Assembly (NCBI GenBank): GCA_019638575.1
Contig: JAHBTN010000021.1
Coordinates: 1 to 62,872 of the forward strand
DNA from: Ferruginibacter sp.
GTDB lineage: Bacteria > Bacteroidota > Bacteroidia > Chitinophagales > Chitinophagaceae
Reading direction: 5' to 3'
DNA: 62,872 nt
Part shown: positions 1 to 62,872 of the stretch, piece by piece
Layout: each line of letters begins with the position of its first letter
Position numbering within the stretch: the first letter of the stretch is position 1
The notes under the pieces: model-generated
Database searches by the model: none
The model's input: the letters and a program-made list of their open reading frames with translations, nothing else
Told to the model about the DNA's origin: nothing
Program-made: the position numbers and the translations under genes

Positions 1-252
1 AGCCGCTAAGGAAAACAAGAAGCAAAGGTTGAATTATGAATGTTGAAAATTGAACATTGATTATTGAATATTGACTTTTTCGCCTTTGCGCCTTTGCTTG
101 CTTTGCCTCTTTGCGTGAAGCCTTTATTGCACGCAAAGCCGCTAAGAAAATCAAGAAGCAAAGGTTGAATTATGAATGTTGAATTATGAATGATGAATGT
201 TAAAATTTAAACATTGAGCATTGAATATTGATTATTGAATTTTGACTTTTGA
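1..252. repeat. Dispersed AT-rich repeat with tandem copies and hairpin
   Basis: Positions 1-47 and 137-183 are near-identical direct copies with two mismatches by eye. Between them, CTTTGCGTG (109-117) and CACGCAAAG (130-138) form a perfect 9-bp inverted repeat with a 12-nt loop. Positions 180-252 consist of short ATTGAATATTGA-like words, and 210-238 matches the reverse complement of 62816-62844 exactly. This is a non-coding dispersed repeat family. Positions 253-427 hold no gene or clear signal beyond AT-rich sequence. Confidence 0.8.
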
Positions 253-427
253 CCTTTGCACCTTTTTTACTTTTCTTCTTTACTTTAAACAATACATTGG
301 CTAATAGCCATACATCCCTCTCATCTTACGGTTATAATATAGTTTGCCATATCAGTTTTTTTGTCGAATTTTACCCACTATAAATATTAAAAACTAATTG
401 GTTTTAAACACTTGAATCAATTAAAAT

Positions 428-435
428 TATATTTG
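428..435 (+). promoter_or_regulatory. Bacteroidota -7 box upstream of the polysaccharide locus
   Basis: TATATTTG matches the Bacteroidota sigma-A -7 consensus TAnnTTTG and lies 53 nt before the first gene of the exopolysaccharide locus. No TTG at the usual 19-20 nt spacing is evident, so the -33 part is weak. If real, it would start transcription near 441 and drive wza, wzc and probably much of the co-directional locus. Confidence 0.5.
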
Positions 436-488
436 TACAACATTGTCCGTAAGCATGTTTTGAGCAATAATTAAGCCCCCTGATCCAG

Positions 489-1289
489 ATGAAGAAAATA
501 TTTTTGCACATAAAATACCAGCCAGGCAGTAAAAACCTGTATGGCATCATGGCCGCTATAGCGCTTGTATTTACCATCGCATCATGCAGTGTTCCAAAAA
601 CAGCGTATTATTTTAAAAATCTTCCGCAGGATACTACTATCAATACAATGGGCAGGGGAGAAGATATAAAAATTCAGAAAAACGATATACTGCTCATCAA
701 TTTCAGCAGCCTAAATCCAAATGAAGATGCAATTTATAATGCACCATCTGTTGTAGCAGGTACGGGAGGTATTCCCGGCTACCGGGTAGATAGTAATGGC
801 AATATTCAATTACACAGACTGGGTGTAATTAAAGTAGAAGGCTTAACCCGTGCACTGTTAAAAGATAAATTGCAACAGGATATATCGCCCTATTTAAAAG
901 ATCCGGTGGTTACGGTTTATTTTCAAAACCATAAAATAACGGTGATGGGTGAAGTAGGCAGTCCCAAAGTGATTAATATGCCCGAAGAGCAGTTGCCTAT
1001 ACTGGAAGCCTTAACCATGAGTGGTGAAGTTTCTGATTATGCCCGGCGGGATAATATTTTAGTGATACGGGATACAGAAACAGGTAAGCAGTTTAAAAGA
1101 ATCAACCTGGAGGATCAGTCTATCTTTACATCGGCATGGTATTGGCTAAAACCCGGCGATGTATTATATGTACAGCCTAACGATTATAAAGAAAAAGAGG
1201 CAAAACGTGCCAGGTTGCAACAAAATTTGGCACTTGGCGTTACTGCATTATCCATTGCCGTAATTGTACTTGACCGCATAATTAAATAA
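489..1289 (+). CDS. Wza-like polysaccharide export lipoprotein
   Basis: An outer-membrane polysaccharide export protein of the Wza/BexD type, expected to form the channel through which the polymer leaves the cell. The N-terminus is a signal peptide ending in a lipobox with candidate lipidated Cys33 (IASC). A polysaccharide-export domain at about 55-140 is followed by an SLBB-like domain around 145-235 (VTVMGEV-type strand). A hydrophobic segment near the C-terminus (LALGVTALSIAVIVL) may be a final membrane helix. At 266 aa it is shorter than E. coli Wza, as is common in Bacteroidota. ATG at 549 is a possible alternative start but would shorten the charged signal-peptide region. It sits 14 nt before the Wzc-like gene, its usual partner. 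Confidence 0.88.
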   Translation: MKKIFLHIKYQPGSKNLYGIMAAIALVFTIASCSVPKTAYYFKNLPQDTTINTMGRGEDIKIQKNDILLINFSSLNPNEDAIYNAPSVVAGTGGIPGYRVDSNGNIQLHRLGVIKVEGLTRALLKDKLQQDISPYLKDPVVTVYFQNHKITVMGEVGSPKVINMPEEQLPILEALTMSGEVSDYARRDNILVIRDTETGKQFKRINLEDQSIFTSAWYWLKPGDVLYVQPNDYKEKEAKRARLQQNLALGVTALSIAVIVLDRIIK

Positions 1290-1303
1290 CATCCTGTATT
1301 TCA

Positions 1304-3724
1304 ATGAGTGAAGACCAATTTTTTAAAGAAAGGCCCGAAACTAATATCTTCATATTAGTTCTTCAAAAGTACCTGCCTTTCTGGCCATTGTTCTTGATAT
1401 TTACAATTATATCACTTTCTATATCGTGGTTATACCTTCGGTCGCAGACAAAAATTTACCAGGCTTCGGCAAAAGTGCTGCTTAAAGACCCTCAAAAAGG
1501 CGGTGGCGATACCAAGGTACTGGATGCATTAAATATTTTCAGCGAGAAAAAAATAGTTGAAAACGAAATCATCGTTTTACGTTCATCTTCCATTATGCAG
1601 GAAGTGGTGCGCCGGCTTAATATTTATAATACGGTGTATAACGAAGGCAATGTACGGGTAGAAGAGCTGTATAAAAATAATGCCCCGGTAAGTTTTATTG
1701 CTTTGAATAAAGACAGTATTAATGGGGGTGGCAAATATTATTTTACGGTAAACTGGGATAAAAAATATATCAATATAAATAACCGGGATGTTCCTTTTAA
1801 TGCAGTATTTAATATGGCAGGTACCATGTATAAAGTTGTGCCCAATGAGGAATACAATAAATATGTAACCGGTAAAAATTATTATGTTGTTTTTAATACC
1901 GTATCCGGTGCAGCAGGCGGTATCATTGGCAGTATATCAGCCAGCGCCACTTCTTACAGTTCTACAGTAATTGATGTAAAAATACAAACCCCCGTACCAG
2001 CCAAGGGAATAGATATATTGAATGCATTGTTTGATGCCTATAATGCCGATGCCATTGAAGATAAAAACCAGATTGCCACCAAAACCATGCAGTTTATCGA
2101 CGACAGGCTGCTGCTTGTTACCGGGCAGTTAGATTCGGTTGAAAAAAATGTGCAGGATTTTAAATCACGGGAATCGGTGTACGACCTGGGTGCACAGGCT
2201 TCTATGTACCTGAGTTCGGTAAATGAACTGGATAAACGAAACAGCGAAACTGGTTTACAGTTAGAAGTGCTGAATGACATTGAAAAATATGTAAATACAA
2301 AAGGCCGTAAGCCGGGTACCGTACCTGCACAGCAATTGCTTACCGACCCCACATTGGCATCGCTGCTTAATAAATTATACGAAGCCGAGTTTAACCTTGA
2401 TAAAGTTTCGGCAGTAAACGGCGAAAAAAGTGATGCCGTTATACTGGCCACCGATGAAGTAGCCCGTATTAAAAAAGACATCAGGGAAAACTTAAATAAT
2501 ATACGCAACGATTTAAAGACCGAAGTGGGCAATGTAAATGCACGCATTTCAAAAAACAACGCCCTGTTAAATTCTATTCCTAAAAAAGAAAGGGCCTTGC
2601 TTGATATCAGCAGGCAACAGGCAATAAAAAATAATATCTATACTTTTCTTTTGCAAAAGAAAGAAGAAACAGCGCTTTCATCTGCCGGTACCACTCCCGA
2701 CCTGCGGGTACTTGAAAAAGGCGGTGGCGGCGGGTTGATAAGGCCCATTGCAAAAAACTATTACATGGTAGGCCTTATGATTGGCTTGCTGGCTGCTGCT
2801 TTTTACCTGCTGCTTAAAGAACATTTCAACAGGAAAATTTTATTCCGAAGCGAAGTAGAAAATAAGACAGGCGTACCCGTTATTGCAGAATTGGTACAGG
2901 TCAGGCAGGTAGATAATATTGCCATCAGCGAAGGCAAACGTACCGTAATTGCAGAGCAGTTCAGGTCATTGCGTACCAACCTGGCTTATATGGGTTTAAA
3001 CGAACAGGATAAAGTGCTGTTGGTAACCTCCAGCATTTCGGGCGAAGGAAAAAGTTTTATATCGTTAAACCTGGCGCTGAGCATTACGCTTACCGGCAAG
3101 CGGGTAGCGCTGATGGAATTGGATTTGCGTAAACCAAAAATCAGTAAATACCTTGATGTAAAAAGAGACCCCGGGATAAGCAGTTACCTGATAAACAAAG
3201 CGGGTATAGATGAAATTTCAAAAGAAACAAAATACCCCAACCTGTTTGTAATAAGCGCCGGGCCTATACCTCCCAATCCAACAGAGCTTATCGGCAGCCC
3301 TAAGTTTGAGGTATTGATAAAAGAACTGGAAGAAAGATTTGATTATATCATCATCGACTCGGCGCCTATTGGCCCTGTTACCGATGCACAGCTTATCAGT
3401 AAGTTTGCCAACACAACCATATACGTAGTGCGCCATGCACTTACACCCAAGGCCTTTCTTCGTATGATAGATGAACTGAACAGGGATAAGAAATTTAAAA
3501 ATATGGCCATCGTTTTCAACGGCCTTAAGCAAAGAGGTTTTCATTTTATGAATTACGGAAACGGCTATGGGTACAACAACTATGGGTATGGTTACGGGTA
3601 TGGATATGGCTATGGTTATGGCGGCAGCGGTTATGGTTATTACACAACAGAAGAGAGTAATGATAGCTGGCGCAATGGATGGGGCCTGTTTAACCGCATC
3701 AGGAAAATGTTTGGTAAGAAATGA
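1304..3724 (+). CDS. Wzc-like chain-length determinant / tyrosine autokinase
   Basis: An inner-membrane co-polymerase fused to a BY-kinase, which controls polymer length and export with the Wza-like protein. An N-terminal membrane helix (about 22-45) and Wzz domain are followed by a long periplasmic helical region, a second helix near 480-505 (MVGLMIGLLAAAFYLL), and a cytoplasmic kinase domain. The kinase has Walker A SGEGKS with Lys583, the A' motif LRKPK, and Walker B YIIIDSAP. The C-terminus (750-780) is a glycine-tyrosine tail with 13 tyrosines, the expected autophosphorylation cluster but unusually repetitive. The cognate phosphatase is probably the PHP protein at 34320. Confidence 0.93.
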   Translation: MSEDQFFKERPETNIFILVLQKYLPFWPLFLIFTIISLSISWLYLRSQTKIYQASAKVLLKDPQKGGGDTKVLDALNIFSEKKIVENEIIVLRSSSIMQEVVRRLNIYNTVYNEGNVRVEELYKNNAPVSFIALNKDSINGGGKYYFTVNWDKKYININNRDVPFNAVFNMAGTMYKVVPNEEYNKYVTGKNYYVVFNTVSGAAGGIIGSISASATSYSSTVIDVKIQTPVPAKGIDILNALFDAYNADAIEDKNQIATKTMQFIDDRLLLVTGQLDSVEKNVQDFKSRESVYDLGAQASMYLSSVNELDKRNSETGLQLEVLNDIEKYVNTKGRKPGTVPAQQLLTDPTLASLLNKLYEAEFNLDKVSAVNGEKSDAVILATDEVARIKKDIRENLNNIRNDLKTEVGNVNARISKNNALLNSIPKKERALLDISRQQAIKNNIYTFLLQKKEETALSSAGTTPDLRVLEKGGGGGLIRPIAKNYYMVGLMIGLLAAAFYLLLKEHFNRKILFRSEVENKTGVPVIAELVQVRQVDNIAISEGKRTVIAEQFRSLRTNLAYMGLNEQDKVLLVTSSISGEGKSFISLNLALSITLTGKRVALMELDLRKPKISKYLDVKRDPGISSYLINKAGIDEISKETKYPNLFVISAGPIPPNPTELIGSPKFEVLIKELEERFDYIIIDSAPIGPVTDAQLISKFANTTIYVVRHALTPKAFLRMIDELNRDKKFKNMAIVFNGLKQRGFHFMNYGNGYGYNNYGYGYGYGYGYGYGGSGYGYYTTEESNDSWRNGWGLFNRIRKMFGKK

Positions 3725-3756
3725 TTTTTTAACGGATAGGTTGTTTAGTTATATAA

Positions 3757-3820
3757 CCGGCTTTTAAATAAAATGCCGGGTGCATTTATCCTTCGGTTAC
3801 AGGTTTACTGTAACTGAGGG
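3757..3820 (+). promoter_or_regulatory. Two leader hairpins before the antiterminator gene
   Basis: The gap between the wzc-like and upxY-like genes has two dyads. CCGGC (3757-3761) pairs with GCCGG (3775-3779), extended inwards by TTTT/AAAA with one bulge. GTTACAG (3796-3802) pairs perfectly with CTGTAAC (3808-3814) around a 5-nt loop, and flanking bases extend the stem to roughly 3790-3820 with two G-T pairs. Neither is followed by a strong T-run. They could be an attenuator, a processing site or a pause/recruitment hairpin for the NusG-like protein; the role is inferred only. Confidence 0.45.
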
Positions 3821-3869
3821 ACAGCGAAGCTTTGCCACTTCCCAAAAAATAATAAAATAATAACACACA

Positions 3870-4382
3870 ATGGCTGCTGATGAAAAAATAAGATGGTACG
3901 CCGTGTACACCAAACCACGCTGGGAAAAAAAAGTAGCTTCCCTGCTGGATGAAAAAAATATTACACACTATTGCCCGCTTAATAAAACATTGCGGCAATG
4001 GAGCGACCGGAAGAAAACCGTACTGGAGCCTTTGTTTAAAGGATATGTGTTTGTACAGGTTGCAGAAAATAAGAAATGGGAACTGCTTACTATTAATGGC
4101 ATTGTAAATTATGTGCATTGGCTTGGCAAGCCTGCCATGATTAAAGATGAAGAGATAGAAACAATACGTAAGTTCCTCAATGAATTTGAATCGGTAGAAG
4201 TGGTGGAAGGTGTATTGCCGCAAAATGCCATGGTAAAAGTAAAGCAGGGCGCCTTTATGGATTTTAAAGGCATGGTGCTGGAAGTAATGGGCAATAAGGC
4301 AAGGGTACGTATCGAAAGTATGGGCATACAGCTTTGCGCAACTTTTGAAAAGAAAAACCTGGAGCTGATAAATAATTTATGA
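3870..4382 (+). CDS. UpxY/RfaH-type NusG-like transcription antiterminator
   Basis: A NusG paralogue, probably an operon-specific elongation factor that keeps RNA polymerase reading through the long polysaccharide operon. The NGN domain covers roughly residues 8-100 (WYAVYTKPRWEKKVA, then LFKGYVFVQV). A KOW-like C-terminal domain lies at about 120-165 (VKVKQGAFMDFKGMV). At 170 aa it matches the UpxY family of Bacteroidota capsule loci. In Bacteroides, upxY is usually the first gene; here it is third, after wza and wzc. No UpxZ-like partner is seen. Housekeeping NusG is less likely because of the locus. Confidence 0.88.
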   Translation: MAADEKIRWYAVYTKPRWEKKVASLLDEKNITHYCPLNKTLRQWSDRKKTVLEPLFKGYVFVQVAENKKWELLTINGIVNYVHWLGKPAMIKDEEIETIRKFLNEFESVEVVEGVLPQNAMVKVKQGAFMDFKGMVLEVMGNKARVRIESMGIQLCATFEKKNLELINNL

Positions 4383-4401
4383 TGTTATTGGTATTTACAA
4401 G

Positions 4402-6195
4402 ATGTGCAGGATAGCAGGCATAATAAATCCATCTATGCCAACTGCAGCCATTAAGCAAATGGTGGGTGAAATGTGCCGGCTGCAAAAACATGGCGGCCCC
4501 GATGATGAAGGTATATTTGAATACGAAAAGCAGCACCTGGTGCTTGGCCACCGCCGCCTGTCGCTTATCGACCTCTCGGCAGCAGGCCATCAGCCCATGA
4601 TGTACGGCAACAGGTATGTGATAAGTTTTAACGGAGAAATTTATAACTACCCGCAGTTAAAAGCCCAACTGCAGCAACTGGGCAATAGCTTTACCACCAA
4701 TTGCGATACCGAAATTATACTGGCAGCTTTTTCGCAGTGGCATGTACAAAGTTTTGCAAAACTAAAAGGCATGTTTGCCTTTGCTTTGTTTGATGTACTT
4801 AAAGAAGAACTTTTTTTGGTGAGAGACCCCGCCGGCATCAAACCATTGTATTATTCCATCAACGGGCAGTCGCTGGAATTTGCTTCCGAAACAAAAGCCT
4901 TTGTATCCGAAGCATCAAAAAAAATAAATAAAAACTGGCCCGTTTTTCAACTGGCTTACGGGCATATACCCGAGCCCGTTACCACCCTGCAAAATGTACA
5001 GCCCCTGCACAAGGGTTGTTTTATAAAATATAATCTTGGCAATCATACACACAGCCTGCAATCATTTACGCACTATAGCTATAGTTCTGCCATCAGCAAC
5101 AGGCAGCAGGCCAAACAACTGTTGCAGCAAAATATTGGGCAGGCGGTAAAGCGCCACCTGCTTGCCGATGCACCCATCGGCGTTTTTTTAAGCGGCGGTA
5201 TCGATTCAAGCATCATTACAACCGTGGCAGCGGCCCACCAACAGCAGCAGCTAACAACGCTTTCTGTTTATTTCAGGGAAGCTGTGTTTTCTGAAAAAAA
5301 TTACCAGGACATACTCATAAAAAAACTGCAGTGCAACAATTACCAGCACCTGTTAAAAGAAGAAGAGTTCCACCAGTCGTTTCCATCAATTTTAAATGCC
5401 ATGGATATGCCCAGTTGCGATGGTATCAACACCTGGTTCATCAGCAAGTATGCTGCTAACCGTGGTTTAAAAGCCGTGTTATCGGGCATTGGCGGCGATG
5501 AACTTTTTGGCGGCTACCCTTCCTTTAAAAGGATGGCGCTAACCAACCTGCTGCAGTCTTCGCCCTCTTTATTGTTATCGGCTGCCCGTAGCCGTAAGCA
5601 TAAAAAAATAAGGCGGTTACAATACTTACGGTTAAATGGTATTAAAGGCCGCTACCTTTTTTTGCGTGGGCAATTTGTGCCGGTTGAAATTGCACAGCAG
5701 CTTGATGCCAGCGAAAAAGAAGTTTGGGATATTTTAAAAGAGCATCCCGCCTGCAGCCCCTTAAATGGTATAGATGCAAAAAACCAGGCCAGTTGGATGG
5801 AGATGAACCTGTATATGCAAAACCAGCTTTTACGGGATGCCGATGTAATGAGTATGGTGCATGGCGTAGAGATAAGGGTACCTTTGCTGGATGATGAAGT
5901 GATAAAGACAAGCCTGGCAATATCAAACCCGGTAAAATATACAGGCAGCTTCAACAAGCAGTTATTGATTGATGCTTTTAAGCAAGAACTGCCACAGGAG
6001 ATCTGGAACCGGCCTAAGATGGGATTTTCATTTCCCTTTACCGAATGGCTGGCCAACAGCGCCTATGTAAAAGATATGATGATGGCCGCCGATAAAAATA
6101 CAAAACGCAGCTACCGGCTTTTTCTACAAGGCAGCATGCATTGGAGCCACCTTATGTCGTTAGTGATTTTAAAAAACAAAGCTATTGCCTGGTAA
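4402..6195 (+). CDS. asnB: Asparagine synthase (glutamine-hydrolysing) family
   Basis: A two-domain glutamine-dependent amidotransferase. The N-terminal Ntn-type glutaminase begins MCRIAG, with Cys2 as the expected nucleophile after Met removal, and has GHRRLSLID and FNGEIYN motifs. The synthetase domain has the pyrophosphate-binding loop SGGIDSS at 264-270. At 597 aa it has normal family length. Such genes are frequent in polysaccharide loci, where they are thought to amidate sugar carboxyl groups or similar acceptors rather than make asparagine; the substrate here is unknown. The downstream glycosyltransferase overlaps its 3' end by 11 nt, so the two are translationally linked. Confidence 0.9.
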   Translation: MCRIAGIINPSMPTAAIKQMVGEMCRLQKHGGPDDEGIFEYEKQHLVLGHRRLSLIDLSAAGHQPMMYGNRYVISFNGEIYNYPQLKAQLQQLGNSFTTNCDTEIILAAFSQWHVQSFAKLKGMFAFALFDVLKEELFLVRDPAGIKPLYYSINGQSLEFASETKAFVSEASKKINKNWPVFQLAYGHIPEPVTTLQNVQPLHKGCFIKYNLGNHTHSLQSFTHYSYSSAISNRQQAKQLLQQNIGQAVKRHLLADAPIGVFLSGGIDSSIITTVAAAHQQQQLTTLSVYFREAVFSEKNYQDILIKKLQCNNYQHLLKEEEFHQSFPSILNAMDMPSCDGINTWFISKYAANRGLKAVLSGIGGDELFGGYPSFKRMALTNLLQSSPSLLLSAARSRKHKKIRRLQYLRLNGIKGRYLFLRGQFVPVEIAQQLDASEKEVWDILKEHPACSPLNGIDAKNQASWMEMNLYMQNQLLRDADVMSMVHGVEIRVPLLDDEVIKTSLAISNPVKYTGSFNKQLLIDAFKQELPQEIWNRPKMGFSFPFTEWLANSAYVKDMMMAADKNTKRSYRLFLQGSMHWSHLMSLVILKNKAIAW

Positions 6196-7294
6196 AGTGC
6201 TTTTTTTAACCCTTAAAACTTTTTCGGCCACCGGTGGTATCGAAAAAGTAAGCCGTATTATGGGCAAGGCTTTGTACGAAAGAAGTGTGGAGCAGGATGG
6301 ATATTTTGAAATATGCAGCATGTACGATAAGCAAGCCGATGCAGTTGATAACCCTTATTTTCCGGCAGAAAACTTCAGGGGCTTTGGTATTCGTAAGTTA
6401 AGATTTATCAGGGCCATGGTGGCTGCCGGTATAAAAAACGATGTGGTGATGCTTAGCCATATCAACCTGTTACTGATAGGCTGGCTCATTAAAAAATTAT
6501 CGCCCAAAACAAAAATTATATTGCTGGCACATGGTATTGAAGTGTGGTACAAATTAAATGCACGTACAAGAATGATGCTTAATGCATGCGACCATATCAT
6601 TGCAGTAAGCAGGTTTACAAAAGAAAGAGTAGAAGCCGTGCACAGGATAGACAGCAAAAAATGTTCGGTGCTTAACAACTGCCTCGATCCCTATTTGCCT
6701 TTACCATCGGTAAAAAATAAAAGAGATACACTGTTAAAGAAATATGGCTTTAGCGATACCGATTGTATATTGATGACACTGACAAGGATGTCGTCGAAAG
6801 AACGCTACAAAGGTTACGACAAAGTGATAGAAGCGATAGCCGAATTAAAAAACAAATCAGCTAACATTAAATACCTGGTGGCCGGCAGTTACGATAAGCA
6901 GGAAAAAGAATTTTTAGACAAACTCATCAGCCGGTTGAACCTGCAGGATAATATTGTGCTGGCCGGTTTTATAAAAGACGAAGAACTGGAAAATCATTTT
7001 GCCATGAGCGATATATATGTAATGCCCAGCCAAAAAGAAGGCTTTGGCATTGTGTTTATAGAAGCCATGTATTATGGCTTGCCCGTAATTGCCGGCAATG
7101 CAGATGGCTCGGTAGATGCATTGCTTAGCGGCCAACTGGGGCAACTGGTTAACCCCGATAGCACCCACGAGATTGCCGCAGGCATCAGTAATATTTTACA
7201 GGATAAAAAAGCATTTATGCCCAACCGTGATTTGCTTGAAAAACATTTTGGCTACGAAGCTTACAAACAAAAGCTGCAAAGCATACTTAACTAA
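6185..7294 (+). CDS. Glycosyltransferase family 4
   Basis: A retaining GT-B glycosyltransferase. The N-terminus has the glycine-rich acceptor-side motif ATGGIEKV, and the C-terminal half has the GT4 EX7E motif (Glu285 and Glu293, EGFGIVFIE) followed by AMYYGLPVIAG, which binds the nucleotide-sugar donor. It is cytoplasmic or membrane-associated. The start is TTG at 6185, inside the end of the asnB-like gene; no ATG fits the conserved N-terminus better. The sugar specificity cannot be read from the sequence. Confidence 0.88.
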   Translation: MPGKVLFLTLKTFSATGGIEKVSRIMGKALYERSVEQDGYFEICSMYDKQADAVDNPYFPAENFRGFGIRKLRFIRAMVAAGIKNDVVMLSHINLLLIGWLIKKLSPKTKIILLAHGIEVWYKLNARTRMMLNACDHIIAVSRFTKERVEAVHRIDSKKCSVLNNCLDPYLPLPSVKNKRDTLLKKYGFSDTDCILMTLTRMSSKERYKGYDKVIEAIAELKNKSANIKYLVAGSYDKQEKEFLDKLISRLNLQDNIVLAGFIKDEELENHFAMSDIYVMPSQKEGFGIVFIEAMYYGLPVIAGNADGSVDALLSGQLGQLVNPDSTHEIAAGISNILQDKKAFMPNRDLLEKHFGYEAYKQKLQSILN

Positions 7295-7309
7295 AACAAA
7301 ATTTATTTT

Positions 7310-8173
7310 TTGAATACAACAACAAAAGATACCGATACCTGGGACCTGGTGATAGAGCCAAGAAGCAAACTGCTCAACCTCAATTTAAAAGAAGTATGGC
7401 GCTACAGGGATTTGCTCTGGCTCTTTGTAAAGCGTGACTTTGTGGCCCAGTACAAGCAAACCATCCTGGGGCCGCTATGGCATTTTATACAGCCCATTTT
7501 TACCACGCTCATGTTCCTCTTTATTTTTGGTAAAGTGGCCAATATCCCTACCGATGGCATTGAAGCCATACCATTTTATATGAGCGGCATTGCCATCTGG
7601 AATTATTTTAGCGCCTGCCTCACCGCCACATCTTCCACCTTTGTGGCCAATGCCGGCATCTTTGGCAAAGTATATTTTCCCCGGCTGGTAATACCCCTCA
7701 GCACGGTAATGAGCAATATGGTAAAATTTGGTATCCAGTTTTTATTGCTACTTGCGGTAATGATTTATTATGGCATCAAAACCGGCCATTTTCATTTTGG
7801 CATCAGTTGGTTAATGATACCCGTATTGGTACTCATGATGGCCGGTATGGGCCTCGGACTCGGCATTATTATTAGTTCGCTCACCATCAAGTACCGTGAC
7901 TTTACCGTACTCATTGGCTTTACCGTACAGCTTCTCATGTATGCCACACCGGTAGCCTATCCACTCAGCTACCTTCAAGGCAAGAGTTATGCCGCATGGA
8001 TTGCTTATAACCCACTAAGTCCTATTGTAGAAGGTTTTCGCTATGCACTTTTTGGTGTAGGCACGGTAGATACCGGCGGTTTGTTGTACAGCGGCGCATT
8101 TATAGTGGTAGTAGTATTTGCCGGCATGCTGATATTTAGTAAAGTGGAAAGGAGTTTTATGGATACCGTATAA
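7310..8173 (+). CDS. Polysaccharide ABC exporter permease (Wzm-like)
   Basis: An ABC-2 type membrane subunit that exports lipid-linked polysaccharide across the inner membrane. It has about six hydrophobic segments after a cytoplasmic amphipathic N-terminus, including the family-typical RDFVAQYKQTILGPLWHFIQP and a C-terminal AYNPLSPIVEGFRYALFG stretch. The start is TTG at 7310. The matching ATPase is at 9891, separated from it by an aminotransferase and an acyltransferase gene, whereas these two genes are more often adjacent. Confidence 0.9.
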   Translation: MNTTTKDTDTWDLVIEPRSKLLNLNLKEVWRYRDLLWLFVKRDFVAQYKQTILGPLWHFIQPIFTTLMFLFIFGKVANIPTDGIEAIPFYMSGIAIWNYFSACLTATSSTFVANAGIFGKVYFPRLVIPLSTVMSNMVKFGIQFLLLLAVMIYYGIKTGHFHFGISWLMIPVLVLMMAGMGLGLGIIISSLTIKYRDFTVLIGFTVQLLMYATPVAYPLSYLQGKSYAAWIAYNPLSPIVEGFRYALFGVGTVDTGGLLYSGAFIVVVVFAGMLIFSKVERSFMDTV

Positions 8174-8189
8174 ATAAAAAAATAAAACA

Positions 8190-9263
8190 TTGATAAACGT
8201 TACCAAAACATTTTTACCTCCCTTTGAAGAATATGCTGCTATTCTAAAACGGGCATGGGATAAAGCATGGATTACCAATAATGGCGAACTGGTACAGGAG
8301 TTGGAACAAAAACTAAAAGCTTACCTGGAAGTTCCCAATCTGTTATTTACCGGTAATGGTACCATCGTATTGCAAATGGCATTAAAGGCGCTGAATATTA
8401 CCGGTGAAGTAATCACCACACCTTTTAGTTATGTAGCTACCACTAATGCCATTTTGTGGGAAGGATGCCAACCCGTTTTTGTTGACATCAACCCCGATAC
8501 ACTTTGTATTGATGCTACAAAAATTGAAGCCGCCATTATTCCCCACACACAAGCTATTCTTGCTACGCATGTGTATGGCATTCCCTGCGATGTGGATGCT
8601 ATTGATGCTATTGCAAAAAAGCATAACCTTAAAGTAATTTATGATGCCGCCCATGCTTTTGGGGTACAGTACAAGGGCAAATCCCTGTTGAGCTATGGCG
8701 ATATCAGCACTTGTAGCTTCCATGCTACCAAACTGTTTCATACTGTGGAAGGAGGATGCATCATTGCCAACGATGATGCCATTGCCCGGCAGTTGATGCT
8801 TTATCGCCAGTTTGGACATGTATACGATGAATATTTTACCATGGGCATCAACGGAAAAAATTCTGAAATGCATGCCGCAATGGGGCTGGCTGTTTTTCCT
8901 TATATCGAAGCTATTATTGAAGAGCGCCGCCATATTTGTGCGTCCTATAGCAATGCATTGGGCTCAAAATTTCAACTGCCGGTTTGTCCCGAAGATACCC
9001 GGTTTAATTATGCCTATTATCCTGTATTGTTTCCATCTGAAAGCGCATTATTGAAAGCGATAAACGAATTAAAAAGCCATCAAATCAGTGGCCGAAGATA
9101 TTTTTATCCATCGCTCAACCAATTACCCTACCTGCAACAGACAGCGCCCTGCCCGGTAAGCGAAGCCATCAGTAGGCGGGTGTTTTGTCTGCCGCTTTAT
9201 CCGGGGTTAAAGGCTGATGAAATAAATCAGATCATTCAAATCGTTTTAAAATATTCATCATGA
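8190..9263 (+). CDS. DegT/DnrJ/EryC1/StrS sugar aminotransferase
   Basis: A PLP-dependent aminotransferase that converts a keto-sugar nucleotide to an amino sugar. Lys181 in the FHATKLF segment is the expected Schiff-base lysine, and Asp152 (IYDAAHAFG) should contact the pyridine nitrogen. The N-terminus INVTKTFLPP is typical of the family and supports the TTG start at 8190. It overlaps the NeuD-like acyltransferase by 4 nt (ATGA), so the pair probably makes an N- or O-acylated amino sugar such as a Fuc3NAc- or QuiNAc4NAc-type residue; which one is inferred, not seen. Confidence 0.9.
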   Translation: MINVTKTFLPPFEEYAAILKRAWDKAWITNNGELVQELEQKLKAYLEVPNLLFTGNGTIVLQMALKALNITGEVITTPFSYVATTNAILWEGCQPVFVDINPDTLCIDATKIEAAIIPHTQAILATHVYGIPCDVDAIDAIAKKHNLKVIYDAAHAFGVQYKGKSLLSYGDISTCSFHATKLFHTVEGGCIIANDDAIARQLMLYRQFGHVYDEYFTMGINGKNSEMHAAMGLAVFPYIEAIIEERRHICASYSNALGSKFQLPVCPEDTRFNYAYYPVLFPSESALLKAINELKSHQISGRRYFYPSLNQLPYLQQTAPCPVSEAISRRVFCLPLYPGLKADEINQIIQIVLKYSS

Positions 9264-9886
9264 TAATTGTAGGAGCAGGTGGATTAGCAATTGAAGTGCT
9301 GGAAATATTTTGGCAACAAAATAAAACCGAAGACTTACATTTCTATGATGATGTTAATAGCAATGCACCGGATATGTTATATCAACAATTTCGGGTGTTA
9401 AAAAATATGGAACAAGTGGCCAATTTATTTGCAAACAAGCCTGAATTTATTGTAGCTATTGGCAATCCCCAAAACCGAAAAATGCTTTTTGAAAAATTTT
9501 TAGCTGCAGGTGGTAAGCCGGTTTCAGCCATTAGCCCGGGAGCAAGTATTGGCCATTTTGGTACTCAAATTGGGGCCGGTTCAATTGTAATGGCAGGTTC
9601 CTTTATCAGCAACGAGGTGAGAACCGGTTTGGGAACTTTGGTAAATCCCAACTGCAGCATTAGCCACAACTGCACACTTGGAAATTTTGTGGAAGTATCA
9701 CCCTCTGTGCAAATAACGGGTAATTGTACAATTGGTAATTTATGCAGCATTGGTACTAATGCCAGCATTTTGCCCAAAGTAAAATTGGGCAACAATGTAA
9801 TTGTAGGAGCAGGTGCTGTAGTAACCAAAGATGTTACCGATAATACAACAGTAGTAGGCGTGCCGGCAAAGCCAATAACAAAATAA
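9260..9886 (+). CDS. NeuD/PglD-like sugar acyltransferase
   Basis: A left-handed beta-helix acyltransferase. The N-terminal Rossmann-like part begins IIVGAGGLAIEV and binds the sugar nucleotide. From about residue 95 there are hexapeptide repeats (SIGHFGTQIGAGS, NCTIGNLCSIG, KLGNNVIVGAGAVV) ending in GVPAKPI. At 208 aa it matches the NeuD/PglD family. The overlap with the aminotransferase suggests acylation of the new amino group. Acetyl-CoA is the usual donor. Confidence 0.88.
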   Translation: MIIVGAGGLAIEVLEIFWQQNKTEDLHFYDDVNSNAPDMLYQQFRVLKNMEQVANLFANKPEFIVAIGNPQNRKMLFEKFLAAGGKPVSAISPGASIGHFGTQIGAGSIVMAGSFISNEVRTGLGTLVNPNCSISHNCTLGNFVEVSPSVQITGNCTIGNLCSIGTNASILPKVKLGNNVIVGAGAVVTKDVTDNTTVVGVPAKPITK

Positions 9887-9890
9887 AATA

Positions 9891-11189
9891 ATGAGCGATA
9901 CCGTAATAAAAGTAGAAAACATTTCCAAACAATACCGCCTCGGTAATGTGGGTCTGGGTACTTTAAGCCACGATATCAATCGCTGGTACCATACCACTAT
10001 TCGCCGCCGGGAAGATCCCTATTTAAAAATTGGCGATACCAACGACCGTAGCATTAAAGGCGAAAGCGATTATGTGTGGGCATTGAAGGATATCAATTTT
10101 GAAGTAATGCAGGGCGAAGTGCTCGGCATCATTGGCCGTAATGGCGCAGGCAAAAGTACTTTGCTTAAAATACTTAGTCGCACCACCACACCCACCGCCG
10201 GGCAAATAAAAATAAAGGGCCGGGTTGCATCTTTATTAGAAGTAGGCACCGGCTTTCATCCCGAACTCACCGGCCGGGAAAATATTTTTTTAAACGGCGC
10301 CATCCTCGGCATGACCAAAAAAGAAATCAAAAACAAGTTTGATGAAATAGTGGACTTTGCCGGCGTGGAGCGCTATGTGGATACACCGGTAAAAAGATAT
10401 TCATCGGGTATGTATGTGCGCCTGGCTTTTGCTGTGGCTGCCCACCTGGAGCCGGAAATTTTAATTGTGGATGAGGTACTGGCTGTAGGTGATGCCGAAT
10501 TTCAAAAAAAGGCATTAGGTAAAATGAAGGAAGTGAGTGAAGGGCAGGGGAGAACCGTATTGTTTGTAAGCCATAATATGGAAGCGGTACAAAATCTGTG
10601 CATTAATGCACTATTACTAAAAGACGGTCAACTGATAATGATGGGGGATACCGGTAGTGTTATTGGAAAATATATGGCCGTTTATACAAACACAAAATAT
10701 AGTGTCCATTACAATATGGATAATGCTCCCGGCAATAGCCTTGTTAAATTATTGTCGGCAGCCGTACAGCATCCTATGATGGAACAATACCAGTTTTTTA
10801 AAAATAGTGATCCAATTCATTTCTCCTTTTTATTTCAACTCAGTTGTACCGGAAGGATGCAATTGGATATTACTTACCATCTGGTGGATGAAAGAGGTAT
10901 TTTGGTCTATGTTGGTTCAACTTTTTGGGATTATGAGGAATCTTTTTCAAATGGTACCATATCTGCCAAATGTATTTTTCCGGCAAACATCCTCAATGCA
11001 GGTACCTATACCGTTAGCAAACTCTTAGTTGTACAAAATAAAGGCAATATTATTGCACAATTTACAGATGTACTCTCCTTTGAAATTGTACTGGAAGAAA
11101 ATAAAAGTTTTCTGGGCTGGCAAGGTAAAAAGGAGGGAGTATTAAAATTGGAAAGTCTGCCATGGCATTTAAAAAATAATACCCTTTGA
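9891..11189 (+). CDS. Polysaccharide ABC exporter ATPase (Wzt-like) with C-terminal domain
   Basis: The ATP-binding subunit for the permease at 7310. Walker A GRNGAGKST is at 82-90, the signature SSGMY at 171-175, Walker B LIVDEV at 191-196 and the H-loop His at 228. From about residue 285 it has a further beta-rich domain (about 150 aa) like the C-terminal carbohydrate-binding domain of Wzt, which in O9a-type systems recognises a modified chain end before export. That would fit the methyltransferases in the locus, although the cap here is not known. Confidence 0.92.
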   Translation: MSDTVIKVENISKQYRLGNVGLGTLSHDINRWYHTTIRRREDPYLKIGDTNDRSIKGESDYVWALKDINFEVMQGEVLGIIGRNGAGKSTLLKILSRTTTPTAGQIKIKGRVASLLEVGTGFHPELTGRENIFLNGAILGMTKKEIKNKFDEIVDFAGVERYVDTPVKRYSSGMYVRLAFAVAAHLEPEILIVDEVLAVGDAEFQKKALGKMKEVSEGQGRTVLFVSHNMEAVQNLCINALLLKDGQLIMMGDTGSVIGKYMAVYTNTKYSVHYNMDNAPGNSLVKLLSAAVQHPMMEQYQFFKNSDPIHFSFLFQLSCTGRMQLDITYHLVDERGILVYVGSTFWDYEESFSNGTISAKCIFPANILNAGTYTVSKLLVVQNKGNIIAQFTDVLSFEIVLEENKSFLGWQGKKEGVLKLESLPWHLKNNTL

Positions 11190-12154
11190 GTAATAGAGAG
11201 CCTGATGATATTTTGCTTTCGGTTTGTATGATTACTTATAATCACAAACCTTTTGTAAGTAAGGCCATAGAATCAATCCTGGCCCAGGAAACGAATTTCC
11301 GTTTTAGGCTTATCATTGGGGATGATTGCTCATCAGATGGAACCGGACGAATTTGTGATGCCTGGGCACAAAAACATCCGGATAAAATATTTGTATTGCC
11401 TATCACCAAAAATATGGGCTTAATTCAAAACTTTAAGCGTACTATCAAGGCAGCACAATCCAGGTATATTGCGTTTTGTGAAGGAGACGATTACTGGACC
11501 TGCAACAGTAAACTGCAGAGGCAGGTTGACTTTTTAGAGGCCAATCCTCAATATGGCTTAAGCTGTACCCGATACAAAAAAAGAGATACTAATATTGGCA
11601 AAACATTCGGTGATGAACTGGAAGGTTTATTCTATACTAATTGCGATGGACTCAGTTTTGGATTAGCCAAATTTTTTGAAACCTGGATCACTAAAACCCT
11701 TACCGTTGTGGCAAGGCGCTCTTTAATTGATATTGACATAATATGCCGCTATCAATACTATAGAGACACACATTTATTTTATCATATATTGAAAGTAGCA
11801 CCCGGGTATTGTCATAATTTTGTGAGTGGTGTTTATAATATCCATGAGGGTGGTGTATGGAGTGCAAAAAGCCAGCTTCAAAAAGAACAGATAACCTACA
11901 AGGTTTTTAAGGAGCTATACAGCTACAATAAAGAAGACCAATTACTCAAAAACCGACACCTTGAATCCACAAGAACTTTAATCAGCACCAAAATTAAATT
12001 GGTAAACTATCCCCTTTTTCATTTTTCCATTTACTCGCTGCTGCTAAGATATTTTTGTATAATTCATTCTTTCGCATTTTTGAAAGATCAGTTTAAAGAA
12101 ATGTGGCAACAAAGCTTTTCAACAGAAAATTTTCAAAGTGAAAAAAACGGCTAA
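11186..12154 (+). CDS. Glycosyltransferase family 2
   Basis: A GT-A fold inverting-type glycosyltransferase. The N-terminus SVCMITYNHKPFVSKAIESIL is followed by the nucleotide-binding DDCSSDGT motif and a CEGDDYW segment with the expected metal-binding DxD-like residues. The start TTG at 11186 overlaps the ATPase gene stop (TTGA). The 3' end overlaps the next gene by 17 nt. Donor and acceptor are unknown. Confidence 0.87.
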   Translation: MSNREPDDILLSVCMITYNHKPFVSKAIESILAQETNFRFRLIIGDDCSSDGTGRICDAWAQKHPDKIFVLPITKNMGLIQNFKRTIKAAQSRYIAFCEGDDYWTCNSKLQRQVDFLEANPQYGLSCTRYKKRDTNIGKTFGDELEGLFYTNCDGLSFGLAKFFETWITKTLTVVARRSLIDIDIICRYQYYRDTHLFYHILKVAPGYCHNFVSGVYNIHEGGVWSAKSQLQKEQITYKVFKELYSYNKEDQLLKNRHLESTRTLISTKIKLVNYPLFHFSIYSLLLRYFCIIHSFAFLKDQFKEMWQQSFSTENFQSEKNG

Positions 12155-13553
12155 GCACTTTTACTTTTGGCTGTCGCTGATAACTCTATGCGGGCTCGGA
12201 ATCAGGATGCTGAATATTAATTATGCCTCCCTCTGGGCCGATGAGTTGTATAGTGCCCTGCTGGCACATCCCGGCAATAGTTGGTATGAAGTGCTCTATA
12301 TTCAAAGAGAATACCAGCCACCATTATATGCTTTTATTTTATGGATCTGGGTAAAGATTTTTGCCTACAATGAGTTTTATATCCGCTTATTAACGGTATT
12401 GGCAGGTACTGCCTGCATTTGGGTAAGTGGCATATTGGGCAAAAAGATAAAAAATCCACAACTCGGTATAATACTTGCCCTGATGGTTACCTTTAATCCG
12501 GTACAAATCTGGTATTCTTTAGAAGCCCGTTTTTATGTTTTCATTTATTTATTTTCGGCCCTGTCCTTGTTATTATACTGGCACATTATAACGCATAAAC
12601 CCGTAAACAAAGCCATCTATTTAGTAAAAGCAGGAGTAGATGCTGCACTCTGTTACTTTCACCATTTTGGGATCATATTCATTTTTGCTCAGTTTATTTT
12701 CGACATCGCTCTTTGGTATAAAAGCAAGGATCATTCCATCTTTTTCACCAAACTGGCATCATACCTACTGGCCGGTTTACTGTATGCCCCCTGGGTATTA
12801 TGGGGGCTTACAGAAGGGATGGCGGTAAAGCAATATTGGTTGAAGACCATTGATATCGGAGCATATCTTACATTTAATCTTGGCTATCCTTTTGTTATTA
12901 ACCTGTTGGCTATATCTTTTATTGCAGTTTTCCTGTGGCACATTTTCAAACAGCGCAACCTGCTTTTTACCTTATTTCCTTTTCTGTGTTTTATGGTAAC
13001 CCTTGTACCGGTAATTTACTCCATCATTAAAATGCCCTTATTGGTTGATCGGTATGCCATGGTAATGGCGCCTGCATTGTATTGCATGGTTGCGCTTGGC
13101 GTTCTTTACGTATTGAATTGGTTTAAGCATAAATCCATGTGGAAATATCTTACCGGCATTGCATGTATGCTAGCTTTTGCATGGCCTGGTATTTCCGAGT
13201 CGTTTTTTGATAAATCAAAACTAGACAAACAACCCTGGCGTGAAATGGGACAATGGCTCAACCAACAACCGGATTTTGTCAGTACCCCTATTTATGTAAA
13301 TGGTGCTTTTGTAAAAAAAATGGTGAACATTGACTTTTATCTCAAAAACAATGAAAAAGCCCTTGCCTTACAGAGCCTGGTACCGGGCCAGCACAAGAAA
13401 ATGTACCTTGTAGAAACAAATGCAGTTTGGAAGATTAAAGACAGTGTTTTGAAACGATTAGACAGCAGCTATACCATTTCACAAATACCTTTTAATAAGG
13501 GTAAAGTCAACTTTGGAAACATTTATGTTTGTGAAAAAAATAATAACCGCTGA
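12138..13553 (+). CDS. GT-C type membrane glycosyltransferase (PMT/ArnT-like)
   Basis: An integral membrane protein with about ten or eleven hydrophobic segments. An early loop contains SLWADELYS, the acidic first-loop motif of GT39/GT83-like lipid-phosphosugar transferases, and a YQPPLY segment typical of these families. The periplasmic C-terminal domain is small. It probably moves a sugar from polyprenyl phosphate to the polymer or lipid on the outer face. It uses a GTG start and its stop overlaps the next gene (TGATG), which encodes a DPM/ArnC-like enzyme that could supply the lipid-linked sugar. Confidence 0.75.
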   Translation: MKKTAKHFYFWLSLITLCGLGIRMLNINYASLWADELYSALLAHPGNSWYEVLYIQREYQPPLYAFILWIWVKIFAYNEFYIRLLTVLAGTACIWVSGILGKKIKNPQLGIILALMVTFNPVQIWYSLEARFYVFIYLFSALSLLLYWHIITHKPVNKAIYLVKAGVDAALCYFHHFGIIFIFAQFIFDIALWYKSKDHSIFFTKLASYLLAGLLYAPWVLWGLTEGMAVKQYWLKTIDIGAYLTFNLGYPFVINLLAISFIAVFLWHIFKQRNLLFTLFPFLCFMVTLVPVIYSIIKMPLLVDRYAMVMAPALYCMVALGVLYVLNWFKHKSMWKYLTGIACMLAFAWPGISESFFDKSKLDKQPWREMGQWLNQQPDFVSTPIYVNGAFVKKMVNIDFYLKNNEKALALQSLVPGQHKKMYLVETNAVWKIKDSVLKRLDSSYTISQIPFNKGKVNFGNIYVCEKNNNR

Positions 13554-14485
13554 TGATGGACTGCACGGTGATAGTACCAGTTTATTACAACGAAGGAAGT
13601 ATTACTGCTACTTTCAACAAGGTGAAAGCCGTGTTGGATGCTAATGCATATTCCAATACTTACGAATTTATTTTTGTGGATGATGGTTCGGCCGATGGCT
13701 CCTATGCCGAACTTCAACAGCTTAGATCGGAATATCCCTCTCTGGTGAGGTTGATAAAATTTACCCGAAACTTTGGCCAGGTAGCAGCCATGAAAGCCGG
13801 CTACATGCATGCCCGGGGCAGATGTATTATCAATATCTCTGCCGACCTGCAAGACCCTCCGGCATTGATTAATGACATGCTGAATTATTATTTTGAAGAA
13901 AAATACGAAGTAGTCATTTGCACCCGACAGGATAGAGAAGAAAGTTGGTTTAGAAAAAAAACTTCACTGTTCTTTTACAAAACCATGCAAAAGCTTACGT
14001 TTAAAAACATGCCGTTGGGGGGCTTTGATTTTGCATTGTTGAGTAGGAAAGTAATTGATGCATTTATCAATAATCATGAGGCTAACCCCTTTTGGCAGGG
14101 TCAGGTTTTGTGGACCGGCTACAAAATCAAATTTATTCCCTATCAGCGTTTGAAAAGAGAAATAGGAAAATCGAGATGGACTTTTGGAAAAAAAATAAAA
14201 TACCTCATTGATGGTGTACTGGCCTATTCATACTTTCCGCTGAGGTTTATGACCGGGCTCGGCATTATATTATTCCTGGCCGGGCTCATCTATGCTATTT
14301 TTATTGTATTGTCTTATTATATTGGCAATGTACCCTTTAAAGGTTGGGCACCAATTATGATACTAATTTTAGTTTTATCCGGTATTCAAATGCTCATGCT
14401 AGGTATTATTGGTGAATATTTATGGCGCACATTGGACCAGGTGAGAGACCGACCTCAATTTATCATTGAAAGCATTGAGGAATGA
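13553..14485 (+). CDS. GT2 of the DPM1/ArnC type (polyprenyl-phosphate glycosyltransferase)
   Basis: A GT2 enzyme that likely makes a polyprenyl-phosphate sugar. The motifs VDDGSADGS, RNFGQVAAMKAG and DLQDPP are characteristic of the DPM1/ArnC/GtrB branch. Two C-terminal membrane helices lie at about 232-262 and 268-295. The gene is translationally coupled to the GT-C gene upstream, matching the ArnC-ArnT donor/transferase logic. It is the last gene before the REP-containing part of the locus. Confidence 0.88.
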   Translation: MMDCTVIVPVYYNEGSITATFNKVKAVLDANAYSNTYEFIFVDDGSADGSYAELQQLRSEYPSLVRLIKFTRNFGQVAAMKAGYMHARGRCIINISADLQDPPALINDMLNYYFEEKYEVVICTRQDREESWFRKKTSLFFYKTMQKLTFKNMPLGGFDFALLSRKVIDAFINNHEANPFWQGQVLWTGYKIKFIPYQRLKREIGKSRWTFGKKIKYLIDGVLAYSYFPLRFMTGLGIILFLAGLIYAIFIVLSYYIGNVPFKGWAPIMILILVLSGIQMLMLGIIGEYLWRTLDQVRDRPQFIIESIEE

Positions 14486-14517
14486 ACCCAATCGTTTCAG
14501 TAATTATTCCAATGCCA

Positions 14518-14602
14518 TGTTTCGTGGCTCACGAAACAGTACAAAGTGGCTCACGAAACAGTACAAATAATTTTTCGTTTCCTGTACCACAATCCGAGGA
14601 GC
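14518..14602. repeat. REP-like palindrome cluster 1
   Basis: TGTTTCGTG (14518-14526) and CACGAAACA (14530-14538) form a perfect 9-bp palindrome with loop GCT. The right half is duplicated: a 22-nt unit starting GTGGCTCACGAAACAG occurs at 14524-14545 and again, identical, at 14546-14567. A degraded inverted partner (TTTCGTTTCCTGTACCAC, then CGAGGAGCGA) follows to about 14602. It fills the gap between two glycosyltransferase genes. Confidence 0.85.
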
Positions 14603-14618
14603 GATTTTTTTAAAAATA

Positions 14619-15461
14619 ATGCTGGTTTCCATCATCATACCCACTTACAATAGTTTACCGCATTTGCCAACTGCTATAAACAGCATCCGAATGCAGCGCA
14701 TTACTGATTATGAGCTGTTGATAATGGACAATAACTCTACCGATGGCAGCATAGCATATATAGCCGAAATTCAAAAACAAGACAACCGCATTAAATTTTT
14801 TTCCGGCAGCGATAGCGGCATTTACGATGCCATGAATAAAGGCATTGCATTGGCCGGAGGGCAATGGCTTTACTTTATGGGTGCCGACGACAGGCTGGCC
14901 GGTACCGATGTATTGCAGCAGTTGCAGCCTTACTTACTGGAGGATTGGGATATGGTATATGGCGATTGTATCTGGATGCCCGAAGGCAGGCCCGAAAAAG
15001 GGGAGTGGAGCTATGAGCAATTTATAAAAGTCAATATCAATCACCAGCGTATTTTTTACAGAAAAATTCTTTTTGAAAAATATGGTGGCTACAATACCCA
15101 ATACAAAATTGCTGCCGACCACGAATTGAATATTCGCTTTTTTTGCAACAACCATATTCAAAAAAAATATGTACCCATATCTATTAGCCATTATCATTCG
15201 GGTGGCTTTAGCGCCAATAAGTTTGACCATTCTTTTTGGAAAAATTGGGATGCCATTATTTTAAAAAATTTTAAACCGCACCTCTCCGCAAAAAAAATTT
15301 ATGGCAGCCTGGGCACTTATATCCGGCACCTGGCCGATGAGGGCAAAACGATGCAGGCGCTCAAACTCATCGGTAAAAATTTTATCCATACCGGTAGCCC
15401 GGGCTTTATAAAACTGATGCTGAGTTATTTGATATCCTCAAAAAAGAAACATGCAGGCTGA
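14619..15461 (+). CDS. Glycosyltransferase family 2 (WcaA-like)
   Basis: A GT-A enzyme starting MLVSIIIPTYNSLPHL, with MDNNSTDGS, the acceptor-side SGIYDAMNKG motif and MGADDRL as the metal-binding loop. The SGIYDAMNKG type is common in colanic acid and Bacteroidota exopolysaccharide GT2 enzymes and resembles the protein at 33481. At 280 aa it has one domain with no membrane helices. The 3' end overlaps the next gene by 11 nt. Confidence 0.87.
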   Translation: MLVSIIIPTYNSLPHLPTAINSIRMQRITDYELLIMDNNSTDGSIAYIAEIQKQDNRIKFFSGSDSGIYDAMNKGIALAGGQWLYFMGADDRLAGTDVLQQLQPYLLEDWDMVYGDCIWMPEGRPEKGEWSYEQFIKVNINHQRIFYRKILFEKYGGYNTQYKIAADHELNIRFFCNNHIQKKYVPISISHYHSGGFSANKFDHSFWKNWDAIILKNFKPHLSAKKIYGSLGTYIRHLADEGKTMQALKLIGKNFIHTGSPGFIKLMLSYLISSKKKHAG

Positions 15462-16662
15462 TATTGCCATAATAGTAGTTGCTTACAACCGGCCACAGGC
15501 GCTTAGCCGCCTGCTTTCGTCGTTGCATGCTGCCGACTACAGCGGCTTTGCAAATATTCCGCTTATCATCAGTATTGATTATTCGGGTGATGATAAATGT
15601 GAGGCCATTGCCAGGCAGTTTGAATGGAAGCATGGACATAAAAATATAATTGCCCATACTCAAAACCTGGGACTAAAAAAACATATCCTGCAATGTGGCG
15701 ATATGGCTTTGCAGCATGATGGGGTAATTGTGCTGGAAGATGATCTCTTTGTTTCGCCGGCATTTTATCATTATGCACATCAGGCATACCGGTTTTATAA
15801 AGAAGATGAAACGATTGCCGGTATAGGATTGTATAATTACCCGTTTAATGAAATTGCCTTTTGCCCATTTGAGCCCATTGCAGATGGCTATGATAATTAT
15901 TTTATGCAGGTGCCTTGCTCTTGGGGCCAACTATGGACAAAAGCGCAGTGGCAAAAATTTTCACAATACCTGCAGGTAGATACAAAACCTACGAATAAGT
16001 TGTTACCTGCTGCGGTTCAGTCATGGCCTTCTGCCAGCTCATGGAAAAAATTATTTTACCAATACCTTATTGAGCATAATCTCTATTTTGTTTATCCAAG
16101 AAAAAGCTTAACCACTAATTATGGTGATATTGGCCAGCATCATCCAATGGAAATGATGGTTTGGCAAACACCGCTTTTGATAAATACAATGCCGTTCAGG
16201 TTTTCAACCCTTGAAACAGCTATAGCGGTATTTGATGCTTATTTTGAATTATCAGCCAAAGTTTTTAACCGGATAACCAACGCTAAACTTGATATTTGTA
16301 TTGACCTGTATGGCAGCAAACCATTGGTTGAGATCAACAATGCATTTTTACTATCATCCAAAAAATGTAATGCTCCACTAAAGAAATACGGGTTTAATTT
16401 ATATCCCTATATCAATAATGCATTGCTGGGGTTAGATAATAATACTTTAAACAGCAACTATTTTTCATTAGGCCCCACTGCTTCTTTCGCCGAAGAGCCG
16501 GGAACCGAAATACGTGCCATTGAAATAAACAGGGTTTTTTATAATAATAATTTACTGGTAGCAACCGGCCGAAATGAAGTGTACCGAACAAAGGAATTTA
16601 AAATAGGACATAACTTATTAAAGCCATTAAGATGGCTGAATCGTTTGTTCAAGTTGCAGTAA
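15451..16662 (+). CDS. GT-A glycosyltransferase, GNT-I/GT2-like
   Basis: The N-terminal half is a GT-A fold: IAIIVVAYNRPQAL, then ISIDYSGDD, NLGLKKHI, and the metal-binding VLEDDLF motif (LEDD at 95-98), which resembles the GT13 (GNT-I) type more than standard GT2. After about residue 240 the sequence is unlike common glycosyltransferases and I cannot assign it. It is 403 aa. Translational coupling to the upstream GT2 gene suggests they add consecutive sugars. Confidence 0.7.
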   Translation: MQADIAIIVVAYNRPQALSRLLSSLHAADYSGFANIPLIISIDYSGDDKCEAIARQFEWKHGHKNIIAHTQNLGLKKHILQCGDMALQHDGVIVLEDDLFVSPAFYHYAHQAYRFYKEDETIAGIGLYNYPFNEIAFCPFEPIADGYDNYFMQVPCSWGQLWTKAQWQKFSQYLQVDTKPTNKLLPAAVQSWPSASSWKKLFYQYLIEHNLYFVYPRKSLTTNYGDIGQHHPMEMMVWQTPLLINTMPFRFSTLETAIAVFDAYFELSAKVFNRITNAKLDICIDLYGSKPLVEINNAFLLSSKKCNAPLKKYGFNLYPYINNALLGLDNNTLNSNYFSLGPTASFAEEPGTEIRAIEINRVFYNNNLLVATGRNEVYRTKEFKIGHNLLKPLRWLNRLFKLQ

Positions 16663-16666
16663 TGCC

Positions 16667-16738
16667 CTTGCCCAGTTTCGTGGCTCAAGAAACAGTAGGA
16701 AACAAAAAATCGCTTCGTGTGTCACAAACCGAGGCGAA
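16667..16738. repeat. REP-like palindrome cluster 2 (degenerate inverted pair)
   Basis: An imperfect forward copy, CAGTTTCGTGGCTCAAGAAACAG (about 16673-16695), and an imperfect reverse copy around 16711-16735 ending CGAGGCG. The outer bases TGCCC on the left and GGCGA on the right keep the layout of an inverted pair. More diverged than clusters 3-5, so probably older. Confidence 0.75.
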
Positions 16739-16747
16739 GTTGCAGAA

Positions 16748-17752
16748 ATGAGTACCACTAAAATTTCCATCATCATACCTGTGTACAATGCAGGGGCTTT
16801 TTGCAGGCGTTGCATCCAATCTGTACTGGCGCAAAGCTTATCGGAAATTGAAGTCATACTGGTAAACGATGGCTCTATTGATGACAGTTTAAAAATTTTA
16901 AAGGAATTTGAGCAGCAAGACCCTCGGGTAGTTGTAATAAACAGCAGCAATTGTGGAGTGAGCGCTGCCCGCAATAAAGGGCTGGCCACAGCAAAAGGCC
17001 AATGGATAGCTTTTGCAGATGCGGATGACTGGATGGAACCTCAAATGCTGCAAGTACTTTATGATGCAGCCACCGGTTCAAATGCCGGCATGGCGGTTTG
17101 CAATGTAATTCAGCAAAAAACAACGCAGCATTCATCCACCAGGTTAAAACTAAACGATGAAATCATTCGCTTTAAAGACCATCCCGAAAAAGCAGTAGGG
17201 CAGATGATGAATTTTACATTCGACTTTGCCAACTGGAACAAGCTGTACCGGGCGCAAATCATCCGGCAACATGCTATTCGCTTTGATGAACATATTTGTA
17301 TTGGCGAAGACTTATTGTTTAACCTCTATTACCTGCATTATATAGATAGCATAGTTTGTGTAAACAAGCCGCTCTATCATTATCAAATCCACCAAAACTC
17401 GGCAATGGCACTGGGTGCAGATAAAAGGGTGGAGCAATACAACCTGCAGTTTAAAGCCTACCGGCAATTTGCCACAAAGAATGATTTAGAAAACGAATGG
17501 GAAATGTTTAGAAAAGCGATGGCAAGAGGATTTTATAATAGCCTGATACCGGAAATGATTAAAAATATTAAAACCCAAAAACTCAAAAGAACCGATGCAG
17601 TAAAACTATTGGGTGCAAATATTGCCGCACTTGATGCGGAAATTTTTTATTACCCGCAAAAGAAAATAGGATTGCAGGGGTTTAAGAAAACCTTGTTGGA
17701 AAAAAAACAGTTCCGGGTATTTGCACAATTAGTAGGGCTTAAACATTTTTAG
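16748..17752 (+). CDS. Glycosyltransferase family 2
   Basis: A GT-A enzyme: KISIIIPVYNAGAFCRRCIQSVL, VNDGSIDDS, NSSNCGVSAARNKGL and ADADDWM are the standard GT2 donor-site motifs. A HICIGEDLLFN segment near residue 190 contains the expected catalytic acid region. The C-terminal about 100 residues are helical and variable. It stands alone between two REP clusters, so it looks like a one-gene cassette. Confidence 0.87.
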   Translation: MSTTKISIIIPVYNAGAFCRRCIQSVLAQSLSEIEVILVNDGSIDDSLKILKEFEQQDPRVVVINSSNCGVSAARNKGLATAKGQWIAFADADDWMEPQMLQVLYDAATGSNAGMAVCNVIQQKTTQHSSTRLKLNDEIIRFKDHPEKAVGQMMNFTFDFANWNKLYRAQIIRQHAIRFDEHICIGEDLLFNLYYLHYIDSIVCVNKPLYHYQIHQNSAMALGADKRVEQYNLQFKAYRQFATKNDLENEWEMFRKAMARGFYNSLIPEMIKNIKTQKLKRTDAVKLLGANIAALDAEIFYYPQKKIGLQGFKKTLLEKKQFRVFAQLVGLKHF

Positions 17753-17780
17753 TTTTTAAAAAGGATTTCTCTTGCCCTGA

Positions 17781-17863
17781 TTCGTGACTCAATTCGCCCT
17801 GTTTCGTGACTCACTAAACAGCATAAAACATTTTTCGTTTCGTGGGCCACGAAACGAGGCGAA
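17781..17863. repeat. REP/BIME-like inverted pair, cluster 3
   Basis: A short partial copy at about 17781-17790 precedes a full inverted pair. The forward unit 17799-17821 has one mismatch between its arms. The reverse unit 17836-17856 has perfect 10-bp arms (CGTTTCGTGG / CCACGAAACG). The pair is bounded by TTCGCC (17793-17798) and its complement GGCGAA (17858-17863). The last part overlaps the longest possible reading frame of the downstream GT10 gene. Confidence 0.88.
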
Positions 17864-17889
17864 ACATTTTTAGCTTTAAAAAGAATTTC

Positions 17890-18837
17890 TTGCAAACAGT
17901 TAAAATAAACTTCGGCTACTTTTGGCCCGATTTTAATAATGAGGATAATTATTTTACTCGAGTACTTTCTTTAAAGTATAACGTAGAAATATCCGATAAC
18001 CCGGATTTCTACTTTTTTACGCATCCCTACAACGGCAAAAGAGATTACCTTAAGTACAAGTGCCACCGGGTTTTCCTGGGTTGGGAAAATGTAAGGGCCA
18101 ACTGGGATATTTGTGATTATGTATTGGATTCGGATTTTTACGAAAACAATCCACGGCACAAACGCTGGCCAATTTGGGCTTCATGGAACCCGATAAGATT
18201 AACAGCACCCAAAGAGCTGAAGCATTTTACCGGCAAAAAAAAGTTTTGCTGTATGGTGGTGTCAAACGGTAAGGCCAAAGAGCGTATTGAATTCTTCCAT
18301 CAGTTGAGTAAATACAAGCAGGTAGATTCCGGGGGCCGGTTTTTAAACAATATTGGTGGGCCGGTTGCAGATAAAATGAAATTCATCAGCGATTATAAGT
18401 TTGTGATTTCTTTCGAAAATTCTGCTTCGCCGGGATACACTACTGAAAAGCTGATTGAGCCCATGCTGGTAAACAGCATCCCCATATATTGGGGCAATAC
18501 AGCAGTGAGGAAAGATTTTAATACGGATAGCTTTATAAATATTGAAAACAGCCAATCCTTTGATGCTGCCATTGAAAAAATAATTGAACTGGATAGTAAT
18601 GAGGAAAAATACCTGGCCATGGCCGCACAACCCTGGTTGAATAATAACCAATTGCCCCGGGAATTTACACAGGAAAGCCTGGCAGCATTTTTTGATTTTG
18701 TAGTTGCAGACAGTAAAACCAAAAAGCCGGTTGCACTAAATTCATATAAAAATTTTAAGCACAAGACATCCATTTTTTTATACAGGCTAAGAGATTCATT
18801 CTATCACCGCTTGGGAATTAATAAAGGATTTAGATAA
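17890..18837 (+). CDS. Fucosyltransferase-like glycosyltransferase, family GT10
   Basis: A GT-B enzyme of the alpha-1,3/1,4-fucosyltransferase family, which uses GDP-fucose in characterised members. The C-terminal donor-site motif is very clear: KFVISFENSASPGYTTEK followed by NSIPIYWG. The N-terminal part begins VKINFGYFWPDF, as in bacterial GT10 proteins. The frame is open back to GTG at 17842, but those 16 codons are REP sequence, so I prefer TTG at 17890 (315 aa). No GDP-fucose synthesis genes lie in the window. Confidence 0.87.
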   Translation: MQTVKINFGYFWPDFNNEDNYFTRVLSLKYNVEISDNPDFYFFTHPYNGKRDYLKYKCHRVFLGWENVRANWDICDYVLDSDFYENNPRHKRWPIWASWNPIRLTAPKELKHFTGKKKFCCMVVSNGKAKERIEFFHQLSKYKQVDSGGRFLNNIGGPVADKMKFISDYKFVISFENSASPGYTTEKLIEPMLVNSIPIYWGNTAVRKDFNTDSFINIENSQSFDAAIEKIIELDSNEEKYLAMAAQPWLNNNQLPREFTQESLAAFFDFVVADSKTKKPVALNSYKNFKHKTSIFLYRLRDSFYHRLGINKGFR

Positions 18838-18846
18838 ATTAATACT

Positions 18847-19455
18847 ATGAGTACAATTTTCGAAAAAATAAAATTCAGGCTACAAAACTTTTTTGCAAAA
18901 AAAGAAGTGGTGCCTTCTATTACCGAAAAAAGAGAAGTGATAGAATCATATAGAGTCCTTTACCAGTCAAAAATTTTTATTGAAACCGGAACCTTCCTGG
19001 GCGATACAGTTGAATATTTTAAAAACAAGTTTCACTCAATAATATCTATTGAGCTAAGTGAAGATTTGGCCAACAAAGCAAAAAAGCGGTTTGAAAACGA
19101 TAAGCAGGTTCAAATAATACAGGGTGATAGCAGCAAAATTTTACCAACATTGGTAAATCATATAAAAGAGCCGATATTGTTTTGGCTTGATGGCCATTAT
19201 TCATCAGAGTTTTTTGTAAAGGATGAATTTATAAGAACTGCCAAAGGCGATAGCAATACACCGATAGTTAAAGAGTTGGAAATAATTTTAGCCGCTTGTG
19301 CGTTTCCTGTCATTTTAATAGATGATGCCCGACTTTTTAACGGCACCAATGATTACCCATCCATCAATGCTATCAAGAACCAGGTAAATGAAACCGGAAA
19401 ATCTTTTACAATTCAGGTAAGCAACGATATCATACAAATACTTCCCCAAAAATGA
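18847..19455 (+). CDS. Class I SAM-dependent methyltransferase-like protein
   Basis: A Rossmann-fold methyltransferase candidate. IETGTFLGDTVEYF resembles SAM-binding motif I, followed by ISIELSEDLANKAKKRF (acidic ribose-binding residue) and VQIIQGDSS; FWLDGHYSS provides the post-motif aspartate. The target is unknown, but the place between GT10 and FkbM genes suggests sugar methylation. It overlaps the next gene by 4 nt. At 202 aa it is a single domain. Confidence 0.7.
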   Translation: MSTIFEKIKFRLQNFFAKKEVVPSITEKREVIESYRVLYQSKIFIETGTFLGDTVEYFKNKFHSIISIELSEDLANKAKKRFENDKQVQIIQGDSSKILPTLVNHIKEPILFWLDGHYSSEFFVKDEFIRTAKGDSNTPIVKELEIILAACAFPVILIDDARLFNGTNDYPSINAIKNQVNETGKSFTIQVSNDIIQILPQK

Positions 19456-20162
19456 TAAAGAGAATTTTTAGGTCAGCAAATTATCATACAAGAAAAATAC
19501 TGTTCGAAAAATTTGCCCTGCCTAAAACGGTAAATGAAAAAATATCGAAGGTTATTTTAAAAAAGTACCTGCCAGCAAACCCTGTAATTATAGACTGTGG
19601 CGCTCATGATGGTTCTGATACAGTAGAATTGATACGCCTGTTTAAAACTGCAAGCATCCATTCATTTGAACCGGTTGATGCGCTTTTTGAAAAACTGAAG
19701 GCTCATACCGTCCGTTTCCAGAATATTCATACCTATAAATTAGCGCTGAGTAATACCAATGGTTGGAGTGATTTTCATATAAGTGAAGGAGAGTCTGATG
19801 GTTCCAGTTCACTGTTGCCTCCATTAGAGCACTTAAAAGATCATCCTGCAACAAAATTCAACACTATCATTAAAGTAAAAACAATCACACTGGATGATTG
19901 GGCGAAAGAACAAAATATATCAAATGTAGATTTACTTTGGCTGGATATGCAGGGCTTTGAATTAAATATGCTTAAAGCAAGTAGTCATATTTTAAAAACT
20001 GTCAAAGTCATTCACACCGAAGTAAGTACCCGGGAAACCTATAAGGGAGTGCCACAATATGCAACATATAGGAAATTTTTGGAGCAGCAGGGCTTTAAAG
20101 TAGTGATAGAAGCTTTACCCAAAGGGTGGGATATGGGCAATGTATTGTTTGTAAGGAAATAA
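19452..20162 (+). CDS. FkbM family methyltransferase (copy 1)
   Basis: A SAM-dependent O-methyltransferase of the FkbM family. Motif I is IIDCGAHDGSDT (about 47-57), followed by SFEPVDALFEKL and the family signature LLWLDMQGFELNMLKAS. Typical length (236 aa). Such enzymes in polysaccharide loci likely methylate sugar hydroxyls. It ends 10 nt before REP cluster 4 and the RAYT gene. Confidence 0.88.
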   Translation: MIKRIFRSANYHTRKILFEKFALPKTVNEKISKVILKKYLPANPVIIDCGAHDGSDTVELIRLFKTASIHSFEPVDALFEKLKAHTVRFQNIHTYKLALSNTNGWSDFHISEGESDGSSSLLPPLEHLKDHPATKFNTIIKVKTITLDDWAKEQNISNVDLLWLDMQGFELNMLKASSHILKTVKVIHTEVSTRETYKGVPQYATYRKFLEQQGFKVVIEALPKGWDMGNVLFVRK

Positions 20163-20171
20163 AATGAACCA

Positions 20172-20297
20172 TTCGCCCTGTTTCGTGGCTCACGAAACAG
20201 CATAAAATATTTTTTCATTTCGTGAGCCACGAAACGAGGCGAAAATTGAACTCTTGCTCTGTTTCGTGACTCACGAAACGAGGCGAAAATTGAACTA
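20172..20297. repeat. REP/BIME-like cluster 4, upstream of the RAYT gene
   Basis: A full inverted pair: forward unit 20178-20200 (perfect 10-bp arms), reverse unit 20216-20236 (one mismatch), bounded by TTCGCC (20172-20177) and GGCGAA (20238-20243). A hybrid third copy at 20259-20280 has the left end of a forward unit and the right end of a reverse unit. The 25-nt stretch at 20228-20252 recurs exactly at 20272-20296, showing a 44-bp local duplication. Confidence 0.92.
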
Positions 20298-20301
20298 ACA
20301 A

Positions 20302-20850
20302 TTGCAATCATTACGAAAATCATATAGCGAAACCGGGAAAATTTATTTTTTTACAACCACTATTCTTCAATGGAAAACATTGCTACAGGATGATATAAAT
20401 AAAAAGCTTATAACGGATTACTTAAAAGAACTGGTGGATAGAGAATTGATAAAACTATATGCCTTTGTTATCATGCCAAATCATATCCACCTGATATGGC
20501 AACTACTTAAAAAAAACGGTAAAGAAACACCTCAGGGAAGTTTTTTGAAATACACAGCCCATGAGTTATTAAAGAGGTTAAAGCAACAGGGTTTGTCAGG
20601 AGAGTACGAAGTGGTTGCAACAAATAAACGACATGAAATATGGCAAAAAGACCCGTTAAGTATTGAAGTATATAGTAGGGAAGTTGCCAGGCAAAAATTA
20701 GAATATATCCATTTTAATCCGGTGAGCAGGAAGTGGAAATTGTCGAATGATGATCTGGATTATTATTACTCATCAGCCAGATTTTATGAAAATGGAATTG
20801 ATGAGTTTAAAATGCTGAGTAATTTATATGTGGAGTTTGATGGAGAATAA
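20302..20850 (+). CDS. REP-associated tyrosine transposase (RAYT, Y1/HUH family)
   Basis: A single-strand DNA transposase-like nuclease that in studied cases binds and cuts REP hairpins. The HUH motif is PNHIHLIW (His61, His63) and a catalytic tyrosine candidate lies in EYIHFNPV (Tyr135; which tyrosine acts is uncertain). YYYSSARFY near the end resembles the usual RAYT Y-SS ending. At 182 aa it is intact, with no frameshift. The start is TTG at 20302, right after REP cluster 4; no ATG fits. It has the same orientation as the polysaccharide genes, so it may be co-transcribed. Confidence 0.9.
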   Translation: MQSLRKSYSETGKIYFFTTTILQWKTLLQDDINKKLITDYLKELVDRELIKLYAFVIMPNHIHLIWQLLKKNGKETPQGSFLKYTAHELLKRLKQQGLSGEYEVVATNKRHEIWQKDPLSIEVYSREVARQKLEYIHFNPVSRKWKLSNDDLDYYYSSARFYENGIDEFKMLSNLYVEFDGE

Positions 20851-20860
20851 AACATCGAAC

Positions 20861-21070
20861 TTCACCCTGTTTCGTGACTCACGAAACAGTATAGAACATT
20901 TTCTCATTTCGTGAGCCACGAAATGAGGCAATGAAAATCATCTTTCGTTACGTAGGGCAACGAGACGTAGGAGCTACTCCATCGCCCTGTTTCGTGACTC
21001 ACGAAACAGCATAAAGCATTCTCTCGTTTCGTGAGTCACAAAACGAGGCGATGAGCCACGAAACGAGGCG
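20861..21070. repeat. REP/BIME-like cluster 5, downstream of the RAYT gene
   Basis: Two inverted pairs. Pair one: forward 20867-20889 (perfect) and reverse 20905-20925 (CATTTCGTG / CACGAAATG, perfect with both arms changed). Pair two: forward 20987-21009 (perfect) and reverse 21025-21045 (one mismatch), bounded by TCGCC (20982-20986) and GGCGA (21047-21051). A diverged copy lies at about 20945-20966 and a half copy (GAGCCACGAAACGAGGCGA) from about 21053 to 21071. The spacers within pairs are similar (ATA-ACATT words). Confidence 0.92.
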
Positions 21071-21081
21071 AGCAAAATAAA

Positions 21082-21951
21082 ATGAACCAACCGCTTGTTT
21101 CCATATTAATGACGGCCTATAACCGGCAACAGTTCATTGCAGAAGCCATTGAATCTGTGCTGGCATCTACTTACACCAACTGGGAGTTGATAATTGTGGA
21201 CGATGGCAGCAGCGACAATACCGTAGCCATTGCCCAAAGCTATGCCGCCAAAGATGAACGAATACGGCTGTATGTAAATGAAAAAAATTTAGGCGACTAT
21301 CCCAATCGCAATAAAGCGGTTTCTTATGCCACCGGTGAGTATATCCATTTTTGCGATTCGGATGATAAATTGTTCGCAGATAGTATCCATAAAATATTAT
21401 CCATTGTGGATGGAGATCCTCAGTTTAATTTTGCCATGTACTGGCCACACTCTAATGATACGTTTACGCTGGCCGGTAGCAAAGCTTTGCATAAACATTT
21501 TTTTGAGCAACAGTTTTTATACATGGGGCCGGGTGGTACCTTTATCCGGCGCAGCTTTATCAATGCCATTGGCGGCTATCCTACAAAATATGGCCCGGCC
21601 AATGATATGTACTTTAATTTAAAAGCAGCCTGCCATTCGCCGGTAACGCTTATCCCTTTTGAACTGAATTTTTACAGGCGGCACGATGGGCAGGAAATCA
21701 ATAACCGTTTTAATTATATGTACAATAATTACCGGTATATGAGAGATGCAATAAACGAACTGCCGCTTCCATTTACTGCTAACCAACTGGAATGGCTGCA
21801 CAAAAAAAACAAACGGCGTTTTGCTGTTCATCTTTTTAATTTCCTGCGGCGTACCCGTAACATCAAAAAAACAAGAGAAGCTTGTACCCATGCCAACTTT
21901 GGTATCGGCGATTTTGTGCAGGGTGTTTTGTACTTTAAAAAAAAGCCATAG
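21082..21951 (+). CDS. Glycosyltransferase family 2
   Basis: A GT-A enzyme: LVSILMTAYNRQQFIAEAIESVL, VDDGSSDNT, NLGDYPNRNKAV and FCDSDDKL are the standard donor-site motifs. The MGPGGTFIRRSF region and a basic C-terminal helix follow. It is the first gene after REP cluster 5 and starts a run of tightly packed genes (gaps of 0-6 nt) up to 24854. Specificity is unknown. Confidence 0.87.
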   Translation: MNQPLVSILMTAYNRQQFIAEAIESVLASTYTNWELIIVDDGSSDNTVAIAQSYAAKDERIRLYVNEKNLGDYPNRNKAVSYATGEYIHFCDSDDKLFADSIHKILSIVDGDPQFNFAMYWPHSNDTFTLAGSKALHKHFFEQQFLYMGPGGTFIRRSFINAIGGYPTKYGPANDMYFNLKAACHSPVTLIPFELNFYRRHDGQEINNRFNYMYNNYRYMRDAINELPLPFTANQLEWLHKKNKRRFAVHLFNFLRRTRNIKKTREACTHANFGIGDFVQGVLYFKKKP

Positions 21952-21957
21952 CAACAC

Positions 21958-22683
21958 ATGAATATTGTAAAAAAGATCATCCGCCAGGCCACCGGTTACT
22001 GGGTGCACAAATTAAAAACGCTGCCCATTGGCACCGACCTGTTTTATGATATTACCAAACGCTTGCAATACGGCAACCTGCACACGGTATTTGACATTGG
22101 CGCCAATGAGGGCCAAACCGTTAAATGGATAAAGCACCACCAGCCCCTTGCACACATTTATTCATTTGAGCCGGTGGCAGACACTTTTGAAAAATTAAAA
22201 CAGCAGGTGAGCAATTACCGGCATTGCCGGGTGGAGCAATTGGCAATGGGCGAAGCTCCGGGCGAAAAGAAAATAAAATTATTTTCCGATTACTCGGTAC
22301 TCAATTCACTGAACGAAAAGGCAATGAACAATGATGCCGATGCCAAGGAAGAAATTATTGTTATAGATACATTGGACAATTATTGCAAAAAAAACAAGAT
22401 AAACAAGATAGACCTGCTAAAAATAGATACCGAGGGTTATGAGCTAAATGTATTACAGGGTGCCGAACAAATGCTGGCCCAAAAACACATCAGTTTTATT
22501 TATTGCGAAGTGGGTTTTAATACAACCAATGGACGCAATACCAGTTTTGAGGCGCTGAGCAATTTCCTGGAAAAAAGAGATTGTTTTTTTTATGCCTTAT
22601 ATCAAATAGACAGCCACGACTGGAAGGCAGGTAATCATTTGGCCAATGCCCTGTTTATTCAAAAAGATGTTTTCCCTTTGTGA
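21958..22683 (+). CDS. FkbM family methyltransferase (copy 2)
   Basis: A SAM-dependent methyltransferase: motif I VFDIGANEGQTV, then YSFEPVADTFEKL, and the FkbM signature LLKIDTEGYELNVLQGAE with YCEVGFN downstream. It is 241 aa and resembles the copy at 19452 in layout but is clearly divergent. Its stop overlaps the next start (TGATG), so the two are coupled. Probable target: a hydroxyl on the polymer. Confidence 0.88.
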   Translation: MNIVKKIIRQATGYWVHKLKTLPIGTDLFYDITKRLQYGNLHTVFDIGANEGQTVKWIKHHQPLAHIYSFEPVADTFEKLKQQVSNYRHCRVEQLAMGEAPGEKKIKLFSDYSVLNSLNEKAMNNDADAKEEIIVIDTLDNYCKKNKINKIDLLKIDTEGYELNVLQGAEQMLAQKHISFIYCEVGFNTTNGRNTSFEALSNFLEKRDCFFYALYQIDSHDWKAGNHLANALFIQKDVFPL

Positions 22684-23648
22684 TGTCTCAAAAAGTTTCC
22701 ATCATAATGCCGGTGTACAATTCGGCAGCCTTTTTGCAAAAATCGGTACAGTCCCTGCTGCAGCAAACCTATCCCAATATTGAAATCATTATTGTGGATG
22801 ATTCATCAACGGATAATAGCTATGCCATAGCACAATCGCTGGTTGCTGAAAAACTAAAGGTTTTACAGCAACCCAATGCCGGTGCAGCCATTGCCCGCAA
22901 TACCGGCCTTGCCGCAGCTACCGGCGATTATATCCAGTTTATGGATGTGGATGATTTTTTATCGCCGGATAAAATTGAAAAGCAGGTGGCAGCACTACAG
23001 CAGCGCCCCGGATGCCTGGCCGTATGCAACTACATTAGTTTTGTACAGGATGAGGAGTTGGATAAACCCATCAAGGTAGAAGAGCAGGGGCATTTTATTT
23101 ACAGCTCCAATAATCCGGCCCATTTTTTAATTGACCTCTTAGGTGCAAAGGGCGAAAGCAATTTTATACAAACCAATTGCTGGCTCATTCCCCGGCCACT
23201 CATTGAAAAAGCCGGTGGCTGGCGGGCTTACCGATGCCCCGATGATGATGGTGAATTTTTTAGCCGCATTATCCTGGCCAGCGAAGGCATTGTGCATGTG
23301 CCCGGCATATTCAACTATTACCGCCGTGATAAACGAGCCAATAAATTGAGTGCCCATCCGGGAAATAAATATCTTCAAAATGTATTGCTGACCATTGACC
23401 TCAAATACGGGTATTTAAAAAACAGGGTAGAGGATGATTTATTGCGAAAAGCATTTGCCAAGCAGTACCTCGACTATGCCATTAACCATTATCCGCAATG
23501 CAAAAAATTATCAGCAATTGCCTATAGAAGATTTAAAACAATGAACAGGAAAGCCGAACTGCCTTTGTTGGGTGGCCGCATGATTGAGGCCATAAAAAAT
23601 ATTTTGGGATGGAAAGCGGCCCGGTTATTAAAATATTATTGTAGATAG
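22683..23648 (+). CDS. Glycosyltransferase family 2
   Basis: A GT-A enzyme with KVSIIMPVYNSAAFLQKSVQSLL, VDDSSTDNS, NAGAAIARNTGLA and FMDVDDFL; a PDDDGEFF segment supplies a probable catalytic acid. ATG at 22683 overlaps the upstream stop; a GTG one codon earlier is less likely. It is 321 aa from this start, followed without a gap by the next glycosyltransferase. Confidence 0.88.
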   Translation: MSQKVSIIMPVYNSAAFLQKSVQSLLQQTYPNIEIIIVDDSSTDNSYAIAQSLVAEKLKVLQQPNAGAAIARNTGLAAATGDYIQFMDVDDFLSPDKIEKQVAALQQRPGCLAVCNYISFVQDEELDKPIKVEEQGHFIYSSNNPAHFLIDLLGAKGESNFIQTNCWLIPRPLIEKAGGWRAYRCPDDDGEFFSRIILASEGIVHVPGIFNYYRRDKRANKLSAHPGNKYLQNVLLTIDLKYGYLKNRVEDDLLRKAFAKQYLDYAINHYPQCKKLSAIAYRRFKTMNRKAELPLLGGRMIEAIKNILGWKAARLLKYYCR

Positions 23649-24854
23649 TTGGCAAAGCAAATTCTTTTTATTACAACCCATAACCTGGCCACCAATCCCC
23701 GGCTGGTAAAAGAAATGGAACTGGCCCTGCAAAATAATTTTGCGGTAAGTGTTATTTGTTTTGAGTTCAACAACTGGAGCAGGCAATTGAATGAGGAATT
23801 GAAAAATAAATTTGGCTCAAAAATAAACTATACCGGTATTCCGGGTAATCGAAAACCCTTGTGGCCCTGGCTGATGAGCAGTTTGCTTTTCATTTTATCG
23901 AAATGGGTTTTAATTTTTCTACCGCAAAGTAAATTTTGGCTTTCGGTACGATGCAATAAAAGAAGCTGGCTTTTAATGCAGGCTTTAAAAAAAATGTCCG
24001 GCAATTATCAACTGCTGCTGGCACATAACGCCGGTAGTTTTTACCCGGCTTTACAATTTGCTACAAAGCATAACATTCCCCTGGGCATTGATTTGGAAGA
24101 TTACCATCCCGGCGAAAGTAAACAGGAAAGGATAAATAATTTTTTTAAACAATTGAACCGGGCAATACTTCCCAAAGCTACATTTATAACGGCGGCCTCA
24201 CCCGATATTTTAGAACACTCAGAAAAAGACTTAGGTGTAGCCTTAAAAAATAAACGGGTGGTATTGAATTATTTTCCATCCACTGAGTTTGAATTATCTG
24301 TAGCGAATAACTCAGCCGGGTTATCCCTGGTTTGGTTTTCACAAAACATTTCTTTTGGGCGGGGCTTAGAGCAATTGATTCCGGTTATAAAAAATAATCC
24401 TTCAATAGCATTGCACTTGTTTGGCCATTGTAATGCCCACTTTAAAAACCAATGGCTCAATGATGCTGAAAATATACATGTACATCACCCTTTACCACAG
24501 GTACAATTGCACAGGCGGTTGAGTCAGTTTGATGTAGGGTTGGCTATTGAACCTGGCAAGGATTTAAACAATGAACTGGCGCTGTCGAATAAAATGCTGG
24601 CCTATTTTCAGTCTGGTACTTTTATTTTGGCGAGCAATACCCCGGCACAAAGCAGGTTTTTAAATTTATTTCCAGAACATGGTTTGGTTAGCGGCCTGCA
24701 AACTCCTGAACTGAAACAGGCAATGGAAACCCTGCTGCAACAAAAAGAAAGCATAAGGGCATTGGCAAAACAAAGATTTGAAAAAGCCCGCTTGCACAAT
24801 TGGGAAATCGAATCACAAAGCCTGCTTGAATTGTGGAAAGGGCACAGCAATTGA
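23649..24854 (+). CDS. GT-B glycosyltransferase (GT4-like)
   Basis: The N-terminal domain begins KQILFITTHNLATNPRLVKEMELAL, typical of Bacteroidota GT4-type enzymes, and the middle has DLEDYHPGE. The C-terminal domain includes VHHPLPQVQLHRRLSQFDVGLAIEPG and LALSNKMLAYFQSG, where the usual EX7E motif is degenerate. It uses a TTG start directly abutting the upstream stop. At 401 aa it is of normal length. The fold is well supported, the specificity is not. Confidence 0.8.
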   Translation: MAKQILFITTHNLATNPRLVKEMELALQNNFAVSVICFEFNNWSRQLNEELKNKFGSKINYTGIPGNRKPLWPWLMSSLLFILSKWVLIFLPQSKFWLSVRCNKRSWLLMQALKKMSGNYQLLLAHNAGSFYPALQFATKHNIPLGIDLEDYHPGESKQERINNFFKQLNRAILPKATFITAASPDILEHSEKDLGVALKNKRVVLNYFPSTEFELSVANNSAGLSLVWFSQNISFGRGLEQLIPVIKNNPSIALHLFGHCNAHFKNQWLNDAENIHVHHPLPQVQLHRRLSQFDVGLAIEPGKDLNNELALSNKMLAYFQSGTFILASNTPAQSRFLNLFPEHGLVSGLQTPELKQAMETLLQQKESIRALAKQRFEKARLHNWEIESQSLLELWKGHSN

Positions 24855-24867
24855 AAAAAACTATCCA

Positions 24868-25058
24868 CTGTTTCGTAGCCCACAAAACAGGAAGAAATCA
24901 CAATGCCTTGTTTCGTGGCTCACGAAACAGGAAGAAATAAAATTAACATTACGCTTCGTGTGCCACGAAACGTGGCAAAAAAACATGCCCGGTTCGTGTC
25001 TCACAAAACTTGAAGAATAATATTTCGTTATGCCTTGTTTCGTGAGGCTCGAAACAAG
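24868..25058. repeat. REP-like palindrome cluster 6
   Basis: Five related but diverged palindromes: 24868-24890, 24908-24930, about 24951-24973, about 24991-25010 and 25034-25058. The last has perfect arms CTTGTTTCG / CGAAACAAG around a 7-nt loop, an end sequence unlike the other clusters. The first two are followed by the same word, CAGGAAGAAAT. The cluster separates two glycosyltransferase genes. Confidence 0.85.
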
Positions 25059-25072
25059 TTGAATCATCCGTT

Positions 25073-26356
25073 TTGAAAAAAATCTTAATCCTCTATCCGC
25101 ATTTTCCACCATCCAACCTGGCCGGTGTGCACAGGCCAAGGCTTTTTGCACAACACCTGCCTGCATTTGGCTGGGAGCCGGTAATCCTTACCGTGCATGA
25201 AAACTATTATGAAGAAGCACCGGATTGGAACCTGGTAAAATTATTGCCCCCCAATTTGAGGATAGAAAAAGTAAATGCATTTGCCATCACAAAACCCCGG
25301 CTTATTGGCGATATTGGGTTAAGAGCATTATGGCAATTGTATAAAAGGGCAAAACAACTGATAAAGACAGAGGGTTTCGATTTTTTATACATACCCATTC
25401 CTTCATTTTATTGTGCTCTTCTGGGGCGTATGCTGCATCGCAAAACAGGAATTAAATATGGCATTGATTATATTGATCCCTGGGTGCATGATTTTCCCGG
25501 CAGCAACAAATTGTTTTCCCGGCATTGGTGGAGCAAGAAGTTGGCGGGTTTGTTGGAACCCATCGCCATTAAAGAAGCATCGCTCATTACCGGTGTGGCC
25601 GAAGGGTATTATACAGCAGTGCTGGAAAGAAATCCGCATCTAAAACAACAAGCGGTTTTTGGCGCCATGCCCTATGGTGGTGAGGAAGCTGATCATCTAG
25701 TATTAAAAACATTGCAGTTAAAGCCTTACCTGTTTACAAAAGAAAGCGGAGTTTTTAAACTGGTATATGCCGGGGCCATGTTGCCCAAAGCCTATACCGT
25801 TTTAGAAGCAGTGTTTCGTAGCCTTGCAGGTATTGAAATAGACAAATCAAAAATTCAGTTTCATTTTATTGGCACCGGCAAAACGCCGGATGACCCCGAA
25901 GGGTATAATATCAAAGCATTGGCCGGGCGCTATGGCTTATGGCAAACCATAGTGTACGAATATCCCCGGCGCATTCCTTACCTGGATGTGCTGGTGCATC
26001 TGCAAGAGGCAGATGGTATCTTTATAATGGGCAGCACCGAGCCGCATTATACACCCAGCAAATCGTACCAGGGCATCCTTAGTGGCAAGCCCATACTGGC
26101 CTTACTGCATGCGCAAAGTACGGCAGTGGAAGTTTTAAAAAATTCCAATGCTGCCCATGTACTCCATTTTAATGGTGAAGCAGATTTAAAATACATTGAA
26201 AATAATTTTCGGGCTGCATTAAATGCATACCTTAACTGGTCGGCTAATTTCAACAGTAGCCAGGTCAACAAGGAAGCATTCCATCCCTATTCTGCAAAAG
26301 CCGTAACCGGCAAGCTGGCGGCATTGCTGGATGCGGTGGTAGATAAAGAAACTTAA
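25073..26356 (+). CDS. GT-B glycosyltransferase (GT4-like)
   Basis: The N-terminus KKILILYPHFPPSNLAGVHRPRLFAQHL matches a common Bacteroidota GT4-like family; YGIDYIDPWVHDFPG is a conserved acceptor-domain motif. The C-terminal Rossmann domain includes FKLVYAGAMLPKAYTVLE and YTPSKSYQGILSGKPILALLH, with Ser-Lys in place of the classical EX7E. The start is TTG at 25073, shortly after REP cluster 6. It is 427 aa. Confidence 0.82.
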   Translation: MKKILILYPHFPPSNLAGVHRPRLFAQHLPAFGWEPVILTVHENYYEEAPDWNLVKLLPPNLRIEKVNAFAITKPRLIGDIGLRALWQLYKRAKQLIKTEGFDFLYIPIPSFYCALLGRMLHRKTGIKYGIDYIDPWVHDFPGSNKLFSRHWWSKKLAGLLEPIAIKEASLITGVAEGYYTAVLERNPHLKQQAVFGAMPYGGEEADHLVLKTLQLKPYLFTKESGVFKLVYAGAMLPKAYTVLEAVFRSLAGIEIDKSKIQFHFIGTGKTPDDPEGYNIKALAGRYGLWQTIVYEYPRRIPYLDVLVHLQEADGIFIMGSTEPHYTPSKSYQGILSGKPILALLHAQSTAVEVLKNSNAAHVLHFNGEADLKYIENNFRAALNAYLNWSANFNSSQVNKEAFHPYSAKAVTGKLAALLDAVVDKET

Positions 26357-26391
26357 ACTAAGGCTTTAAAATTCTCAGTTTTTAATGCATA

Positions 26392-27291
26392 ATGATTAGT
26401 AAGTTGTTTCAGATAAAACGCTTTATTGATACCCATCCACTATCGGGGAAGCATAGGATAAAAGCATATACTCGTTTTATTTCATGGCAGCTTCAACAGT
26501 TTTTTTATCGCCGTGAAAAAATAGTGCCGTTCATTGGTACTACTAAATTATCGGTTTCAAAAGGAATGACAGGAGCCACAGGGAATATATATACCGGGCT
26601 TCATGAATTTACAGATATGGGTTTCTTGCTTCATTTTTTAAGGGGTAACGATTTGTTTTTTGATATTGGTGCTAATATAGGCTCCTATACGATATTAGCT
26701 GCAGGGCATGTAGGATCAAGAACAATTGCATTTGAACCTGTATCGGCAACTTTTAATTCGCTTGTAAAGAATATTGAGCTAAACAAGTTAAAAAATATAG
26801 CCACAGCACTAAACATTGGGCTAGGAAAAAATAAATCTGTTCTTCATTTCACAAAAAATTTAGACACTGTTAATCATGTTGTTTATGATTTGTCGAAAGC
26901 AAATACGGGTTCAACAATTGAAGTGCCGGTAGAAAGTGTTGATGAAATGGTTTTACAAAATGGAGTTCCCAATTTAGTTAAGATAGATGTAGAAGGTTTT
27001 GAAACTGAAGTGTTGGCCGGAATGTTACAAACACTGAAACAAGAAAAGTTGAAAGCAATAATAATTGAATTGAACGGCTCCGGCAAAAGGTATGGTTTTG
27101 ATGAAGACTTACTGGATGCTCAATTAAGGGATAATAAATTTATACCTTATACCTATGATCCGTTTAAACGAAACCTGGTACCGGTTCAAAAACATGATAA
27201 CCTTAATACAATTTATATCAGGGATATTAATTTTGTAACAAACAGGCTCATGAATGCTAAAAAGATAAAAGTTTTTTCAGAAGAGTTTTAG
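26392..27291 (+). CDS. FkbM family methyltransferase (copy 3)
   Basis: A SAM-dependent methyltransferase: FFDIGANIGSYTILAA (motif I), TIAFEPVSATFNSL, and the signature NLVKIDVEGFETEVLAGML. At 299 aa it is the longest of the three FkbM-like proteins in the window, with an extended N-terminus (FYRREKIVPFIGTTKLSV) like many capsule-linked members. The stop codon directly abuts the ATG of the next gene. Confidence 0.88.
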   Translation: MISKLFQIKRFIDTHPLSGKHRIKAYTRFISWQLQQFFYRREKIVPFIGTTKLSVSKGMTGATGNIYTGLHEFTDMGFLLHFLRGNDLFFDIGANIGSYTILAAGHVGSRTIAFEPVSATFNSLVKNIELNKLKNIATALNIGLGKNKSVLHFTKNLDTVNHVVYDLSKANTGSTIEVPVESVDEMVLQNGVPNLVKIDVEGFETEVLAGMLQTLKQEKLKAIIIELNGSGKRYGFDEDLLDAQLRDNKFIPYTYDPFKRNLVPVQKHDNLNTIYIRDINFVTNRLMNAKKIKVFSEEF

Positions 27292-28455
27292 ATGAAACGC
27301 CTCGCCATCATTACCACCCATCCCATTCAATACAATGCTCCTTTATTTCAATTGCTGGCAGAGCGAAAAAATATAGCCATCAAAGTTTTTTATACCTGGG
27401 GTGATACCGTATTGAAAAAAAAATACGATCCGGGTTTTCAAAAAAATATTGAATGGGATATTCCTTTACTGGAAGGCTATGATTATGCATTTGTAGAAAA
27501 CAAGGCTGCCAATAAAGGCTCTCATCATTTTAAAGGCATTGATAACCCAACACTCATCGGACAAATTGAAACATGGCAGGCCGATGCATTGCTTATTTAT
27601 GGCTGGAGTTTTAAAAGTCATTTAAAGTTAATGCGATATTTTAAAGGAAAGAAAAGGATATTTTTCCGGGGTGATTCTACCTTATTAGATGAAACAAAAA
27701 AATTCTCAATAAAAAAAATAGCAAGAAAGTTTTTTTTAAAATGGGTTTATAAAAAAGTGGATACGGCAGTATATACCGGAACTGCTAATAAACATTACTA
27801 TTTAAAATTCGGGTTAAAAGAAAATCAACTGCTATTTGCCCCACATGCAATTGAAATCAGCAGGTTCATTCAAAACCCTGTATCAGGTTGGCGTAATAAG
27901 TTAGCGATTCCCGAAACTGCAATTGTTTTTTTATTTGCCGGTAAATTAGAAACAAAAAAAAATCCGGCCTTGTTATTGGATGCATTTATTGAACTGGAAG
28001 TGCCCAACACTTTTTTATTGATTGTTGGCAATGGTATTCTTGAAAATCAGTTAAAACAAAAATGGCAATCGTTACCACAAACATTGCAAAAGCAGATTTT
28101 TTTTATTGATTTTGTAAACCAACAGGCAATGCCGTCTTTATATAATACCTGCGATGTATTTGTGTTGCCATCGCAGGGGCCCGGCGAAACCTGGGGTTTA
28201 TCAGTTAACGAGGCAATGGCCTGCGGAAAGTCAATTTTGGTAAGTGATAAATGTGGTTGTGCGGAGGATTTAGTAATGAATGAAAAAAATGGTTATACCT
28301 TTCAATCGGGTAATAAAGTAGATTTGGAAAATAAGATTTTGTTGATGGCATCTGATAAAAATAAACTGGATGAAATGGGGAAGCAATCGCTTAGTATCAT
28401 TAATGAATGGAATTTTGAAAAAGTGGCTGCAGCAATCGAAGCAGCGGTTAAGTAA
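27292..28455 (+). CDS. Glycosyltransferase family 4
   Basis: A GT-B enzyme: MKRLAIITTHPIQYNAPLFQLLAE at the N-terminus, then FLFAGKLETKKNPALLLDAF (start of the donor domain) and VLPSQGPGETWGLSVNEAMACGKSILVS, the GT4 EX7E region with Glu-Thr-Trp-Gly-Leu and Asn-Glu. At 387 aa it is of normal length. Packed between a methyltransferase and the Wzy-like gene. Confidence 0.88.
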   Translation: MKRLAIITTHPIQYNAPLFQLLAERKNIAIKVFYTWGDTVLKKKYDPGFQKNIEWDIPLLEGYDYAFVENKAANKGSHHFKGIDNPTLIGQIETWQADALLIYGWSFKSHLKLMRYFKGKKRIFFRGDSTLLDETKKFSIKKIARKFFLKWVYKKVDTAVYTGTANKHYYLKFGLKENQLLFAPHAIEISRFIQNPVSGWRNKLAIPETAIVFLFAGKLETKKNPALLLDAFIELEVPNTFLLIVGNGILENQLKQKWQSLPQTLQKQIFFIDFVNQQAMPSLYNTCDVFVLPSQGPGETWGLSVNEAMACGKSILVSDKCGCAEDLVMNEKNGYTFQSGNKVDLENKILLMASDKNKLDEMGKQSLSIINEWNFEKVAAAIEAAVK

Positions 28456-28463
28456 ATTTTAAT

Positions 28464-29846
28464 ATGTACACACTGTTTAAAGTAAATATCAATTGGGGTG
28501 CTTATACAATCTGCGCTATCATGATTTTGCTTTTATTCCCTTCATTAAGCTGGTACTCTTATTTTGCATTACTTATTGCCCTGCACCAGTTTTTTCTGTT
28601 GTTTTTTTCAATGAACTCGGTAATACCCATCCGCTATTTGCTGGGCTCGTTCATGTGCCTCCAAATGTTTATTGGGCCGGTATTAGCGTATAATGGACTG
28701 GATAAATACCAGTATTTCATGTATCAAATGAAAGTGCCTGAAGCTGTGTATTTCAGCTATGCATTACCGGCCGTTATTTTATTTATCCTTGGCCTTCATA
28801 TAAATGCAAAAAAACTTGATGGCGAAGTGCCCGATGTAAAAAAGATTAGTGAATTTACTGCACAGAATTCCAAACTGGCTTATTGGTTAATTGGTATCGG
28901 CTTTGGCGCAAGCCTTGTGGGCGGTTTTTTTGGATCGGAATTAGGCTTTGTTTTTTATTTGATAGGAAGTGCAAAATTCATAGGTGCTTTCCTGTTAATA
29001 CTTGGCGGTACAAGGCTTAAGATAGGTCCTTTGATTATCATTTATGGCTCCATTATACTTTCATCTCTTGGTGCCGGTATGTTTCACGACTTACTAACCT
29101 GGCTGATCATGCTTGGCGCTGTAATATGTATCAAATTAAAACCAAGTGTTTTTTTTAAAATAGTAGCCTTATTTTCATTCATAATTTTAGTAATTATTAT
29201 ACAACAACTAAAAGGCTCTTATCGTATGGCTATTGGTAAAGGCGATAGCGGTAATGTAGAAACATTCACTAATGTATTTGAGGAAACGCAGGGGTCTGGC
29301 GGCGTATTTAATTTAAAAAGTATGGCAGCCAGCAATGTGCGTATTAACCAGGGTTTCATTATCACCAATATTATGTTTACCGTGCCCGATAAAGTGCCTT
29401 ATGCAAATGGCGCCGAGTTAATGCAGTTATTAGAAGCGGCCTTCCTGCCACGTATTATTGCTCCCAATAAATTAAAAGCCGGCGACAGAACCATCTTTAT
29501 GAAGTATAGTGGTATCCGTATAAAACGAAATACTTCAATGGGCTTAAGTTCGCTGGGCGATGCCTATGTTAACTTTGGAACATTTGGCGGCGCTATTTTT
29601 ATGTTCATCCTGGGATTTATTTATAGCGAAGTATTGAATGTGTTTCATAAAAAAAGTAAAAACTTCCCGGTATTAATATTATTCACCACGCTGGTGTTTT
29701 ATTATCCCATCAGGCCCGATTGCGAATTACAAACCATATTGGGGCACCTGGTTAAATCCTGTTTTCTCATTTATATTGTTTTAATTGTTTGGCAAAAAGA
29801 ATTCAGGCTTTGGCCTGCATCCATGTGGAAAAAATCTTTGTCCTGA
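28464..29846 (+). CDS. Wzy-like polysaccharide polymerase (O-antigen polymerase family)
   Basis: A polytopic membrane protein of 460 aa with about eleven hydrophobic segments and a large loop around residues 250-340 (QLKGSYRMAIGKGDSGN and GDRTIFMKYSGIRIKRNTS), the layout of O-antigen/oligosaccharide repeat-unit polymerases. SMGLSSLGDAYVNFGTFGG resembles conserved segments of Bacteroidota Wzy-like proteins. Wzy sequences diverge strongly, so the call rests on topology, context and these segments. It would join repeat units on the outer face of the inner membrane, which is unexpected next to an ABC exporter. Confidence 0.65.
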   Translation: MYTLFKVNINWGAYTICAIMILLLFPSLSWYSYFALLIALHQFFLLFFSMNSVIPIRYLLGSFMCLQMFIGPVLAYNGLDKYQYFMYQMKVPEAVYFSYALPAVILFILGLHINAKKLDGEVPDVKKISEFTAQNSKLAYWLIGIGFGASLVGGFFGSELGFVFYLIGSAKFIGAFLLILGGTRLKIGPLIIIYGSIILSSLGAGMFHDLLTWLIMLGAVICIKLKPSVFFKIVALFSFIILVIIIQQLKGSYRMAIGKGDSGNVETFTNVFEETQGSGGVFNLKSMAASNVRINQGFIITNIMFTVPDKVPYANGAELMQLLEAAFLPRIIAPNKLKAGDRTIFMKYSGIRIKRNTSMGLSSLGDAYVNFGTFGGAIFMFILGFIYSEVLNVFHKKSKNFPVLILFTTLVFYYPIRPDCELQTILGHLVKSCFLIYIVLIVWQKEFRLWPASMWKKSLS

Positions 29847-30955
29847 TACCCTGGTTTAGCCCGGCTTTTAAGGCCGGAGGCCCCATCCGCTCTGTTGAAG
29901 GCATGATAAAGCACTTATCGGGCAACGGTAAAATGTTTTATGTTTTTTGCAGCAACAAAGATGTGGATGCAAAAAATATTGCAGTGCCTGCCAATGAATG
30001 GGTTTGGTTTAGCGATAACTGTAAAGTATGGTACAGTAGTACCGATAACATACTGCCGGTATTAAAAAAAGAAATCAGCCAGCATCAACCGCAACATATT
30101 TTTATCAATGGCTTGTACAACTGGCAGTATAACATTAAGCCAATATTATTTGTAAAAGGCGTAAATAAAATTATTTCGGTAAGGGGTATGTTGCATCCCG
30201 GCGCCTTATCGCAAAAAACAATTAAAAAAAGATTTTTCCTGCAACTGTTAAAAATTACAGGCTGGCAACATAAAAATACTTTTCATGTTACCGATGAACA
30301 GGAAAAAATATTTACACAAAAAGAACTGGGCCCTGCAGCAAAAATTTTTGTGGCAGGTAATTTTCCAAACCTGTTTACAAATACCAATGTTCCCAACAAA
30401 AAACCGGGAGATTTAAAATTAGTTTCAATTGGTTTAATTAGCCCTATGAAAAATTATTTACCCGTGCTGCATGCATTGGAAATTGTTGGGCGGCAACAGC
30501 CGGGCAGTATCATTGAATACAACATTTACGGCGCTGTTAAAGATGAAATATATTGGCAACAATGCCTCGCTGTTATTAACACGTTGCCTGCAAATGTAAA
30601 AGTGCAATGGCATGGCGCTATTGCCACATCGGGTATTGAACAGGCATTATCGCAAAGCCATGTTTTTATCCTGCCAAGTAAGAGCGAAAACTTTGGGCAT
30701 TCCATTATTGAAGCATTAAGCGCCGGCCGGCCGGTGATAACAAGCAATGGTACACCGTGGAATAATCTTGAGCCATCAATGGCAGGTATCAATACACAGG
30801 TTGATGAACTAACTTTATCCAATGCAATCAACCTGTTTGTACAAATGCAGCATGATGCTTTGCAGCAATGGAGCAATGGCGCTGCTAAATATGCAAGCCG
30901 GGCAATTGATACCAATATGTTAAAAGAGCAATACCGGTTAATGTTTACCATTTAA
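29825..30955 (+). CDS. Glycosyltransferase family 4
   Basis: A GT-B enzyme: VEKIFVLIPWFSPAFKAGG at the N-terminus, VISVRGMLHPGAL (acceptor domain), LVSIGLISPMKNYLPVLHAL, and FILPSKSENFGHSIIEALSAGRPVITS with the EX7E motif. GTG at 29825 is chosen because the conserved N-terminus starts there and the overlap with the polymerase gene is 22 nt; the longest frame starts at TTG 29789. From this start it has 376 residues. Confidence 0.85.
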   Translation: MEKIFVLIPWFSPAFKAGGPIRSVEGMIKHLSGNGKMFYVFCSNKDVDAKNIAVPANEWVWFSDNCKVWYSSTDNILPVLKKEISQHQPQHIFINGLYNWQYNIKPILFVKGVNKIISVRGMLHPGALSQKTIKKRFFLQLLKITGWQHKNTFHVTDEQEKIFTQKELGPAAKIFVAGNFPNLFTNTNVPNKKPGDLKLVSIGLISPMKNYLPVLHALEIVGRQQPGSIIEYNIYGAVKDEIYWQQCLAVINTLPANVKVQWHGAIATSGIEQALSQSHVFILPSKSENFGHSIIEALSAGRPVITSNGTPWNNLEPSMAGINTQVDELTLSNAINLFVQMQHDALQQWSNGAAKYASRAIDTNMLKEQYRLMFTI

Positions 30956-30965
30956 TTTAAGCGCC

Positions 30966-31511
30966 ATCAAATTTTTAAAACATCCGTTATTTATTTACCT
31001 GCTTAAGTTCTTTGCAATTTTTTGTATTGCATATTTTGGAACCATAGCGGTAGAAGGCTTGTCGGCGCCGGGCAACCATTATTCTCCTTTTGTGCACCAT
31101 TACCTTGATTATCCTTCGGCGCTGCGGCAAAGTTTGTTAAAAGGCGCCTCATTTTTCTTGGGGCTTTTAGGTTACAACACGGTCATCACAGATGCTTACC
31201 ACCTGCAAATGGTTAATGGCAGTTGGGTAAAGCTGGTGTATGCATGCCTTGGTGTAGGCGTGATGTGCTTTTGGCTGGCTTTTGTACTTGCAAATAAAGG
31301 AAAGTTTGTAAAAAAAATTACCTGGCTGTTGATTGGCTTGATAAGTATTTGGCTGGTAAATGTGTTGCGTATTATGCTGGTGCTGCTGGCAAATAACAAT
31401 CATACAAAAATGCCGCTTGGTTTAGATAACCATACATTTTTTAACATACTAGCTTACGGCGCTGTTTTTATATTAATGTTTTTATACGACAGGAGTTTTA
31501 ATAAAAAATGA
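30966..31511 (+). CDS. Exosortase/archaeosortase family protein, non-canonical start
   Basis: A multipass membrane transpeptidase-like protein that in known systems processes PEP-CTERM-type C-terminal signals. The expected triad is present: Cys in VYACLGVG, Arg in NVLRIMLV and His in LDNHTFFN (residues 94, 135 and 156 from this start). Standard starts give only TTG at 31059 (150 aa), which removes the first helix. The frame is open back to 30942 and encodes a family-like segment KFLKHPLFIYLLKFF, so an ATC start at 30966 (181 aa), another rare start or a base error is likely. No PEP-CTERM-like substrate is visible in the window. Confidence 0.72.
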   Translation: MKFLKHPLFIYLLKFFAIFCIAYFGTIAVEGLSAPGNHYSPFVHHYLDYPSALRQSLLKGASFFLGLLGYNTVITDAYHLQMVNGSWVKLVYACLGVGVMCFWLAFVLANKGKFVKKITWLLIGLISIWLVNVLRIMLVLLANNNHTKMPLGLDNHTFFNILAYGAVFILMFLYDRSFNKK

Positions 31512-31576
31512 TGAAGCTAAAATGCTGTTCACATTCAAATTTTTACCTGTTGCAAAATATTTGAATTAATAAAGAA

Positions 31577-33313
31577 ATGATTATAGTTGGAATTAATGCA
31601 TACCATGCAGATGCATCTGCAGCCATTTTTGTAGATGGTAAAATGCTGGCTGCAATTGAAGAAGAACGGTTCAGGCGAAAAAAACACTGGGCCGGTTTCC
31701 CCGATTTAGCTATTCAGTTTTGTTTGCAGGAAGCAGGCATCGGGTTTAATGATGTAGATCACTGGGCTATTGGCCGGGATCCCCGTGCAAAATTTTTTAA
31801 AAAAATTTTATACCTGTTAAAAAATCCCGGCGGTAGTATAGCGGTTATAACCGACAGGTTTAAAAACAGCCGCAAAGCGGCAAGCATACAGGATGAACTG
31901 GCAAGGCTTTCCGGAATGCCTGCAAAAAACTTTACCGGTAAAATACATAATATAGAACACCACCGCAGCCATATTGCATCTGCATTTTTTGCATCACCTT
32001 TTGAAGAAGCTGCCTGCCTTTCTATTGATGGCTCCGGCGATTTTAGTACCACCATGACGGGCATTGGCAAGGATAATGAAATTAAAATTCTACAATCTGT
32101 CAACTTTCCACATTCCATCGGCATATTTTATACCGCTTTCACACAATTGCTGGGTTTTCCGTATTATGGCGATGAATACAAAGTGATGGGCATGGCGCCT
32201 TACGGGCAACCAAAATACCTGCATTTACTTGAAGATGTGGTTACGCTTACCAATGATGGATTGTTTAAACTGAACTTACAATATTTCAGAACAGGTACTT
32301 CGGGTATCATCAGTTACGATGATAACCATACTCCCGTTGTGGCAAATCTTTACTCAAAAAAAATGATTGAAGTTTTTGGTGCAGCACGTAAAAAAGATGA
32401 ACTGCTTACGCAATACCACAAAGACCTGGCTGCATCGGTACAGCGCTTTACCGAAAAAATAATTTTTCATATCCTCAATCATCTTCAACAACAAACAGGC
32501 TTAACCAATATTTGTATTGCAGGTGGTGTGGCACAAAACAGTGTAGCCAACGGAAAAATTTTAAGCAACACATCGTTTAAAAAAATGTACATTCCTTCTG
32601 CTGGCCACGATGCCGGTATTTCAATGGGTGCGGCATTATACACACAGCAGCAGGTTTTGCAATATCCCCGGCAGCCGGCAATTATGAATGCTTATACAGG
32701 CAGCCGTTTTAGTAATGACGAAATAAAAAAACTGCTAAAAGGTAAAGAAGTAACCTTTACCGAAATGGCCGATGAAGATTTATACAATCATGTAACCGCT
32801 TGTTTAATTAATGGTGGGGTAGTGGGCTGGTTTACCGGCCGTGCCGAATTTGGCCCACGGGCATTGGGTGGCCGCTCCATCATTGCCGACCCCCGCCGTG
32901 TCGATGCAAAAGAAATACTGAACCTTAAAGTGAAAAGGCGTGAAAGTTTCAGGCCCTTCGCCCCGTCAATATTAAAAGAATATGTACCCGAATTTTTTGA
33001 ATTGGTTGATGATGTGCCTTTCATGGAAAAAGTTTTCCCCATAAAAAAAGAAAAACAGGCATTAATTCCGGCTGTAACACATGTAGATGGAACAGGCAGG
33101 CTGCAAACAGTTGATAAGGAAATATCAGCAAGATATTATGCGTTAATTGATTGTTTTAGAAGAAAAACCGGCATTCCAATACTGCTTAACACATCATTTA
33201 ATGAAAACGAGCCAATTGTTAACAGCCCAATAGAGGCTTTAGAGTGTTTTGAAAGAACAAATATGGATATGTTAGTGTTAGAGAATATTGTAATACAACG
33301 TTCGGGCAGTTAA
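31577..33313 (+). CDS. Carbamoyltransferase, NodU/CmcH/TobZ family
   Basis: It transfers a carbamoyl group from carbamoyl phosphate, via carbamoyl-AMP in studied homologues, to a sugar or antibiotic hydroxyl. The N-terminal Kae1-like domain starts IIVGINAYHADASAAI and has the metal-binding EHHRSHIASA (His128, His129, His132). NICIAGGVAQNSVANGK and the C-terminal YrdC-like part with GRAEFGPRALGGRSIIADPR and LLNTSFNENEPIV are diagnostic. At 578 aa it is full length. In this locus it probably decorates the exopolysaccharide. Confidence 0.92.
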   Translation: MIIVGINAYHADASAAIFVDGKMLAAIEEERFRRKKHWAGFPDLAIQFCLQEAGIGFNDVDHWAIGRDPRAKFFKKILYLLKNPGGSIAVITDRFKNSRKAASIQDELARLSGMPAKNFTGKIHNIEHHRSHIASAFFASPFEEAACLSIDGSGDFSTTMTGIGKDNEIKILQSVNFPHSIGIFYTAFTQLLGFPYYGDEYKVMGMAPYGQPKYLHLLEDVVTLTNDGLFKLNLQYFRTGTSGIISYDDNHTPVVANLYSKKMIEVFGAARKKDELLTQYHKDLAASVQRFTEKIIFHILNHLQQQTGLTNICIAGGVAQNSVANGKILSNTSFKKMYIPSAGHDAGISMGAALYTQQQVLQYPRQPAIMNAYTGSRFSNDEIKKLLKGKEVTFTEMADEDLYNHVTACLINGGVVGWFTGRAEFGPRALGGRSIIADPRRVDAKEILNLKVKRRESFRPFAPSILKEYVPEFFELVDDVPFMEKVFPIKKEKQALIPAVTHVDGTGRLQTVDKEISARYYALIDCFRRKTGIPILLNTSFNENEPIVNSPIEALECFERTNMDMLVLENIVIQRSGS

Positions 33314-33480
33314 TAAAAAAAGTATATCTTAGCAGCATCTTTTTATGCTCACCTTAATAAAATCCATTTAAGATCACAAAAACCGGCTGCTTGTGTATAT
33401 AAAATAAATAAACTGTTAGTATAATTGAATAATAAAATAACTACAGCGCTAATTTAAAATAGAAAAGTACCTTATAACTT

Positions 33481-34320
33481 ATGAAAGTATCAATCATAAC
33501 AGCCACATATAATTCTGCTAATTTTTTAGAAGAGGCAATACTCTCTGTTATGAAGCAAGAGCATCATGATATTGAACATATAATCATTGATGGCGGTTCT
33601 ACCGATGGTACACTGGCCATTATCGAAAAATACAAAGATCATATTGCCTACTGGAAATCGGAACCCGACAGGGGCATGTATGATGCCATCAATAAAGGAA
33701 TGCGTGTAGCCACCGGCGATATTATTGGAACCTTAAACAGCGATGACCTGCTTGCCGATAATAAAGTTATCAGTGATATTGTAAATGCATTTAAGCAATA
33801 TAAAACAGATACTATTTATGGCGACCTGGTGTATGTAAAGCCCGAAGATATGTTGAACATTGTAAGGGTATGGAAAGGCTTACCTTATAAACGCAGTCGC
33901 TATAATTTTGGATGGATGCCTGCACATCCTACATTTTATTTTAAGCGTAACCTGCTTAATTCTTATGGCTATTACGAAAATCATTATTATACTGCTGCCG
34001 ATTACGAGTTTATGGCACGCTATCTTTTTCACCACAGGGCAAGCGCTTATTATTTGCCACGCCTGGTTGTAAAAATGCGCTCGGGTGGTATGAGCAATGG
34101 AAATATTTTCAGGCGCTTAAGAGCCAACCGCAGGGATTATTTAGCCATGAAAAAAAATAATATCCCTTTTGCTTTTATTGTATCGGTAATGAAACCTTTC
34201 AGGAAAATATTACAGTACAAAAAAGTTGGCGCCATGAAGATGCTGAAACCGCAGCAATTACAGCACGAACCCGAAATTCCGCAAATCATCCTTACAAGGG
34301 AAACAGTTAAAGCTTCCTGA
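33481..34320 (+). CDS. Glycosyltransferase family 2 (WcaA-like)
   Basis: A GT-A enzyme: KVSIITATYNSANFLEEAILSV, IDGGSTDGT, DRGMYDAINKG and LNSDDLL. HPTFYFKRNLL and AADYEFMARY match the PGL/WcaA-type GT2 group also seen at 14619. The stop overlaps the start of the phosphatase gene by 1 nt (TGATG). The 166-nt gap upstream is AT-rich with only a weak 5-bp hairpin (33334-33349). Confidence 0.88.
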   Translation: MKVSIITATYNSANFLEEAILSVMKQEHHDIEHIIIDGGSTDGTLAIIEKYKDHIAYWKSEPDRGMYDAINKGMRVATGDIIGTLNSDDLLADNKVISDIVNAFKQYKTDTIYGDLVYVKPEDMLNIVRVWKGLPYKRSRYNFGWMPAHPTFYFKRNLLNSYGYYENHYYTAADYEFMARYLFHHRASAYYLPRLVVKMRSGGMSNGNIFRRLRANRRDYLAMKKNNIPFAFIVSVMKPFRKILQYKKVGAMKMLKPQQLQHEPEIPQIILTRETVKAS

Positions 34321-35063
34321 TGTTTAGTTTTTTTAATAAAAAAAACACTTCATTTCCTGCAGGCCAGTTTCAATTTGATACCGATATACATTCTCATATT
34401 TTGCCCGGTATTGATGATGGCTCGCCCAACCTGGAAACATCCCTGCAACTTATCAGTGGGTTGTATGCACTTGGCATAAGAAAATGTGTGGCCACACCGC
34501 ATATCATTGGCGATTTATACAGGAATGATGCCAATAGTATTGGCGCAGCGCTTGAAGAAACAATTGAAGGTTGCTTACAGGCCGGCATAGATATGAAAAT
34601 TACAGCCGCTGCCGAATATATGCTGGATGATTATTTTATGCAATTGCTGCGGCAGAAAAAACCTTTATTGTGTTTACACAAAAATATTTTGTTAACCGAA
34701 TTTCCCTTTACCGTACAACCCGATAATATAGAAGATTTAGCATTTAACATGCTTACAGAAGGCTACAAACCTGTACTGGCCCACCCCGAACGGTATTTTT
34801 ATTTTCACCGTAATTTTAATTTTTATAACCGCCTTAAAGACCTTGGTTTTATTTTACAGGTAAATCTTTTATCGTTAACTGGTTATTATGGCGATGCTGT
34901 AAAAAAAGCCGCCATTCACTTGTTTAAAAATGATATGGTATCACTAGTTGGCACCGACCTTCACCACCACAAACACCTGGCCGCCCTGGCCAATTCAAGC
35001 AGTCAGCGTATTTTCAGCAAATATCTTTCGCATAAAGATTGGAACCGGCTTGATGAATTGTAA
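34320..35063 (+). CDS. CpsB/YwqE-type PHP tyrosine-protein phosphatase
   Basis: A metal-dependent phosphatase of the PHP fold that removes phosphate from BY-kinases. DIHSHILPGIDDG (His24, His26, Asp32), CVATPHII, LAHPERYFYF and VGTDLHHH carry the expected metal ligands. The likely substrate is the tyrosine tail of the Wzc-like kinase at 1304, at the other end of the locus. At 247 aa it is of normal length. It is the last gene of the polysaccharide locus. Confidence 0.9.
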   Translation: MFSFFNKKNTSFPAGQFQFDTDIHSHILPGIDDGSPNLETSLQLISGLYALGIRKCVATPHIIGDLYRNDANSIGAALEETIEGCLQAGIDMKITAAAEYMLDDYFMQLLRQKKPLLCLHKNILLTEFPFTVQPDNIEDLAFNMLTEGYKPVLAHPERYFYFHRNFNFYNRLKDLGFILQVNLLSLTGYYGDAVKKAAIHLFKNDMVSLVGTDLHHHKHLAALANSSSQRIFSKYLSHKDWNRLDEL

Positions 35064-35152
35064 TCACATCTTTTCTTTCCCTTTTATTTTTCTTCTTCTT
35101 TAATGAATGTTTCAATTAAATGCAAATCTTATTAACATAGTAAAAGACATTA

Positions 35153-35182
35153 TTGTCCGCTACTAAAATTTTATTATCTTTG
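35153..35182 (+). promoter_or_regulatory. Bacteroidota promoter of the Rrf2 regulator gene, with dyad
   Basis: TTG at 35153-35155 and TATCTTTG at 35175-35182 are separated by exactly 19 nt, the Bacteroidota sigma-A arrangement. Transcription should begin near 35188, about 25 nt before the start codon. A short dyad, GACA-TTAT-TGTC (35146-35157), overlaps the -33 region and could be an operator, perhaps for the Rrf2 protein itself. Confidence 0.75.
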
Positions 35183-35213
35183 CAGCCTACACAGAAACTC
35201 AACTACAAACTGC

Positions 35214-35648
35214 ATGTTTTCTAAGGCCTGCAAATACGGGATTCGGTCGGTTATTTATATCACCAAACAATCGCAATTGGGCAGGAAAGTAGGGCTCAAA
35301 GAAATTGCCAAAGCAGTAGATTCACCAGAAGCATTTACAGCAAAAATTTTACAGAAGTTATGCCGCAGTAAGATTATTAAGTCTGAAAAAGGCCCAACAG
35401 GCGGCTTTTTTATTGATGAAGATAAACTGCACAGCGTTTGTTTAAGCCATGTTGTATCAACAATTGATGGCGATACGGTATATAATGATTGCGGGCTGGG
35501 AATGAAGAGTTGCAATCCCAAAAAACCTTGCCCGGTACACAACCAGTTTATGGTTATCAGGAATAATTTAAAAACAATGTTAGAAACTACTACTATGCAT
35601 TCGCTTGCTTCGGGTGTAAAATCGGGTTTAACATTTTTAAAAAGGTAA
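35214..35648 (+). CDS. Rrf2 family Fe-S transcriptional regulator
   Basis: A winged-helix repressor or activator of the IscR/NsrR/RsrR superfamily. The helix-turn-helix lies at about 26-50 (VGLKEIAKAVDSPEAFTAKILQKL), followed by the wing KSEKGPTGGF. Cys93, Cys100 and Cys106 (CX6CX5C) are positioned like the cluster ligands of IscR and NsrR, so it likely senses NO, O2 or Fe-S status. It has its own promoter and precedes the oxidase/NO-related genes by 48 nt, making it their probable regulator. Whether it is an NsrR-type NO sensor is inference. Confidence 0.88.
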   Translation: MFSKACKYGIRSVIYITKQSQLGRKVGLKEIAKAVDSPEAFTAKILQKLCRSKIIKSEKGPTGGFFIDEDKLHSVCLSHVVSTIDGDTVYNDCGLGMKSCNPKKPCPVHNQFMVIRNNLKTMLETTTMHSLASGVKSGLTFLKR

Positions 35649-35696
35649 AAAATATTTAAGTAAAGGATAAAAATTTTAATACATAAAAAAGAATTC

Positions 35697-37436
35697 ATGG
35701 ATACAAAGAACATTTTTTCCGAATCGGGTATTTTGATAACCATCTTTCTTATTGCCATACCTATCATTGTTGCATCGCTGATTTTTATTGCAAAATCATT
35801 TTCGGTCATCAACAGGTACCAGAAAAGAAAAGAATTAAAAAAGTTTAACGAAAAGCTAAAGAGTTTAACTCCTGCTGAAATTGAAAAACTTGAACTACGC
35901 AAAAAAGAACTGGAGTTTTCATTAACCAATAATGAATTATCGGGCAATGCAACAGTAAAAGACAGCCGTGGATTGATTGATAAGATTACAAACTCCGAAG
36001 ACCTCAACTTTATTTCTATTAAAAAGAAAAGTCAGCCCAGGCCATTTATTGAACCCGATTTAACCAAACTGGTATTATGGTATTTGGCATGTGCGGTTTT
36101 TTGGTTGTTGTTTGGTACCACCGTTGGCGAATACCTGGGAATAAAATTTGCTGCGCCCGATGTGGAGCATCTTAGCTGGTTAAGTTTTGGAAGATTGCGC
36201 CCGGTGCATACCAATGCAGTGTTTTGGGGCTGGGCATCGCTGGGTATGATGGGGCTTGGATATTACGTGGTGCCACGGGTTAGCAATGTACCGGTAGCAA
36301 GTATTAAACAAGGTTACCGTTCGCTTATATTGATAAATGCATCTGTTATATTGGGCAGTATTTTCTTAATGGCAGGTATCAACAATGGCGGCGGCGAGTA
36401 CAGGGAATATATATGGCCGGTGATGGCATTGTTTGGTATTGGTGTATTATTGTCGCTTATTAATTTTTATAAAACAATTGCCAACAGGGCTACAAAAGAA
36501 ATTTATGTTTCTAACTGGTATATTGTTTCGGCTATGATGTATGTGCTGGTAATTGCCTTTGTGGCCTATTGGCCTACCTGGCAAAACGGCCTTGGCGAAA
36601 CCATTGTACAAGGTTATTATATGCACCAGGGCGTGGGTATGTGGTTCATGCTTTTTAGCCTGGGCCTTATGTATTATTTTTTACCACAGCAGCTTAACAA
36701 ACCAATCTATTCGTACAGCCTGGGTATCCTTGCATTTTGGACTCAGATTCTTTTTTATACTTTAATAGGCTCACACCATTTTATTTTTAGTGCAATACCA
36801 TGGTGGCTGCAAACAGTAGCTATTGTGGGCAGCGTGGGTATGGTAATTCCGGTTGTGGCAGGTACCACCAATTTTTTAATGACGTTTAAGGGTGCCTGGC
36901 ACAAACTATCTAGCAGCTATACACTTCCGTTTTATCTTATTGGCATCATCTTTTATTTTACCGGATCGCTGCAAGGTACGGCCGAAGCATTCAGGTTTAC
37001 AAACCTGGTATGGCACTTTACCGATTTCACCGTAGCACATTCGCATCTTACCATGTATGGTATCATCAGCTTTATGCTGTGGGCATTTATTTACACGATA
37101 GTGCCAAGGCTTACGGGTAAAGAACCGCCGCAGATTACAGTGGGTGCACATTTTTGGCTGGCGCTGATAGGCCTTTTGTTTTATACGGTACCATTAATGA
37201 TTGGCGCTACACTTAAAGGAATGATGTGGATGAATGGCAAACCATTTATTGATAGTGTACAAATGATGGCGCCTTACTGGTTATGGCGTGCCATTGGTGG
37301 TACACTGATGTGGATATCGCACATTGTATTTGCCTATAACTTTTATATTATGGTAAGCAGGAAAGATGAGATTGTGATTCCTGAAACAGCGCCTGAAATA
37401 TTAAAAGCAAAAGAACTTTTAGAAAAAGAAGCATAA
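35697..37436 (+). CDS. cbb3-like heme-copper oxidase subunit I, possible NO reductase
   Basis: The catalytic subunit of a C-family heme-copper enzyme. Residues 1-100 add a membrane helix and a charged helical linker not found in ordinary CcoN. The core keeps RPVHTNAVFWGW, the CuB histidine in YYMHQGVG, the Tyr and two His in FYTLIGSHH, and WHFTDFTVAHSH with heme ligands. By eye, Gln426 (SLQGTAEAF) replaces the Glu of the FEGPM segment of CcoN. The kept Tyr points to O2 reduction; the neighbours (truncated globin, RIC, Rrf2) point to NO. It is 579 aa. Confidence 0.85.
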   Translation: MDTKNIFSESGILITIFLIAIPIIVASLIFIAKSFSVINRYQKRKELKKFNEKLKSLTPAEIEKLELRKKELEFSLTNNELSGNATVKDSRGLIDKITNSEDLNFISIKKKSQPRPFIEPDLTKLVLWYLACAVFWLLFGTTVGEYLGIKFAAPDVEHLSWLSFGRLRPVHTNAVFWGWASLGMMGLGYYVVPRVSNVPVASIKQGYRSLILINASVILGSIFLMAGINNGGGEYREYIWPVMALFGIGVLLSLINFYKTIANRATKEIYVSNWYIVSAMMYVLVIAFVAYWPTWQNGLGETIVQGYYMHQGVGMWFMLFSLGLMYYFLPQQLNKPIYSYSLGILAFWTQILFYTLIGSHHFIFSAIPWWLQTVAIVGSVGMVIPVVAGTTNFLMTFKGAWHKLSSSYTLPFYLIGIIFYFTGSLQGTAEAFRFTNLVWHFTDFTVAHSHLTMYGIISFMLWAFIYTIVPRLTGKEPPQITVGAHFWLALIGLLFYTVPLMIGATLKGMMWMNGKPFIDSVQMMAPYWLWRAIGGTLMWISHIVFAYNFYIMVSRKDEIVIPETAPEILKAKELLEKEA

Positions 37437-37454
37437 CAAATAAAATAAGTTACA

Positions 37455-38459
37455 ATGGATTTTTTTGATAATCATAAGAAATTATTCCGCTCTGCATTTT
37501 TACTTTTTGTGGGGTTAACATTAGTGGTAGCCATCATGCCCGCCATCAACAACCAAAAAAATAATGCAGCATTGCCCAATGCGGTTCCGCTTAGCGCAGA
37601 TGCTGCTGCCGGAAAAAATATTTTTATTGCCAACGGTTGTGTAGCCTGTCATACTCAACAGGTACGCAATGTAGATATGGACAGGATGTGGGGCAGCAGG
37701 CCAAGCATTGCTGCAGATTATGCCGATAATAAACGCCTTGATATTTGGCGCAATACGGCAACACTCATGGGCTCCGAACGCACCGGCCCCGACCTTACCA
37801 ATATCGGCAGCCGCCAGCCAAGCGTTGCCTGGAACTTATTACACCTTTACCAGCCACGGGCTGTAGTAGAGCAATCCATCATGCCTGCATATCCCTGGCT
37901 GTTTATTGTAAAAGATTCGGTTTCAAAAGGCGAAACAGAAGTGATTGTACCTGATAAATTCCGCAAAGGCATAACCGGTAAAATTGTTGCCAGTAAAGAA
38001 GCATTGCAATTGGTGGCTTACCTGCAAAGTTTAAAACAAACCAAACTGCCCGATGGTAAAGAAACACCGGGATTTTTATATAAGAAAGAAGTTAAAGCGG
38101 CTGCGGCTGCAAATGCAAAAGGCGGTTTGCCCGATGGTAATGTACTATATGCCGCCAATTGCCAAAGCTGCCACCAGCCTAATGGAGAAGGATTAAAAGG
38201 CGCTTTCCCGCCATTGAAGGGTAGCCCCATAGTAAACGGCGATGACCTTGAATTGTATGTAAACATCATTATGAAAGGCTATGACGCCAGGGCAGAATAT
38301 GCCGTGATGAATGCAGTAGGACTTGATAATAATTTATCGGCCGAAGATATTACTGCCATCATCAACCATGAAAGAACAAGCTGGGGCAATAATGCAAAAC
38401 CTGTAACACTCGAAGAAGTGAAGAAGATTTATGACTTTATCAAACTCACCGGAAAATAA
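37455..38459 (+). CDS. Membrane-anchored two-heme cytochrome c (CcoO/CcoP-like)
   Basis: An electron-input subunit for the heme-copper enzyme. A single membrane helix at about 12-30 is followed by heme-binding CVACH (62-66) and, in a second cytochrome c domain, CQSCH (236-240). The first domain resembles CcoO: MWGSRPS, SERTGPDLTNIGSRQ and IMPAYPWL, with Met as the likely axial ligand. The second resembles class I cytochrome c. One polypeptide may therefore replace both CcoO and CcoP. It is 334 aa and starts 18 nt after subunit I. Confidence 0.85.
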   Translation: MDFFDNHKKLFRSAFLLFVGLTLVVAIMPAINNQKNNAALPNAVPLSADAAAGKNIFIANGCVACHTQQVRNVDMDRMWGSRPSIAADYADNKRLDIWRNTATLMGSERTGPDLTNIGSRQPSVAWNLLHLYQPRAVVEQSIMPAYPWLFIVKDSVSKGETEVIVPDKFRKGITGKIVASKEALQLVAYLQSLKQTKLPDGKETPGFLYKKEVKAAAAANAKGGLPDGNVLYAANCQSCHQPNGEGLKGAFPPLKGSPIVNGDDLELYVNIIMKGYDARAEYAVMNAVGLDNNLSAEDITAIINHERTSWGNNAKPVTLEEVKKIYDFIKLTGK

Positions 38460-38465
38460 ATATTT

Positions 38466-38729
38466 ATGAAAAAGAAATATGCAGCCACTTTATTGCTTTT
38501 AACCATTATTGAAATGGTACAAGCCTGCCCGGTTTGCGAAAAACAGCAGCCAGCCATCACCCGTGGTATTACGCATGGCGCCGGCCCGCAAAGTAATTGG
38601 GATTGGATAATTGTTACGGTTATATCTATCATTACCCTGGCTACTTTATTTTATTCGGTAAAGTTTCTTGTAAAGCCCGGAGAAAAAAACAGCAACCACA
38701 TTAAAAACAGTATTTTAAATTTTAACTAA
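38466..38729 (+). CDS. Small membrane protein with CPVC motif, unknown function
   Basis: An 87-aa protein I do not recognise as a named family. It has a signal-like N-terminus (KYAATLLLLTIIEMVQA), then CPVCEKQQP, and one membrane helix at about 46-68 (WIIVTVISIITLATLFYSV). The CXXC after the signal would lie outside the membrane and could bind metal or do thiol chemistry. It starts 6 nt after the cytochrome gene and ends 1 nt before the next gene, so it is clearly part of the operon, perhaps as an assembly factor or accessory subunit. Confidence 0.7.
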   Translation: MKKKYAATLLLLTIIEMVQACPVCEKQQPAITRGITHGAGPQSNWDWIIVTVISIITLATLFYSVKFLVKPGEKNSNHIKNSILNFN

Positions 38730-38730
38730 C

Positions 38731-39135
38731 ATGAGTGAAGAAAAAAGCAAAGTGTTTTTATTTGTTGATGATGACCAGCAACCTGTTGCAGAACTAACTA
38801 CACCTGTTCAGTTTGAACTGGATACCCGTAAACTCACCGATGGTGAACACACACTTAAAATTGTAAGCAAATCTCCCACAGGCAGGGAAGGGATAAGAAA
38901 GATAAAATTTTTTGTACGTAATGGCCCCGCTATTGCTGTGGAAGGATTGCAGGATAATGAAGTGATTGACGGTGTGCTGCCCATTATGATAAATGCATAC
39001 GATAAGGGCAACCAGAAAAAATTTATCATTACCGGTAGCGAAACACCACAAAGCGTACCAAGCTGGCTATGGATATTGCTGATAGCATTTTTAGGCTGGG
39101 CTATTTTTTACAGTATATCAAACTTCAGCCTTTAA
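38731..39135 (+). CDS. Ig-like, tail-anchored protein, unknown function
   Basis: A 134-aa protein with a beta-rich domain (about 5-100) resembling an immunoglobulin-type or Big fold (PVQFELDTRKLTDGEHTLKI) and one C-terminal helix at about 112-130 (WLWILLIAFLGWAIFYSI). There is no signal peptide, so the orientation is uncertain. It lies in the middle of the oxidase operon and may be a structural subunit. I do not know a characterised homologue. Confidence 0.65.
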   Translation: MSEEKSKVFLFVDDDQQPVAELTTPVQFELDTRKLTDGEHTLKIVSKSPTGREGIRKIKFFVRNGPAIAVEGLQDNEVIDGVLPIMINAYDKGNQKKFIITGSETPQSVPSWLWILLIAFLGWAIFYSISNFSL

Positions 39136-39150
39136 CCCACCCGTTACAAT

Positions 39151-39540
39151 ATGAAAAAAGATATTCAAACCCTTGATGATATTAAATTGCTGGTTGATAG
39201 TTTTTACAGCAAAGTGCGGGAAGACGAACTGATTGGACATATTTTTAACAACAGGATACAAGACAGGTGGCCGGCGCATCTTGAAAAGATGTACCGCTTT
39301 TGGCAAACAGTTTTATTGGAAGAGCATACTTATTATGGCAGCCCGTTTTTGCCACATGCAAAGTTGCCTGTAGAAAAAGAACATTTTGACCGATGGCTGA
39401 AATTGTTTTACGAAACTGCCGACGGATTATTTGCAGGCGCTAAAACCGACAGGGCCAAATGGCAGGGCGAAAGAATGGCTGTGATGTTTCAATCAAAGAT
39501 TGAATACTACAAAAATAATTCGGCAACACCGTTGATATGA
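39151..39540 (+). CDS. Group III truncated haemoglobin
   Basis: A 129-aa globin. FYSKVREDELIGHIFNNRI, the YRFWQTVLLEE segment, GSPFLPHAKLPV and EHFDRWLKLFYET are typical of trHb3 proteins; the His of EHFDRWL is the expected proximal ligand. Such globins are linked to NO or low-oxygen physiology. It is 15 nt downstream of the Ig-like gene and 35 nt upstream of the RIC gene, supporting a nitrosative-stress role for the operon. Confidence 0.9.
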   Translation: MKKDIQTLDDIKLLVDSFYSKVREDELIGHIFNNRIQDRWPAHLEKMYRFWQTVLLEEHTYYGSPFLPHAKLPVEKEHFDRWLKLFYETADGLFAGAKTDRAKWQGERMAVMFQSKIEYYKNNSATPLI

Positions 39541-39575
39541 AAGCTCTTTTTTAAGACCTTTTAAAATTACCTATC

Positions 39576-40292
39576 ATGAGCATTACAAACGATAGCATTG
39601 TGGGCCAACTAACAGCACAGGATTACCGCACTGCCTCTGTATTCAAAAAATATGGAATTGATTTTTGCTGCAATGGTAACAGGAGCTTGCAAAATGTTTG
39701 CCTTGATAAAAATATCATGCCCGAAAAAATTATTGAAGAGTTGCAGGCAACTATAAATAAAAAAGATGATACAGTGATTGATTTTAAATCGTGGCCGGCC
39801 GATTTGCTGGCAGATTATATCGAAAAGAAACACCATCATTATATCAAAAGCAAAGCTGCAGAAATAAAACCATACCTGCATAAAATTTGCAAAGTGCATG
39901 GCAGCCTGCACCCCGAACTGTATGAAATTGAAAAACATTTTATCGCTGCCATTGATGAACTTACCACTCACATGCAAAAAGAAGAAAAAACAATATTTCC
40001 TTTTGTACGCAATATGGTACATGAAAAAGAGAAATACAGGCCCACAGGTTTAGGCTCGGTGCAAAACCCAATTGATGAAATGATGCACGAACATGATGTT
40101 GAAGGCGAACGGTTCAGGGAGATTGAAAAACTGAGCAATCGTTATACGCCACCGCAGGGCGCCTGCAACACATACCGCATCACATTTGCATTGTTAAAAG
40201 AGTTTGAAGATGACCTGCACCTGCACATCCACCTCGAAAACAATATTTTGTTCCCCAATGCCATTGCACTGGAGAAAAAATTTGCCAATTAA
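39576..40292 (+). CDS. ric: Iron-sulfur cluster repair di-iron protein (RIC/ScdA/YtfE)
   Basis: It helps rebuild Fe-S clusters damaged by NO or oxidants. The N-terminal ScdA domain has the FKKYGIDFCCNGN motif. The hemerythrin-like C-terminal domain supplies His and Glu ligands in HHHYIKSKAAEI, HMQKEEKTIFPF, MMHEHDVEGERF and LHIHLENNILFP. At 238 aa it is full length. It lies in one transcriptional run with the globin and ferredoxin genes. Confidence 0.92.
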   Translation: MSITNDSIVGQLTAQDYRTASVFKKYGIDFCCNGNRSLQNVCLDKNIMPEKIIEELQATINKKDDTVIDFKSWPADLLADYIEKKHHHYIKSKAAEIKPYLHKICKVHGSLHPELYEIEKHFIAAIDELTTHMQKEEKTIFPFVRNMVHEKEKYRPTGLGSVQNPIDEMMHEHDVEGERFREIEKLSNRYTPPQGACNTYRITFALLKEFEDDLHLHIHLENNILFPNAIALEKKFAN

Positions 40293-40298
40293 TTTACG

Positions 40299-40625
40299 TT
40301 GCAACAAAAAGATATAAGTATTACGGTTTTAATTGATGAAGACAGGTATGAATTACATACCTATGAAAGAGAGTACCGTAATGTAATGGTGCTGATACAG
40401 GATAATCTTTGTCCCGATGATTTTGGTGAATGTGGCGGGCAAGGCAGGTGTTGTACCTGTTTGGCAGAAGTGCTTAATAAAAATATAGAGTTGCCTGCAC
40501 CACATGGTAATGAAGCAGCCACCCTGGCAAAACATCATGTAACCGGTACTTCAAAGCGATTATCCTGCCACCTGTTGATAGATAAGAAACTCAATGGCCT
40601 TGTAATTAAATTATGCAGGGAATAG
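40299..40625 (+). CDS. 2Fe-2S ferredoxin, adrenodoxin-type spacing
   Basis: A small electron carrier. Cys45, Cys51, Cys54 and Cys90 give a CX5CX2CX35C pattern, as in E. coli Fdx. An extra Cys52 follows Cys51. The start is TTG at 40299, 6 nt after the RIC gene; it is the last gene of the operon. It could supply electrons to the globin, to the RIC protein or to cluster repair, though the partner is unknown. It is 108 aa. Confidence 0.85.
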   Translation: MQQKDISITVLIDEDRYELHTYEREYRNVMVLIQDNLCPDDFGECGGQGRCCTCLAEVLNKNIELPAPHGNEAATLAKHHVTGTSKRLSCHLLIDKKLNGLVIKLCRE

Positions 40626-40637
40626 CATAAAAATTGA

Positions 40638-40675
40638 AGCCTTATTTTTTTTGATGCACAATAAATTTTAAGGCT
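40638..40675. terminator. Possible bidirectional terminator hairpin
   Basis: AGCCTTA (40638-40644) and TAAGGCT (40669-40675) form a 7-bp stem between the convergent ferredoxin and miaA genes, with an AT-rich loop that includes an eight-T run. The loop is long (24 nt) and the right arm lies inside the 3' end of miaA, so the call is tentative. Confidence 0.3.
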
Positions 40676-41600
40676 GCAGTTTATTGTTTATTTGCTCCAA
40701 TACTTTTTCAAACACAGGTGCACACCAAACTACTTCTTCATCTTTCTTAAACCATGTCATTTGCCGTTTGGCATATTGGCGGGTATTTATTTTGATGATT
40801 TCAATGGCATCATCAAGCGAAAGGTCGCCTATAAGATGGCCAAATAACTCACGGTAACCTACGGTTTGCAGTGCATTTAATTTTTTAAATGCTTGCAGGC
40901 TTTTCACTTCATCCAGCAAACCTGCATCCATCATGGCATTTACACGGTTGTTGATTTGTTTATGCAGCTGTTCTTTGGGTAGTTCCAAGCCAATTTTGAT
41001 GATATTGAAATTACGGGGCTTCCTTTTGTTTGTTTGAAACTCGGTGATAGACCTGCCGGTAGATAGCTTTACTTCAAGCGCCCTCATCAGTCTTTGTGGG
41101 TTTTTTATTTCGCCGCTGCCAAAATAAACAGGATCGTTTTTTTCTACTTCTTTCTGCAGCCAGTCAAGCCCTTCCCATTCATAATCGGCAATAATTTTTT
41201 CTCTTATTGCAGTGTCAATTTCGGGTATTTCGCTGATGCCAAAATCAAAAGCTTTTATATACAAGCCGGTACCACCCACCATTACGGCTACATCAGCTTC
41301 TTTAAAAATTTCATTTACTTTTTGCAGTGCATATTGTTCAAATATTCGTGCATTCATTTCTTGCTGTATAGAATGTGAGCTGATGAAAAAATGTTCAACC
41401 TGTTTTAATTCATCAGCAGTAGGTTTGGCTACACCAATATTTAGTTCTTTAAAACACTGCCTGCTATCGGCCGAAATTATTTTTGTTTTGAAATGAAGGG
41501 CTGTTTGTATGGCCAGCGATGTTTTGCCAACTGCTGTTGGCCCTACAATTAAAATACAGGTTTTATTGCCTGCATGGGTATGCATTTTTTTGAGAGGCAT
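40668..41600 (-). CDS. miaA: tRNA dimethylallyltransferase
   Basis: It adds a dimethylallyl group to A37 of tRNAs reading UNN codons. The P-loop GPTAVGKTS is at 20-28, the DSR motif (Asp45-Arg47) follows in IISADSRQC, and VGGTGLYIKAFDFG and QKRQMTWFKK-like segments (here AKRQMTWFK) are family signatures. At 310 aa it is of normal length. It is convergent with the ferredoxin gene and begins a minus-strand group. Confidence 0.95.
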   Translation of the reverse strand: MPLKKMHTHAGNKTCILIVGPTAVGKTSLAIQTALHFKTKIISADSRQCFKELNIGVAKPTADELKQVEHFFISSHSIQQEMNARIFEQYALQKVNEIFKEADVAVMVGGTGLYIKAFDFGISEIPEIDTAIREKIIADYEWEGLDWLQKEVEKNDPVYFGSGEIKNPQRLMRALEVKLSTGRSITEFQTNKRKPRNFNIIKIGLELPKEQLHKQINNRVNAMMDAGLLDEVKSLQAFKKLNALQTVGYRELFGHLIGDLSLDDAIEIIKINTRQYAKRQMTWFKKDEEVVWCAPVFEKVLEQINNKLQP

Positions 41601-41665
41601 AATCTGTTGAGCTTGTAAAGAGCTCTTTTAAAAAATAATACTATCAATTAAAGCCAAAGTGGTTT

Positions 41666-42235
41666 TTAATAACCATCATTAGCTTCATCTTTTGCCGATT
41701 CTTCTTCACCATCTTCTTCCATTTCATCACCTTCGGTGCCAAAGCCGTCAGTTAAGGCATCAGGTTTTAAATCGTATTTTTCTTCCATCTCTGCAAGGCG
41801 GCTGTCAACAAGGCCCTTGGTGCCATATTGCGAAGGCGCTATTCCTTCGGTACGTATGCAACAGGGATAAATAAGCGTTGAATCTTCTTCCTTATCAATT
41901 TGTATCAGTTCCACCATAAAATGCCAAAACTTGTTAAAATCGTATTCGAAAATAAATTTCTGGTTTGGATTATTTATTTCGGAACCTATTGTTGTGTTGG
42001 CCATAATTAAAGGGTCTACCTTATACTCTTTGTCATATTTTTCTATTGAAATTTCACGGCCACGCAACCAGTTATCGTTACTGCGGTAAAATGTTGCTTT
42101 GTGTTTCGAATCAAATTCGAATGATTTTAAAATACAACTGTGCAAATCAAAAAAGTTTTGTGTATGACGGATGGCAACGTCCCTGTAAACGCTGTCATCA
42201 TCTTCCCAGTAAATTCTAAATCGTAATATAGCCAT
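41666..42235 (-). CDS. pRiA4b ORF-3-like / IS1096 passenger-like protein
   Basis: A 189-aa protein of the plasmid pRiA4b ORF-3-like family, sometimes labelled IS1096 TnpR passenger. AILRFRIYWEDDDSVYRDV followed by FFDLHSCILKSFEFDSKHKATFY is the recognisable core. The last 40 residues are highly acidic (EGDEMEEDGEEE). No transposon ends or transposase lie nearby, so this is an ordinary chromosomal copy. Its function is unknown. Confidence 0.75.
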   Translation of the reverse strand: MAILRFRIYWEDDDSVYRDVAIRHTQNFFDLHSCILKSFEFDSKHKATFYRSNDNWLRGREISIEKYDKEYKVDPLIMANTTIGSEINNPNQKFIFEYDFNKFWHFMVELIQIDKEEDSTLIYPCCIRTEGIAPSQYGTKGLVDSRLAEMEEKYDLKPDALTDGFGTEGDEMEEDGEEESAKDEANDGY

Positions 42236-42349
42236 GCGGTAAAAGTAAGATTTTATAATTATTTATCGAAAGTATAATGCTGAAGTGGCCATTGCTTTAA
42301 CATTTTTTGTACACCGGTTTTATTAATCCAAAAAGTATGGCAGCATATT

Positions 42350-43762
42350 TTACTTTGTTATTCCCATCTCCTTTGCTTTAGCCATCATATATGCATAGGC
42401 TGCCCTGTAATCGTTAGGTATAATACCATCCAGTATGGCTTCCCTGATTACATTTTTTAAATCGCCAACGGTACGGCTTGGTGGCAGTTTAAATGTTTCC
42501 ATTATTATCTCGCCTGTAATGGGAGGTTGCCAGTTACGTAAATGGTCTTTAGCTTCTACCTCGGCACAGCGTTTTTTTACCATTTCAAAATTTTCGAGGT
42601 ACCGTTTTACTTTTAATTTGTTTTTTGAAGTGATATCGGCAGCACACAAAGTCATCAGGGCATCAATATCTTCGCCGGCATCAAACAATAACCTTCGTAT
42701 AGCGCTGTCGGTTATATTTTCTTTGGTAAGGCTAATGGGCCGCAGGTGAAGTTCAACCATCTTCCTCACAAATTTCATTTTTTCGTTTTGCGGTAATTTT
42801 AATTGGGCAAATATTTTTGGTACCATTCGGCCCCCCACCACTTCATGCCCGTGAAATGTCCAGCCATGGCCTTCTTCAAATTTTTTTGTAACCGGTTTTG
42901 CTATATCGTGCAATACGGCTGCCCATCGCAACCAAATGTCGTTTGTATGTGCTGCAATATTATCCACCACTTGTATGGTGTGATAAAAATTATCCTTGTG
43001 GCCATGCCCCTCAATATATTCGGCGCCGGCCAAATCGGCCATCTGCGGAAAAATAATTTTTAATAGGCCACTTTTATATAACAAATCAAAACCGACGGAA
43101 GGTTTGGGGCACATTAATATCTTGTTCAGTTCATCGGCAATGCGTTCGCCGCTTACAATCTTTATTCGGCCTGCATTTTCTTTTATGGCTGTAAAAGTTT
43201 CGGCGTTGATTGTAAAATGCAGTTGCGATGCAAAACGGATGGCCCTCATCATACGCAAGGGATCATCACTGAAAGTTTGTGCAGGTGCCAGCGGCGTTTG
43301 TATATTCTTATTGGCAAGGTCTTGTATGCCGTTGAAAGGGTCTATCAATTCGCCATAGTCATCTTTATTTAAACTGATAGCCATTGCATTGATGGTAAAA
43401 TCACGGCGGTTTTGATCATCTTCAATGGTGCCGGGTTCTACTTCGGGCTTACGGCTGTTATGCTTATAGCTTTCTTTTCGGGCGCCTACAAATTCAATTT
43501 CAAGTCCACCCGTTTTTAGCTGGGCAGTACCAAAATTTTTAAAAAAATTTACTTCGGGTATTGGATTAAATTTTTCTGCAACTCGGCCGGCCAATGCAAT
43601 GCCATCTCCCATACATACAATATCCATGTCTTTTGTTGGCCTGCCAAGTATTTTATCTCTTACAAAACCTCCAATCAAATAACATGACATACCCAATTCC
43701 TTTGCTGAGTGTGCAATTATTTTTAAAATTTCCAGCTCTTTATCGTTACATTTTATAAACAT
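42350..43762 (-). CDS. CCA tRNA nucleotidyltransferase with HD domain
   Basis: A class II nucleotidyltransferase that adds or repairs the 3'-CCA of t[25 protein letters not shown] holds the GG motif and catalytic DxD (45-47). [15 protein letters not shown] and [10 protein letters not shown] are family motifs. An HD phosphohydrolase-like domain follows ([21 protein letters not shown]). It is 470 aa. In Bacteroidota this protein is the standard CCA enzyme; poly(A) polymerase is the alternative. Confidence 0.92.
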
Positions 43763-43824
43763 TGCAGCAAAATTAGGTATGTATTAGTTAATAAATTAAA
43801 TGGCTACAATACTTCGGCATTAAT

Positions 43825-43893
43825 ATTGACTAAGTATACATTCGCATAAAAACAACTAACTGTTGTATGTTTTTTGACAAATTGACTAAATAT
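43825..43893 (+). promoter_or_regulatory. Direct repeats upstream of lon
   Basis: ATTGACTAAGTAT (43825-43837) and ATTGACTAAATAT (43881-43893) match at 12 of 13 positions and are 56 nt apart. Between them is a small dyad, ACAAC-TAACT-GTTGT (43852-43866). The second repeat ends 10 nt before the lon start. This could be the binding site of a stress regulator; no TAnnTTTG box is clear here. Confidence 0.35.
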
Positions 43894-43903
43894 GTAGAAA
43901 ATT

Positions 43904-46303
43904 ATGGATAAGAAGTTTTATTTGCAGGGCGGAGAAGACGAAATGGAATTTATGCCAATTATACCCTTAAATGAAGATGAAGACGGAAGCGCTGATGAGC
44001 AGGCTATTCCGGCCGAAATACCCTTACTGGCGTTAAGAAATACCGTATTATTTCCGGGGGTGGTTTTACCTATTACTGTAGGCCGTGATAAAAGCATAAA
44101 GGCTGTAACAGACGCATATAAGGCTGACAAATTGATAGGAGTGGTGGCGCAAAAAGACAGTAATGTAGAAGAACCTTCAGTGAGCGACCTGGAAGATATT
44201 GGAACTGTGGCAAAAATTGCCAAATTGATAAAAATGCCCGATGGTGGAACAACCATCATAATACAGGGAAAAAAACGCTGTAAAATACAAGAGATAACTT
44301 CTGATGACCCTTACTTTAAAGCCAAGATTGAGGTATTAACAGAAGTATCGTTAAAAGATGATCCTGATTTTGATGCTATGATAGGAAGTATCAAAGACCT
44401 TGCAGGACAAATTATCAGCCTATCGCCCGGGCTACCCAGCGAAGCAGCCATTATTTTAAAAAATATTGAAAACCCTTCGTTTCTCATACATTTTGTAAGC
44501 AGCAATCTTAACAGCGATATTAAAGACAAACAACGGCTGCTTGAGATAAGCAATATTAAAGCAAGGGCCGAGTTACTGATGAACCTGATGCAGACCGAAC
44601 TGCAATACACCGAGCTAAAAAATAAAGTAACCAATAAAACCCGTGCCGAACTTGATAAACAGCAGCGGGAGTATTTTTTGCAACAGCAAATGAAAGCCAT
44701 TAAAGATGAACTGGGTGGCGATAATGTGGCTGAAGTAAAAGATATGCTTAAAAAAGCGGAAGAAAAAAAATGGCCTGCTGCTGCAAAGGAAATGTTTACC
44801 AAGGGTGTTGAAAAATTAGAACGGATGCATCCATCTACACCCGATTACTCGGTTGTGTATAATCATTTAGACCTGATGCTTGACCTGCCCTGGGAGGAAT
44901 ATACAGAAGATTCGTACGATTTAAAAAAGGCAAAAAAAGTTTTAGACCAGGATCATTATGGTATGCAAAAAATTAAAGAACGCATATTGGAATACCTGGC
45001 CGTATTAAAATTAAAGGGCGATATGAAATCGCCGATACTTTGTTTTCTTGGCCCTCCGGGCATAGGTAAAACAAGTTTGGGAAAAAGTATTGCAGCAGCT
45101 ATTCAGCGTAAATATGTAAGAGTAAGCCTGGGTGGTTTGCACGATGAAAGTGAAATTAGGGGGCATCGTAAAACATATATTGGCGCTATGCCGGGCCGTA
45201 TTTTACAATCTATACGAAAAGTAAAATCGGGCAACCCGGTGATGATATTGGATGAAATTGATAAAGTGGGCAGCGATCATAGGGGCGACCCTTCATCTGC
45301 CTTGCTGGAAGTGTTAGACCCTGAGCAAAACAATACTTTTTACGATAATTATCTTGAACTTGAATACGACCTGAGTAAAGTATTATTTATTGCCACGGCA
45401 AATAGTTTAAGCAATATTCCTGCTGCGTTAAGAGACAGGCTTGAGATAATTGACCTTAGCGGTTATGCTGTGGAAGAAAAAATAGAAATAGCCAAAAGGC
45501 ATTTGCTGCCCAAGCAAAAAGAAATGCATGGCCTTAAAGAAATGAATTTTAAGATAAGCGATTCGGTGATTGAAAAAATAATACAGGATTATACCAGGGA
45601 GAGTGGTGTTCGTGAACTTGACAGGCAACTTGCAAATGTGATGCGGTACCAGGCTAAAGAGTATGTTATAAAAGGAAAACTAAAAGCTTCAATTACTATA
45701 AATGATATTGTTAAAATACTTGGTAAGCCACGATACAGTAACGACTTGTATAAAATTGCCAATATGCCCGGTGTGGCAGTAGGCCTGGCATGGACCTATG
45801 TTGGCGGCGATATTTTATTTATTGAAACACAATTAAGTGACGGCAAAGGCGATTTAAAACTTACCGGTAACCTGGGTAATGTGATGAAAGAAAGTGCCAG
45901 CACGGCATTTACCTACCTGGAGGCAAACTGTAAAAAATTAAATATCGACCCCGCTGTATTCAATAAGAAAGATATACATATTCATGTGCCGGAAGGCGCC
46001 GTACCAAAAGACGGGCCAAGTGCCGGTATAACCATGCTGTCGGCATTGGCAAGCGCTTTTACCGGCCGTAAAATAAAACCTTACCTGGCTATGACGGGTG
46101 AAATAACTTTAAGAGGGCAGGTATTGCCGGTTGGCGGAATTAAAGAAAAAGTTTTAGCTGCACGCAGGGCAGGCTTAAAAGAAATTATCATGTGCTGGCA
46201 AAACGAAAAAGATGTGGATGAAATAAATCCCCAATATATTAAAGGCATTAAATTTCATTTTGTAAAAACCATGCAACAGGTGCTAGATCTTGCGTTGGTT
46301 TAA
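43904..46303 (+). CDS. lon: ATP-dependent Lon protease
   Basis: A cytoplasmic AAA+ protease that removes damaged and regulatory proteins. The LON N-terminal domain starts at about residue 38 (IPLLALRNTVLFPGVVLPI). The AAA+ domain has Walker A GPPGIGKTS and Walker B VMILDEIDK. The protease domain has PKDGPSAGIT with catalytic Ser706 and Lys747 in PVGGIKEK. At 799 aa it is full length. Confidence 0.97.
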   Translation: MDKKFYLQGGEDEMEFMPIIPLNEDEDGSADEQAIPAEIPLLALRNTVLFPGVVLPITVGRDKSIKAVTDAYKADKLIGVVAQKDSNVEEPSVSDLEDIGTVAKIAKLIKMPDGGTTIIIQGKKRCKIQEITSDDPYFKAKIEVLTEVSLKDDPDFDAMIGSIKDLAGQIISLSPGLPSEAAIILKNIENPSFLIHFVSSNLNSDIKDKQRLLEISNIKARAELLMNLMQTELQYTELKNKVTNKTRAELDKQQREYFLQQQMKAIKDELGGDNVAEVKDMLKKAEEKKWPAAAKEMFTKGVEKLERMHPSTPDYSVVYNHLDLMLDLPWEEYTEDSYDLKKAKKVLDQDHYGMQKIKERILEYLAVLKLKGDMKSPILCFLGPPGIGKTSLGKSIAAAIQRKYVRVSLGGLHDESEIRGHRKTYIGAMPGRILQSIRKVKSGNPVMILDEIDKVGSDHRGDPSSALLEVLDPEQNNTFYDNYLELEYDLSKVLFIATANSLSNIPAALRDRLEIIDLSGYAVEEKIEIAKRHLLPKQKEMHGLKEMNFKISDSVIEKIIQDYTRESGVRELDRQLANVMRYQAKEYVIKGKLKASITINDIVKILGKPRYSNDLYKIANMPGVAVGLAWTYVGGDILFIETQLSDGKGDLKLTGNLGNVMKESASTAFTYLEANCKKLNIDPAVFNKKDIHIHVPEGAVPKDGPSAGITMLSALASAFTGRKIKPYLAMTGEITLRGQVLPVGGIKEKVLAARRAGLKEIIMCWQNEKDVDEINPQYIKGIKFHFVKTMQQVLDLALV

Positions 46304-46397
46304 AAATAATATTGGGTAAACAACCAAACAGCCTTTTTTAACGTAACTAATAATAAGCTATCAACAGGTTTTAAGTTGATTGTTTTAAGGGTTAATG

Positions 46398-46434
46398 AAT
46401 TCCCTCCTGTTCCCGGGAGGGAATTGTTGTTTTA
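46398..46434. terminator. Rho-independent terminator between convergent genes
   Basis: AATTCCCTCC (46398-46407) and GGAGGGAATT (46416-46425) form a perfect 10-bp stem with an 8-nt loop, followed on the + strand by GTTGTTTT. It terminates lon and could also serve the convergent minus-strand gene ending at 46444. Confidence 0.75.
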
Positions 46435-46443
46435 AATTTATGT

Positions 46444-46932
46444 TTATAACCTTTGCCGGTCCATCCAGTCTACCTCTTTTTTAGTTGTAAAAGCCTGTAT
46501 AATGGCAATTAAAAAAAGAGTGGCAATATTGCCGGCCAAAAAAGGAAGGCTGTAACAACGGTAAGCCGATATGTCTGTTGCATATTTTGTAAAAAAAGAA
46601 ATCATATCGGCAATCAACACAACAATACTGATGATAATACCAGCCACAAAAATTATTTTTGAAACATATCGTACAGCAGCAACCGGGTGTTTTGCAGTTC
46701 GTTTAAAAAAAATAAAATATACCGTTGAAAAAAGTGCCGGCGCAATGGTAATCAAACCTAATCCAAAAACAATATCAGCCACATTGGATGAAACAATTTT
46801 TGATAATCCCCAAAAGAATGCGACCAATAAAGCCAGTATCACCGGCACCGACAGGAATAATAAAAATATGATGACATATAGTTTTGAATATTTGGTAAAC
46901 CGGTTGTCCATTGGTATATACTGTTTATTCAA
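46444..46932 (-). CDS. Four-helix membrane protein, unknown function
   Basis: A 162-aa protein with four hydrophobic segments at about 18-42, 50-74, 88-112 and 125-148 and no recognisable catalytic motif. The N-terminus is polar (NKQYIPMDNRFTKYSK). It overlaps the upstream M42 peptidase gene by 8 nt, so the two may be co-transcribed. I do not recognise a named family. Confidence 0.65.
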   Translation of the reverse strand: MNKQYIPMDNRFTKYSKLYVIIFLLFLSVPVILALLVAFFWGLSKIVSSNVADIVFGLGLITIAPALFSTVYFIFFKRTAKHPVAAVRYVSKIIFVAGIIISIVVLIADMISFFTKYATDISAYRCYSLPFLAGNIATLFLIAIIQAFTTKKEVDWMDRQRL

Positions 46933-48031
46933 AGTAGCTCAAATTAGTTTTTGGTGTAAGCCTTAATATGGTTTCGTACATCAGCCTGATAGTATTTTCA
47001 ATATCATCTTTATGCAACATTTCAACCGTTGTGTGCATATACCGTAAAGGAATTGATATTAATGCCGATGGGCAGCCATCGTTGCTATAAGCAAATGCAT
47101 CGGTATCGGTACCGGTACTCCTGCTTACGGTATGGTATTGTACAGGTATCTTGTTTTTTTCTGCTGTGGTTTTTATAAAGTCGAGCAGTTTATTATGCAC
47201 TGCCGGGCCGTAAGTAAGCGATGGTCCGCTGCCACAACTGCATTCACCTTCTTTCATCTTGCTTATCATGGGTGTGGTGGTATCGTGCGTTACATCGGTT
47301 ATGATGGCCGCATCGGGTTTAATGCGGCGGGCAATCATTTCGGCGCCACGTAATCCTATTTCTTCCTGCACAGCATTTACAATATATAATCCATAAGGTA
47401 TTTTTTTCTTGTTGGCTTTTAATAAACGGGCTACTTCGGCAATCATAAATCCACCAATGCGGTTATCAAATGCACGGCCAATTAAATGACCGTAGGCAAT
47501 CTCTTCAAAACCTTCTTCATAAGTGGCAACAGCACCTATATGAATACCCAGGGCTTCCACTTCTTTCTTGTTCCTGGCGCCACAATCCAAAAACAGGTTT
47601 TCTACCTTTGGTTGCGTTTCCTTATCACCGTTACTTAATCTTGTATGAATGGCAGGCCAGCCAAACACTGCTTTTACAATACCCTTTTTACCATGAATAT
47701 TCACCCGCATGGATGGCGCTATCTGGTGGTCAACTCCGCCGTTTCGTTTAAGGTATATCAGCCCCTCGGGCGAAATATAATTCACAAACCAGCTTATTTC
47801 ATCTGCATGGGCTTCTATCACTACTTTAAACTTTGCATCGGGATTAATAACAGCTACTGCTGTACCGTAGGGGTCGGTAAAAAAACTGTCCACATTAGGT
47901 TTTATATAATCGAGCCAAATTTTTTGCCCGCTGCTTTCAAAACCTGTGGGTGAAGGGTTATTGATATAATTCTTTAAAAAACTGTACGATTGTTCGGTTA
48001 AGATGCTTTTTGTTTTTTTTGCTTTAGCCAT
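46925..48031 (-). CDS. M42 family metallopeptidase (glutamyl aminopeptidase-like)
   Basis: A di-zinc aminopeptidase of the M42 (PepA/FrvX-like) family. VIEAHADEISWFV (His75, Asp77), GRAFDNRIGG (bridging Asp), NAVQEEIGLRGA (catalytic and metal Glu), ITDVTHDTT and a final YMHTTVEM His provide the metal site. At 368 aa it has the typical length. Likely cytoplasmic; it degrades peptides. Confidence 0.93.
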   Translation of the reverse strand: MAKAKKTKSILTEQSYSFLKNYINNPSPTGFESSGQKIWLDYIKPNVDSFFTDPYGTAVAVINPDAKFKVVIEAHADEISWFVNYISPEGLIYLKRNGGVDHQIAPSMRVNIHGKKGIVKAVFGWPAIHTRLSNGDKETQPKVENLFLDCGARNKKEVEALGIHIGAVATYEEGFEEIAYGHLIGRAFDNRIGGFMIAEVARLLKANKKKIPYGLYIVNAVQEEIGLRGAEMIARRIKPDAAIITDVTHDTTTPMISKMKEGECSCGSGPSLTYGPAVHNKLLDFIKTTAEKNKIPVQYHTVSRSTGTDTDAFAYSNDGCPSALISIPLRYMHTTVEMLHKDDIENTIRLMYETILRLTPKTNLSYFE

Positions 48032-48059
48032 GATTAAGTTTTTGATGACGCAAAATTAC

Positions 48060-48890
48060 TTAAATACCGGCTACGAATGTTGCTATCGCCGAAAATAACA
48101 TCATCCCATCTACAATAAAATAATAAAACAGGTAACCTTGTTTTTTTTGAGAGAAAAAATAAACTACCAACAGGGCTAAGGTAGAAACCTGTAAGCCAAC
48201 TGAGTGCCAGGCATGAATACCAAATTGCTTATAAAAAAAATTGCTGATGAACAATACGGCAAATATGAAATAAATGAGCAGGTTCAGCATCGCCGGCTTA
48301 AGGTCTGTAGCCAGGCTGTGCAGGCCTCGTATTTTATCCATCGCTTTATCACGGTTATCAAAAATGATACAAAGCATCAGCATAAAAAGAAACCTGCGTG
48401 TGAACACAAAAAAATCGGCGCCTGATAAATGGAAAATACTTTTTTGCAACGGTATTATCACAGTTACATAAGCCCAGGTAAAGGCCAGCAAAAATGTTTT
48501 AAACACACCGGCTTTTCGGGTAAAATGCAAAAACCTGATGGGCAGCAGCGGTACCGAATATAATATGGTTAATGCAACAGCAGTGATAATAAAACGCAAT
48601 GCTAACCCCGACTGGTAAAAAAATAATAACATACCGGTGCCTGCAAAAAGCATCAGCAACAACCCTGTCTGTTCTTTTTTATAAACCTGCAACAGGCTGT
48701 AATCTGTCATCAGCGAAAATTTGCTCAGCATCCAGTAAAAATTATAACTGCACAGCGTGGCACAAAAAATAAAACCATACAAAGGGATATTATGCTGCAG
48801 GTTAAGCAACTGCACTGTTTGAAATGCAAGCGCTGCTGCACATACGGCAATAAAGATAGAATGCGATAAGATGAATTGGAGCCACTTCAT
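48060..48890 (-). CDS. UbiA-like polytopic membrane protein
   Basis: A 276-aa protein with eight or nine hydrophobic segments. The segment IIFDNRDKAMDKIRGLHSLA resembles the second DxxxD motif of UbiA prenyltransferases. The region where the first motif (NDxxD type) is expected reads SYNFYWMLSK and lacks both aspartates. It may be a UbiA relative with altered or lost activity. The substrate is unknown. It ends close to the lipoprotein gene upstream, with no gap to speak of. Confidence 0.6.
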   Translation of the reverse strand: MKWLQFILSHSIFIAVCAAALAFQTVQLLNLQHNIPLYGFIFCATLCSYNFYWMLSKFSLMTDYSLLQVYKKEQTGLLLMLFAGTGMLLFFYQSGLALRFIITAVALTILYSVPLLPIRFLHFTRKAGVFKTFLLAFTWAYVTVIIPLQKSIFHLSGADFFVFTRRFLFMLMLCIIFDNRDKAMDKIRGLHSLATDLKPAMLNLLIYFIFAVLFISNFFYKQFGIHAWHSVGLQVSTLALLVVYFFSQKKQGYLFYYFIVDGMMLFSAIATFVAGI

Positions 48891-49358
48891 TTATGGAAGT
48901 GAAAAATAGTAAAAAGGTTGGTCAGTTACCAAAACATTGCTTTTGTTTTTTGCAAAGTCGGTAACATACACTTCAAAATAAAGTGTATCAACATAGGGCC
49001 GCTGGTTTACGGGCAAGTTACGGCCACCCAAAACAGAAAGAAGGCCTAAATCAATTTCAGCTTTAAAGTTCGATTTGTTTGCAGCCCTTAAGTCGGGAAA
49101 TATCAATGAATCTTCCTTACTGGTTAGCAGGTTTTTAATATATATCTTGGCTGTATCTGAGCCTGCAATAAAGCCCAGGTCGCCTTCGGCATCAGTAATT
49201 TCTAAAGTCATTACCGGTTCATTAGTATTGTTGCTGTAATTGCTGCCCTGGTTGGGATTATACGATTTAAAAGTAATTTGCGGAGCCGTTGTAAATTTAT
49301 CTTTTTTACAAGCTGCAAAAAGCAAAACAATTATTGCAAATACTAAAGTGAAACGCAT
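48891..49358 (-). CDS. Predicted lipoprotein, unknown function
   Basis: A 155-aa secreted lipoprotein. The signal peptide (RFTLVFAIIVLLFAAC) ends in a lipobox with Cys17, followed by KKDK. The mature part looks like a beta-sandwich (MTLEITDAEGDLGFIAG, IDLGLLSVLGG, LYFEVYVTDFAKNKSN), a layout common in small Bacteroidota lipoproteins. No enzyme motif is seen. The stop codon abuts the UbiA-like gene. Confidence 0.75.
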   Translation of the reverse strand: MRFTLVFAIIVLLFAACKKDKFTTAPQITFKSYNPNQGSNYSNNTNEPVMTLEITDAEGDLGFIAGSDTAKIYIKNLLTSKEDSLIFPDLRAANKSNFKAEIDLGLLSVLGGRNLPVNQRPYVDTLYFEVYVTDFAKNKSNVLVTDQPFYYFSLP

Positions 49359-49376
49359 CTTTGTAGTTTATAAGTT

Positions 49377-49384
49377 CAAATGTA
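49377..49384 (-). promoter_or_regulatory. Minus-strand -7 box for the lipoprotein gene
   Basis: On the minus strand this reads TACATTTG, matching TAnnTTTG, 18 nt upstream of the lipoprotein start. The nearest TTG upstream gives a spacer of only about 16 nt, so the -33 part is weak. It would produce a very short leader and drive the lipoprotein and UbiA-like genes. Confidence 0.4.
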
Positions 49385-49394
49385 AAGAAAGCAG

Positions 49395-50411
49395 GTGAAA
49401 CAACCCGTTAAAAATACAGACTTTAATAACAGGGTATTCGCTGCCTCTGCCGAAAATTTTAATGCACTGGCAGTTGAATTGTTTAACTTTCAGTACCATA
49501 ATAATAAAGTGTATCATCAATATTGCCAGTCGCTTAAAATAAATCCATCTCAAATTACCCTGGCACAAAAAATACCTTTTTTACCTATCTCTTTATTTAA
49601 AAAATTTGAAATAAAAACAACCGAATTTACAGCCGAAGCCGTTTTTGAAAGCAGCGGTACTACACAATCGGTTAACAGCAGGCATTTTGTAAAGCAGCTT
49701 TCAATTTATACTGAAAGTTTTAGCAAGGCCTTTGAGCAATTTTATGGTAAAGCTAAAAACAAATGTATACTTGGTTTATTGCCTTCGTACCTGGAGCGTA
49801 ACAATGCTTCGCTGGTTGTAATGGCAGATGAACTTATAAAGAAAACTAAAAACCCTTTGAGTGGGTTTTATTTGCACAATCTTGAAAAACTTTACCGCAC
49901 TTTACTGCATAACGAGTTGTTAAAAATTCCCACAATACTCATTGGCGTTACTTATGCATTATTGGATTTTGCAGAAAAATACCCCATGCAGTTGCGTAAT
50001 ACCATAATCATGGAAACAGGAGGAATGAAGGGCAGGCGGGCCGAAATGACAAGAGAAGAAGTGCATGGTTACCTGCAAAAACAATTAGGGATAAGCCTGG
50101 TACATTCCGAATACGGGATGACAGAATTATTATCGCAGGCCTATTCAAAAGGCGATGGTATTTTTCATTGCCCGGGATGGATGAAAGTTTTAATCAGGGA
50201 TGAAGACGATCCTTTTCATGTTAGGGCTGCAGCTACGGCAGTAAAAAAGCCACTAACAGGCCTCATAAATATTATAGACCTGGCCAATATTTACAGTTGC
50301 TGTTTTATTGCTACAGATGATATAGGCAGGTTACACAATAATGGAAGTTTTGAGGTGCTGGGCCGTATGGATAATAGTGATATTCGTGGTTGCAGTTTAA
50401 TGGCTTTGTAA
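49395..50411 (+). CDS. LuxE-like acyl-protein synthetase / adenylate-forming enzyme
   Basis: A member of the acyl-protein synthetase (LuxE, PF04443-type) family, relatives of ANL adenylating enzymes. FESSGTTQS is the phosphate-binding motif, followed by GLLPSYLERNNASLVVM, METGGMKGRR and SEYGMTELLSQAY, the adenine-site equivalent. In Bacteroidota such proteins are standalone; lux genes are absent here. Its acyl substrate is unknown. GTG start; it is divergent from the lipoprotein gene. Confidence 0.82.
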   Translation: MKQPVKNTDFNNRVFAASAENFNALAVELFNFQYHNNKVYHQYCQSLKINPSQITLAQKIPFLPISLFKKFEIKTTEFTAEAVFESSGTTQSVNSRHFVKQLSIYTESFSKAFEQFYGKAKNKCILGLLPSYLERNNASLVVMADELIKKTKNPLSGFYLHNLEKLYRTLLHNELLKIPTILIGVTYALLDFAEKYPMQLRNTIIMETGGMKGRRAEMTREEVHGYLQKQLGISLVHSEYGMTELLSQAYSKGDGIFHCPGWMKVLIRDEDDPFHVRAAATAVKKPLTGLINIIDLANIYSCCFIATDDIGRLHNNGSFEVLGRMDNSDIRGCSLMAL

Positions 50412-50483
50412 ATCAATTATCAACATCTTTTTAAGGCAGTAATAAAAAATAATATTAGGGTTAATTTTTTAATTCAATACCCT

Positions 50484-50491
50484 TATCTTTG
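50484..50491 (+). promoter_or_regulatory. -7 box for tRNA-Lys
   Basis: TATCTTTG is a full match to TAnnTTTG and is 22 nt upstream of the mature tRNA 5' end. The -33 position has only TTAA. This is a probable tRNA promoter. Confidence 0.6.
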
Positions 50492-50513
50492 CAATCCAAA
50501 AATTAAAAGGGAT

Positions 50514-50586
50514 GAATTGGTAGCTCAGTTGGTAGAGCAATACACTTTTAATGTATGGGCCCTGGGTTCGAGTCCCAGCCAGTTCA
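50514..50586 (+). tRNA. tRNA-Lys (anticodon TTT)
   Basis: A 73-nt cloverleaf without encoded CCA. The acceptor stem GAATTGG (50514-50520) pairs with CCAGTTC (50579-50585) with one G-T, and the discriminator base is A. The D-arm is GCTC/GAGC. The anticodon stem ATACA/TGTAT encloses loop CTTTTAA with anticodon TTT. The T-arm CTGGG/CCCAG encloses TTCGAGT. It is the only tRNA in the window. Confidence 0.96.
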
Positions 50587-50653
50587 CAAAGGGAATTCTT
50601 AAAACGGGTTCCCTTTTCTTTTTCAGTTACATACTCTCTTTTTTGGGGTAAAA

Positions 50654-50684
50654 TTGTGTTGGGCAGTTTAATCCTCTATTTTTG
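50654..50684 (+). promoter_or_regulatory. Promoter of the SDR gene, probably leaderless
   Basis: TTG at 50654-50656 and TATTTTTG at 50677-50684 are 20 nt apart, a good Bacteroidota promoter. The ATG at 50690 begins only 6 nt after the -7 box, so transcription should start at or next to the start codon, giving a leaderless mRNA. Confidence 0.65.
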
Positions 50685-50689
50685 TAATT

Positions 50690-51502
50690 ATGAGCAGTTA
50701 TTATTTTAAAGATAAGGTGGTGGTAATTACCGGTGGCAGCGATGGTATTGGTAAAGCGCTTGTAGATGCATTAATACTGCAAGGCGCTAAAGTGGCTACC
50801 TGCGGCCGTAACCAGGATAAATTGTACGACCTGCAAATGCTACACCCGGGCAAACACCTGCATACCATGGTAGCCGATGTAAGCAATTATAATGACTGCA
50901 GGAATTTTATTGACAGCACCATACAGTTTTTTGGCGGTATCGACATACTTATTAATAATGCCGGTATTTCAATGAAAGCATTGTTAAAAGATCTTGATAT
51001 AGAAGTGATACGCAAAGTGATGGATATTAATTTTAATGGTACACTATATTGCACCAGGCTGGCACTTGATGCTATCATTAAAAGCAAAGGAACTATTGTA
51101 GGTATTTCTTCCATTGCCGGGTTCAGGGGCCTTCCGGGCCGCAGCGGCTATTCTGCCAGCAAATTTGCCATCAATGGTTTTTTAGAAGCATTGCGTATTG
51201 AGCTGATGGATGAAGGTGTAAATGTAATGTGGGTTAGCCCCGGGTTTACATCCTCTAACATACGAAATGTTGCATTGGATAAACAGGGAAAATCGCAGGG
51301 AGAAAGCCCGTTGGATGAAACTAAGTTGATGAGCTCTGAAAAATGCGCTGCTTTAATTTTAAAAGCCATCCAAAAACGAAGGCGCACACTGGTATTAACC
51401 GCTACAGGTAAAACCACCGTTTTTATGAACCGGTTTTTTCCATCACTGGCCGATAAACTTGTAAAGAAATATTATTTTAAAAATGGAGAGTTGGTAAAAT
51501 AA
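50690..51502 (+). CDS. Short-chain dehydrogenase/reductase
   Basis: A classical SDR oxidoreductase using NAD(P)H. The nucleotide-binding TGGSDGIG (14-21), the NNAGIS motif, catalytic Ser in GISSIAG and YSASK (Tyr and Lys) are all present. An Arg after the second strand (CGRNQDKL) suggests NADP preference. The basic C-terminus (RFFPSLADKLVKKYYF) resembles the membrane-associating end of DHRS7-type SDRs. The substrate is unknown. It is 270 aa. Confidence 0.92.
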   Translation: MSSYYFKDKVVVITGGSDGIGKALVDALILQGAKVATCGRNQDKLYDLQMLHPGKHLHTMVADVSNYNDCRNFIDSTIQFFGGIDILINNAGISMKALLKDLDIEVIRKVMDINFNGTLYCTRLALDAIIKSKGTIVGISSIAGFRGLPGRSGYSASKFAINGFLEALRIELMDEGVNVMWVSPGFTSSNIRNVALDKQGKSQGESPLDETKLMSSEKCAALILKAIQKRRRTLVLTATGKTTVFMNRFFPSLADKLVKKYYFKNGELVK

Positions 51503-51559
51503 AACACCGGCTTTTTACAACAGTTACAACAGCAAGTATAAAATAAACAGCTTTAAAAA

Positions 51560-52387
51560 ATGCCCTTAATAACGATTACTTCAGATATTGGCAGCCAGGA
51601 TTTTTTAATTGGCGCCATTAAAGGGCAATTGTTGCAGTGCAATAATAATTTTAACCTGGTAGATATTACACATAATCTTTTGCCTTTTAACTATCCACAG
51701 GCTGCTTATGTTTGCCGTAATGCTATTAAAAATTTTCCGGCGGGCACATTCCATCTTATTCTTGTTAATTTATTTGATGAAAAGCCAGACCATCTTTTGC
51801 TGGCGCTGCACAATGGGCATTATATTGCCTGTGCCGATAACGGTTTACTTACCATGATACTGGAAGAAGTGCCACAGCAGGTTACATCTTTACAGTTTCA
51901 AAACAACCAGCAAAAAAATACTATTTACTGTACAGCCGTTTTTGCCGATGCTTTTAATGCTATCTGCAATGGAAAAAAAATTGAAGAACTGGGCGATGCA
52001 TCCGTTTCTATAAGGGTAAAAAATCCATTGCGGCCATTGCTTGGCGCAAATTATATAGAAGGGCAAATCATTTATGTAGATAGTTTTGAAAATGTGATTG
52101 TAAATATTCATAAAGATGAGTTTGAAGAACACCGCAAGGGGCGCCGCTTTACCATTGCATTTAAACGGGATGAAGTGATAGACCGTATCAGCGAAACCTA
52201 TGCCGATGTACATGAAGGCGAAAAACTTGCCCTCTTTAACTCGGCCGGTTACCTCGAGATTGCCATTAATAAAGGCAATGCTGCCGGCTTACTGGGCTTA
52301 GAGGCTTTTTCGCAAAAACAATTACAGCAAAGCAAGTACATGAACAGCCGGCTTTTTTATCAAACAGTAAAAGTATATTTTGAATAA
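51560..52387 (+). CDS. SAM hydroxide adenosyltransferase (DUF62)
   Basis: It belongs to the SAM hydrolase family related to fluorinase and chlorinase; most bacterial members split SAM to adenosine and methionine using water. ITSDIGSQDF holds the expected active-site Asp, with VDITHNLLPFN and FADAFNAICNG downstream; the C-terminal barrel contains YVDSFENVIVNI. There is no fluorinase-specific loop I can point to. It is 275 aa. Confidence 0.9.
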   Translation: MPLITITSDIGSQDFLIGAIKGQLLQCNNNFNLVDITHNLLPFNYPQAAYVCRNAIKNFPAGTFHLILVNLFDEKPDHLLLALHNGHYIACADNGLLTMILEEVPQQVTSLQFQNNQQKNTIYCTAVFADAFNAICNGKKIEELGDASVSIRVKNPLRPLLGANYIEGQIIYVDSFENVIVNIHKDEFEEHRKGRRFTIAFKRDEVIDRISETYADVHEGEKLALFNSAGYLEIAINKGNAAGLLGLEAFSQKQLQQSKYMNSRLFYQTVKVYFE

Positions 52388-52496
52388 CCAAACCGTACCG
52401 GTAAAAGTTTTACGATGGTATATTTATGAATAATGAATTAATTTAGAAACATATTTTATAAATAAAAACCAATCGATACCTCTATAAAACAAAGGC

Positions 52497-53081
52497 TTGG
52501 CATTTTTAAAAAACATATCAAAAGACACATCTGCCGACAAGGAACTGGTAACTGCTTTTAAAACCAGTGGCGATATTAATTTTTTAAGTACTTTATACCA
52601 GCGTTATATGGATTTGGTATTTGGTGTGTGCCTAAAATATTTTAAAGACCCCGAACGAAGCAAAGATGCCGTTATGGATATTTTTGATGAATTAAATACC
52701 AAGTTAAAGGTACACGAGGTGGATAATTTTAAAGGATGGCTGCATGTATTGGCCCGTAATTACTGCCTGATGCAATTGCGAAGCCCACGAAACATGAAAA
52801 CAACCGAATTTAACCCCGTTTTTATGTATTCTGAACAAAATACGCATCTGAATGGCGAAGCTTTGGAAAAAGAAGAGAATTTTAAAAAAATGGAACTTTG
52901 TATTGAAACATTACCCGAAGAACAAAAGCAATCGGTTAAATTGTTTTACCTGGAAAGTAAATGCTATAATGAAATTGCCGAAATAACCGGTTTTGATTGG
53001 AATAAAGTAAGAAGTTATATACAAAACGGTAAGCGTAATCTTAAAATTTGTATGGAAGGCAAACAAAATAAAACAGATTAA
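52497..53081 (+). CDS. ECF-type RNA polymerase sigma factor
   Basis: A sigma-70 family ECF factor. Region 2 lies at about 25-95 (YQRYMDLVFGVCLKYFKDPERSKDAVMDIF, then FKGWLHVLARNYCLMQLR), and region 4 at about 130-185 (LPEEQKQSVKLFYLESKCYNEIAEITGFDWNKVRSYIQNGKRNLK). Length is 194 aa. TTG start at 52497. The gene 7 nt downstream probably encodes its membrane-bound partner. Confidence 0.92.
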   Translation: MAFLKNISKDTSADKELVTAFKTSGDINFLSTLYQRYMDLVFGVCLKYFKDPERSKDAVMDIFDELNTKLKVHEVDNFKGWLHVLARNYCLMQLRSPRNMKTTEFNPVFMYSEQNTHLNGEALEKEENFKKMELCIETLPEEQKQSVKLFYLESKCYNEIAEITGFDWNKVRSYIQNGKRNLKICMEGKQNKTD

Positions 53082-53088
53082 TAAGGCC

Positions 53089-54432
53089 ATGAGCAGCCAC
53101 AATAAAAATAATTATACCGCAAGGGATATTGAAAAATACCTGGCAGGCAAACTTTCGCCATCGCAAATGCATGCCATGGAAAAAGCTGCGCTGGATGACC
53201 CATTTTTAGCCGATGCCATGGAAGGCTATGAAATGTTTAAGGATAAAAACTTTGATAATGAACTGGCATCGCTGCAGCAGCAGTTGGCCCAAAAAAGCCA
53301 GGGCGCAAAAGTAATTCCCCTGCATAAATCTAAAAGCAACTGGTGGAAAGCAATAGCAGCAATACTGGTATTGGGCGCCGGTGCCTGGGTAACCTACCTG
53401 TTTAACCAAAAGAACAATACAATAGGTACAAAAGAAACACCAATTGCATGGGTAAAAACAATTACTCCCGATAGTGGATTACAAATACAAACTCCTTCTG
53501 CCAATACTGCATCTGTATTTCCCGATACTGCCGGAAAAATAGACGAGGTAGCACAACAGCAATCATCTACAACTAAACCAACGGCTGTTAAAAAGGATAA
53601 CAACGATAAAAAAATAGCAGGTGTTGCAAACAATGAACCTGGCGGTAATGCTATAATTGCTGCAGAAAAAACCAAAGAAAGTGCTCCTTTGTCAAACGCT
53701 GCTGCCGTAAGGCAAAATCAAACAGATGAAATGGCAACTGTTTCAAAAAAACAGGTTTCTAAGGCGGCAATAGATAATGAAGCAAACCGGGGTAAAATTG
53801 AAACCACGTCTTCGGCCAGGAAAGAATCAACCTTAAACAATTATTTTACTGCCCAGGTTGTAAGCGGCGATAATACGCCATTGCCTTTTACAAATATTTC
53901 TGTTAAGAAAGATAATTTTGGCACTTATGCCGATGCAAAAGGAATGATAAGACTGGTTTCTACCGATAGTGTTTTAAAAGTAGATTTAAAATCGGTTGGA
54001 TACCTGCCTAAAACAATTACGCTTTATCAAAACCAGCCCCAAACAAAAATTGTTTTGCAGGAAGATGATGATAAAGAAAAAAATTATTCTGTTGTTGCTA
54101 ATAAAAAATCATCATCATCTCAAAACATACGCAAGCCTGTACTTATAGCAGATAGCGTGGTAAATGTAGAGCCGGCAGACGGATGGGAGAAATACAATAC
54201 TTATGTAGCCAATAACCTGGAGATACCCGACGAAATGTTACAAAGGGATATACACGGCGAGGTGGAGCTTAGATTTGATGTAAAAAAGAATGGCACTATT
54301 TCAAATATAGTAGTAAATAAATCGATGGGGGCACAATACGACGAAGCTGCAAAAAGACTTTTACTGGAAGGCCCTCAATGGAAAGTAAAAAAAGGCAAAA
54401 AAAATTCGGCCAGTATAAAGGTTAAGTTTTAA
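53089..54432 (+). CDS. Anti-sigma-like membrane protein with TonB C-terminal domain
   Basis: A 447-aa protein with an unusual combination. The cytoplasmic N-terminus (ARDIEKYLAGKLSPSQMHAMEKAAL, about 10-60) resembles Bacteroidota anti-sigma-type N-termini. One membrane helix lies at about 87-105. A low-complexity periplasmic linker leads to a carboxypeptidase-regulatory-like beta-sandwich (about 250-320) and a TonB C-terminal-like domain (about 365-447, GEVELRFDVKKNGTISNIVV). It may transmit an envelope signal to the adjacent sigma factor. Confidence 0.78.
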   Translation: MSSHNKNNYTARDIEKYLAGKLSPSQMHAMEKAALDDPFLADAMEGYEMFKDKNFDNELASLQQQLAQKSQGAKVIPLHKSKSNWWKAIAAILVLGAGAWVTYLFNQKNNTIGTKETPIAWVKTITPDSGLQIQTPSANTASVFPDTAGKIDEVAQQQSSTTKPTAVKKDNNDKKIAGVANNEPGGNAIIAAEKTKESAPLSNAAAVRQNQTDEMATVSKKQVSKAAIDNEANRGKIETTSSARKESTLNNYFTAQVVSGDNTPLPFTNISVKKDNFGTYADAKGMIRLVSTDSVLKVDLKSVGYLPKTITLYQNQPQTKIVLQEDDDKEKNYSVVANKKSSSSQNIRKPVLIADSVVNVEPADGWEKYNTYVANNLEIPDEMLQRDIHGEVELRFDVKKNGTISNIVVNKSMGAQYDEAAKRLLLEGPQWKVKKGKKNSASIKVKF

Positions 54433-54541
54433 CCAAATCATTCCCTTCATTTTTATTATTGGTAATCCATTTCAAAATATTCACCTTTCCTGCTATGCCA
54501 TATAGTTGTATATTTACAGTTGTTTAAAAAAATTTATTGTT

Positions 54542-55375
54542 ATGAAAAAAATATTACTATCGGCTTTGGCAATAACTGGTTTTGCTTTAGCCGGCGCTGC
54601 CCAGGTAAAAATGCCTGCGCCATCGCCCACACAAACTGTTAAGCAAGATTTTGGCATAGGTACCATCACTTTAACATATTCACGCCCTGCGGCAAAGGGT
54701 CGTAAAATTTATGGCGACCTGGTACCTTACAACAAACTATGGCGTACCGGTGCTAATGCAGCCACCAGCATTACTTTTAGCGAACCGGTTGAAATTAATG
54801 GTAAAAAAATTGATACCGGATCTTATGTGATTTATACAATTCCTAATGTAGATGCATGGGAAATTATTTTAAACAAAGGATTAAATAACTGGGGTACCGA
54901 TGGGTACAAAGAATCGGAAGACGTTGCCCGGTTTAAAATAGCACCGGCAAAAAGCAAAAATTATATTGAATCTTTTACCATGGAGTTTGCTGATGTAACA
55001 CCTACAGCCTGTGTATTAGAAATTAAATGGGAAAAAACAGCTGTTAATATTCCCATTATGGCAAATTTTAAAGACAAGGTAAGGGCATCAATAAATGCTG
55101 CCATGCAAACAGATAAAAAGCCTTACTGGCAGGCTGCACAGTTTTATAATGAGTATGATAATAACCTGCCCCTGGCTTTGGATAATGTAACTAAAGCCAT
55201 CGAAGGAAATGATAAAGCATACTGGATGTGGATATACAAAGCAAAAATTCAAAAAGCCATGGGCGATAAAGAAGGGGCAATATCAAGCTCAAAAAAATCG
55301 CTGGAACTGGCTACCGAAGCCAAGAACGATGATTATGTAAAAATTAATAAAGACTTTTTAAAAAGCCTGAAATAA
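54542..55375 (+). CDS. Secreted DUF2911 protein
   Basis: A 277-aa exported protein with a signal peptide (KKILLSALAITGFALAGAAQ). The DUF2911 domain follows: FGIGTITLTYSRPAAKGRKIYGDLVPYNKLWRTGANAAT is the family hallmark. A C-terminal TPR-like region (ALDNVTKAIEGNDKAYWMW, then KAMGDKEGAISSSKKSLELA) ends the protein. ATG at 54542 fits the signal peptide; the longer frame from TTG 54506 does not. Function unknown. A good terminator follows. Confidence 0.9.
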   Translation: MKKILLSALAITGFALAGAAQVKMPAPSPTQTVKQDFGIGTITLTYSRPAAKGRKIYGDLVPYNKLWRTGANAATSITFSEPVEINGKKIDTGSYVIYTIPNVDAWEIILNKGLNNWGTDGYKESEDVARFKIAPAKSKNYIESFTMEFADVTPTACVLEIKWEKTAVNIPIMANFKDKVRASINAAMQTDKKPYWQAAQFYNEYDNNLPLALDNVTKAIEGNDKAYWMWIYKAKIQKAMGDKEGAISSSKKSLELATEAKNDDYVKINKDFLKSLK

Positions 55376-55399
55376 TTACCTGCTTGTTGGCCGGTAAGC

Positions 55400-55439
55400 T
55401 AACGCCGTAAGTAAATGTACTTACGGCGTTATTTTTTTA
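55400..55439 (+). terminator. Strong rho-independent terminator
   Basis: A 14-bp perfect stem (55400-55413 with 55418-55431; core AACGCCGTAAGTA) with a 4-nt loop AATG and a T-rich tail (ATTTTTTTATT). It closes the DUF2911 gene and, read the other way, may also terminate the convergent RDD gene. Confidence 0.88.
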
Positions 55440-55462
55440 TTCAGTTAAACGCTATTTAAAAG

Positions 55463-56248
55463 TTACTCTTTTGTAGCCAGGTAATTATAATCTTCCAGTA
55501 ATTTTTCTAAAAACTGGTCTACATGCATGTTTGTTTCAATATTGAGCACTTCTTTTATTTTAGTTGCCACCCGCTTGCACATATCGTAATTATTATTTTT
55601 TGTAGCCTGTGTTAACACAGCTTTAATGGTATTAATATCTCGGTCGCTAAGACGCATCACTTGCGGAAACATTACTTTATAATCGGCCTGGTTAATTTGC
55701 ATAAAAACCGTATCGGCCAGCGTTAATGATGATTTACTGTTTACCACTACTGTACCTGCTGCCAGGTCGCCCAGGCGCTGGCTTTTAGGTGTTACCGAAA
55801 TAATGATAACAACTGCAATTCCAAAAAGGCCGGTTACAAATATATAACCCAGTACACTGGCGCTTGAAAATGCTATATAACCAAACAGGAAAGGCCATTC
55901 AAAAAACTTGCTTACCCAGCGTAGTAAAAACTGGCCAAATGTGGGTTCGCCACCTTCAAGGCTTATAACCCTGATGGCCATAATTTTTTTACCAATCGTT
56001 TGCCCGTTCATCCACAACTCGGCTAGTAATGAGTATAACAGCATAGGCAGCGATACAATTAAAATATCAAGCCCGGCGCTTTCTTCCCAGTCAAGCAGCA
56101 TCTCGTTATACAACAGGTATTTCATAATAAACAGGTATATAATCAGCAGGGCAAAATCAATAAGATATGCCAGCAACCGTTTATGGAACTCGGCTATCTC
56201 AAATTCCAGGTCGATATTAAACGCTGTTTCAATTTGAATGATGGGCAT
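55463..56248 (-). CDS. RDD family membrane protein
   Basis: An integral membrane protein: FHKRLLAYLIDFALLIIYLF is the RDD motif, MNGQTIGKKIMAIRVIS the second conserved motif, and QRLGDLAAGTVVV the third. About five helices are followed by a cytoplasmic helical domain (160-261). It is divergent from the SpoIIM-MoxR-DUF58 operon; in Bacteroidota an RDD gene usually accompanies that cluster. Function unknown, possibly ion transport. Confidence 0.9.
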   Translation of the reverse strand: MPIIQIETAFNIDLEFEIAEFHKRLLAYLIDFALLIIYLFIMKYLLYNEMLLDWEESAGLDILIVSLPMLLYSLLAELWMNGQTIGKKIMAIRVISLEGGEPTFGQFLLRWVSKFFEWPFLFGYIAFSSASVLGYIFVTGLFGIAVVIIISVTPKSQRLGDLAAGTVVVNSKSSLTLADTVFMQINQADYKVMFPQVMRLSDRDINTIKAVLTQATKNNNYDMCKRVATKIKEVLNIETNMHVDQFLEKLLEDYNYLATKE

Positions 56249-56451
56249 GACAAGTGCAAATTACAGTTTGGCTTTTATAGTAACACAATTTTTTTATTAA
56301 TGAAAAAATAGGGAATTTACAGTTGTTAGTTTTTAATTAGGTGTTTAAATTTTTAACTTTTTATATTAATAGCAATTCACCATTGCGGGCCGGTAAATAC
56401 TTTTTAATGTTTACTTTAAATGCCGGTTATATAAATCCTTAATATTGTAAA

Positions 56452-57474
56452 ATGAGGGAAGCGCTGTTCATAAAAAAAAATGCTGATAAATGGAACAAAT
56501 ACCAGCATGAACCTACCGATAACCCTGATGAAACCGCCGAACGTTTCATTAACCTTATTGATGACTTAAGTTATGCCAAAACTTTTTATCCAAAAAGCAA
56601 GGCAACACGTTGGGTAAATGGAATTGCAGCAGGCATTTACCAGGGCATCTATAAAAATAAAAAAGAAAAGTACAGCCGCATTTTCCAGTTCTGGAAGTTT
56701 GAGCTTCCATTGCTTTTTAAAAAATACCACCGCATCTTTTTATTTACAACATGTACATTCATTTTATTTACGGCGATAGGTGTTTTTTCATCTATGCATA
56801 ATGAAGATTTTATAAGGGGAGTTTTAGGCGATGGTTATGTAAACATGACCGAAGAGAATATTGCCAAAGGCGATCCTTTTGGTGTGTATAAAGATGGTAA
56901 CCCTTTTTCGATGTTTATATGGATAGGCTTTAATAATATAAGTGTGGCATTTAAAGCTTTTGTGGGAGGGTTTACGCTTGGCTTGTTTACCCTAATGATA
57001 ATGTGGGGAAACGGAATCATGCTGGGCGCATTTCAATACATGTTTTTTGCAAAAGGGTTGGGCATACAATCGGTGCTTGTAATTTGGATACATGGCACAC
57101 TCGAAATTTCGGCCATTGTTATATCAGCCACAGCAGGTTTTGTACTGGCAGCCGGCATCTTGTTTCCCGGCACTTACAGCCGGTCGGTTTCATTTAAACG
57201 CAATGCTAAAGATGCAGCTAAAATTCTTATTAGCCTGGTGCCTGTATTTATTGTGGCAGCTTTCTTTGAAAGTTATGTAACGCATTTAATGAGCCAGTCG
57301 TTCAGCAAAAATAACAGCGCCGGCTTGCCTGTCTGGGCTAGTATATCCATACTTGTTAGTTCGCTGTTGTTTATTATCTGGTATTTTGTTATTCTCCCCA
57401 TTCGTTTGCATAAAAAAGGATATTATATTCAACCCGATGGTATTATTAACAGGTTGAAAAATAACAATGCGTAA
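56452..57474 (+). CDS. Stage II sporulation protein M-like membrane protein
   Basis: A 340-aa SpoIIM/DUF95 family protein with about six membrane helices. REALFIKKNADKWNKYQ at the N-terminus and the NNISVAFKAFVGG and HGTLEISAIVISATAGFVLA segments are family hallmarks. The organism class does not sporulate, so the name is historical. First gene of the conserved SpoIIM-DUF4129-DUF4350-MoxR-DUF58 operon; overlaps the next gene by 8 nt. Confidence 0.92.
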   Translation: MREALFIKKNADKWNKYQHEPTDNPDETAERFINLIDDLSYAKTFYPKSKATRWVNGIAAGIYQGIYKNKKEKYSRIFQFWKFELPLLFKKYHRIFLFTTCTFILFTAIGVFSSMHNEDFIRGVLGDGYVNMTEENIAKGDPFGVYKDGNPFSMFIWIGFNNISVAFKAFVGGFTLGLFTLMIMWGNGIMLGAFQYMFFAKGLGIQSVLVIWIHGTLEISAIVISATAGFVLAAGILFPGTYSRSVSFKRNAKDAAKILISLVPVFIVAAFFESYVTHLMSQSFSKNNSAGLPVWASISILVSSLLFIIWYFVILPIRLHKKGYYIQPDGIINRLKNNNA

Positions 57475-58270
57475 ATCTTTTTACATATCATTGATGCTTT
57501 TATTTTCTTTTATAGCCGCTTCGGCTCAAAAAGAATATATCTACCAGGATACTTCGCTGCTACAGGATGAAGAACCATATCAAAACGATGATACTGCAAC
57601 CGTTGATAATGATGAACAAAATGATACAATGATAACCAATACAGTTTTGTATAAAAACAAACTGCAGCTTTCGCCCGATTCTATTGTTAGCTGGAAAAAA
57701 CTAAAGCAGTATAGCTACATGAACAGGTTAGACAGCCTGTTGAGGGAAAAAAATAAAAAAGTAAAAATACAACCTGCAGAAAAAGAATTTAAACCTGGGT
57801 TTTTTGCCAAACTTTTAAACTCGCCGGTATTAAAAGTTTTGTTGTGGATGCTGGCTATTGCTTTTGTACTGTTTATTATTTACAAATTGTTTTTAACAGA
57901 AGGTTTGTTTAAAGCAAAAACAAAAACTATTGATGATACAAAAACAAACGAACCGGAGCAAATCATTAATGCCGAAACAAATTTTGATGAACTGGTAAAA
58001 AATGCATTGTTGCATAAAGATTACAGGCAGGCTGTAAGGCTGCAATACCTGCGTACTTTACATTTGCTGGCGGGCAAAAATTTAATAGAGATGTCGCCCG
58101 ATAAAACCAATTACCAGTATGTAAGCGAAATAAAATCCCGTGCTTATCAAAATGATTTTGCAGCGCTCACATTAAATTACGAGTATGTATGGTATGGTGA
58201 GTTTAATATCGAAAATGATTCTTACAGTAAAATTGAATCAGGTTTTATCAACTTTAATAAAAAAATTTAG
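57467..58270 (+). CDS. DUF4129-like membrane protein
   Basis: A 267-aa protein with an N-terminal signal peptide (KSFYISLMLLFSFIAASAQ), a periplasmic acidic region, one membrane helix at about 124-144 and a cytoplasmic C-terminal DUF4129-like domain (VRLQYLRTLHLLAGKNLIEMSPDKTN, then FAALTLNYEYVWYGEF). In other bacteria DUF4129 occurs next to MoxR and DUF58 genes, as here. Function unknown. Confidence 0.85.
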   Translation: MRKSFYISLMLLFSFIAASAQKEYIYQDTSLLQDEEPYQNDDTATVDNDEQNDTMITNTVLYKNKLQLSPDSIVSWKKLKQYSYMNRLDSLLREKNKKVKIQPAEKEFKPGFFAKLLNSPVLKVLLWMLAIAFVLFIIYKLFLTEGLFKAKTKTIDDTKTNEPEQIINAETNFDELVKNALLHKDYRQAVRLQYLRTLHLLAGKNLIEMSPDKTNYQYVSEIKSRAYQNDFAALTLNYEYVWYGEFNIENDSYSKIESGFINFNKKI

Positions 58271-58279
58271 TTTGTTGTT

Positions 58280-59485
58280 TTGAATAAAAGGTTAACATAC
58301 CTGCTTTACATTTTTGCACTGTTGCTTTTAGCCTCGTGTGCAAATGAAAATAAAATCCCGTCATTAAGAGAAACCTATTCTAAAAACGACAGCAGGCCTT
58401 TTGGTGCAAATATTGCTTACCGCCAACTGGAGGCAATGTTTACCGATAATATCATCAGGGATAAAAAACAGCCATTTGTAAGTTCCTGGCAGGGCATCTA
58501 CGATACCAACTCAATTTATTTTTGTGTAGCATCAAATCTTTATGTAACAGAAGAGGAAGTAAATGCCATGATGGAATATATTAAAAAAGGAAACAACCTG
58601 GTAATTGCTGCAGGCAGGATTGATGAAAATTTACTTAAAAGAGTAGGCTGCGACGAGATGTATGCAGATTTTTATATTGAGAACATGCTGTTAAAGATGA
58701 AAGATACCAGGGCAAGCCTGTACAGCAATCCGCAAACTTATTATGGCTACTTTTATTATCCTATTCAAAACCATTTTATAAATATTGACAGCAGCACAAC
58801 CAAAGTGCTTGGCCTTAATGATGACGGGAAACCAAATTCAATTGTTTATTTTCATGGCAGGGGCAGGTTGTTTTTACAGTGCGAACCCAGGGCCCTGAGT
58901 AATTATTTTTTGCTTACACAAAATAACCATCAATACCTGCAACAGTTGTTGGCTTACACAAACAAAGAACCCGAACATGTGTATTGGGATGATTATTACA
59001 GCAAATTATCAGGCAGAAAAAAAGGTAAAAACGAAGAAGGTTTTTCTACTTTTAGCGAGATAATGAAACATCCGCCGCTGGTATTTGCTTTTTGGCTGGC
59101 ATTGTTACTAATGATATTGTATATATTATTTGGAGGCAAAAGGGTACAGCGAATAATTCCTCAATTAAAACCAAACGAAAACACTACGCTTACATTTACC
59201 GAAACCATCGGCCGCCTGTACCTTCAAAAAAAAGACAACAGGAATATTGCCGATAAAATGATTACATATTTTAATGAGTACATTCGCAATACTTATTTTT
59301 TAAATACTAACCATATCAATGAAGAATTTGTAACTGTATTAAGCCGTAAAAGTGGGGTAGAAAAAGCTGTGGTAGATACTCTTTACCGCAGTATAGCGGC
59401 TACGCAAAGCAGTGATGAGGTAAACGATTACCAGTTACTTTCATTACAGCAGCAAATACAGGATTTTTATAAAAACAAAGGATAA
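58280..59485 (+). CDS. DUF4350 domain protein with lipobox
   Basis: A 401-aa protein with an N-terminal signal and lipobox (LLLASC), a large extracytoplasmic DUF4350-type domain (about 40-230: RPFGANIAYRQLEAMF, NLVIAAGRID, GRGRLFLQCEPRALSNYFLL), a membrane helix at about 268-290 and a cytoplasmic C-terminus (TFTETIGRLYLQKKDNRNIADKM). It starts at TTG 58280. It belongs to the MoxR-DUF58 operon; its function is unknown. Confidence 0.82.
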   Translation: MNKRLTYLLYIFALLLLASCANENKIPSLRETYSKNDSRPFGANIAYRQLEAMFTDNIIRDKKQPFVSSWQGIYDTNSIYFCVASNLYVTEEEVNAMMEYIKKGNNLVIAAGRIDENLLKRVGCDEMYADFYIENMLLKMKDTRASLYSNPQTYYGYFYYPIQNHFINIDSSTTKVLGLNDDGKPNSIVYFHGRGRLFLQCEPRALSNYFLLTQNNHQYLQQLLAYTNKEPEHVYWDDYYSKLSGRKKGKNEEGFSTFSEIMKHPPLVFAFWLALLLMILYILFGGKRVQRIIPQLKPNENTTLTFTETIGRLYLQKKDNRNIADKMITYFNEYIRNTYFLNTNHINEEFVTVLSRKSGVEKAVVDTLYRSIAATQSSDEVNDYQLLSLQQQIQDFYKNKG

Positions 59486-59536
59486 TTCATAACCATGCAA
59501 ACCCTGTAAATAACACAGGGCTTAAAAAGAAAAAAG

Positions 59537-60514
59537 ATGGAAGATAATTTATTTGAACAACGTATTGACCTGGGTGCATTACATAACTCGGTAAATGCAA
59601 TTAAAAATGAAGTAGCGCAGGTAATTACCGGGCAGCAGCAAATGGTTAACCTGCTTTTGATTGGCCTTTTATGTGATGGGCATGTATTGATTGAAGGTGT
59701 ACCGGGTGTAGCCAAAACATTAACTGCAAAACTGGTGGCTAAAATTATTGATGCTGATTTTTCACGCCTGCAGTTTACCCCCGACCTGATGCCAAGCGAT
59801 GTTACAGGCACATCGGTATTTAATCCCCGTGAAGGCGATTTTAAATTCAAGCCCGGCCCGGTGTTTAGTAATATTGTTTTAATTGATGAAATAAACCGTG
59901 CCCCCGCAAAAACACAGGCCGCTCTTTTTGAAGTGATGGAAGAGAGGCAGGTTACCATTGATGGTGCTACACACCTGATGGGATTTCCCTTTGTGGTGCT
60001 GGCCACACAAAACCCAATTGAGCAGGAAGGTACTTACCGGCTGCCCGAGGCACAGCTTGACAGGTTTTTATTTAAGATTGAAGTGAATTACCCAACACTG
60101 GATGAAGAAATAGCCATACTAACTAACCAGCAGGGAAAAACGCAGTTGCAAATGCTTGATGGCGTTAAAAAAATAATATCGGCCAATGAAATTAAATTAT
60201 ACCGCAGCCAGGTACAGCAAATCATTATTGAGCAAAAACTGGTTGAATTTATTGCAAGGATAGTGAACGAAACCCGTAACAATGCAGCCTTGTACCTGGG
60301 TGCTTCGCCAAGGGCATCGCTGGCCATACTGCGCTCGGCAAAGGCAAATGCAGCCATTAAAGGCCGTGATTTTGTAACCCCCGAAGATATTATTGAAATG
60401 GCGCCTCATGTGTTACGCCATCGCATTATCCTTACACCCGAAAAGGAAATGGAAGGTCTTACTGCCGATGAACTTATAGAAGCGATATTGAAAGAGATTG
60501 AAGTGCCACGGTAA
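59537..60514 (+). CDS. MoxR family AAA+ ATPase
   Basis: A chaperone-like AAA+ ATPase. Walker A GVPGVAKT lies at 54-61, Walker B IVLIDEINRAPAKTQ follows, with VLATQNPIEQEGTYRLPEAQLDRF as the sensor and arginine-finger region. It is 325 aa. The neighbours SpoIIM, DUF4129, DUF4350 and DUF58 form the usual MoxR operon, whose role in envelope or complex maturation is inferred from other systems. Confidence 0.94.
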   Translation: MEDNLFEQRIDLGALHNSVNAIKNEVAQVITGQQQMVNLLLIGLLCDGHVLIEGVPGVAKTLTAKLVAKIIDADFSRLQFTPDLMPSDVTGTSVFNPREGDFKFKPGPVFSNIVLIDEINRAPAKTQAALFEVMEERQVTIDGATHLMGFPFVVLATQNPIEQEGTYRLPEAQLDRFLFKIEVNYPTLDEEIAILTNQQGKTQLQMLDGVKKIISANEIKLYRSQVQQIIIEQKLVEFIARIVNETRNNAALYLGASPRASLAILRSAKANAAIKGRDFVTPEDIIEMAPHVLRHRIILTPEKEMEGLTADELIEAILKEIEVPR

Positions 60515-60578
60515 AAAAATATTAACGGGCAATAAATAAAAAACAAACTTCCGGATGTAACAAAATGCCAAAAAACAA

Positions 60579-61922
60579 ATGAACCTGATAAAAAAATATA
60601 TCGGTGCATTATATCTTACCAACAGGTTTTACCTGTGTATGGCGCTGTGCATTGTTTTATTTGTTGTTTCGTTTTTTGTACCGGTATTGTTTGCTGCCAT
60701 ACAAATACTGCTGCTTGTGTTTGCAGTATTGTGCATCAGCGATTATGCATTTCTTTTTATAATAGGAAAATCGCCGGCAGCAAAACGTATTATAGCCGAC
60801 AGGCTGAGTAACGGCGATGAAAATACAATTGTATTACAGGTAAAAAACAATATGCCTTTTACCGTTGATATGGATATCATTGATGAACTGCCGGTACAAT
60901 TTCAAAACCGTAACTGGAAACAACATTTCCGTTTAACTGCCAATTCACAAAAACAGCTTGCATACAAACTGAGGCCGGTTGAGCGTGGCGAATATGAATT
61001 TGGCCGTATCATTCTTTATGTTAGTTCGTTGCTTGGGTTATTATTGCGCAGGCATAATATGGAAGTGGCACAAAAAGTATCTGTTTACCCATCGTACCAG
61101 CAAATGCGTAAATACCAGTTGCTATCACAAACAACCATACAAACCGAACAGGGGAATAAACGGATGCGTAAAATTGGCCACAGCATGGAGTTTGAACAGA
61201 TAAAAGAATATGTACAGGGCGATGATGTACGCAGTGTAAACTGGAAAGCTACAGCAAGGAAAGGATCGCTGATGGTGAATAATTATACCGACGAAAGAAG
61301 CCAGCAGGTGTATTGTGTTATTGATAAAGGGCGATTGATGAAAATGCCTTTTGGCGGACTAACGCTGCTTGATTATGCCATCAACAGCACCCTGGTGCTG
61401 GCCAATGTATGCCTGCAAAAACAAGATAAAATTGGATTGATAACTTTTGCAAACAAAATGGGCTCGCTGCTTGCTGCCGACCGTAAACCCATACAGCGTG
61501 AAAATATTCTGCAACTATTGTACAATCAACAAACCGCTTTTTTAGAAAGCGATTTTGAAATGTTGTATATGCAGATACGTAGCCGCATAAAACAACGAAG
61601 CCTTATAGTTTTATATACCAACTTCGAATCGTTAAGCGGTCTTAACCGGCAGTTGGGATACCTGCGCTCTATTGCAAGGCACCATTTGCTGATGGTGGTG
61701 TTTTTTGAAAATACAGAATTACACAAGCTAACCAAAACCGAAGCAAAGGATATTGAAGATGTGTATATAAAAACCATTGCCGAAAAATTTGAGTTCGAAA
61801 AAAGGCTGATTGTAAAAGAATTAAAAAAGCATGGTATACTATCTATACTTACACCTCCCGAAAAACTTACCATTAATGCCGTAAATAAATACCTGGAACT
61901 AAAAGCAAGGCAGGCTATTTGA
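60579..61922 (+). CDS. DUF58 domain membrane protein
   Basis: A 447-aa protein with two N-terminal membrane helices (about 16-65). The cytoplasmic part has the DUF58 signature QGDDVRSVNWKATARKGSLMVNNY and a von Willebrand A-like region (VYCVIDKGRLMKM, where the usual MIDAS DxSxS is not clearly kept). It is the standard partner of MoxR ATPases and the last gene of the operon. Confidence 0.92.
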   Translation: MNLIKKYIGALYLTNRFYLCMALCIVLFVVSFFVPVLFAAIQILLLVFAVLCISDYAFLFIIGKSPAAKRIIADRLSNGDENTIVLQVKNNMPFTVDMDIIDELPVQFQNRNWKQHFRLTANSQKQLAYKLRPVERGEYEFGRIILYVSSLLGLLLRRHNMEVAQKVSVYPSYQQMRKYQLLSQTTIQTEQGNKRMRKIGHSMEFEQIKEYVQGDDVRSVNWKATARKGSLMVNNYTDERSQQVYCVIDKGRLMKMPFGGLTLLDYAINSTLVLANVCLQKQDKIGLITFANKMGSLLAADRKPIQRENILQLLYNQQTAFLESDFEMLYMQIRSRIKQRSLIVLYTNFESLSGLNRQLGYLRSIARHHLLMVVFFENTELHKLTKTEAKDIEDVYIKTIAEKFEFEKRLIVKELKKHGILSILTPPEKLTINAVNKYLELKARQAI

Positions 61923-61965
61923 TGAAAGTTGGTAAAGTTTATAACTGCATAAAAAATACCTAAAG

Positions 61966-61973
61966 TATATTTG
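61966..61973 (+). promoter_or_regulatory. -7 box of truB, nearly leaderless
   Basis: TATATTTG matches TAnnTTTG and ends 10 nt before the TTG start of truB. A -33 TTG at normal spacing is not seen. If used, the leader is at most a few nucleotides. Confidence 0.45.
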
Positions 61974-61983
61974 CTAAAAACAT

Positions 61984-62763
61984 TTGCCACGCAAAACAAC
62001 ATACAGGCAGCGCTATACCAACCAACTGGTTAATGCAGGCGCCACCCCGGTAAAAAAAGAACGCACACAACGTAAGCCGGTAAACCCGGCTGTGCAACAG
62101 CTTTATGCCGATGGCAAACTGTTGCTTATCAATAAACCACTGCACTGGACATCGTTTGATGTAGTACGAAAACTGCGTAGCCTTATCCAGATAAAAAAAA
62201 TTGGCCATGCAGGCACGCTCGATCCTTTGGCTACAGGCCTGCTTATTATTTGTACAGGTAAGTTTACCAAAAAGATAAACGAATACATGGCGCAGGAAAA
62301 AGAATATACCGGCAGTTTTACCCTTGGTGCCGTTACACCTACTTACGACCTGGAAAGTTTACCCGAACAGCAAAAAGATTTTTCGTTTGTTACAGAAGAG
62401 TTGTTGCATACTGCTTGCAAACAATTTACAGGTGATATACTACAACTGCCACCTGTTTTTTCTGCAATAAAAAAAGATGGAGTGGCCCTGTACGAATTAG
62501 CCCGCAGGGGAGAGGAAGTGGAATTAAAACACCGCAGCATTCACATCAGTTTATTTGAAATTAGTAAAATAGAATTGCCTCTGGTACATTTTAAAGTTGT
62601 TTGCAACACGGGCACCTATATCCGCAGCCTGGCAAACGATTTTGGTAAAGCACTTGGCTGTGGCGCCTACCTTAGCAGCCTTTGCCGTACACGAATTGGT
62701 GAATTTACAATTGCCGATGCTATTGAGATGGATACTTTTGAAAAATCATTGAGTAATGAGTAA
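61984..62763 (+). CDS. truB: tRNA pseudouridine(55) synthase
   Basis: It converts U55 of tRNA to pseudouridine. GKLLLINKPLHWTSFDVV and GHAGTLDPLATG with catalytic Asp80 are diagnostic, as are YTGSFTLGAVTPTYDLES, LPPVFSAIKKDG and CNTGTYIRSLANDFGKALGCGAYLSSL. It is 259 aa with a basic 44-residue N-terminal extension before the core. TTG start at 61984; no ATG upstream fits the core. Confidence 0.94.
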   Translation: MPRKTTYRQRYTNQLVNAGATPVKKERTQRKPVNPAVQQLYADGKLLLINKPLHWTSFDVVRKLRSLIQIKKIGHAGTLDPLATGLLIICTGKFTKKINEYMAQEKEYTGSFTLGAVTPTYDLESLPEQQKDFSFVTEELLHTACKQFTGDILQLPPVFSAIKKDGVALYELARRGEEVELKHRSIHISLFEISKIELPLVHFKVVCNTGTYIRSLANDFGKALGCGAYLSSLCRTRIGEFTIADAIEMDTFEKSLSNE

Positions 62764-62770
62764 TTGCCCC

Positions 62771-62792
62771 GGTTTGTGGCACACGAAATGGA
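62771..62792. repeat. Degenerate REP-like copy
   Basis: GGTTTGTGGCACACGAAATGG resembles the REP core found at 14.5-25.1 kb, with several mismatches. It follows truB by about 8 nt and is the only copy I see outside the polysaccharide locus. Confidence 0.5.
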
Positions 62793-62804
62793 GTAAAAAA
62801 ATAA

Positions 62805-62872
62805 AAAATCAAAAGTCAATAATCAATATTCAATGCTCAATGTTCAACATTCAACATTCATCATTCAATAAT
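62805..62872. repeat. Dispersed AT-rich repeat, inverted copy of the left-end repeat
   Basis: The reverse complement of this stretch resembles 180-252 over most of its length; 62816-62844 is an exact 29-nt inverted match to 210-238 (containing AACATTGAGCATTGAATATT). It runs to the last base of the window. Confidence 0.85.

Follow-up and report, generated by a model that had tools for sequence, protein, structure and literature searches.

A Bacteroidota RAYT with its own GCC-foot REPs and REPINs: comparative evidence for a probable mobile unit of gene and inverted hairpins

The closest described systems are the RAYT/TnpA-REP REPtrons (groups 2 and 3) of E. coli, Pseudomonas, and Stenotrophomonas, in which a HUH/Y1 protein gene lies between inverted hairpins, gene-less inverted pairs occur elsewhere, and hairpin and protein co-evolve. 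REPs of such systems were reported in 2010 to be sometimes concentrated near the RAYT gene (PMC2817692). A later account stated the route of REP dissemination to be unresolved and called RAYTs domesticated, with "no evidence of tnpAREP mobility" (PMC8266576), and the accessible portions of the papers of 2010, 2018, and 2021 (PMC2817692, PMC6006769, PMC8266576) report no RAYT mobility. TnpA-Y1 subclass 2.6, or RAYT group 5, occurs mostly in Bacteroidetes, is missing GT[AG]G, and has atypical flanking hairpins with copies elsewhere; the accessible text describes no mobility, fixed-spacing GCC foot, or target duplication for it (PMC6006769). Two further relatives are the IS200/IS605 elements (IS608, ISDra2), small mobile units with a Y1 HUH transposase and with ends formed by hairpins that have a guide-like foot on the 5′ side, which according to PMC2817692 possess neither terminal inverted repeats nor larger target duplications, and the TIRYTs, in which a RAYT-like gene lies between inverted repeats (PMC3733652) that often share GGGGWSAS, most of them belonging to subclass 2.1 with HTH C termini according to PMC6006769.

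The locus described here, part of a polysaccharide gene cluster in an environmental bacterium, lies in a window of 62,872 nucleotides (the whole stretch analyzed) of a Ferruginibacter sp. contig. The feature is a RAYT with its own REPs and REPINs, whose foot is GCC rather than GT[AG]G. It shares all the REPtron traits named above. The canonical REPtrons differ in having GT[AG]G where the foot here is GCC (or, by clade, YTA, GTT, or CCC/TCC); moreover, the units here are multicopy in some genomes, change place, and in some cases carry long flanking direct repeats. With subclass 2.6 the locus has in common the Bacteroidota host, the missing GT[AG]G, and the atypical flanking hairpins, a likeness by description, the HUH-Y spacing being 72 here against a reported median of 82 (PMC6006769). 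The features within the window are as follows.

20302 to 20850, plus strand: RAYT gene (182 amino acids, TTG start, HIH at 61 to 63, Y135)
14514 to 14599, no strand: REP cluster 1, a good hairpin together with one half copy and one decayed copy
16670 to 16734, no strand: REP cluster 2, inverted pair, decayed
17774 to 17860, no strand: REP cluster 3, inverted pair and partial hairpin
20172 to 20287, no strand: REP cluster 4, inverted pair and one hairpin, immediately upstream of the RAYT gene
20862 to 21073, no strand: REP cluster 5, downstream of the RAYT gene, comprising two inverted pairs plus half of a hairpin
24864 to 25059, no strand: REP cluster 6, five hairpins in the space separating GT4a from GT4b

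The reading frame is intact and encodes H61-I-H63 and Y135, with 72 residues from H63 to Y135; in two alignments, one of 25 and one of 36 sequences, H61, H63, and Y135 did not vary. The protein scored 81 bits against NCBIfam NF047646 (REP-associated tyrosine transposase; cut-off 80) and 21.4 bits against Pfam Y1_Tnp, under the cut-off of 23; its sole match among solved structures was TnpArep (4er8; E 0.004), and PHROGs returned one weak family of unknown function. The initial annotation was thus right in seeing an intact HUH/Y1 transposase gene with inverted pairs on both sides (clusters 4 and 5), the arrangement expected of a RAYT. Homologues were found in 6 of 72,556 plasmid records, all less than 32% identical, unlike typical ISs. 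Membership in the TIRYTs was rejected given the GCC-foot hairpin ends and the lack of any HTH match to the window RAYT at E ≤ 0.001 in Pfam and NCBIfam. IS200/IS605 membership was likewise rejected: each strand carries one of the two inverted end hairpins, flanking repeats occur at some units (see below), and insertion seems to duplicate the target.

With the core GTTTCGTGRCTCACGAAAC and up to 3 mismatches, 28 two-strand matches were obtained in the whole window, corresponding to 16 distinct palindromes, all within positions 14519 to 25055 and in six intergenic clusters; the shuffled window gave a mean of 0.01 matches and a maximum of 1. Since half and decayed copies (e.g., at 14546, 17779, and 21052) add to these 16, the earlier figure of about 18 copies in six clusters is a fair count, while the weak copy claimed elsewhere in the window was not recovered, no copy with up to 3 mismatches being present outside 14519 to 25055. 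Compared with 13 open reading frames, 15 of the 16 palindromes lie outside; palindrome 17837 to 17855 overlaps a GTG start listed at 17842. The inverted pairs bounded by TCGCC and GGCGA are real (I10, I15), and as single-stranded DNA they fold far below shuffled sequences (z from −5.5 to −10.2; six strands, five places), the paired inverted REPs forming a long hairpin as in a REPIN/BIME. No Rfam family was matched by the repeats.

In the entire genome, the same pattern at up to 3 mismatches gave 42 two-strand matches, which fall on 29 distinct sites, with 16 in the locus and 13 elsewhere (eight on C37, three on C34, two on C1), so that copies of the flanking repeats elsewhere, another RAYT hallmark, are present; at up to 1 mismatch, 11 of 12 sites are in the locus. 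The exact repeat family is confined to the locus, and sister variants exist elsewhere in the genome, one group of them adjoining a decayed RAYT fragment at C34:193490; five of the other places in this genome that hold hairpins are loci without a match to the polysaccharide cluster proteins. The proposed confinement accordingly holds for the exact family but not for the variants, and its supposed unusualness is undercut by the RAYT-proximal clustering of REPs reported in 2010 (PMC2817692). The sister genome G325 carries the same repeats in the same locus, with hairpins in corresponding slots, but no RAYT match at E ≤ 1e−10; one REPIN site is occupied in G325 and unoccupied in the window. REP copy number and slots vary between sister species, and the orthologous loci of G241 and G300 are without the repeats. 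The initial annotation had taken repeats without a RAYT in related genomes to speak against its reading, and G325 goes halfway toward this; loss of the RAYT would explain its state better than independence of repeats and RAYT, because repeats, feet, and pairing are identical in kind to those of the window.

The 80 best named relatives of the RAYT, retrieved with a query alignment built from one family, are Bacteroidota by title. An inverted pair of like hairpins surrounds the gene at 98 of 144 unique related RAYT loci, compared with 5 of 705 random stretches from the same loci, which bears out the view that RAYTs of Bacteroidota have cognate REPs and REPINs. For the foot, 151 loci were reduced to 97 by removing 47 that lacked a pair of hairpins, four records that were duplicates, the spurious pair L138, and two short proteins; the identical-gene pair L224/L226 stayed in the set. 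The foot was GCC at 66 of the 97 loci, 11 to 13 nt before the loop, YTA at 10, and other at 21, with GTT and CCC/TCC occurring by clade, in place of the GT[AG]G characteristic of the canonical RAYT groups. On the protein tree, GCC versus YTA requires 1 change (shuffled mean, 9.6); 12 changes are needed once "other" is included as a third label. The comparison of RAYT phylogeny with repeat sequence that had been proposed therefore shows foot and hairpin to evolve together with the protein. Of the earlier idea that TCGCC replaces the enterobacterial GTAG, the GCC foot stands; the absence of GT[AG]G in subclass 2.6 had already been published (PMC6006769).

RAYTs are regarded as single immobile genes. 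The window RAYT is single in its own genome, so its mobility has to be judged from relatives. Twenty genomes, picked for having several matches, were compared (21 groups were listed, L177 and G308 being one contig). Near-identical units with unrelated flanks were found in 10 of the 20 (91.8 to 99.8% identity over 563 to 660 bp) and were absent from seven; G352 (88 to 94%), G091 (88%, partial), and G309 (identical over 3.46 kb) were counted apart. Homology stops 2 to 6 nt beyond the foot, on both sides of the unit in G246, G045, G222, G294, and G219 and on a single side in G239 (right) and L187 (left); for G308 and G043 the ends of the unit could not be matched to feet, and G034 represents a more distant subfamily with other hairpins. 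Many copies are just 0.6 to 3.3 kb apart, and local duplication could account for them; copies on clearly separate contigs occur only in G239 and G034 (and in G352, at 88 to 94%). Of 12 pairs compared for synteny, seven were congeneric with units at least 80% identical; six of these lack a syntenic flank, three of the six involving one short contig (L055, L063, L060), and the seventh is fully syntenic. G091 and G219 show reciprocal unoccupied syntenic sites, each without the other's unit. For G294 no clean empty site was obtained, its neighborhood being a patchwork of repeats. Judged by these comparisons, the gene and the inverted hairpins on either side of it behave in Bacteroidota like a single mobile unit, which goes beyond what is known of this kind of system.

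Abutting direct repeats of approximately 20 to 200 bp bound 17 of 111 units, compared with 11 of 2,060 control segments from the same loci (Fisher p 4e−16; approximately 1e−8 with only the ten cleanest), a unit being scored positive if it exceeded the maximum of 1,500 mismatched flank pairs; the remaining 94 units showed no flanking repeat above this null. Known duplicate records had been excluded from the set, and of three remaining second records (L233 twice, L226) none was positive. The longest repeats are those of L212 (189/200 bp), L222 (175/184), L176 (128/137), L193 (50/54), and L079 (43/45); for the last, the intergenic DNA of three sister genomes is too diverged to show one copy. About ten positives are clean, because several copies hold hairpins or a second unit (L231, L163, L169, L190, and the inner pair of the window) or, in L066, a dispersed repeat; among the 11 passing control segments, four come from one locus with tandem duplications. 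REPIN-like pairs exceeded the maximum of 3,000 nulls in 7 of 18 cases; in three of these the flanks contain either hairpin sequence (L162, window 24905) or, at L165:5686, N. A search of plasmids with a Pedobacter flank gave no match. The sequences concerned in the window are these.

17740 to 17773, plus strand: left direct repeat of cluster 3 (28/31 aligned)
17861 to 17891, plus strand: right direct repeat of cluster 3, pairing with 17740 to 17773
20157 to 20171, plus strand: 15-nt direct repeat that borders the entire RAYT block on its left side (flank test)
21075 to 21089, plus strand: 15-nt direct repeat on the right side of the entire RAYT block, which extends across the start of GT2e
21877 to 21982, plus strand: single copy of the stretch that flanks the G325 REPIN on both sides (comparison with G325)

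In the window test, cluster 3 was equaled by 0 of 234 nulls and the RAYT block and cluster 2 by 1 of 234 each; clusters 1 and 6 showed no flanking repeat by the strict test. In G325 the REPIN lies between 103/111-bp copies of the stretch that is single in the window. We read the flanking repeats as putative long target-site duplications that would arise when the element inserts into the two strands at staggered positions, again beyond the known kind; this enzyme family had not been expected to make such target copies.

The best explanation, which we consider probable, is that in a branch of Bacteroidota RAYTs whose hairpins mostly have a GCC foot, gene and hairpins would form a mobile unit that generates long target-site duplications by staggered joining to two strands. 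The gene with its two flanking inverted hairpins, a length of about 600 to 660 bp, would be the mobile unit, and gene-less hairpin pairs would be its small nonautonomous derivatives. Since each strand carries one of the two hairpins, the RAYT would join the two element ends to different strands of the target, with an offset of roughly 20 to 200 nt, and gap filling would then leave a long, variable duplication. Such a duplication could spare a gene end where the element lands, and recombination between its copies could later cause precise loss or tandem amplification; target duplication and short-range hopping together would make the window repeats pile up around the RAYT. What the comparison by itself shows, at the level of sequence, is copied units ending at feet, species-specific occupancy, foot-protein co-evolution, and, for a minority of both units and REPINs, abutting flanking repeats. 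An alternative that we regard as unlikely is a conventional immobile REPtron whose REPINs are mobilized in trans, unit copies and flanking repeats reflecting local duplication by slippage or hairpin recombination. It is the published view (PMC2817692, PMC6006769, and PMC8266576) and agrees with the single-copy window RAYT, the many neighboring unit copies, the fully syntenic congeneric pair, and the G325 tandem duplications that hold hairpins (112 bp twice, 81 bp twice). Against it stand homology that ends at the feet with unrelated DNA beyond, even across contigs in G239, and the reciprocal unoccupied sites of G091 and G219; nor would tandem duplication of unit plus flank set the repeat boundary at the feet in many loci. 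Building on the mobile-unit explanation, we tentatively suggest, as a possibility, that Bacteroidota RAYTs are live, non-domesticated transposons whose two-strand HUH/Y1 chemistry would act at independent sites 20 to 200 nt apart and yield long, variable duplications, the same step placing REPINs and flank recombination giving precise excision and tandem REPIN arrays. If true, the staggered two-strand model would set RAYTs mechanistically apart from IS200/IS605, would trace both the excision of REPINs and their tandem arrays to a single step, and would link the spread, disappearance, and multiplication of REPs. Recently copied units with ends readable to a few bases, and flanks that may record insertion, offer natural substrates and an end-to-end mechanism that can be tested.

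Two other readings center on the polysaccharide locus itself. That the repeats act as terminators, attenuators, or mRNA stabilizers of the operon, the RAYT being incidental, would fit the intergenic position of all six clusters between same-strand neighbors and the hairpins kept in corresponding slots in G325 without a RAYT. We hold it to be very improbable, given the missing Rfam family, the variable copy number and slots, and the repeat-free orthologous loci of G241 and G300; of the window's 18 terminator-like sites (12.3 in shuffles; promoter-like sites, 36 versus 34.9), two are REP hairpins, both on the minus strand, against transcription. Still less credible is that the hairpins are recombination sites at which the RAYT swaps glycosyltransferase cassettes: the window and G325 do differ in gene content, and REP clusters 1, 2, and 5 mark borders of the differences, but 3 of 7 breakpoints at REPs compare with approximately 2 expected (6 of 19 gene junctions; hand count), the change at 26334 to 27304 involves no REP, and the RAYTs of relatives are not in such loci. 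Glycosyltransferase-2 (GT2) matches were found in 0 of 60 family loci (three of which, L110 to L112, were without a RAYT match) and 1 of 80 named loci, contrary to a special tie of RAYT and repeats to polysaccharide loci, and an exopolysaccharide-specific function was rejected on the same rarity of adjoining glycosyltransferases. In a self-search, most glycosyltransferase queries detected each other; GT2c did not. The twelve matches in the 60 loci comprised ABC ATPases, weak matches to a carbamoyltransferase (L090, L093), and two unnamed cluster proteins (L077, L092). The polysaccharide cluster is probably no more than a landing site that is tolerant and changes fast. Within the genus, the slot between GT4a and GT4b of the orthologous polysaccharide locus, which is without a RAYT in G241 and G300, holds one more RAYT in G321 (1 of 14 loci).

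The ORF at 20302-20850 encodes 182 amino acids, with HIH at residues 61-63 and a tyrosine at residue 135, and is matched, narrowly over the cut-off, by the NCBIfam model for REP-associated tyrosine transposases (RAYTs), which bears out the HUH/Y1 transposase gene placed there by the initial annotation; the Pfam Y1_Tnp match was under cut-off, and the solved structure of E. coli TnpArep (4er8) was retrieved at an E value of 0.004. Its neighbors encode glycosyltransferases, FkbM methyltransferases, one fucosyltransferase, and export proteins. The palindrome clusters claimed earlier were likewise found: a pattern search of both strands of the window with the proposed core (≤3 mismatches) gave 28 matches, i.e., 16 palindromes in six intergenic clusters, all within 14519-25055 (0.01 expected), and most of them form the inverted pairs with outer sides TCGCC and GGCGA. 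The six strands tested all folded far better than shuffled sequences. The RAYT, the REPs, and the missing GTAG foot (the short sequence at the hairpin base) place this system, as a new member, within a type already known; subclass 2.6, mostly from Bacteroidetes, is described as lacking GT[AG]G, with a median HUH-Y spacing of 82 as given there (PMC6006769), versus 72 in the window protein. What goes beyond known systems is evidence for mobility of RAYT units (the gene with its flanking inverted hairpins) and for long abutting direct repeats, for neither of which an earlier report was found in the open-access literature.

Unit copies were compared in 20 genomes, picked because each had several RAYT hits. 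Ten of them contain near-identical units of 563 to 660 bp (91.8 to 99.8% identity), with homology ending within otherwise unrelated flanks. Both unit ends lie 2 to 6 nt outside the hairpin feet in five genomes (G294, G222, G246, G045, and G219), as in |TCGCC...GGCGGAG| and |CCGCC...GGCGGAA|, and one end does so in G239 (right) and in Mucilaginibacter (L187, left); in G308 and G043, the feet at the unit ends could not be placed. In genome G034, three contigs (L237, L238, and L113) each hold a copy, 97 to 99% identical, of a more remote subfamily whose hairpins differ; its Y1 unit is 32% identical, with the end hairpin GCAACGTC...GACGTTGC preceded by TAATTCCCA. Units in G352 are 88 to 94% identical, G091 has a partial copy (88%), and G309 has a larger identical duplicate; no near-identical copies were found in 7 of the 20 genomes. 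The G309 stretch, at least 3.46 kb identical on contigs C10 and C18 (L239 and L240) and including a broken RAYT, reflects either a large segment duplicated recently or an artifact of assembly. Among seven congeneric pairs with units at least 80% identical, one was fully syntenic and six had no syntenic flank, one of these six showing part of a dispersed repeat at 74% and three having one short contig. G091 and G219 each lack a unit at the position syntenic with the other species' occupied site. A paper from 2024 describes a gene in Chryseobacterium with a putative RayT insertion nearby (PMC11194056).

The sister genome G325 keeps the polysaccharide locus at 80 to 90% DNA identity, with the same hairpins in corresponding slots, and a search at E ≤ 1e-10 found no RAYT in it. 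Gene content differs at window positions 16368-16665, 18847-20979, and 26334-27304, and the cluster at 24864-25059 is reduced to one good hairpin; by hand count, REPs lie at three of seven breakpoints, close to expectation. Compared with locus L124, 18847-20979 and 26334-27304 represent sister-species gene replacement in the polysaccharide locus, with borders partly lacking REPs. G325 also has an additional 73-bp REPIN (inverted REP pair) between two approximately 110-bp copies of a neighboring gene end (103/111 identical) that occurs once in the window (21877-21982), and the unit in genome G321 likewise lies between two copies of a neighboring gene end (106/143 identical).

Because of these two cases, a general flank test was run on 111 units, three of them second records of the same place and none of these positive; the DNA running up to a left foot was compared with that following a right foot, and their best overlap was scored. 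Seventeen units exceeded the maximum of 1500 mismatched pairs, versus 11 of 2060 length-matched random segments from the same loci, four of these from L228 (Fisher p = 4e-16; about 1e-8 with just the ten cleanest units). The four top-scoring controls came from large tandem duplications close to the RAYT region, at L228:5700-6300. An initial form of the test, run under different settings and trying fewer hairpins in its null, gave 15/97 versus 0/250. The clearest copies align over 200 (L212), 184 (L222), 137 (L176), 54 (L193), 49 (L136), and 45 bp (L079) at 92 to 96% identity; since the copies differ from each other, and L176 and L193 are from named isolates, assembly error is less likely. Seven of 18 REPIN-like pairs exceeded the maximum of 3000 nulls, with the flanks of three containing hairpin sequence or N. 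In the window, cluster 3 (17774-17860) is flanked by 34- and 31-bp copies (0/234 nulls), the RAYT block by two exact copies of a 15-mer (1/234) found nowhere else on the plus strand, and cluster 2 (16670-16734) by weak copies (1/234); the same test found none at clusters 1 and 6.

IS200/IS605 elements are described as having neither terminal inverted repeats nor larger target duplications (PMC2817692); RAYT units, in contrast, carry inverted hairpins, so that each strand offers one foot-first hairpin. In the simplest model, the RAYT would attach the two element ends to opposite target strands, 20 to 200 nt apart, possibly on single strands exposed at a fork, and gap filling would duplicate the interval between the two joining sites. 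Such target duplication predicts a single copy of the flanking sequence at empty sites and would account for tolerated insertions at gene ends, and recombination between the copies would account for REPIN arrays that include flanking DNA, as described for Pseudomonas fluorescens SBW25 (PMC3116915). The main rival explanation is local duplication at hairpins, a process that does occur: G325 has hairpin-containing tandem duplications of 112 bp and 81 bp, each present twice.

Across the family, 104 of 151 RAYT loci have left and right hairpins of like stem flanking the gene, or 98 of 144 after removal of duplicate records and one spurious pair, compared with 5 of 705 random stretches from the same loci. 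Read foot first, positions 11 to 13 before the loop are GCC in 66 of 97 loci and YTA in 10; the remaining 21 loci were labeled "other." The GCC/YTA label requires one change on the protein tree (shuffled mean, 9.6; 0/500 as low), at a branch with support 93, not starred, and 12 changes are needed with "other" as a third label. Foot labels thus follow the protein tree, indicating that hairpins and their feet have changed along with the enzyme, which is also what Nunvar et al. reportedly found for GTAG-type RAYTs.

The proposed tie of RAYT and REPs to polysaccharide loci was not supported, and the system is probably not about polysaccharides. Searching 31 cluster proteins of the window against 822 ORFs of 60 family loci gave 12 matches, none a glycosyltransferase-2, although most of the glycosyltransferase queries detect one another; this enzyme is present in 1 of 80 named loci. 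In one of 14 genus loci, that of G321, the RAYT lies between the glycosyltransferase genes GT4a and GT4b of the orthologous polysaccharide locus; such loci are therefore occasionally struck. Hairpins are again concentrated around the RAYT in G245 (9 of 9 within about 7 kb) and G219 (9 of 11 within 5 kb); those of G235 (18) and G055 (15) are dispersed. RAYT-proximal REPs are described from three marine gammaproteobacteria and Thauera (PMC2817692).

The window's own genome (3.41 Mb, 38 contigs) has 29 palindrome sites at ≤3 mismatches, 16 in the window locus and 13 on contigs C37, C34, and C1; at ≤1 mismatch, 11 of 12 are in the window locus. On C34, variant hairpins adjoin a 27-aa RAYT remnant. 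Within the genus, 64 of 93 genomes have a RAYT relative (E ≤ 1e-10) and 32 of 93 the palindrome (≤2 mismatches). A GTTCGTG hairpin has expanded to 116 copies in G003 and 87 in G096, genomes with RAYT genes in which each best RAYT match carries a stop codon. Other Y1 genes are present in the own genome: a second RAYT-like gene at C8:43168-43656 (L017:4190-4920) has a different palindrome, GTTGTTGGTC...GACCAACAAC, and is surrounded by the family GTTGTTGGTC[AG]GGCGACCAACAAC, and NF047646 retrieved further Y1 genes or fragments at C1:104756, C38:84680, C5:29739, and C29:1961.
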